Of a stretch of DNA of 35,181 nucleotides, positions 1-35,181 are shown piece by piece (the first letter of the stretch is position 1; each line of letters begins with the position of its first letter). Under the pieces are notes generated by a model. It worked only from the letters and a program-made list of their open reading frames with translations. It was not told the DNA's origin and did no database searches. The DNA comes from Acholeplasmataceae bacterium (GTDB lineage: Bacteria > Bacillota_I > Bacilli_A > ML615J-28 > CAG-698): positions 1 through 35,181 of the forward strand of contig JAAYBG010000093.1 in assembly GCA_012718985.1 (NCBI GenBank). Reading direction: 5' to 3'. The position numbers and the translations under genes were made by a program.

Positions 1-450
1 AAAAAAGATGGCATTGATACCATCGACTTCATGATTTCTTTCAACAAAGGTGAACCCGTAAAATCACTAGCAAAAACAGCGTCTGGAGGAGAGTTATCTC
101 GCTTTATGCTCGCTTTAAAAACATTAGTTTCGCATAAATTAGAACTACAAACACTCATTTTTGATGAAATTGATAATGGAGTAAGCGGAGAAATCGCCTT
201 CAGTATCGCTAGTAAAATCAAGGAAATTTCTTTGAATGCTCAGGTGTTGTGTGTAACTCATCTACCACAAGTGGCAGCAATCGCCGATCATCATTTAAAG
301 ATTAGTAAGAAAGTTAGCAATAATCGAACAGTAACGAATATAGAAAATCTAACTTACCCAGAACGAGTTGATGAAATCGCAATGATGATCTCCAATGGTC
401 AAATTACCACAGCTAGTAAAAATCTAGCGATAGAATTATTGAATCAATGA
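1..450 (+). CDS. recN: DNA repair protein RecN, C-terminal part (5' truncated by window)
   Basis: Frame open from base 1 (KKDGIDTIDFMISFNKGEP...). SGGELSRFMLALK signature and LIFDEIDNGVSGEIA Walker B, then VTHLPQVAAIADHHL, typical of RecN. Confidence 0.95.
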   Translation, partial: KKDGIDTIDFMISFNKGEPVKSLAKTASGGELSRFMLALKTLVSHKLELQTLIFDEIDNGVSGEIAFSIASKIKEISLNAQVLCVTHLPQVAAIADHHLKISKKVSNNRTVTNIENLTYPERVDEIAMMISNGQITTASKNLAIELLNQ

Positions 451-457
451 GGTAAAT

Positions 458-486
458 AAAAAAACCGTTACAAAAAGCGGTTTTTT
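458..486. terminator. Rho-independent terminator, probably bidirectional, between recN and the convergent small gene
   Basis: AAAAAACCG-ttacaaaaag-CGGTTTTTT hairpin directly after the recN stop. Confidence 0.7.
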
Positions 487-495
487 ATCATTTTA

Positions 496-690
496 TTAAA
501 GTTTCGTCAATAAATAAATTAAAGCAAAGATACCACCAAACAAAGTAATGAAAGCAATGGCAATCGCAAAGATTTTTCCAATTAAAGTATTATTTGGACT
601 CTTTTGTAGTTCAACTTCGATTCCCCCATCTAACTTGGTCTTTGTTTTAAGAAAAGGTTTTTTTTCTTGTTCCTTCTTATTCTTTTTCAC
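496..690 (-). CDS. Small single-pass membrane protein, unknown function (64 aa)
   Basis: ORF track starts at 870, but a GTG at 690 (VKKNKKEQEKK...) follows GAGGTGAT at good spacing. Charged N-terminus, one C-terminal TM segment (IGKIFAIAIAFITLFGGIFALIYLL). Confidence 0.6.
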   Translation of the reverse strand: MKKNKKEQEKKPFLKTKTKLDGGIEVELQKSPNNTLIGKIFAIAIAFITLFGGIFALIYLLTKL

Positions 691-769
691 TTTTATCACC
701 TCGATGAATATGTTATAATATTTACAATAGATATTATAACACAATGATTTAAAAAAGGAAAGTAAAAAA

Positions 770-2008
770 ATGAAAACTTCACGAATAATTTTACATATCG
801 ACATGAATTGTTTTTTTGCTTCTTGTGAGATTGCTGAAAATCCGGAATTACTAAAGAAGCCTGTTGTCATTGCTCATGATGACCCCTTTCAACGAAGCAT
901 CGTCTTAACTGCCAGTTATGTGGCAAGGTCTTATGGAATAAAAACGACGATGCAAGTTCGTGAAGCATTTCAATTATGCAAGGATATTATTATTATTGAG
1001 CCAGATATGGATCTTTATGTTTCTTATTCGGAAAAATTCTATCAATACTTATTGACGATTACAAAAAAAGTAGAAATGGCTAGCATTGATGAAGCTTATG
1101 TTGATGTCTCAGATTACCAAGGAAATGTTGTCGCTCTGGCCGATAAAATACAAAATGATTTATTAAAAGAATATCGCTTACCTTGTAGTATTGGCATTGC
1201 TCCCAATAAATTTCTTGCTAAAATGGCTAGCGACATGAAAAAGCCACTAGGAATTACCATTCTTCGTAAACGCGAATTAAATCAATATTTATGGCCCTTG
1301 TCGCTTGAAGAAATGCATGGAGTAGGAAAGAAAACAGCACCAAAACTACAAAGTCTGGGTTTAAAAACGATAGGTGATCTTGCCAATCCTAAAAATCTTG
1401 CTTTAATGAAACAAAAATTAGGAAATATCTATGCTACTAGTCTCCATCAACGAGCTAATGGTATCGATGATTCAGAGGTTGATTATTCTGGAAAAGTAGA
1501 AGTTGGTTCAATATCCAATTCACATACTTTTGATCGTAATATTTATGAAGAAAGGATTTTAAAGGACACCTTAAAAATACTGGTAAATACAGTCGCTAAT
1601 CGTCTCCAAAAAAAGAATTTGAAAGCCTACACGATTGGATTACAACTAAAATATGCTAATTTTCGTCAAATTAATCGAAGTCAAAGTTTAGAAACCCCTA
1701 CAAATGATGAGAGTGATATTTATAAAATTACGGAAGCAATTCTTGATGAGAATTTTGAAGAAGGTCTTTATGATATTAACAATCGCCGCGATAGTAATTG
1801 CATCCGCTTAATCGGCGTGTTTGCAAATCGTATTGTTGAATCAAAAGAACAACCGCACCAACAGATTACTATTTTCGATAATTTAACGGAATTGGAAAAG
1901 AAAGAAGAATTAAAGAAGATTATCGATGGAGTAAAAACAAAATTTGGTGAAACAACAATCAATCAAGGTTATTATGAATATCAAAACTCTGATCAAAAAA
2001 CAGAATAA
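770..2008 (+). CDS. dinB: DNA polymerase IV (Y-family)
   Basis: HIDMNCFFASCE, ASIDEAYVD, CSIGIAPNKFLAKMASDMKKP and HhH region GVGKKTAPKLQSLG. RBS AAAGGAAAG upstream. Confidence 0.93.
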   Translation: MKTSRIILHIDMNCFFASCEIAENPELLKKPVVIAHDDPFQRSIVLTASYVARSYGIKTTMQVREAFQLCKDIIIIEPDMDLYVSYSEKFYQYLLTITKKVEMASIDEAYVDVSDYQGNVVALADKIQNDLLKEYRLPCSIGIAPNKFLAKMASDMKKPLGITILRKRELNQYLWPLSLEEMHGVGKKTAPKLQSLGLKTIGDLANPKNLALMKQKLGNIYATSLHQRANGIDDSEVDYSGKVEVGSISNSHTFDRNIYEERILKDTLKILVNTVANRLQKKNLKAYTIGLQLKYANFRQINRSQSLETPTNDESDIYKITEAILDENFEEGLYDINNRRDSNCIRLIGVFANRIVESKEQPHQQITIFDNLTELEKKEELKKIIDGVKTKFGETTINQGYYEYQNSDQKTE

Positions 2009-2064
2009 AAAAAACTCTTTAAAAATTATAATAATATAATACGATGTACTAATGGAGAATAATT

Positions 2065-2916
2065 ATGAGTATCGGAAAAACAGAAAAATATCGCGTTGAT
2101 CGCGAAACAAAATTAGGCTATATCCTAACAAAAGCTAACGATGATGAAGAATATTTCTTACATCATAATGAATGTCAAGGACAAAAATTATTTCCTGGTG
2201 ATTATGTTCATGCTTTTCTTTATGTCGATAAGAAAAATCGGGTCGCTGCGACACTATTAAAACCGATGATTGACATGAATTCTCCTGGCTTGGTAGAAGT
2301 AGTTGGGATTAATGATAACTTAGGAGTTTTTATGAATATCGGAATTAGCAAAGATATCTTGCTTTCAAAGGATGATTTACCTTTAAAAAGGAATTTATGG
2401 CCAAGAATCGGCGATAAAATTATTTCAATTTTGCGCACTAAAAACAATAAACTAATCATTAAGATTGCAAATAAAGAACAAATTTTAAGCGCTAAAAAAG
2501 AAGAAGTTCTTAGTGAAAATGGCAAATTCACCGCTTATGTTTACCGAATTACTCCCGACGGGATTAATGCAGTCACAGAAGGAATGAATATCATTTTTAT
2601 CTATCGCACCAATATGCGATGGGAATATCGTTTGGGAGAAAAAATAGAAGTAAGAATTATCAAAAAGAATGAAGAAGATTACAGTGGTACTTTAATAGAA
2701 AATAAAGAATTTCAAATAAAAGATGATCGAAAAATAATATTAGAATACTTACGAAACAATAATGGAGTCATGTTAATCACAGAAAACAGCAGTCCGGAAC
2801 TGATCAATCGTTTATTTAAAATGAGCAAAGCTGCTTTTAAAAAAGCACTAGGAAATCTTTACCGTGACCACATTATCGAAATTGAAGAAGACAAAATTAT
2901 TTTACTTGAAGAATAA
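2065..2916 (+). CDS. cvfB: S1-like RNA-binding protein, CvfB family
   Basis: Tandem S1-like repeats (GLVEVVGINDNLGVFMNIGISKDILLSKDDLP...WPRIGDKI) and C-terminal winged-helix region (MSKAAFKKALGNLYRD). Confidence 0.8.
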   Translation: MSIGKTEKYRVDRETKLGYILTKANDDEEYFLHHNECQGQKLFPGDYVHAFLYVDKKNRVAATLLKPMIDMNSPGLVEVVGINDNLGVFMNIGISKDILLSKDDLPLKRNLWPRIGDKIISILRTKNNKLIIKIANKEQILSAKKEEVLSENGKFTAYVYRITPDGINAVTEGMNIIFIYRTNMRWEYRLGEKIEVRIIKKNEEDYSGTLIENKEFQIKDDRKIILEYLRNNNGVMLITENSSPELINRLFKMSKAAFKKALGNLYRDHIIEIEEDKIILLEE

Positions 2917-2959
2917 TTGACATTTTTTTAATTATCCATTATAATATTAATAATTTAAG

Positions 2960-3160
2960 AGATTTATGAGGAAGAAGAGTACTTGTTTAATGAGTTTTAG
3001 AGAGAGCCGATGGTGAAAAAGCTTACTATAAGAACAAGGAAAGACAACTTAGGAGATCAATTAATCGTTTATGTATAAAAGCGCATCACTAAAAATGGTG
3101 ATGAATTAAGGTGGCACCGCGGAATTATTCGTCCTTAAGAGAGTTCTCTTTTAAGGATTT
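2960..3160 (+). promoter_or_regulatory. T-box leader upstream of hisS-aspS; predicted specifier GAC (Asp)
   Basis: T-box AAGGTGGCACCGCGG at 3108-3122. Stem I CTTGTT (2982-2987) pairs with AACAAG (3033-3038), with loop-E-like AGTA (2978-2981) opposite GAA (3039-3041), then A-GAC-A (GAC 3043-3045). AGAGAGCCGATGGTG distal element. Terminator hairpin 3132-3157 followed by Ts. Confidence 0.92.
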
Positions 3161-3163
3161 TTA
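3132..3163 (+). terminator. T-box regulatory terminator hairpin
   Basis: TCCTTAAGAGAG / CTCTTTTAAGGA followed by TTTTTATTTT; lies just 3' of the T-box sequence. Confidence 0.85.
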
Positions 3164-3185
3164 TTTTAAAGGGGGAAATGAAACT

Positions 3186-4454
3186 ATGAGTTATCAAAAA
3201 ATAAAAGGGACACTAGATTTTTACCAACAAGAAGCAACTAAAATGCGTTTGATTGAAACAAAGGCCAAAGAAATATTAAAAACATTCGGTTTTGAAGAAA
3301 GTATCACTCCGATTATCGAAATGACCGATGTGTTTATTCGTAGTTCTGGTGAAAATAGTGATATTGTTAATAAAGAAATGTATACTTTTCTCGATCGAGG
3401 AAATCGCAGTATTACGCTACGTCCTGAAGGAACTGCTTCTATTGTTCGTAGTTTTCTTGAAAATAAATTGTACATCAATTCTCCAGTCACAAAACTTTAT
3501 TACTGTGGACCGATGTTTCGCTATGAACGACCCCAAAAGGGACGATATCGTCAATTCATGCAATTCGGAATTGAAGTTTTTGGTGAGGAAAGTCCATTTT
3601 TAGATGCTGATGTGATCATTAGTGCTTATACTTTACTTAGTGCACTGGGAATTAAAGGAATCAAATTAAAAATCAATACGATTGGTGATTTTGCTTCCCG
3701 TGTAAATTATACTGCGAAATTACAAAGCTATTTTGCCGATAAAATAGACGATTTTTGTGAGGACTGTAAACAAAGATTAACCAAGAATCCTTTGCGTATT
3801 CTTGATTGTAAAGTAGATTCTGAAAAGGATGTTGTGAAAAGAGCACCTAAAATTAAAGATAGTCTATCCGATGCTTCTTTAGCTCATTTTATCGAAGTTA
3901 CTACTATCTTATCAATGATGAAAATTCCTTATGAAGTAGAAGATACACTAGTACGTGGACTAGATTATTATACAGATACTGTTTTTGAATTTATCCTGGA
4001 TACAAATGACGATTTACAAGGTTTGGCTATTTGTGGAGGCGGAAGATATGCCGATTTAGTGAAAAACTTCGGTGGACCGGATATTTCTGGAATTGGTTAT
4101 GCCTTTGGTTTAGAACGAATCATGATGGTTATGACCAATCAAAATCTGTTTACGGATATTGATAAGAAAACCGATGTGTTTATCATCAGTTTAGATAAAG
4201 AATCAAAGAGACTTGGATTAGAGTTTGCTAACCAATTACGAGAAGAAGAATTGGTTGTTGAGATGGACTATAAAAATTACACCTTAAAACAGCAATTCAA
4301 GTTAACGGAAAAATTAAATCCAAAATTTATTATCATTATTGGTGAAGAAGAACGCGAAAATAATATCTTTACCATCAAAGATACACAAAATAATACTCAA
4401 GAAAAAGTGAAAAAGGAGAATATAGTAAGCTATATTAAAAGTAAAAAACAATGA
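3186..4454 (+). CDS. hisS: Histidyl-tRNA synthetase
   Basis: Start at 3186 ([12 protein letters not shown]) with RBS AAAGGGGG; the ORF-track start at 3111 lies inside the T-box. Class II motifs: [50 protein letters not shown]. Confidence 0.96.
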
Positions 4455-6196
4455 GAACTCATAATAATGGTGAATTAAGAATTAAAAATGTTGGTGAAAA
4501 TGTTGTATTAGCTGGTTGGGTAGCAAAAAAGAGAAATTTAGGAGGTTTAATCTTTGTTGATTTGCGTGACCGACAAGGGATTACCCAAATTGTTGTTAAA
4601 CCAGAGAACAAAAACTATTCTACTTTAGAAAATGTGAAAAATGAATATGTAATTCAAGTCACAGGTAAGGTTGTTGAAAGAGAAAGTAAAAACAAAAATA
4701 TACCAACTGGAGAAATAGAAGTTGATTGTGCAGAAATCGTTGTCCTTAGCGAAGCGGAACCGACTCCAATGATTATCGCTGATGAAACCGATGCCCTAGA
4801 AGATGTACGAATGAAATATCGTTATCTTGATTTACGCCGTCCGGTTATGCAAAAGAACTTAATTTTACGTCACAATATTACCAAAGCAGTGCGTAGTTAT
4901 TTTGATGCAAGAGGTTTTATTGAAGTAGAAACTCCTGTATTTGGTAAGACAACTCCCGAAGGAGCTCGTGACTATTTAGTACCTTCCAGAGTAAATCCTG
5001 GTAAATTCTATGCTTTACCTCAATCACCTCAATTATACAAACAATTATTAATGGTTGCCGGCTTAGAAAAATATTATCAAATCGTAAAATGTTTTCGTGA
5101 TGAAGATTTACGTGCTGATAGACAAATGGAATTCACGCAAATTGATGTTGAGATGAGTTTTATCGATGAAGAACAGATTTATCAAGTAATTGAAGGCATG
5201 TTGAAAAAAGTGATGAAAGAAACAAAAAATATCGATATTTCAACTCCATTTCCACGGATTACTTTTGATGAATCGATGGAACGTTTTGGTAGCGATAAAC
5301 CCGATATGCGTTTTGAGATGGAATTAAAAACATTAACTGAAGTTCTAAAAGATGTCGATTTTAGTCTTTTCAAAAATACAATAAATGATGGTGGGATTAT
5401 TAAGGGACTTAATGCCAAAAATGCTGCTAGCAAATATTCAAGAAAAGAAATTGATCGCTTAACAGAAGAAGTAAAAAAATATAAAGCTAAAGGCTTATTA
5501 TGGCTTAAATTTGAAAATAATGCCTTATCTGGACCTGTGGCTAAATATTTAACACCAGAAATTGCTAATCAATTGATTACCATACTAAACATTGAAGAAG
5601 GCGATGTCATTTTTATCGTCGCTGATCAAAAAAATATTGTCAATGCTAGTTTAGCTTACTTGAGAAACTTGCTAGGAAAAGAGTTAAACCTAACAGATCC
5701 AAACAAATTTGCTTATTTATGGGTGAATAATTGGCCATCTTTCGAATTCGATGAAAACGAACAACGCTATGTCGCTGCTCATCATCCATTTACTTCTCCA
5801 AAAGATGAATTTAAAGATATGTTATTAACACATCCAGAAAAATGCTATTCAAAATGTTACGATGTCGTTCTAAATGGATATGAACTAGGTAGTGGTTCGA
5901 TAAGAATTCACAATCAAAAAGTCCAATCAGATATGTTTAAAGCCATTGGATTAACCGAAGAAGAAATCGCACAAAAATTTGGTTATTTCGTAAATGCTTT
6001 AAAATTTGGTACGCCACCACATGGTGGAATTGCCCTTGGCTTGGATAGATTAGCTATGATTTTATCAAACTCGCCTTCACTTCGTGATGTCATCGCCTTC
6101 CCCAAGAGTGCAAATGCAATTTGCCCAATGAGTGATGCCCCAACGACAGTTAGTGAAGCTCAATTAAAAGAATTAAAGTTAGAAATTAGAAAATGA
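4451..6196 (+). CDS. aspS: Aspartyl-tRNA synthetase
   Basis: [74 protein letters not shown] overlap with hisS. Confidence 0.97.
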
Positions 6197-6888
6197 GCGA
6201 ACGCTTCATTCGATTACAAACTTTATTAGGAGATGTCAAACTAAAAAAAATCACCGACGCAAAAGTAGCCATAATCGGTCTTGGTGGCGTTGGTGGAGAG
6301 GCTTGCTTAGCTCTCGCAAGATCTGGTGTGGGGACACTGATTATTCAAGACTATGACAAAGTCGATATCTCCAATTTTAATCGACAAGTAGTAGCTTATA
6401 CCGATACAATTGGTCAATCAAAGGTTGAAGTTATGGCTACGATGATTCATAAAATCAATCCTAATTGTCATGTCATTACCTTAGAGGAGCCATTTGATGA
6501 ATCAAGCAAATTATTTACCTATGATTTTCAATATCTAATAGATGCTATTGATCAAGTAGACAATAAAATATTGTTAATCAAGCAATGTGGTAATCGCCAA
6601 GTTACTTTTATCAGTTCAATGGGAACAGCTAAAAAAATGGATATTCAAAAATTAATCATCACCGAGCTCGCAAAGACAACTCATGATCCTCTAGCAAGAA
6701 TCATCCGCAAACGACTCCGAGAAGATAAGTTCACGATGAAGGTCCCTGTTCTATCCTCTACAGAAGAACCACTGATCATAGGAAAGGAACTTGCTTCCTA
6801 TATGCCTGTTACGGCAACAGCAGGACTAATGCTTGCTGATTACATTCTTAAAAAAATAATAAATGAAGAGGAAACGAAATGTTTATAA
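6193..6888 (+). CDS. tcdA: tRNA threonylcarbamoyladenosine dehydratase (TcdA/YgdL, ThiF-fold)
   Basis: Rossmann motif [53 protein letters not shown] overlap with aspS. Confidence 0.85.
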
Positions 6889-7130
6889 CAAGTTGGTTAT
6901 TACAAGCAGGAATCATCTTTGGTGCAATCGCCTTATTTTTGATTACCTTTATCCTAAATAAAAGAACAAAAGCACCAAAAGGAGCGGAAGTCCCTGATAA
7001 ATGTAGAGTTTGTGATTCGCCAAATTGCTTAATTAAAATGAGTGATATTGATAAGATAAAATCGGAATTAAAGCAACAGTTAGAACATGACTGCCCGATA
7101 GAGGAGGATAAAAACAATGAAAAGAAATGA
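6879..7130 (+). CDS. Small N-terminal TM protein with a cysteine cluster, unknown function
   Basis: 83 aa; TM SWLLQAGIIFGAIALFLITFIL, then CRVCDSPNCLI...HDC. Overlaps both neighbours; RBS GAAGAGGAAACG. Confidence 0.65.
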   Translation: MFITSWLLQAGIIFGAIALFLITFILNKRTKAPKGAEVPDKCRVCDSPNCLIKMSDIDKIKSELKQQLEHDCPIEEDKNNEKK

Positions 7131-7593
7131 TTATATTTCTTGGGATAAGTATTTTATGGGAGTCGCTCTCCTTTCATCAATGCGTAGCAAAGATCCAAAT
7201 ACTCAAGTAGGAGCTTGTATCGTCAATCGTCATAAAAAAATCGTAGGTATTGGCTACAATGGTTTTCCTTTCGGATGTGAAGATGATGAATTTCCCTGGG
7301 AAAGAACAGGAGATTTTTGTGATACAAAATATCCATATGTTGTTCATGCAGAACCGAACGCCATATTAAATTCTATTTCTAGTTTAGACGGATGTAGTAT
7401 CTATGTTACTCTATTTCCTTGCCATGAATGTGTAAAATTAATCATTCAAAGTGGAATTAAAGAAATTGTTTATATGGATGAAAAATATGCCGATACTGAA
7501 TCAGATATTGCTGCCAAACGGATGCTTAAGGCGGCGAATGTGAGCTATCGCAAAGTGAAAAATATGAAAATTATTGTTGAGGATGAAGAATGA
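7117..7593 (+). CDS. Deoxycytidylate (dCMP) deaminase, ComEB-like
   Basis: Zinc motifs HAEPNAI and PCHECVKLI, plus DPNTQVGACIVN and GYNGFPFGCED. Confidence 0.9.
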   Translation: MKRNDYISWDKYFMGVALLSSMRSKDPNTQVGACIVNRHKKIVGIGYNGFPFGCEDDEFPWERTGDFCDTKYPYVVHAEPNAILNSISSLDGCSIYVTLFPCHECVKLIIQSGIKEIVYMDEKYADTESDIAAKRMLKAANVSYRKVKNMKIIVEDEE

Positions 7594-8669
7594 AAGAATT
7601 CTTTGTCAGCGGTTGGCGAAACTTTAAAAAATCATCGCTTATTACTAAAATATTCACCTTTCTGGGAGTAGGACTTTATTTATTTGTCTTATCAATTTCC
7701 TTTATCAAAGTTGATTATGAGGTTATAACCCCCGGAAGTATTAACTACACAGCATCCTCAGTAAAAGTAGAAGCAAATAATGAAGCGGGTTTTATCTATA
7801 CCGTAGGTGTTTACACGCATACTCGAATTTCTGTGATTCAATATTGGGTAGCTAAAACAAACGATTTTTTTGATCTTGAAGTATACGATCCAGAAGTAGA
7901 TTTAAATGATAAAGCCCAACGCAAATTTGGTACTATCTCTAAAGAAATCAGCATCAATAATGCGATTATCAATGCTTATCAAGAAGCAGCAAAAATGGAT
8001 CCTTCTATTGTGTTAAGCAAAGAATATAAAGGAGTAATAGTTAGTGCGATTACTCCTTATGCGAAGACTGGATTAGATTATTCTGATATTGTAATTAAAG
8101 TAAATGATCAAACATTTACAAATATCAACGAATTTCGTAATTTAGTCACCAATTTTTATGATAGTGAACCAGATAAAGAAATAAAATTTACAATTATTCG
8201 TGATGAACTGCAAAAAGAAGTCTATGCTTCCTTCATTAGCGGTAATTCTGGTTATATCGGCTTAGGTGTTGCCTTTTACGATTATTATCAATTAGATCCT
8301 GAAAAGTCTACACCAAAATTTTCAATTGTTGATCCTTATTCTTCAATCGGATCTTCTGGTGGTGGTATGCTTTCTTTATCGATTTATAATAGTTTATTAC
8401 CTGGTGATATTACCAAAGGTAAAAAAATTGTCGGAACAGGTACGATTGAACTTGACGGTAGTATCGGTAATATTGCTGGTGTAAAGCAAAAAATCATCAC
8501 TGCTAATAATTATAATATCGATATCTTTTTCATTAATGAAATCAATTACGACCTGGCAAAGGAGGAATATGACCGAATCGGTGCTACATTTACTCTTGTA
8601 AAGGTCAATAATTTCATCGATATTATCGAGTTCCTAGAGAATATGGAGGTGAAGAATGATGAATCGTAA
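7590..8669 (+). CDS. PDZ plus Lon-type (S16) membrane protease, YlbL/SepM-like
   Basis: N-terminal TM, PDZ-like region, Lon catalytic region GSSGGGMLSLSIYN and GTGTIELDGSIGNIAGVKQKI. Confidence 0.85.
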   Translation: MKEFFVSGWRNFKKSSLITKIFTFLGVGLYLFVLSISFIKVDYEVITPGSINYTASSVKVEANNEAGFIYTVGVYTHTRISVIQYWVAKTNDFFDLEVYDPEVDLNDKAQRKFGTISKEISINNAIINAYQEAAKMDPSIVLSKEYKGVIVSAITPYAKTGLDYSDIVIKVNDQTFTNINEFRNLVTNFYDSEPDKEIKFTIIRDELQKEVYASFISGNSGYIGLGVAFYDYYQLDPEKSTPKFSIVDPYSSIGSSGGGMLSLSIYNSLLPGDITKGKKIVGTGTIELDGSIGNIAGVKQKIITANNYNIDIFFINEINYDLAKEEYDRIGATFTLVKVNNFIDIIEFLENMEVKNDES

Positions 8670-9057
8670 AAATTTATGGTCAAAAGGAAAAGAAGAAACA
8701 AAGAAATTTTATGAAATTAAATTGAATCGTTCAACCAATATCATCACCTTTATTTTTGGTTTAGTAGTTACAGTCATTATTATTTTCCCTTTTGCAGCAT
8801 TATTACTGGAGATTTTAGAAATAAATTGGTATAAACCTCAAGCGATTATTACCTTTTTATCATTCGCCTGGGGATTACTTATGATTAGTAATGGTTTATC
8901 TAATTTCTTTACCGTAAAATTAGCAAAATGTTATGCTCGAGATATGCTTGAATTACAAGCTATTGATGAATATGCTATTTTATTCTATCAATGTTTAAAC
9001 ATCGGTTTTGGTATTTTTATCTTAGCGATCTTATTATTCTTTGGACTGACGAGGTAG
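8656..9057 (+). CDS. Polytopic membrane protein, unknown function
   Basis: 133 aa with about three hydrophobic segments; overlaps the ylbL-like gene and sits just before lspA. Confidence 0.65.
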   Translation: MMNRKNLWSKGKEETKKFYEIKLNRSTNIITFIFGLVVTVIIIFPFAALLLEILEINWYKPQAIITFLSFAWGLLMISNGLSNFFTVKLAKCYARDMLELQAIDEYAILFYQCLNIGFGIFILAILLFFGLTR

Positions 9058-9060
9058 TAC

Positions 9061-9537
9061 ATGAAAGGTAGAACTATGATTATTGGAATTTTATTAATCG
9101 CTTTATTTATCGTTCTTGATCAGATAACAAAGGCAGTCGCTTTCAAATACTTTACTTTATTACAAACCTATAAATGCCTTCCTGGACTGTTTCGCATCAG
9201 CCTTGTTGAAAACACCGGTGGTGCTTGGGGAATCTTCAGTGGGAAATTATGGTTTTTTATTATCATTACCATATTGTCACTAGGTATCTTTGCTTATTTA
9301 ATGAAAGATTTTGATTTAAAAGAAAATACTCTGTATAGCGTTTGTCTTATATTGATTGTTTCGGGAACGATTGGGAATTTTATTGATCGTATCTTTTTAG
9401 GATACGTTCGTGATTTTTTAACTTTTGACTTTATCAGTTTTCCTAGTTTTAACTTTGCTGATATGTGCATGACGATTGGAGTTATCTTATTAATGTTTGA
9501 AATCCTTTTTGGAGCAACTGGTAAAAAATGGAAGTAA
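9061..9537 (+). CDS. lspA: Lipoprotein signal peptidase
   Basis: VLDQITKAVA, VENTGGAWGIFSG, GTIGNFIDRIFLGYVRDFL, FNFADMCMTIG. Confidence 0.95.
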   Translation: MKGRTMIIGILLIALFIVLDQITKAVAFKYFTLLQTYKCLPGLFRISLVENTGGAWGIFSGKLWFFIIITILSLGIFAYLMKDFDLKENTLYSVCLILIVSGTIGNFIDRIFLGYVRDFLTFDFISFPSFNFADMCMTIGVILLMFEILFGATGKKWK

Positions 9538-10436
9538 TGTACTTTATTTATCAACAAGAAGAACCGATGCGTATCGATAAATTCCTTGCAAATGAAATGG
9601 AGGACTTTTCTCGTAATTCGATTCAAATTTATATCAAAGATAATCATGTCTTGGTAAACGATAAAGTAGTAAAGGCTAATTATATCTTAAAAAAAGGTGA
9701 TGCCATCAGTGTAACAATTCCTGATCCCATTGATAATGATATTATTGCCCAAGATATTCCTTTAGACATTTATTATGAAGATAGTGATGTAATTGTGGTA
9801 AATAAACCGACAGGTATGGTTGTTCATCCTGCTGTTGGGAATTATCAAAATACCTTAGTCAATGCTTTAATGTTTCATTGTCATGATTTATCAGGAATTA
9901 ATGGAGTTATTCGAGCGGGCATTGTCCATCGTATTGATAAAGATACTTCAGGATTGCTAGTCGCTTGTAAGAACGATTTTGCTCATCGAAATCTAAGCGA
10001 ACAATTTTTCAACAAAACCATATCACGAAAATATTATGCTATTGTTTATGGTGTGATAAACCACAATGTTGGTCGAATCGAAGCTCCAATCGGTCGGGAT
10101 AAATTCAATCGCCAACAAATGACTGTTATCGAACATGGAAAACCTGCTGTCACTAATTTTAAAGTGTTAGAGCGTTTTAAAAAATATACTCTGATCGAGT
10201 TAGCTCTGGAAACCGGTCGTACTCACCAAATTCGAGTTCACATGAAATATATCGGTTATCCATTAGTAGGTGACCCTGTATATGGTCCAAAGAATGTCAT
10301 TGGTGAAACCGGACAATTCCTTCACGCAAAAACATTGGGTTTCACCCATCCTCGTACTAAAGAATACTTAGAATTTGATAGCCCATTACCAAAATACTTC
10401 GAAGATTTTCTCAATGAACTGCGAAGCAATGAATAA
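9528..10436 (+). CDS. rluD: 23S rRNA pseudouridine synthase, RluD family
   Basis: S4-like N-terminus (MRIDKFLANEMEDFSRN), RIDKDTSGLLVACKN, TGRTHQIRVHMKYIGYPLVGDPVYG. Confidence 0.93.
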   Translation: MEVMYFIYQQEEPMRIDKFLANEMEDFSRNSIQIYIKDNHVLVNDKVVKANYILKKGDAISVTIPDPIDNDIIAQDIPLDIYYEDSDVIVVNKPTGMVVHPAVGNYQNTLVNALMFHCHDLSGINGVIRAGIVHRIDKDTSGLLVACKNDFAHRNLSEQFFNKTISRKYYAIVYGVINHNVGRIEAPIGRDKFNRQQMTVIEHGKPAVTNFKVLERFKKYTLIELALETGRTHQIRVHMKYIGYPLVGDPVYGPKNVIGETGQFLHAKTLGFTHPRTKEYLEFDSPLPKYFEDFLNELRSNE

Positions 10437-10460
10437 ACCCTGAAAATTCAGGGTTTTATT
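10435..10460. terminator. Bidirectional terminator between convergent rluD and rnhC
   Basis: AAACCCTGAA-aa-TTCAGGGTTT perfect arms (10435-10444 / 10447-10456), with T tracts on both strands. Confidence 0.85.
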
Positions 10461-11346
10461 TGTATTTATCTAGATTTTTAAAATTCGTCTTTGCAATAGT
10501 TTCAAAATATTTAAGATTTCTTGTTTTTAGAATCTTTTGAATTGCTAGATCAATTTTTGGTCCAGCTCCTTTAGGAAGTTCAAAACCAACTTCTTTGGAT
10601 AATTTATTGAAATGATCGAGGAAGAAGTAACGAGCGATAATACTAGCTACAGCTACACTTACATATTTACTTTCTGCTTTTTCTTCTAGTTTTACCTCCG
10701 TCACAATTTCTTTTTCATCGCTTAGATAATTAAAGTATTTCTCTTTTGTAGTGAAAGCATCGATTACGATTCCATCATAATTTTTTACTTTAGTGCGAAG
10801 ATGACGGATAGCGCTATTATGAAGAAGAGCTTTTATTTTATTCATATTATAGTTTTGGATTCTATTAATATAATTATATTTCAAATTATCCAACACATGA
10901 ACGCTAAAAACAATCTCTTTGATTAATACTTCGCCTAATTCTAAAATTTTACTATCATTTAATTGTTTTGAATCTTTTACTCCTAGTCGTTTTAAAATTT
11001 TAATTTGGTCCTTCCTTACATAAGCAGCAGCCACCACAATGCCCCCAAAGAAATCTCCTGTACCTACTTCATCCGTTCCTATTAAAGAAAGTTCAATCGA
11101 TAAAGATGAGTTTTTCGCTTCATCAATTACTGGAGTAATATTGATTAAAGAGCAAATTTCTTGATATAAATCATTGCTATTACTACCTTGAATAAGTAAG
11201 GTAAGAGTTTTAAAAATTGTTAAAGTTGATGTCTTGTTTTTTGCCCGAAAAAGTGTATAATTGTTAGTATGAGGAACAGAGAATTCACGATAACGTTCAA
11301 TGATTAAATGGGCTTGTTCACTTGTTAAATTGATGGATTTGCTCAT
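10456..11346 (-). CDS. rnhC: Ribonuclease HIII
   Basis: GTDEVGTGDFFGGIVVAAAYV, GVKDSKQLND, AVASIIARYFFLDHFNKLSKEVGFELPKGAG; TBP-like N-terminal domain. RBS AAAGGTG. Confidence 0.93.
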   Translation of the reverse strand: MSKSINLTSEQAHLIIERYREFSVPHTNNYTLFRAKNKTSTLTIFKTLTLLIQGSNSNDLYQEICSLINITPVIDEAKNSSLSIELSLIGTDEVGTGDFFGGIVVAAAYVRKDQIKILKRLGVKDSKQLNDSKILELGEVLIKEIVFSVHVLDNLKYNYINRIQNYNMNKIKALLHNSAIRHLRTKVKNYDGIVIDAFTTKEKYFNYLSDEKEIVTEVKLEEKAESKYVSVAVASIIARYFFLDHFNKLSKEVGFELPKGAGPKIDLAIQKILKTRNLKYFETIAKTNFKNLDKYK

Positions 11347-11411
11347 GATTTCACCTTTGATATAAGTATATTATACCACAAAATTATTTTTTTAGAAAGA
11401 ATTTTATTGCC

Positions 11412-13769
11412 ATGAATAAATATCATTTAACATTAGAATTAAATAAAATTATAGACTTGATTAAAGAAGAAGTGATTCTCGATATCAACAAAGTGGAGTT
11501 GGATAACATCATTCTCATGAATGATCTCGATGAAATTCGCTATGCACTTGAAGAAACCGATGAAGCAACTCGGTTAATCTTACGATCTCAGCGCTTTCCG
11601 CTTTATTTTAATAGTCCAATTGATTATTATTTAAGTAAAATTCATAAATCTGGAATTCTTACCCTTGAAGAATTGTGTGAAATCGGTAAATTTCTCGATA
11701 CCATTAAAAACATCGAACTTTATATTCATAATTTAGATAATGCGGAAATAGCTTGTCCTTATTTTAAACAAAATACAACAGAATTGTTTTATCCTAAAGA
11801 ATTGAATTTACGGATTAAAGCTATTATCACCCCTTATGGTGAAATAAAAGATGATGCCAGTGCTAATCTAAAAGATATCCGTCGTCATATTAAAGAAACA
11901 GAAAAAAATATACAAGCAAAATTACAAGAAATTATTTCCAAAAACAGCAGTAAACTTTCTCAATCAATTGTTTCTATTCGTAATGATCGTTATGTAATTC
12001 CTGTAAAAAATGATTTTAAGAATACAATTAAAGGAATTATCCACGATCAATCGTCTTCAGGCGAAACAGTTTACATCGAACCGCAAATTATTTGTACCTT
12101 AAACAATCATTTAAACCAATTATTTGAAGAGGAAAAACAAGAAATACATCGTATTTTAAAAGAAGTGAGTGGTCAAATTGATGGTTTTTATCCATCCTTA
12201 GTCGTTAATTACCAAATAATAAAACATTTAGACTTGGTTTTTAGTAAAGCTTGTTATGCTATTCGTATCAATGCTAGTAAACCACAGATCAATAATCAAG
12301 GATATTTAGATTTAATCAATTGTTATCATCCACTGTTAAAAGTTGATCATGTTGTTAAAAATAATGTTAATATCGGTAAAAATCACCAAGGGATTATCAT
12401 TACTGGACCTAATACTGGTGGTAAAACAGTATTATTAAAAACCATTGGTTTGTTATCATTAATGGTAAAAGCGGGGATACTCGTTCCTTGTGATGAAGCT
12501 AGTAATATCATGATATTTGATAATGTTTATGCTGATATTGGAGATGAACAAAGCATTGACCAAAATCTTTCCACGTTTTCTTCTCATCTAAAAAATGTGA
12601 TTAACATCATTAATCAAGTAACACAAAATTCCTTAGTATTACTCGATGAATTAGGCTCAGGAACTGACCCTGCTGAAGGTTCCTCTCTGGCAATCGCAAT
12701 TATCGATTATTTGATTACTAAAAAATGCTTAATTATTGCCACTTCCCATTATTCAGAATTAAAAATTCATGCATATAATTCACAAAATATCATCAACGCT
12801 AGTGTTGAATTCAATGTTGAGACATTACGTCCTACTTATAAATTATTGATTGGAGTTCCCGGCCAAAGCAATGCTTTAAAAATTTCACAAATTCTCGGTT
12901 TAAACCAAGAAATTATTCAACAAGCAGAAAACTATGTTTATAAAAATACCGATAAAAATAATGTCGTATTGGAAAAACTAATTCAACAATCTCATGAACT
13001 CGATCGAAAATTAAAAATCATCGATGAAAAAAATAATTCTTTGGCGACTAAACTAAAAGATGCAGACCGTTTAATTGAAGAAACTTATCTTGAAAAAAAC
13101 AAGATTCTCTTACAAGCAGAAGCAGAAGCTAAAAAAATGATTGCCAAATCATCACAGAAAATAGAAGAAATTCTCAAAGAATTAGAAAGTATGAAACTGC
13201 GAGAAGTGAAGCTTCATGAAATATCTGAGGTAAAGCATGAAATCAAAGAATTAAAAAGCAGCATGCAAGTAGAAGAAGAATATCGGGAAACGAATGAAGA
13301 AATAACGGTCGGATCTCAGGTTTATATAGAAAGTTATCGTTGTTATGGAACAATCTTAAAAGTGTATAAAAATGATAAATACGATGTGCAAATAGGAAAT
13401 GCGACTGTTATCGTTGATAAAAAAGGATTAAAAATACCAAAGACTACACCACCACCAATTATTGCCTCAAGACCAAGACAAATATTATCTAGCACTAGTG
13501 GAATTAAAAAAACAGTGAAATCAAGTCTAGATTTACGAGGTGAACGATATGAAGATGCTTATAGTAAATTAGAAAAATACATTGATGATGCTATTTATTC
13601 TAATCTAAACCAAGTAAGCATTATCCATGGATTCGGAACTGGAGTTCTTCGGGAAATGGTGCAAAATTATTTGAAAACAAGTCAATTTGTTGAGAGCTTT
13701 CGCTATGGTGGAAACAATGAAGGTGGTCAAGGAGCTACTATCGTAACATTAAAAAATAAAGGAGAATAA
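11412..13769 (+). CDS. mutS2: MutS2 with C-terminal Smr endonuclease domain
   Basis: Walker A GPNTGGKTVLLKT, LVLLDELGSGTDPAEGSSLA; Smr DLRGERYEDA...IIHGFGTGVLR. Confidence 0.96.
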   Translation: MNKYHLTLELNKIIDLIKEEVILDINKVELDNIILMNDLDEIRYALEETDEATRLILRSQRFPLYFNSPIDYYLSKIHKSGILTLEELCEIGKFLDTIKNIELYIHNLDNAEIACPYFKQNTTELFYPKELNLRIKAIITPYGEIKDDASANLKDIRRHIKETEKNIQAKLQEIISKNSSKLSQSIVSIRNDRYVIPVKNDFKNTIKGIIHDQSSSGETVYIEPQIICTLNNHLNQLFEEEKQEIHRILKEVSGQIDGFYPSLVVNYQIIKHLDLVFSKACYAIRINASKPQINNQGYLDLINCYHPLLKVDHVVKNNVNIGKNHQGIIITGPNTGGKTVLLKTIGLLSLMVKAGILVPCDEASNIMIFDNVYADIGDEQSIDQNLSTFSSHLKNVINIINQVTQNSLVLLDELGSGTDPAEGSSLAIAIIDYLITKKCLIIATSHYSELKIHAYNSQNIINASVEFNVETLRPTYKLLIGVPGQSNALKISQILGLNQEIIQQAENYVYKNTDKNNVVLEKLIQQSHELDRKLKIIDEKNNSLATKLKDADRLIEETYLEKNKILLQAEAEAKKMIAKSSQKIEEILKELESMKLREVKLHEISEVKHEIKELKSSMQVEEEYRETNEEITVGSQVYIESYRCYGTILKVYKNDKYDVQIGNATVIVDKKGLKIPKTTPPPIIASRPRQILSSTSGIKKTVKSSLDLRGERYEDAYSKLEKYIDDAIYSNLNQVSIIHGFGTGVLREMVQNYLKTSQFVESFRYGGNNEGGQGATIVTLKNKGE

Positions 13770-13772
13770 CAC

Positions 13773-14081
13773 ATGGTAGAGAAAATTACTGAAAAACAAT
13801 TGAAAGAATTAAAAAAAGAATTTGTTGTTGCTGATTTTTATGCTGATTGGTGCGGTCCCTGTAAAATGATTGCCCCTTTCTTCAATGAAATATCGGAAGA
13901 AATTCCTGATATCGCTTTTGTGAAAATAAATGTTGATGATAATGAGAATTTGTCAAGAAAACTAAATGTTAAGAGTATCCCAACGATTATCATCTTTAAA
14001 AACGGAGAAGAAGTAGATCGAAAAATTGGATTTACAACCAAACCTGTATTAAAAACTTGGATATTAGAAAAGACAAAATAA
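13773..14081 (+). CDS. trxA: Thioredoxin
   Basis: ADFYADWCGPCKMIAPFF active site and KSIPTIIIFKNGE cis-Pro loop. Confidence 0.95.
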   Translation: MVEKITEKQLKELKKEFVVADFYADWCGPCKMIAPFFNEISEEIPDIAFVKINVDDNENLSRKLNVKSIPTIIIFKNGEEVDRKIGFTTKPVLKTWILEKTK

Positions 14082-14098
14082 AAAAACAATATTAAAAG

Positions 14099-14127
14099 TT
14101 TACAAAAAAAATTTTATTTGCTATACT
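14099..14127 (+). promoter_or_regulatory. Sigma-A-type promoter for the DUF402/NtdP-like gene
   Basis: TTTACA (14099-14104), 17-nt spacer, TATACT (14122-14127). Confidence 0.75.
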
Positions 14128-14151
14128 ATTATTAGGAAAGAAGTGCTAGCA

Positions 14152-14667
14152 ATGAAAATTTTAGATATCATTAGTTTTAAACACGATGGAGAATTACATC
14201 GGGTTTGGAAGAACGTCGCTATGATTCATGAAGATGATGAAATAACAGTAATCGTCAATAATAAAGTCGATGTTATCGATGGCGATGGTCGAAAATGGAA
14301 AACGAGAGAACCAGCTATTTGTTATTTTTTCAAAAAATACTGGTTTAATGTGATTTGTATGATTCGCGGAACAGAAATTTACTACTATTGTAATTTAAGT
14401 TCACCCTTTATTATTGATTTAGAGGGATTGAAATATATTGATTATGATTTAGATGTAAAAGTGTTTCCCGATGGTGAAATTTTAGTACTAGATAAAGATG
14501 AATATGATTTCAATATCAAAGACTTACACTATTCAAAAGAAATTATTGAAATCATTAAAAACAATACAAACATTCTCATCAACATGATAAAAAATAAAGA
14601 AAATCCTTTTAACACATCATGTGTGATAGATTGGTATCAAAAATTTATAACGAACTCTTGCAAATGA
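14152..14667 (+). CDS. DUF402 / NtdP-like nucleoside tri-diphosphatase family protein
   Basis: YYYCNLSSPFIIDLEGLKYIDYDLDVKVFPDGEILVLDKDEYDF matches the DUF402 core. ATG at 14152 preferred over the track GTG at 14143, which abuts the purine-rich RBS. Confidence 0.85.
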   Translation: MKILDIISFKHDGELHRVWKNVAMIHEDDEITVIVNNKVDVIDGDGRKWKTREPAICYFFKKYWFNVICMIRGTEIYYYCNLSSPFIIDLEGLKYIDYDLDVKVFPDGEILVLDKDEYDFNIKDLHYSKEIIEIIKNNTNILINMIKNKENPFNTSCVIDWYQKFITNSCK

Positions 14668-14672
14668 AAAAT

Positions 14673-14700
14673 AACCTATCGGATTGATAGGTTGTTTTAG
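14673..14700 (+). terminator. Rho-independent terminator of the NtdP-like gene
   Basis: AACCTATC-ggatt-GATAGGTT followed by GTTTT. Confidence 0.75.
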
Positions 14701-14705
14701 CTTTA

Positions 14706-14727
14706 TAGGAGAAGATTATCTTTTTTT
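14706..14727 (-). repeat. Dispersed intergenic motif, copy A
   Basis: On the minus strand AAAAAAAGATAATCTTCTCCTA; identical over 22 nt to copy C and 19 nt to copy B. Confidence 0.75.
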
Positions 14728-14738
14728 AACTGGGTAAT

Positions 14739-15296
14739 TTAAAAAAACATTTCGTCAACTGCTTTTAAATAATCGAGTAATGGAGCGTACCCTTGTTTCA
14801 CAGATTTGCCAATTTCCTTCGCTTTTTCTATTGTAATACTTTTTAAACCTTGCTTTATTAAATCAAGAAAATCTACGATATTAATAATATAAATCTCATT
14901 GACTTTCTTAAAATAAATAATAACAAAGGCAATTCCCCCACATTCACTCACTTTTTTTAGATGAATTAATTGATGTTCAAAAATATGTTTGAAACTAAAT
15001 GAGAGATTAACTGTTTCTTTTGCCTCATAATCAATGTATTTGCCACGATATATCCCATTGTAGTCAGTAGTAGAGGGTTGTTTATAATAAGCCTCAATAA
15101 TTCTAGCACGAGTTCTACATGGATAGTCTACCCTAACGACTTGAACTGGGGTCGGTTTTTTATGAATAACAGCAATATTATGAGTTAAATAGTATTCATT
15201 GCTCAGATTTAGACTGTTTTCAAATAACATTCCCCTAGTAAGAAGATTACTTTTTTTGTTTACTTGCATATCAGGAATGGGATATTTAATAGCCAT
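14739..15296 (-). CDS. recU: Holliday junction resolvase RecU
   Basis: NRG-like NLLTRGMLFENSLN, TDYNGIYRGKYIDYEAKETVNLSFSFKHIFEHQLIHL. Start M at 15296 with RBS GAGGTGG. Confidence 0.93.
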   Translation of the reverse strand: MAIKYPIPDMQVNKKSNLLTRGMLFENSLNLSNEYYLTHNIAVIHKKPTPVQVVRVDYPCRTRARIIEAYYKQPSTTDYNGIYRGKYIDYEAKETVNLSFSFKHIFEHQLIHLKKVSECGGIAFVIIYFKKVNEIYIINIVDFLDLIKQGLKSITIEKAKEIGKSVKQGYAPLLDYLKAVDEMFF

Positions 15297-15591
15297 AATC
15301 CACCTCATCTGTAGTCAATTATAACACAAATATCTCTTTTTATCTATAGTTTTTATTGGAAAGAAGAATAGCTTTTATTGATAAAAAATCAATCAATTAT
15401 CCGCTTTTTTTTACAAAAACAAAATTTAGCTTAAATTATGATGAGTATTTATTTTATCATTTATTTTTTAAAACTCTTTTTAGAAGAGAGGTTATTCATG
15501 CTCATTTATTTTGGTTGAGTATATTTATATTTGTTTTTTAAAAATTCATTTTTATTTTATTTCACCTTGTTTTTCATCTTTTTCATAACAC

Positions 15592-15620
15592 TTGCATTTT
15601 ATTAAGATATAAGATAAAAT
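15592..15620 (+). promoter_or_regulatory. Probable lepA promoter
   Basis: TTGCAT, 17-nt spacer, TAAAAT, about 25 nt upstream of lepA. Confidence 0.5.
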
Positions 15621-15644
15621 ATTATGTAAAGTAAGGTATTAATT

Positions 15645-17471
15645 ATGACTATAGAAAAAAATAAAATGGAAGAAAGACAAAAATTGATTCGTAATTTTTC
15701 AATTATTGCCCATATTGATCATGGAAAATCTACTTTAGCTGACCGAATCTTGGAATTAACCAATACTATTGACCTTCGAGAAATGAAAGCACAAGTTTTA
15801 GATTCTATGGATATCGAACGTGAACGTGGGATTACGATAAAATTAAATGCAGTAGAACTAACTTATCGTGCCGATGATGGAAAAGACTACATTCTACATT
15901 TAATCGATACCCCTGGACATGTAGATTTCACTTATGAAGTTTCTCGTTCTCTTGCCGCCTGTGAAGGAGCAATCTTAGTGATCGATGCCGCCCAAGGAAT
16001 TGAGGCCCAAACAATTGCTAACCTATACTTAGCATTGGATAATAATCTTGAGATACTCCCCTTAATTAATAAAATCGACTTGCCCAATGCAAATATAGAT
16101 TTAGTAAAAGAAGAAATCAAAAATGTAATGGGAATTGACCCTAATGATGTTGTTTTAGCTAGTGCGAAAACAGGTATTGGTGTTAAAGAAATCCTAGAAC
16201 AGGTTGTGAAAAAAATTCCTGCTCCCTCTGGAGATCCACAAGCACCATTGCAAGCTTTAATCTTTGATTCTTACTATGATCAATATCGAGGAATTGTTCC
16301 TTCTGTCAGAATCGTAAATGGAAAGGTAAAAAAAGGCGATCAAATTTATATGATGTCAACAGATGCCTATTATGAAGTTGTTGAAGTAGGGGTATTCACA
16401 CCGAAAGAAACAAGAAGAGATTATCTAGTAGCAGGTGATGTTGGTTATATAACTGCCGCCATTAAAGATATCAAATTTGTTCATGTTGGCGATACGATTA
16501 CTCTAGCAAATAATAAGGCTAAAAAACCTCTTCCTGGATACAGAACATTACAGCCTATGGTATTCTGCGGTATGTTCCCTGTCGATAATTCTAATTATTT
16601 GGATTTAAAAGAAGCTTTAGAAAAATTGAAATTAAATGATGCCGCTTTGATATATGAACCAGAAAATTCACAAGCCTTGGGATTTGGTTTTAGAATTGGA
16701 TTTTTAGGCTTATTGCATATGGATATCATTCAAGAAAGAATCGAACGAGAATTCAATCTCGATTTAATAGCAACCGCCCCTAGCGTAAATTATCTTGTTC
16801 ACCTGGAAAATGGGTCTAGTGTTTATATCGATAACCCTTCCCGTATGCCCGATTCCAATTATATTAAATATATTGAAGAACCCTATGTAGAAGCGACGAT
16901 TATGACACCTAGCGAATATGTAGGACCGATTATGGAACTATGTCAGTACAAACGCGGTATCTTTAAAAATATGAGTTATATTGATGCTAAGAGAGTTACC
17001 ATTATTTATGAAATGCCACTTTCCGAAATTGTTTATGATTTTTTTGATAAATTAAAATCATCAACAAAAGGATATGCTTCCTTTGATTATCAATTATCGA
17101 AGTATATGACATCAAAACTTGTGAGAATGGATATTTTATTAAATGGAGAAAAAGTAGATGCTTTAAGTATCATTACTCATAAAGACAACACTTATAAACG
17201 AGGGAAAATTATTACCGACAAATTAAAAGAATTGATTCCTCGACAAATGTTCGATGTGCCTGTTCAAGCGGCAATTGGAGGGAAGATTATTGCTCGTTCA
17301 ACCATTAAAGCGATGCGGAAAAACGTCCTAGCAAAATGCTATGGTGGTGATGTTTCTAGAAAGAAGAAACTATTACAAAAACAAAAAGAAGGAAAAAAAC
17401 GAATGAAAGCTGTAGGCAGTGTGGAAATTCCGCAATCAGCCTTTCTTGCAGTCTTAAGTGTAGATGAATAA
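15645..17471 (+). CDS. lepA: Elongation factor 4 (LepA)
   Basis: [51 protein letters not shown]-terminal [22 protein letters not shown]. Confidence 0.97.
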
Positions 17472-17491
17472 TCATATCGGGGGATGATAAC

Positions 17492-18610
17492 ATGAAAGCA
17501 ATTTACATTCACATTCCCTTTTGCAATCATATTTGTACCTATTGCGATTTCTACAAAATGGTAGCCAAAGAGGAACTCAAAAAAAAATATATTGATTACC
17601 TAATCAAGGAAATAGAAATGAAAAAGGAGTACCTTTCTGATATAGAGACCATTTATATCGGTGGAGGAACACCTAGCAGTTTATCACTGAATCTATTGGA
17701 ACAACTTTTTCAAACATTAGCAAAATATATTTCATTAGAAAACATTCAGGAATTTACTTTTGAAGCAAATCCAAATGATGTTACTATTGAACTAGCTAAC
17801 TTATTGAAAAAATATCAAGTTAACCGTATTTCTTTAGGAGTTCAGAGTTTGAATCGACGAATTTTAAAAATCCTCGGTAGAAAGCACAATAAAAAATCTG
17901 TTTATCAAGCGATACGAATATTAAAATCCGTTGAACTTACTAATATCAACGCCGATTTGATGTATGGTATTGGTAATGAACGTTTCAGGATAATTAAAAA
18001 AGATATTCGTAGATTAATTAACCAGAAAGTGACACATTTATCTGCTTATTCATTGATCATTGAAGAAAAAACAATCATCGGTCGTCAACTCGCTTTAGGA
18101 AAATTTAAACCTATGGATCCAGCAAAAGAAGCTAGAATTTATCGTAAAATATGTAGTTTTCTAACAAAAAACAATTTTATTCATTACGAAATCAGTAATT
18201 TTTGCCATTCTGGCTATCAATCAAAGCATAATCTCATTTATTGGAATAATTTAAATTACCTTGGAGTTGGTGCTGGTGCTAGTTTTTATATTGACAATAT
18301 TCGTTATACGAATATAATGAATTTGCAAGAATACTTCAATGGTATTGATAAACAAGAACTTAATTATCTTGAAACAACTAAATTGACAGATGAAGAACGA
18401 ATGTCGGAAGAAATGATTCTAGGTCTAAGAAAATTAGAAGGGGTGAAAAAAGAGTCGTTTCAAGCTAAATTTGGCATCGATATCTATCAAAAATACCCGT
18501 TTCTGAGCGATTTAATTTCTAAAAACTTGATTATTGATGATAATGTTTTCCTAAAAGTCCCTACAGACAAGCTTTATCTAATCAATGAAGTATTAGTAAA
18601 CTTTATCTAA
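17492..18610 (+). CDS. hemW: Radical SAM HemW-like protein
   Basis: YIHIPFCNHICTYCDF, IYIGGGTPSSL, RISLGVQSLNRRIL, HYEISNF. Confidence 0.92.
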   Translation: MKAIYIHIPFCNHICTYCDFYKMVAKEELKKKYIDYLIKEIEMKKEYLSDIETIYIGGGTPSSLSLNLLEQLFQTLAKYISLENIQEFTFEANPNDVTIELANLLKKYQVNRISLGVQSLNRRILKILGRKHNKKSVYQAIRILKSVELTNINADLMYGIGNERFRIIKKDIRRLINQKVTHLSAYSLIIEEKTIIGRQLALGKFKPMDPAKEARIYRKICSFLTKNNFIHYEISNFCHSGYQSKHNLIYWNNLNYLGVGAGASFYIDNIRYTNIMNLQEYFNGIDKQELNYLETTKLTDEERMSEEMILGLRKLEGVKKESFQAKFGIDIYQKYPFLSDLISKNLIIDDNVFLKVPTDKLYLINEVLVNFI

Positions 18611-18658
18611 TCCTTTTAAGCAAGTTTTATGAAATAGAAGAGAAAATTAGGAAATAAA

Positions 18659-19582
18659 ATGGAAAAATACAAAAACGAATATCTATTATATATTAGTAGC
18701 GAATTGGCTTTGAGTAAAAATACTCAATATAATTATAAAAATGACATTGAAAAATATTGCGATTTCATTGTCAATGTTCGGAAAAAAACAGATCCCATGG
18801 ATATTGAAATAGAGGACGTTCGTGCCTTTATTGGTAGTTTAAGGCGAAGACATATTGCCCCTTCAACACAATCGCGTAATTTATCAGCTTTAAAGTCCTT
18901 TCACAAATTTCTTTTATTGGAGAAATACGTGAAGGTAAATGTGGCCAAGATGATTACCAATCCAAAACAAGAAAAGAAGTTGCCTGTCACTTTATCTATC
19001 GATGAAATTGATCAATTGTTGAAGTCGCTTAAAACCGACTCACCCATTGCCATGCGCGATAAAGCGATGATTGAATTAGCTTACTCTTCAGGATTACGAG
19101 TAAGCGAGTTAGTCAATCTTAAAATTTCTGATTATCATCCTACTATGGGATTTGTTGATATAATGGGAAAAGGAAATAAAGAAAGAATTGTGCCGGTTGG
19201 AGAAGAGGCCATTCAATATTTGAATTTATATTTAAAAGAAGGCAGACCTAAACTAGCCAAAGCTGGAAATAATAACTATATGTTTATTAATAAAAAAAAT
19301 GGTAATTGCCTCTCACGACAGTCATTCTTTGAAATTATCCGTAAAAAATCATTGTTGGCCGGGATTAATAAACCAATCTCCCCTCACAAGATTCGCCATT
19401 CTTTTGCTTCACACTTATTAGAGCGAGGATTAGATTTACGTTTAATTCAAGAATTATTAGGTCATGAAGATATTTCAACAACCGAAATCTACACCCATAT
19501 TAACAATGCACGGTTGAAACAAGTTTATTTATCGGCACACCCACGCGCAAGAAAGGAAGCTAAAAACGATGAATCGATTTAA
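18659..19582 (+). CDS. xerD: Tyrosine recombinase XerD/XerC type
   Basis: SAM-like N-terminus; R in AYSSGLRVSELVNL, HKIRHSFASHLLERGLDLRLIQELLGHEDISTTEIYTHI. Confidence 0.92.
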   Translation: MEKYKNEYLLYISSELALSKNTQYNYKNDIEKYCDFIVNVRKKTDPMDIEIEDVRAFIGSLRRRHIAPSTQSRNLSALKSFHKFLLLEKYVKVNVAKMITNPKQEKKLPVTLSIDEIDQLLKSLKTDSPIAMRDKAMIELAYSSGLRVSELVNLKISDYHPTMGFVDIMGKGNKERIVPVGEEAIQYLNLYLKEGRPKLAKAGNNNYMFINKKNGNCLSRQSFFEIIRKKSLLAGINKPISPHKIRHSFASHLLERGLDLRLIQELLGHEDISTTEIYTHINNARLKQVYLSAHPRARKEAKNDESI

Positions 19583-20771
19583 ACGAATTTTTGTGATTGT
19601 AATTGATTCTTTGGGAGTTGGTGAAATGCCTGATAGCCATTTATACGGTGATCAAGGCACAAACACCTTACAACACTTAAGTTTTAGTAAACCCGACTTT
19701 TCAATTCCTACTCTTGCAAAACTAGGAATTGGAAATATTACCAAAGTAAATAATACCCCTGTTAATCCATTACCACTAGCTTCTTATGGGAAAATGAAAG
19801 AAATCAGTGTTGGTAAGGATACACTAACCGGTCACTGGGAAATCATGGGACTTGAGGTAAAGCAAAGTTTTCCAACCTTTACTAATCAAGGTTTTCCTAG
19901 CGCATTAATTGAAAAACTAGAAGTAGAAACTGGTCATAAATTTATTGGAAATTATGCAGCCAGTGGTACTGAAATTATTAAAACATTAGGAGAAGAACAT
20001 CTAAAAACAAAAGCATTAATTCTTTATACCTCAGCAGACTCTGTTTTGCAAATTGCAGCTCATGAAGAGATTATTCCCTTACAAGAACTATATCGAGTTT
20101 GCGAAGTTGCCCGTAAAATAACATTGGAAAATCCTGAATGGATGGTAGGAAGAATTATCGCTCGTCCATTCATTGGTCAAGATAGTTCAACATTTAAACG
20201 AACAGCAAATCGCCATGATTATGCAGTCAAACCATTTGATAAAACAGTACTTGATCATTTAAAAAATCATAATTTTGATGTAATCGCCATTGGAAAAATA
20301 AACGATATCTTTGATGGCGAAGGAATTACTAAAGCAATCAAGACCAAAAACAATCATCAAGGAATGGAAGAAACGATTGCTATTGCTGAAACTCATGATT
20401 TTCATGGATTGTGTTTTGTAAATTTAGTCGATTTTGATGCCCTTTATGGTCATCGTCGTGATGCAGTTGGTTACGCCACTTGTTTGGAAGAATTTGATCA
20501 ACAATTAGACACACTTATTCATTTTATAAACGAAGATGATTTATTAATCATTTGTGCAGACCATGGTAATGATCCGCTTCATACTGGAACCGATCACACC
20601 AGAGAATATGTTTTACTATTAGCGTATTCTTTAAATCTAAAAGCTCAAAACTTAGGTATTAGAGAAACCTTTAGTGATATTGGCGCAACGATTCTTGATA
20701 ATTTTAATTTACCACCAATGAAAAATGGAACAAGTTTTCTAAAAAAGATAACAAAAGGAGAAATAAAATGA
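19569..20771 (+). CDS. deoB: Phosphopentomutase
   Basis: IVIDSLGVGEMPDS, GKDTLTGHWEIMGL, CADHGNDPLHTGTDHTREYVLLL. Confidence 0.96.
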   Translation: MNRFKRIFVIVIDSLGVGEMPDSHLYGDQGTNTLQHLSFSKPDFSIPTLAKLGIGNITKVNNTPVNPLPLASYGKMKEISVGKDTLTGHWEIMGLEVKQSFPTFTNQGFPSALIEKLEVETGHKFIGNYAASGTEIIKTLGEEHLKTKALILYTSADSVLQIAAHEEIIPLQELYRVCEVARKITLENPEWMVGRIIARPFIGQDSSTFKRTANRHDYAVKPFDKTVLDHLKNHNFDVIAIGKINDIFDGEGITKAIKTKNNHQGMEETIAIAETHDFHGLCFVNLVDFDALYGHRRDAVGYATCLEEFDQQLDTLIHFINEDDLLIICADHGNDPLHTGTDHTREYVLLLAYSLNLKAQNLGIRETFSDIGATILDNFNLPPMKNGTSFLKKITKGEIK

Positions 20772-21697
20772 ATGAATCAGTAAAACAAGTTGCCGTTAGT
20801 TATAATTTAAGTAATGATGGTAATATCAAAGGTTACAAATGGTTTAAAGAAGGTCAACCATTTAAAGGGGCTTTCTTAATCTCTCATGGAATGGCAGAAC
20901 ATATCGAAAGATATGATGAATTTGCTCGGGAATTGGCAGAACATAACTACATTGTTTATGGTCACAATCAACGAGGTCACAAAGATACTATTTTATCAAA
21001 ACAAGATTATGGTTATATGGGCGAAAACAATAATTTTGAAATCATGGTTACTGATTTATCTGAAATTTGTGATGTCATCAAAGAAGAACATCCTGAACTA
21101 CCAATTATATTATTTGGTCATAGTATGGGTTCCTTCGTGAGTCAACGCTTTGCTCAATTGTATGGTAATAAAATAAATGGTTTAATCATTACAGGTTCTT
21201 CACAAAATTCAAATTTGCTACTAAGTGTCGGATTACTTATAGCTCGCATCATTTGCAAATTAAAAGGTCGCCGATATCGTAGTAATTTACTCAATGATTT
21301 ATCTTTTAAATCTTTCAACAAAGTATTCAAACCTAATCGAACAGAATTCGATTGGTTAAATCGCGATGAAAAAGAAGTAGATAAATATGTGGCAGATCCT
21401 TATTGTGGGGGAATCTTTTCTGCTGCCTACTTCAAAGATTTCTTTAAAGCCTTAAAAGATATTAATGCAAACTTCGAATTGGTTCGAAAAGACCTGCCAT
21501 TACTGATCTTAAGTGGCGGTAATGACCCTGTTGGTGGCTGCGGGAAAGGCGTCACTAAACTTTATCAAACCTACGTAAAGAAACAAATGTCTGACTTGAC
21601 ATTTAAATTATATGATCAGGCTCGCCATGAAATTTTATTAGAACTGTGTAAAGAAGAAGTAAAACAAGATATTTTCAATTGGTTAGCAAATCATTAA
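20768..21697 (+). CDS. Alpha/beta hydrolase (serine aminopeptidase S33 / monoacylglycerol lipase-like)
   Basis: LISHGMAEHIERYDEFARELAEHNYIVYGHNQRGHKDT, nucleophile GHSMGS, LSGGNDPVGG, ARHEILLE. Confidence 0.9.
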   Translation: MNESVKQVAVSYNLSNDGNIKGYKWFKEGQPFKGAFLISHGMAEHIERYDEFARELAEHNYIVYGHNQRGHKDTILSKQDYGYMGENNNFEIMVTDLSEICDVIKEEHPELPIILFGHSMGSFVSQRFAQLYGNKINGLIITGSSQNSNLLLSVGLLIARIICKLKGRRYRSNLLNDLSFKSFNKVFKPNRTEFDWLNRDEKEVDKYVADPYCGGIFSAAYFKDFFKALKDINANFELVRKDLPLLILSGGNDPVGGCGKGVTKLYQTYVKKQMSDLTFKLYDQARHEILLELCKEEVKQDIFNWLANH

Positions 21698-21706
21698 AAA
21701 AAACAA

Positions 21707-21817
21707 AAAAAACAGTAAAAATAGCCCTTTTTAGAGAAAATTAACTAATAATCCCCCATTAAAAAAAGATAATCTTCTCAAAAAGTTGATTTATATGTTA
21801 ATTTTATACTGTTTTTT
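21707..21817. repeat. 111-nt imperfect inverted-repeat element containing motif copy B
   Basis: Outer arms AAAAAACAGTA (21707-21717) / TACTGTTTTTT (21807-21817); inner arms CTTTTTaGAGAA (21727-21738) / TTCTCAAAAAG (21775-21785). Confidence 0.6.
21761..21779 (+). repeat. Dispersed intergenic motif, copy B
   Basis: AAAAAAAGATAATCTTCTC, exact 19-nt match to copies A and C. Confidence 0.75.
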
Positions 21818-21832
21818 GATAATACATTGGAT

Positions 21833-21861
21833 AAAAAGCATGAATCAATCATGCTTTTTTT
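21833..21861 (+). terminator. Rho-independent terminator
   Basis: AAAAAGCATGA-atcaa-TCATGCTTTTTTT. Confidence 0.85.
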
Positions 21862-21883
21862 ATTTTTGATAAATAAATAATAA

Positions 21884-21912
21884 TTGCGTATTTTAAGTTA
21901 TTGTGATATAAT
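21884..21912 (+). promoter_or_regulatory. Promoter of the unknown lipoprotein gene
   Basis: TTGCGT, 17-nt spacer, TGA-TATAAT (extended -10). Confidence 0.75.
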
Positions 21913-21993
21913 TTATGTAGCATTATCATATAAAACTTTAAATTTTCTAAACAATTTTTTTATTTAACGATGAATGTTAAGGAGTTCATAAAT

Positions 21994-22776
21994 ATGAAGA
22001 AACAAAATCTAATAATGATTATATTAGTATTATTGATGTTTCTATTAGCTGGATGCTTAGAAAAAAATGTTACTGAAGGTAATAAAAAAATGATTGGTTT
22101 AACCATAATTGAAAGCACCAGTAAATTGGAAGACCTAACCGATTTGCCCAATCTAGATGGTATTCCTATCAATGGATTTATTATAAGTGATGAATACAGT
22201 GAAATTAGTTTTCTTGGAGATGTTTTATTTGACTTCAAGTATGAATATAGTTATTTAGAAGGAGATATCATCAGTCCTGACAGTATTTGTGCTTTTATAA
22301 ATGGTAATTATTATCAAAGTATCCAAACAACAACGCCTATTTTTGTCTATGCCATCTATAAAACCATTGACAATACTTATGAACTAATTTTAAAAAACGA
22401 AATCACCAATATCACAGGTGGTAGTTATCATTTAGGTGTTTCAGAAGAAGTAATTATAAAAACATATAATTATGTCTTAACCTATGGCATTAGCATCAAT
22501 AAAACAAATGTTCCACTGGAAAATGTAATCCGTGAATTTAATAGCAAAAATCAACTCATTCGTTCTACCGCAATAAGTTCGGATTTATTAGAAATTACAA
22601 CTCTAGATAATACAGAGTATGTTATTGTTGAAGAAAAAGTACTGGATGTCAACGACAAGGAAACTGTGAAGAGGACATTAATTACCCGAGAATCTACCAA
22701 GAATTACATCACAGTAAAGCTGTTGGATGCTGATAACAAGATAAAATCAGCGCAAACAAAGATATTATTCCCATAA
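21994..22776 (+). CDS. Lipoprotein of unknown function
   Basis: MKKQNLIMIILVLLMFLLAGC lipobox; body matches no family I recognise. Start at 21994 (second Met of the ORF), after an AAGGAG at 21979-21984. Confidence 0.8.
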   Translation: MKKQNLIMIILVLLMFLLAGCLEKNVTEGNKKMIGLTIIESTSKLEDLTDLPNLDGIPINGFIISDEYSEISFLGDVLFDFKYEYSYLEGDIISPDSICAFINGNYYQSIQTTTPIFVYAIYKTIDNTYELILKNEITNITGGSYHLGVSEEVIIKTYNYVLTYGISINKTNVPLENVIREFNSKNQLIRSTAISSDLLEITTLDNTEYVIVEEKVLDVNDKETVKRTLITRESTKNYITVKLLDADNKIKSAQTKILFP

Positions 22777-22782
22777 AAAAGT

Positions 22783-22812
22783 AAAATGCAGAAATAATTC
22801 TGCATTTTTTTA
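22783..22812 (+). terminator. Rho-independent terminator of the lipoprotein gene
   Basis: AAAATGCAGAA-ataa-TTCTGCATTTTTTT. Confidence 0.88.
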
Positions 22813-22833
22813 TTTTTATTAAAAAAAACGAGT

Positions 22834-22867
22834 TAATCATATTCATTTTACAAAATGAATATGATTA
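22834..22867. repeat. 34-nt perfect palindrome (16-bp arms, AC centre)
   Basis: TAATCATATTCATTTT-AC-AAAATGAATATGATTA, followed by TTTTTTACTTTTT. Confidence 0.85.
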
Positions 22868-23294
22868 TTTTTTACTTTTTGCTCGTGAAGAGAGGTTAAA
22901 CCTCACAAAAAAGATAATAAATAAACGTACTTTTTTTCCGTTGTTAAATAACTTGTAGATATTTTTTTTGACTTTTAGAAAAAAATTAGCTCAATAATCG
23001 TCATTTCCATTTTTAAGCCTTAAATTTCAGTTATAATCGTTTTAGTGCTTAATAACTACTAGTTAATCAAATCATATATATGAAGCAAAATAAGCGCATT
23101 TTTAGGTTGTTAGTCTTTTGTTTATTGCTTTAATAAGATTAATTCTTTTATCTCTAGGTTATGATAAATTCAAGTTTTTCATCAGATCAGAAAGAAGAAT
23201 AGGATATTTCAAGATAAATAATTCTTAAATTTTTTCAAAAATTCAATCGATTTATCAGGTACAAATCTTATTTATCATCTTAGTGCCAACAGTA

Positions 23295-23348
23295 AAATCT
23301 TCCTATATTTCGTAGTAAGAATAATCTTTCTTGCTTATAGGAAGATTT
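23295..23348. repeat. Inverted repeat / long hairpin in ORF-free region
   Basis: Perfect 13-bp arms AAATCTTCCTATA (23295-23307) / TATAGGAAGATTT (23336-23348), with inner GTAAGAA/TTCTTGC helix. Confidence 0.7.
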
Positions 23349-23417
23349 AAGTAAATAAGAATAAAATAGATCTGGAGAAAACTTGTGCAAAACAAGCTTG
23401 TGTAAAGATTTTATAGA

Positions 23418-23440
23418 TATTTGTAATTTAATTACAAATA
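23418..23440. repeat. Inverted repeat, 10-bp arms, 3-nt loop
   Basis: TATTTGTAAT-tta-ATTACAAATA. Confidence 0.65.
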
Positions 23441-23757
23441 AAGCCTCCTAGGATAAGTTTAAATATTAAATCAAGAGGATTATTAATTAAACATCTATAA
23501 TTCAAGTTTTATTTTAAACAATATTGTTATCAACAAATATCAACTTTAAACATAAATTAGATATTATCGCCATAGTCCTACTCATATTTTATTTTACATA
23601 ATATATATTATAGGAAGTTCTCAAGATATCAAAAAAAACCAAAACAATCAACAGACATAAAATGTTCTTAAACTATTTGGCGCAAATTAACAACTTCTTT
23701 CTATACCTACATTATATTTAGCTCCTCTATAATTTGGTTATAGTTAATTACTAACAC

Positions 23758-23779
23758 AAAAAAAGATAATCTTCTCCTA
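23758..23779 (+). repeat. Dispersed intergenic motif, copy C
   Basis: AAAAAAAGATAATCTTCTCCTA, identical over 22 nt to copy A (inverse orientation) and 19 nt to copy B. Confidence 0.75.
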
Positions 23780-23843
23780 CAAGCCTATGATAACGTTTTT
23801 TTAAATTATGTCAAAACATTTTTATATTTTTTTGGGCGAATTT

Positions 23844-23868
23844 AAAAAAACCAGTTTTAAAACTGGTT
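23844..23868 (-). terminator. Terminator of the sensor operon; stop codon embedded in the stem
   Basis: Palindrome AACCAGTTTTAAAACTGGTT (23849-23868); on the minus strand it is followed by a T tract (A run at 23844-23850 on plus). Confidence 0.8.
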
Positions 23869-24937
23869 ATTTTGATTGTTTGGATAATGTTCTTTTGCTA
23901 ATCTCTTCTCCAGAAATATAAATGATTTTTTCATTTTCTGTGCAGATTTTATTGCTATCAATTTCCTCTCCACATTCAGAAACAGAATATACTTCTCCAG
24001 GTTCTTTATGCAATAAAAATTCGACTAGAGACAAAATAACCTCCGCTTTCGCAATATGGTCATCAATGACGCTCCCATATATGAATCCTTGCTTAATTGC
24101 TTCGATGCTCTCCTCATTCGCTGTAGCACCAATGATTTCAAATGGCATATAAACTTTATTATCGGAAGAAATAATATTTAAATTGTTTTCAAAAACAAAA
24201 TCAATAACTCCAAGCGCTAGCTCATCGCTATTAGCAATAACTACTTCTATGCCATTGCCATATTTTTGATAAATTTTCTCCATTTTTTGTTTAGCTGTTT
24301 CCCGTTTCCAATCGGTGAACTCCATTGTCAATACATCGATCTTATACTTTTTTGCAAGGATTTCAGAAATACAAGTATCTGTTATATATTCAGTTAGTTG
24401 ATGACCTTGTTCTCCTTTCATAAAGACAATTTGTAAAATCGAGTCATTATTTTTATCAACAGCAATAACAGGATCATATATCGATCCAGAAACAACTTTC
24501 AACATCTGCGCTTGTAAAATACCAAAACCTTTTGAATCTGCTCCTACATAATAAACATCATCTGAAAGTAATAAATCTTCATACACAGGCTCACGATCAA
24601 AGAAAATTAATGGCGTATCCGTCACTTTGCTTTTTTCTACAAACGTGTTTGCCGTTAATCTATCGACTAAATTCACTAAAATGATATCAACTTCTTGGTC
24701 AAGCAACTCGAGAAACTGATCATTTTGTAACGATTGCGATTGATGAGCGTATTTAATGATTAATTCATATTCAGTGTTGATATTTTCTTTAATATAATTA
24801 ATAATTTCTGTTACTTTCGCATCATCTTCGCTATATACTAATACCCCTACTTTAACATCTTCTTTTTTACAACCTATCATTACCAACAAAACCAATAACA
24901 GAGTTGTGAATAGCACTATTTTCCTAATTTTGAACAT
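23867..24937 (-). CDS. Periplasmic-binding-fold lipoprotein, MglB (galactose/glucose-binding)-like
   Basis: Signal and lipobox LLLVLLVMIGC; IAVDKNNDSILQIVFMKGEQGHQ and IEVVIANSDELALGVIDF resemble MglB. ATG at 24937 follows AAGGAG at 8 nt. Confidence 0.85.
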   Translation of the reverse strand: MFKIRKIVLFTTLLLVLLVMIGCKKEDVKVGVLVYSEDDAKVTEIINYIKENINTEYELIIKYAHQSQSLQNDQFLELLDQEVDIILVNLVDRLTANTFVEKSKVTDTPLIFFDREPVYEDLLLSDDVYYVGADSKGFGILQAQMLKVVSGSIYDPVIAVDKNNDSILQIVFMKGEQGHQLTEYITDTCISEILAKKYKIDVLTMEFTDWKRETAKQKMEKIYQKYGNGIEVVIANSDELALGVIDFVFENNLNIISSDNKVYMPFEIIGATANEESIEAIKQGFIYGSVIDDHIAKAEVILSLVEFLLHKEPGEVYSVSECGEEIDSNKICTENEKIIYISGEEISKRTLSKQSK

Positions 24938-26660
24938 TTTGTTCACTCCTTTTTATTGGGATTGTTATTTGAATAGTTGTTCCTTCATCAAGTTCGCTTA
25001 TTATTTTCAAATCAGCTGCTTTACCATAATATAATAACAACCGTAAATATACATTTTTTAAGCCTACACCATCACTCAAATGTGGATTTTGAAAATTATT
25101 GTATAGTTGTTCAATTTTTTCCTCTTTCATTCCATAACCATTATCAGTAACAGTAAAGATAACATTGTCCTGTTCACGATAAGCACGGACTTTAATTAGA
25201 CCTTCATCGATTCGATTTTTTAGTCCGTGATAGATGGCATTTTCAATTAATGGCTGAAGAATTAATTTCATCGTCGTATATTCTAATACTTCTTCCTCAA
25301 CATCGAACTCATATTTAAAAGCATCTGCATAACGAAAACTTTGAATAATTAAATAACTACGAGCATGTTCTACTTCATCTTTAATGGTAATAATATTTCG
25401 CCCACGAGAAATACTGATTCTAAACAGTTTCGCAAGAGCAACAACCATTTCTGAAGCTTCTTTATTTTTATCGTTTTCGATTAACCATACTATGGAATCC
25501 AATGTATTATACAGAAAATGAGGATTGATTTGATTTTGTAAGGCTTTTAGTTCGCTTTCACGCTGTGCATTTTGTTCAACAACAATTCGATCCATCAATT
25601 CCTTAATTCGGTTCATCATCAAATTAAAACTATTGCTTAGACTTGCCACTTCTTTTTGGGAACTCTCGGCAACTGGTTCTACCACAAAAAAGTCAGATTG
25701 TTCAATCTTTTTCATTGATTTCTCTAATGCTTTTAAAGGATTGGCGATTCTTCTCGAAGTAAAGGTAATGATAGTAATGGTAGCAACAACCATAAATAAT
25801 CCGATAATCGCTATAATCAAAATATAGTTCTCTTGAACTGCCTTTGTGTTATCAATATTGATAAAAATAGCAATTTTCCATTTGGTATTTGGCAAAGTAT
25901 CAACGTTAACAGCCATATCATAACCGTTTATTTGAGCGTTGCCCGAACCGATGATAATTTTCTTCACTACATCAATTGCTTTATAAGTTTCTTTATCATC
26001 GATAGAAGAATAAATATTATTATAATTGCTGTCCAATAATAAAATTCTTCCTTCTTGGCCCAGATTGGCGTTCTCTGCAAGTTCGATAATAGGACTTGAA
26101 TCGAGTTCCATCATCAGCAATGCTTTTTCTGTCCCTCGATTATGGTTAACAATTTTACTAACCAAAATTCGGAAGTCTCCGTGTAGGACATAAGGATTTG
26201 AGAAAAATATGAGTGATGGATCTTTAACCGCCCGCTCAAACCAAGCTTGATAGACAATTTCTTCCGCATCATAAGTCAAATTTGTGGTTGTAGCGTAGAG
26301 TTCTCCTTCTAATGAGAAAAGCGATAAATTAGTTACATCTGTTTTAAATAACAAAAAATCTTCTAAATAACTTCTAGTCACTGCTGCATCAGCTTCTACA
26401 TCAACATTATCAATTTTTACTTGAATACCATTGTAAGTATCGATAATCGTTGCAATATAATTATTATAATTATGTACGATTTGGCTACTTATTTCTTTCG
26501 TCTGTTTTTCTGAAGTATTGTTGACAAATTCAGAAAAACTGCTTAGTGATAACAAACTAAGTAATAAGGCAAACACAACCATGATCGATAGACAGGATAC
26601 AAGAATGTTGAATTCTATCGATCGCTTTCTTCGAAAGAAATTATTTTCCTTCGCTTTCAT
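24924..26660 (-). CDS. Sensor histidine kinase, YesM/LytS-type, with Cache-like extracytoplasmic domain and HAMP
   Basis: Two TMs flank a large extracellular region; QNQINPHFLYNTLDSIVWL, LILQPLIENAIYHGL, DNGYGM, GVGLKNV. Start M at 26660 rather than track start 26729. Confidence 0.92.
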   Translation of the reverse strand: MKAKENNFFRRKRSIEFNILVSCLSIMVVFALLLSLLSLSSFSEFVNNTSEKQTKEISSQIVHNYNNYIATIIDTYNGIQVKIDNVDVEADAAVTRSYLEDFLLFKTDVTNLSLFSLEGELYATTTNLTYDAEEIVYQAWFERAVKDPSLIFFSNPYVLHGDFRILVSKIVNHNRGTEKALLMMELDSSPIIELAENANLGQEGRILLLDSNYNNIYSSIDDKETYKAIDVVKKIIIGSGNAQINGYDMAVNVDTLPNTKWKIAIFINIDNTKAVQENYILIIAIIGLFMVVATITIITFTSRRIANPLKALEKSMKKIEQSDFFVVEPVAESSQKEVASLSNSFNLMMNRIKELMDRIVVEQNAQRESELKALQNQINPHFLYNTLDSIVWLIENDKNKEASEMVVALAKLFRISISRGRNIITIKDEVEHARSYLIIQSFRYADAFKYEFDVEEEVLEYTTMKLILQPLIENAIYHGLKNRIDEGLIKVRAYREQDNVIFTVTDNGYGMKEEKIEQLYNNFQNPHLSDGVGLKNVYLRLLLYYGKAADLKIISELDEGTTIQITIPIKRSEQNVQN

Positions 26661-28230
26661 TAGTACGATACTCTTTCGGCGATACGCCCTGATATTTTTT
26701 AAAACTATGGCTGAAATAATAAGGCTCACTATACCCTACTGCTTCAGCAACATCAACAATTTTTATATTAGGATTTTTCAATAATTCTTTTGCTTTTTCC
26801 ATCCTCAAGAAGGTCAAGTATTTAACAAAAGTTGTGTTTCGTTCTTTCTTTAAAATGGCGCTGATATAACTAATGCTTATATTTACCTTATCTGCGAGAA
26901 TTTCTAAATTTAAATCATTATCCGTATAATGTGAATCGATATAATTGATGATCTTATTCAAATTTCTCTGAATACTATCTTCAATGGTATCCTGGTTAAT
27001 TGTCTTTATTTTTGCGATCAAACTTTCGAACCAAGCGAAAGTATCATCCAGAGTCTTCATCTCGAATAGCCTTTCATAGAAAGAAATTTTATTTTCTCCA
27101 TAAAATGCATCTAAATCATCGCACGATTTTACAATCGCATTTAAAATATTGGATAGATTGAATGGATTATAGATAATGTATTCTGGCTTCGCAATTTTTT
27201 CTTTTAATGATTGCAATAAAGCTTTTGTTTCGCTTAAAGTATGATATTTGATGGCATAGCTTAATTCTTTTAATTCATCGTCATCGATCATCCGTACTTT
27301 TTTATCATCGTCTCCGATATTGCTCGCAAAATAAATCTCATTTCCCCCCATTACTGAACGCAATTCCAAAGCCGATTGTGCTTCTCGATACATTTCTTTA
27401 AAGTTTTTACTCTTATATGGATTACTAATTCCTACACTAATCGTAAACTCTAAAAACTTTTTGGTTTTCATTAAAATATATTCGAAACAGTGTTCGATTT
27501 GTGTTGTAGATATTTCATCATTGGCTTTGATGATGGTGACAATTTCATCGTTGCAAGTAAAGGTTTCATGATAGAAATAATTTTGTAATCCTTCTGCGAT
27601 GAATTTTTTTACTGTGAGAAAATTCATTTCGTATTTCTCTAAATTGGTGCTTTCTAAATCGAGATCTATATCGATAACCGCCAACATAAAATATTTATAA
27701 TTTAAAAAAATGCCATTATATTCTAGCTTTTTTAAAAATTTTTTATCTGGATTTGTCAGAGTAATCAGTCTTTGCAAGTTGTTTTCTTTGATTAATGGTA
27801 ATGATTCCTTGATGAAGTTTTCCATATTTTCCAAATTGGTGTTTCGTTGATATTCTTCATCTAGCTCTTCTTTAGCTTTATGAAGCACTTCTTCTAAATC
27901 TGCAGTTGTTATCGGTTTTGTGAGAAAACCAGAAACACCTAAATCAATGGCTTGCTTGGCATAATCAAATTCGTCAAAACCCGTAATGATGATGGTTTTG
28001 ATTAATGGTAAACTATCTTTGATTTTCTTTAATAGTTCCATTCCCGTCATAAACGGCATACGAATATCCGTAATCACTAAATCAGGATTCATTTGAATAA
28101 TGCCATCAAAAGCATCTAAACCATTATCATAACTAGCAATCACTTCAAAACCACAATCGATTTTTTGTATTGAGGTAATAATTCGATTACGCACATCTTG
28201 TTCATCATCTACCAGAATTAATTTATACAT
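26641..28230 (-). CDS. Response regulator, YesN-type with AraC-family HTH
   Basis: MYKLILVDDEQDVRNRI, LVITDIRMPFMTGMELL, TGFDEFDYAKQAI; C-terminal VGYSEPYYFSHSFKKYQGVSPKEYR. ATG at 28230 with GAGGTG. Confidence 0.94.
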   Translation of the reverse strand: MYKLILVDDEQDVRNRIITSIQKIDCGFEVIASYDNGLDAFDGIIQMNPDLVITDIRMPFMTGMELLKKIKDSLPLIKTIIITGFDEFDYAKQAIDLGVSGFLTKPITTADLEEVLHKAKEELDEEYQRNTNLENMENFIKESLPLIKENNLQRLITLTNPDKKFLKKLEYNGIFLNYKYFMLAVIDIDLDLESTNLEKYEMNFLTVKKFIAEGLQNYFYHETFTCNDEIVTIIKANDEISTTQIEHCFEYILMKTKKFLEFTISVGISNPYKSKNFKEMYREAQSALELRSVMGGNEIYFASNIGDDDKKVRMIDDDELKELSYAIKYHTLSETKALLQSLKEKIAKPEYIIYNPFNLSNILNAIVKSCDDLDAFYGENKISFYERLFEMKTLDDTFAWFESLIAKIKTINQDTIEDSIQRNLNKIINYIDSHYTDNDLNLEILADKVNISISYISAILKKERNTTFVKYLTFLRMEKAKELLKNPNIKIVDVAEAVGYSEPYYFSHSFKKYQGVSPKEYRTNESEGK

Positions 28231-28254
28231 AAAGCACCTCATCTGTATAGTATC

Positions 28255-28283
28255 ATTATAATAAAAAACACAAAAAAAGTCAA
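28255..28283 (-). promoter_or_regulatory. Strong sigma-A-type promoter of the RR-HK-binding protein operon
   Basis: Minus strand TTGACT, 17-nt spacer, TATAAT, about 25 nt upstream of the RR start. Confidence 0.85.
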
Positions 28284-28287
28284 TTTT

Positions 28288-28319
28288 AAAAAAGAGCACT
28301 AATCAATTCGATAGTGCTC
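28288..28319 (-). terminator. Terminator after the TPR gene; stop codon embedded in the stem
   Basis: Minus strand GAGCACT-atcgaattgatt-AGTGCTC-TTTTTT. Confidence 0.8.
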
Positions 28320-29093
28320 ATTTAGTTTCTGTAAATATTCCTTTGCTTTACGAACAAAATGTAATTGCTCATTGAAACCAGCAACTTCAGCAAAGATTTT
28401 TTTCGCTTCATGAAAATTACCCAACTTATATTCCAAAATTCCCAGATAGTAATTACTAGAAGACACCATTAATGGTGTTGGATTAATATTGATTACTTGT
28501 TTTATTGTTGCTTTCGTTTCGTTTAATAGATTATTACAGCGAATATTATATTTAGCAAGTAAAATTTGATAGGCGAGGATAAATTGTTGTTGTAAGGAAA
28601 CAGGTGATGTTTCAATTAATTTGTTTAATTGTACTAGCAAAGTTTGTGTTTCTGCGACTTTGTCGTAATTTAGAAAATAATTAATCCAAGCGCGATAATA
28701 TAAAAATTTTGTTAACTTATTAAATTTTGGTTCAAATTCTACTAATTCGATTAAAATCTTTTTCGCTTCTTCAAAACTTCCTTTATCTAGGTAAACTTGC
28801 GCATAAGTAGTCGCTTGATACCATTTTATTTTTCTAGTTCTGACCATATTTTCATCATGAGCTTTTAATTGTTTTAAATACTCATCGGCATTACCTGTTT
28901 GCGAATAATAAATGATGATTTGCATTAGTTTTTGTTTTTCTATCTTTTTGAAAGTAAAGTTAGGCATAATTAAAAGACCAACAAGCAATGAATAAAACAA
29001 AATATTCAGGTCATCTGATAACCAAATATAACCAATTAAAAATAAAGAAACAACAATGCTGACTAACCAATAAATAAATCTTTTCTTACTCAT
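28299..29093 (-). CDS. Membrane-anchored TPR-repeat protein
   Basis: Two N-terminal TM segments, then TPR-like helices (AQVYLDKGSFEEAKKILIELVEFEP; YYLGILEYKLGNFHEAKKIFAEV). Confidence 0.75.
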   Translation of the reverse strand: MSKKRFIYWLVSIVVSLFLIGYIWLSDDLNILFYSLLVGLLIMPNFTFKKIEKQKLMQIIIYYSQTGNADEYLKQLKAHDENMVRTRKIKWYQATTYAQVYLDKGSFEEAKKILIELVEFEPKFNKLTKFLYYRAWINYFLNYDKVAETQTLLVQLNKLIETSPVSLQQQFILAYQILLAKYNIRCNNLLNETKATIKQVININPTPLMVSSSNYYLGILEYKLGNFHEAKKIFAEVAGFNEQLHFVRKAKEYLQKLNEHYRID

Positions 29094-29101
29094 TAAATCT
29101 C

Positions 29102-29878
29102 CTATAAAATCTTGTCATAAATCGTTATCCCCATTTTCTTAGCAAACAAAATAGCATTAGTTACAGCTAAATCATGAAGATGAGCAAAGTAATGAGCATC
29201 ATCTCCAACAATTACTTTCGCTTCTTGATAACGACTGACAATTCTCCAAAACTCAACACGAGGGTATAACCAGGTTAGTTCTAAATCCTTAGTGAATGTT
29301 GCAGCTCTTCTTGTTCCATTGCCATTAATTTCCAGATAAACATCATTTTTAATTGCGCTTTCAATAATTTCAATCGCGATTTTTTCAGTTAGGTCATTCC
29401 ACTCCCGATAACGAAGCATGTATAAATCCGGATGAGCAAGTATCTTGAAATATCCACTTTCCATTCCTTTTATAACAGCTTCTTTATAAGCGATGATTAA
29501 CGAATCATTCATCGGTTTATACAAATCGTATTCTATTCCATCCACCTCAACAATATGCTGCCCTAAAATTAAATAATCGTTTTCTCGATAATATTTTTGA
29601 TACAAAGAATCATATCCATCTAGGTATTCTAATTCCAATCCAGTGAAAATTTCTATTTTATCGCCATATTTTTCTTTGGCTTCTTGGATGTTAGGCAAAT
29701 AAATATTATGATATTCCTCAAGATTCATTCTATCTACCCATTTGTCCTTTAAATATCCGTGATCAGAAATACCAATATGTTCCAATCCTAACTCTATTGC
29801 TTTTTGTACATAATCAATCGGCAATCCTTCGGCGTGACCACATAAATAAGTATGCGTATGATAATTTGCTTTAGTCAT
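29102..29878 (-). CDS. PHP-domain phosphoesterase (histidinol-phosphatase-like)
   Basis: ANYHTHTYLCGHAEG, HIGISDHGYL, GLELEYLDGY, LILGQHIVEVDG, ILAHPDLYM, LEINGNGTRR, VGDDAH. Confidence 0.88.
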   Translation of the reverse strand: MTKANYHTHTYLCGHAEGLPIDYVQKAIELGLEHIGISDHGYLKDKWVDRMNLEEYHNIYLPNIQEAKEKYGDKIEIFTGLELEYLDGYDSLYQKYYRENDYLILGQHIVEVDGIEYDLYKPMNDSLIIAYKEAVIKGMESGYFKILAHPDLYMLRYREWNDLTEKIAIEIIESAIKNDVYLEINGNGTRRAATFTKDLELTWLYPRVEFWRIVSRYQEAKVIVGDDAHYFAHLHDLAVTNAILFAKKMGITIYDKIL

Positions 29879-30902
29879 TCTGATAACCTCTTGGTATTTT
29901 CATCCATTTCGCAGATCTACCTTTGCCAACAGGTTTAATATAACCAGAATCTCTTAAATTGATGAGTGCTCGATTAATGGTTGATTCGCTGACATAAGGG
30001 TGAATATTTCTAATTTCTTCTTTGGTAAACACTTCTGCCATGTTACCAATTGTCCGCTCTATATTTTCAGTCTTATTTAAATTCTGATCGAATTTATAGT
30101 TTTTAATGATTTCCTCTGTTTTCACATATCCTTTTATTATCAATTTCATCATATATCGGATAAAACCAAGGGATTGCGAATATCCTTCTTGCCAATTGAA
30201 ACTGGCGTTCATTAATTCAGTCTGAAAATTATGATAATCTTCGCTAATTAATTGGAAAAAACTGACATATTGAAAAGCTTCAATATCCGTTTTAATTATC
30301 AATAAATATAATAGTAATAAACTAGCTAGTTCATTATGAAGAGTAAATGGCTTAATATTATAAAAATCGATAAAATAATGTAAATAAAGGGTAATTTTTT
30401 CAAAACTGTTTCCCTGAAGAAGACGATCAATTTCTTCTGTAATTTCATCAATAATCAACCGCTTACTTTTCATGTTTTGACTTTGTAAAACTGATTTTTT
30501 ATCGGCACTGGTGTAATCGAATCTCACCGGTGTAGTGGCATGAGAAAAAACAAGATTGGTAATATTTAAAATATCATTGCTTTGAATTCCAAATTGATTG
30601 GGTCGTTTCTGTAGCGTCATTAAAATATCTTTCAAATTATACAATGTTGTTTCTTCCCTATTTCGAGGATTAGAATCCTTTGTAATAATTAGACGACTAC
30701 GGGCATCACTGATATCCAGTTTCAACAAAGCCCCCAAAAAATAAGCATCTCGTTCGACTGTTTGTTCTATTACGCGTTCTCGATCACTCCCAACCTCATC
30801 GGCGTATTGTTTGGAATTCCCAATATAACGATAGATTTGACCGAGAGTGACAATTACATCATTGGGTATTAAAAATCGTTTTATATTTTTGATGCAACTC
30901 AT
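29871..30902 (-). CDS. Fic-fold protein with degenerate active site and C-terminal winged helix
   Basis: HYFIDFYNIKPFTLHNELASLLLLYLL occupies the place of the Fic motif HPFxDGNGRxxRLL; downstream ISEDYHNFQTELMNASFNWQEGYSQSLGFIRYMM resembles the Fic C-terminal part; wHTH EIRNIHPYVSESTINRALINLRDSGYIKPVGKGRSAKWM. Start ATG at 30902 with GAGGTG. Confidence 0.7.
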   Translation of the reverse strand: MSCIKNIKRFLIPNDVIVTLGQIYRYIGNSKQYADEVGSDRERVIEQTVERDAYFLGALLKLDISDARSRLIITKDSNPRNREETTLYNLKDILMTLQKRPNQFGIQSNDILNITNLVFSHATTPVRFDYTSADKKSVLQSQNMKSKRLIIDEITEEIDRLLQGNSFEKITLYLHYFIDFYNIKPFTLHNELASLLLLYLLIIKTDIEAFQYVSFFQLISEDYHNFQTELMNASFNWQEGYSQSLGFIRYMMKLIIKGYVKTEEIIKNYKFDQNLNKTENIERTIGNMAEVFTKEEIRNIHPYVSESTINRALINLRDSGYIKPVGKGRSAKWMKIPRGYQND

Positions 30903-30912
30903 ACAAACACCT

Positions 30913-33372
30913 CTATTTTTGAGCAAAATCGCTACTATTTCGGGCGATGATTATTTTACTTGGCACTCCAATTTCACTAGTTTTGATTGAGGATTTTCCT
31001 GATAAATCAAATTTTACAATTCCCTCGCTGCCCTCAAGATATGCATCAACTTCAGCTAGATTTTCATTACCTTTATGGACGATTGCACAATCTATTAGAT
31101 AAGCCGGTGATTTTTTAGTTAGAGTAATGTATTGACGCCCTACATGATTTTTCTTTCCTTTTATGATTTCTAATGGTTTAATTTTCTTTATTACACCTTT
31201 CTGATTCAATAAAAGAATAATATCTTTACTATCGACGTAATAACCTCCGATTACTTCATCATCTGGCCTACTTTTCATTTCCAGCGCTTTTACACCAAAC
31301 GATGCCGGGGCAAATAAACTAATTTCATTAGAATTGTATCGATTGATAAACCCTTTTTTCGTCACCATGACTACTTCATTCTTATCTCCATCACAAATAT
31401 CTACACTGACCAACTCATCATTTTCGCGAATTTTCGTTGCTTTTAGGGCGCGCGAATATCGCTCAGCAATCAAATCGCGAATATGAGTGCGCTTAGTTAA
31501 GCCGTTTTTTGTTGTAAATAATAGATAGCGATCCGCATTGAAGTCATCGATCGGCACCGTGAAAATAATTTTTTCATCTGCTGCTATCGAAGCTAAAGTA
31601 CTAACATTTCGGCCTAAATCTTTATGCTTTACATCAGGAATCTTTTGAATTGGTAAGTAAACATAATTTCCTTGATTTGTAAATAATAATAAGGTGTCTA
31701 ATGTTGTCACATCGTATTTTGCAATAATAATATCGTTATCTTTCAACTTAGTTTCTTCATCAACAGCATAATTTTTTGGTGTCATTCGCTTAATGTAACC
31801 ATCGCGAGTAATTAAGATAATTGCATCTTCTTTCGCAATCAATTCTTTCACTTCAACCTTAACATCCTCAATTTTGTGTTCAATCTGTGTTCTTCTTGGG
31901 GATGATAATTCAGCTAATGTTGTCAATAACTCACTTTTAATCACCGATAATAAAGAAGTTTCATTTGATAAAATATCATTTAATTGTTCTACACTATGCT
32001 TTAATTCTTCTTTTTCATTTTGTAAAGCAAAAATATCGGTATTGGTCAGTTTATATAATTGTAACATTACGATAGCTTCAGCTTGTTCTTCTGAAAAATC
32101 ATATGTTGAGATTAGGTTTTCTTTGGCATCCCTTTTGTTCGCAGATGAACGGATTGTTTTTATCACTGCATCTAAAATAGATGTCATCGAAATCAGTCCC
32201 TCAACAATGTGAAGTCTTTTCTTGGCATTATGTAATTCGTAATTGCTTTTGTTGGTAACTATTTCTCGTTGATGGGCAATATAAAAATCCAAGATTTCTA
32301 ATAAGCCCATTTGTACTGGACGTTTGTTAGCAATAGCAACTACGTTAAAATTATAATTTGTTTGTAAATCGGTTGATTTAAAGAAGAAATTACGAATATA
32401 TTCAGGGTTGGCATCTTTTTTAATATCAACAACAATTCGCAGACCATCACGACCACTTTCATCGCGAATATCTATGATGCCATCAACATTTTTCAATTCA
32501 ACCACATCGCTCATTCTTTTTACTAAAACCGATTTATTCACTTCGTACGGAATTTCAGTAATTATTAATTTATAAATGTTTTTTTCTTCAATAATTTCAG
32601 TTTTCGCTTTAACAATAATTTTTCCGCGACCATTTTTATATGCACTTTTAATTCCCTCAATCCCTTGAACAATTCCTCCCGTAGGAAAATCAGGTCCTTT
32701 TACAATATTCATGATTTCCTTTAAACTGCATTCTGGATTATTCATTCGATAAATGACAGCATTAATAACCTCATCAATATTATGAGGGGGAATATCAGTA
32801 GCATATCCCGCTGAAATACCAGTAGCACCGTTCACCAGGATATTAGGATATTTTGATGGTAATACAGTAGGTTCATATTCTTCATCATCAAAATTTGGAA
32901 TGAAGCCGACCGTCTTTTTATTGATATCTTGAAGAATCGCTTCAGCGTATTTGGATAATCTAGCTTCTGTATAACGCATTGCTGCTGGAGAATCACCATC
33001 AATACTTCCGTTATTTCCATGCATATCGATTAACGGCAATCGCATCTTGAAATCTTGGGATAGGCGAGCCATCGCTTCATAGACAGCAGTATCTCCATGA
33101 GGATGGTATTTACCGATAACATCTCCGACAATACGAGCTGATTTTTTGTAAGGTTTGTTACTAAAAAGTCCTAATTTATACATAGCAAAAAGGATTCTTC
33201 GTTGAACTGGTTTCAATCCATCACGAACATCAGGAAGAGCTCGATCTTGAATAATGTATTTAGAATAACGAGCAAATCTTTCCCCGACGATAACATCTAA
33301 ATTTTCATTTAAAATTTTTTCTTCCACAAAACTGTTAACTTTTTGAACGATAGATTTAGTCTTCTTGGCCAT
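30913..33372 (-). CDS. parC: DNA topoisomerase IV subunit A
   Basis: [24 protein letters not shown] catalytic region, [20 protein letters not shown]; no GyrA-box, and [10 protein letters not shown] favours ParC over GyrA. Confidence 0.9.
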
Positions 33373-35181
33373 TTGATTCTACCTCTACATTTTCTAATGT
33401 GAAATTATCTGCATATTCAAAAGAAACATTTTTCTCAATCCATTGTCGCCTAGGTTCAACTTCATCCCCCATCAATACACTGATTCGTCCATCTGCATCA
33501 CTAAAATCTTCGATATTCACTTTGATCAGTGTTCTTGTTTCAGGATTCATGGTAGTATCCCATAGTTGATCTTTGTTCATTTCTCCCAGACCTTTGAATC
33601 GTTGAATACTAATATTTTTATAATTGCCAGCTTTGGCTTTTAATTCTTCATCATCCCAAGCATATTCGACAATATTTTTACCAGATATTTTATAAAGTGG
33701 CGGCAAAGCAATATAGATATAACCATTTTCAATTAATTCTGTCATATAACGGAAAAAGAACGTTAATAGTAATACTTGAATATGGGCACCATCGGTATCT
33801 GCATCGGTCATAATAATTATTTTTTTAAAATTCGATTTCGCAATATTGAATTCCCGACCAAATCCAGCACCAATAGCATGAATCATCGACATGATTTCCT
33901 CATTTTTCAACAATTCTTCGGTCTTTGTTTTCTCAGCATTGATTACTTTTCCTCGTAAAGGAAGAATTGCTTGATATCGACTATCGCGCCCTTGCTTTGC
34001 GCTACCTCCCGCTGAATCACCCTCAACAATAAACAATTCATTAATCTCTGGATTCTTTTCAATCACAGGACAAAGTTTACCATTCATATTAATCGGTTTA
34101 CCGATTTTTTCTTTAATCATTCGAACAGAGTCTCGCGCTCTTCGCGCTTCTTCACGAGCTTTAAATGCTCTTAATGCATTGTTGATTAAAGTATTGGCAA
34201 TTTCCCCTTTTTCCGACAAATAAAATTTTAACTGTTCACCAACGACCTGCTCGACGGCAGTTTTCGCGTCCGCTGTTCCCAATTTGTTTTTGGTTTGACC
34301 TTCGAATTGCAACAAATCTTCCGGAATTCGAATTGATAAAACTGCCGTTAATCCTTCTCTTATGTCGATGCCATCAAGATTTAAATCTTTCTCCTTTAAT
34401 ATTCCTTTCATTCTAGCGTAATCATTAAAGGCTTTCGTAATCGCTATTTTAAATCCTGTTTCATGAGTTCCCCCATCACGGGTTCTAATATTATTAACAA
34501 ATGATAAAATATTTTCCGAGTATGTTTTTTTAGTATATTGAATAGCAGCCTCTATTTGAATCTTTCCATAAGAACCGATTAAATAAGCCGGTTCATGAAT
34601 TTTTTCTTTGTCTTCATTCAAATGATTAACATATTCAACAATTCCATCATCGAATTTGAACGTCTCGTGAGTATTCGTTCGTTCATCATATAATTCTGCT
34701 TTTAATCCCTTAATCAAAAAGGCAGCTTCTTTTAATCGCTGAGCGCATAGTTTATAATCTATTAGGGTTGTTGAAAAGATGGATGAATCTGGTTTAAATA
34801 CGACAATTGTTCCTTTTTTCTTTGAAGAATCAGAAACAATTTTTGGTTTGCGAACTACTTTTCCACCATCTTCAAAACGTTGAAAGTATTGCTTGCCATC
34901 ACGGTAAATGGTTAACTCAATCCATTCACTCAATGCATTAACAACGCTAGCACCCACTCCATGAAGACCACCAGAAACTTTATAAGCTCCTGTAGAATCG
35001 AATTTACCACCAGCATGTAAAGTCCCAAAAACTACCTGGGGCGTAGGTACTCCTTCCTTATGCATATCGATAGGAATACCGCGACCATTATCTTGAACTT
35101 CTACGATATTACCTTTGCGAATGATGACTTTTACATGATTCGCAAAACCACCTAAAACTTCATCAATACCATTATCAATGA
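33356..35181 (-). CDS. parE: DNA topoisomerase IV subunit B (5' truncated by window)
   Basis: Frame open to window edge ([42 protein letters not shown]...). [70 protein letters not shown]. Confidence 0.92.

Follow-up and report, generated by a model that had tools for sequence, protein, structure and literature searches.

Why is a gene for a Fic-like protein without a recognizable active site found directly behind the genes of topoisomerase IV, and what could such a protein do? This question is raised by a 343-residue protein, here named FicX, encoded in a contig of an Acholeplasmataceae bacterium (JAAYBG010000093.1; all 35,181 nucleotides are referred to as the window).

Fold and active site of FicX

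The features of the locus are collected in Table 1. The parC stop and the ficX start codon are separated by 10 bp, and 8 nt are shared by the end of ficX and the start of the PHP-domain gene. As parE is truncated by the contig end, its promoter and the predicted operator lie outside the window. Elsewhere in the window, a T-box leader (RF00230, 98.5 bits) was detected at 2957-3139 (+), upstream of hisS-aspS genes.

Table 1. Positions of ficX, its neighbours and the second copies of the inverted repeat (window coordinates, unless a locus is named)
Feature	Position	Strand	Basis
Pseudo-Fic winged-helix protein FicX, 343 aa	29871..30902	-	ORF, fold, family alignment
Degenerate Fic motif KPFTLHNEL (Lys for His, no GNGR, second Gly position acidic)	30327..30353	-	Aligned with active paralogue and 88 homologues
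ERDAYFLGALLKL, in place of the (S/T)xxxE(G/N) inhibitory helix, motif lost	30717..30755	-	Alignment
C-terminal winged helix, residues 277-336	29895..30074	-	AlphaFold secondary structure, conservation
parC, topoisomerase IV subunit A	30913..33372	-	Synteny with annotated parE/parC genes of Mariniplasma anaerobium
parE, topoisomerase IV subunit B, 5' end truncated at the contig edge	33356..35179	-	
PHP-domain phosphoesterase gene	29102..29878	-	Pfam PF02811
Membrane/TPR-type protein, within-family neighbour of FicX	28299..29093	-	PF13181
Second exact repeat copies	L068:9128-9152, L075:7895-7919, L072:3677-3701, L101:9628-9652		

FicX had no match above the cut-off in Pfam or NCBIfam. A single-sequence phmmer search of the PDB, however, retrieved the Fic protein 8uqu_A (E 5.6e-14), and an AlphaFold model built on 34 orthologues (pLDDT 88.8) superimposed on the same structure with a TM-score of 0.90 by target, an rmsd of 2.0 Å and a Foldseek E of 1.5e-10. 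The model also matched SoFic (Foldseek E 2e-6), CbFic2 and others. At the C-terminus it contains helices 277-287, 294-300 and 306-318 and two wing strands, and both this secondary structure and the alignment with 21 active relatives place FicX among the winged-helix Fic proteins such as SoFic, CccR and CbFic2. The recognition helix reads SESTINRAL and the wing GKGRSAKW. As judged from the model, FicX has a Fic fold with the architecture of class II Fic proteins that bear a C-terminal winged helix, so that both the fold and the winged-helix ending proposed in the initial annotation were recovered.

The structure closest to FicX, 8uqu, is a Fic family protein from Bordetella bronchiseptica with a near-identical wing (GKGRxAKW), but it retains an intact HPFx(D/E)GNGR, as do two active Fic proteins of Exiguobacterium/Paenisporosarcina (L191 and L192). 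SoFic (3eqx/3zec) and CbFic2 (8cil), which are class II proteins with a winged helix, share overall architecture and fold with FicX, but both are active enzymes whose Fic motif is intact; CbFic2, a (de)AMPylase, has the motifs HPFDDGNGR and TSAIEG (PMC10628234). FicX fits neither the HPFx(D/E)GN(G/K)R of active Fic AMP transferases nor the (S/T)xxxE(G/N) of class II inhibitory helices. When it is aligned with an active paralogue encoded in the same genome, its KPF..NEL falls exactly on the HPFxDGNGR motif (HPFNDGNGR in the paralogue), and the inhibitory-motif column changes from SNEIEG in that paralogue to FLGALLKL. The degenerate motif had earlier been placed at about 30318-30356; it is real, and its exact span is that in Table 1. 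The genome itself has four canonical Fic-domain matches (contigs C38, C114 and C131), and the closest active paralogue, on C38 (L003), has the same Fic-winged-helix architecture.

We found that these losses extend to the whole family. Of 88 aligned homologues, 87 lack the catalytic His, whose column is occupied by nine residue types (K 36, Q 9, E 9, A 8, R 8, D 7, N 6, S 4, H 1). GNGR is absent from all 88, including the sole His-bearing homologue (L104), and the loop is replaced by N(E/D), with the motif Asn kept in 83/88 and the second Gly position acidic in 69/88. The inhibitory motif is absent across the entire pseudo-Fic clade. The sequence comparison indicates that loss of the active site is family-wide and not a chance reading. 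The loss of the catalytic His (replaced by Lys in the window protein), the loss of GNGR and the joint disappearance of catalytic and inhibitory motifs, all first noted in the window protein, were borne out across the clade.

Degenerate Fic motifs are also found in Bartonella BepC and Bep8, which keep the Fic fold with a non-canonical motif. In Bep8 (PFxxGNE) an acidic side chain stands at the same Gly position as in FicX, where it was described as making nucleotide binding appear impossible (PMC8401265). Unlike FicX, BepC and Bep8 are host-targeted effectors with a BID domain, and they have no winged helix and no operon link to parEC. The initial annotation had instead pointed to FicT toxins (class I), which AMPylate GyrB/ParE and so share the Fic fold and the topoisomerase theme. 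FicT proteins, however, are small active enzymes that need a FicA antitoxin and lack a winged helix, whereas FicX has 343 residues with a winged helix, and its neighbours are parEC and PHP/TPR or kinase genes rather than a separate FicA gene. We rejected FicT membership on this architecture. The analogy is weak, since the FicX family descends from or neighbours the winged-helix class II Fic proteins and not class I FicT.

Distribution, linkage and conservation

In the phylogeny, a branch with SH-aLRT 99 separates the pseudo-Fic proteins, as one clade, from 21 active Fic proteins. The clade is present in Acholeplasmatales, Izemoplasmatales, Haloplasmatales and Erysipelotrichales MAGs, and, among the matches listed, strong hits to FicX came from about 120 of the 394 genomes sampled in the class. 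Fic-winged-helix proteins were already known; what is new here is a clade-wide pseudo-Fic family, unannotated where checked. For example, the FicX of Mariniplasma anaerobium (WP_176240150.1) is annotated ‘hypothetical protein’, and the gene order there is plsY / parE-parC-nucleoside kinase-FicX. Acholeplasma laidlawii is presumably another cultured host. The plsY-parE-parC-kinase-FicX-tsf block of M. anaerobium is recorded as a circular 12.8-kb ‘plasmid’ (L190; NZ_AP024413.1, 12,782 bp), which is either a tiny replicon that carries essential genes or an assembly artefact.

Linkage to topoisomerase IV was counted in the 75 GTDB loci with enough sequence. In 71 of them, parC is encoded on the same strand no more than 5 kb upstream of ficX, and in 52 the distance is at most 1 kb. 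The adjacency thus persists far beyond close relatives, and the operon coincidence that the initial annotation had allowed for is unlikely. The genes downstream of ficX vary by family (PHP-TPR, nadC-argS-recJ, a UvrD-like helicase or nothing; named by eye except PHP, TPR and the nadC-type QRPTase). The PHP phosphoesterase was considered as a core partner and rejected, as it is kept only in f1 (the family of the window), f2, f4 and one Haloplasmataceae locus (17/75). In f2, ficX has moved away from parEC and is still kept; likewise, most sampled f21 loci retain ficX with no parC within about 4.5 kb. Three loci have ORF-free stretches downstream of ficX (L107 7095-10400, L112 7095-9453 and L110 7083-9085), in which Rfam detected nothing.

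Next, we compared conservation of the two parts of the protein. Among 80 pseudo-Fic proteins, mean pairwise identity was 63% in the winged helix versus 31% in the body, and by the same measure the 21 active relatives showed the reverse, 36% versus 50%. When pairs were matched at 30-40% body identity, the winged helix was 66% identical in pseudo-Fic pairs versus 28-30% in active pairs. Invariant positions cluster in the recognition helix (SxSTINRxL) and the wing (GKGRSAKW), both of which hardly vary. Active L191 and L192 have a near-identical helix (SEATINRVL) and wing (GLGR(S/N)AKW), suggesting that the winged-helix end was probably inherited and that it was catalysis, not the winged helix, that was dropped.

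An inverted repeat at the promoter

In several families we found an inverted repeat, ATANTCA-N11-13-TGANTAT, at the promoter of the transcription unit that holds ficX. It is located at the parE promoter where ficX shares that promoter, and at the own promoter of ficX where the two are separate. The 16 parE promoters of f1 gave a mean score of 11.63 of 12.5 for the N11 form, compared with 9.05 (sd 0.16) for shuffles, and only spacing 11 stood out in a scan of 5-18. The motif was first spotted by eye in f1, which makes the p-values nominal, and they overstate significance because the sequences are related and not independent. Spacings 12-13 were added after viewing f13/f22 and related loci. A better test is offered by the f21 and f10 sets, which were examined after the motif had been defined (f10 with spacings restricted to 11-13).

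Six f21 loci (L244-L248 and L258) have the repeat 73-93 bp upstream of ficX, and some of them show paired base changes that preserve its symmetry. In f10 (Acholeplasma and relatives), it was present in 13 of 18 parE promoters. None of the 19 parE promoters from genomes with ficX elsewhere or absent reached the threshold (Fisher 2e-6 and 4e-7, nominal given related sequences). Just upstream of ficX it was also found in f13/f22-type loci and f4 (L076), with spacing 12 or 13, and genome G028 has it at ficX and not at parE. Overall, 40 of 136 test regions contained the repeat, compared with 2 of 274 regions upstream of other genes in the same loci. Its place relative to the -35/-10 elements varies: in f1 it lies about 20 bp upstream of the -35, and in f10 and f13 it overlaps the promoter.

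The site was absent in some lineages. It was not detected at the parE promoter of Izemoplasma loci L080-L082, L088, L093-L097, L099, L100, L102, L104 and L108, and this subgroup has a recognition helix nearly identical to that of other FicX proteins. Nor was it found in most f21 loci of genus g148 and several f2 loci. In Izemoplasma L080-L082, L088 and L093-L102 we observed a different common element, (T/G)ACACT(A/T)(C/T)AAA, in the stretch that separates the divergent promoters of plsY and parE. A palindromic site at its own promoter, as in the autoregulator CccR, is thus present in several families of FicX and missing in one subgroup. Taken across loci, the sequences indicate that the repeat tracks FicX rather than parE.

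In several genomes the exact site occurs only once. Seven Acholeplasma genomes have an exact N12 site at the parE promoter; it is the only one in six of them, and the seventh contains one more. In several f21 and f10 genomes the sole exact N11 site is at the FicX unit. An exact-site search for a wider regulon in 60 genomes returned 43 sites, 9 of them at the FicX unit or parE promoter. The others were mostly inside genes or scattered, and a wider regulon was rejected. An RNA element in the intergenic regions was likewise rejected: Rfam had none near ficX, and the f1 repeat lies upstream of the -35, so that it is not transcribed from that promoter. Four f1 genomes carry a second exact repeat in non-coding DNA 1.5-2.6 kb downstream of ficX (Table 1). 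The window contains a perfect palindrome with the same half-sites at spacing 10 (22838-22870, aatcATATTCATtttacaaaATGAATATgatt), which is terminator-like and set in a 1.1-kb non-coding stretch between convergent genes.

FicX as a predicted regulator of its own operon

The comparisons above point to FicX being a Fic-fold pseudoenzyme that regulates its own transcription unit by binding DNA, a reading to which we assign a probability of roughly 0.78. The protein has probably been fixed as a dedicated, autoregulating DNA-binding regulator, commonly on the topoisomerase IV operon. The initial annotation had proposed a repurposed topoisomerase-binding or DNA-binding regulator; the DNA-binding half gained strong comparative support from the conserved winged helix and the matching cis site, and the other half is weighed below. 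Two relatives offer precedents. The HTH of CccR from Yersinia pseudotuberculosis binds palindromes in its own promoter and represses it (PMC9755527), and CbFic2 binds DNA through its HTH (PMC10628234). CccR has a Fic body and a C-terminal HTH, as FicX does (PMC9755527), but it is a secreted toxin that retains the catalytic His and AMPylates FtsZ, whereas FicX lacks an active site and is encoded beside parEC.

In the proposed mechanism, a FicX dimer would bind the repeat, whose half-site centres are 18-20 bp apart, through its winged helices. FicX would most likely be an autorepressor, like CccR. This analogy and the overlap of the repeat with the promoter in f10 and f13 make repression the likelier sign, although it is not certain because the position of the repeat relative to -35/-10 varies. 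Where ficX shares the parE promoter, as in f1 and in Acholeplasma/Mariniplasma (f10), FicX would set the level of topoisomerase IV. The families with separate promoters mostly carry the site at ficX, not parE, which indicates that autoregulation is the theme common to families, with topoisomerase IV coming under control wherever its genes and ficX have one promoter. The dead Fic body would probably mediate dimerization and offer a pocket in which a ligand or partner could bind and so modulate DNA binding.

If this is true, FicX provides a clade-wide case of a Fic enzyme turned transcription regulator, with the loss of catalysis and the frozen DNA-binding end both visible in sequence. It would also point to dedicated transcriptional control of topoisomerase IV in Mollicutes relatives, of which the literature searched holds no description; a search for a parEC repressor or an Acholeplasma Fic report returned nothing relevant. 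A named predicted operator, a likely single-target regulon and cultured hosts make direct testing possible.

Could the partner sensed by the Fic body be topoisomerase IV itself? FicX would then bind ParE, and how far the single operator at the parE-parC-ficX promoter is occupied would depend on how much of the enzyme is present or on its state. Such a closed loop would control decatenation capacity by feedback and would have evolved from a topoisomerase-attacking enzyme. The idea is attractive because inactive Fic-1 (H135A) still binds ParE, but we consider it improbable. The same pull-down of ParE by dead Fic-1, the AMPylation of ParE/GrlB by some class II Fic proteins (PMC7479194) and the linkage to parEC in 71/75 testable loci would fit another alternative, in which FicX mainly acts on the topoisomerase IV protein: the dead Fic domain would bind ParE without AMPylation and inhibit, protect or localize it, and DNA binding would be secondary. 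This is unlikely, since it is the Fic body that evolves fast (31% identity) and the winged helix that is frozen, ficX is kept away from parEC in f2 and most sampled f21 loci, and the Fic-1 surface for ParE belongs to a different Fic class.

A less probable alternative is that the repeat is owned by another regulator, FicX being a passenger in a conserved operon with a winged helix that binds something else. Lineages with the same recognition helix and no repeat would be consistent with this. However, in f21, f13-type loci and G028 the repeat is at the ficX promoter and missing at the parE promoters, and it is also missing from the parE promoters of genomes without FicX. It is very doubtful that the unusual motif of FicX still supports catalysis, for example as a lyase or as a transferase that uses another nucleotide, like AnkX- or Doc-type Fic variants. 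The loop is not random, with its Asn conserved and the next residue usually acidic, but nine residue types occur in the catalytic column, neither of the phosphate-binding Gly/Arg positions is retained and constraint on the body is low. Furthermore, Doc and AnkX retain the catalytic His. Finally, a decaying Fic copy that by chance stands beside parEC in a few relatives, plausible at first sight given the active paralogues elsewhere in the genome, has next to no credibility and was rejected on breadth and conservation: the frame is intact in well over 100 genomes of several orders in a single clade, with strong purifying selection on the winged helix and persistent linkage.
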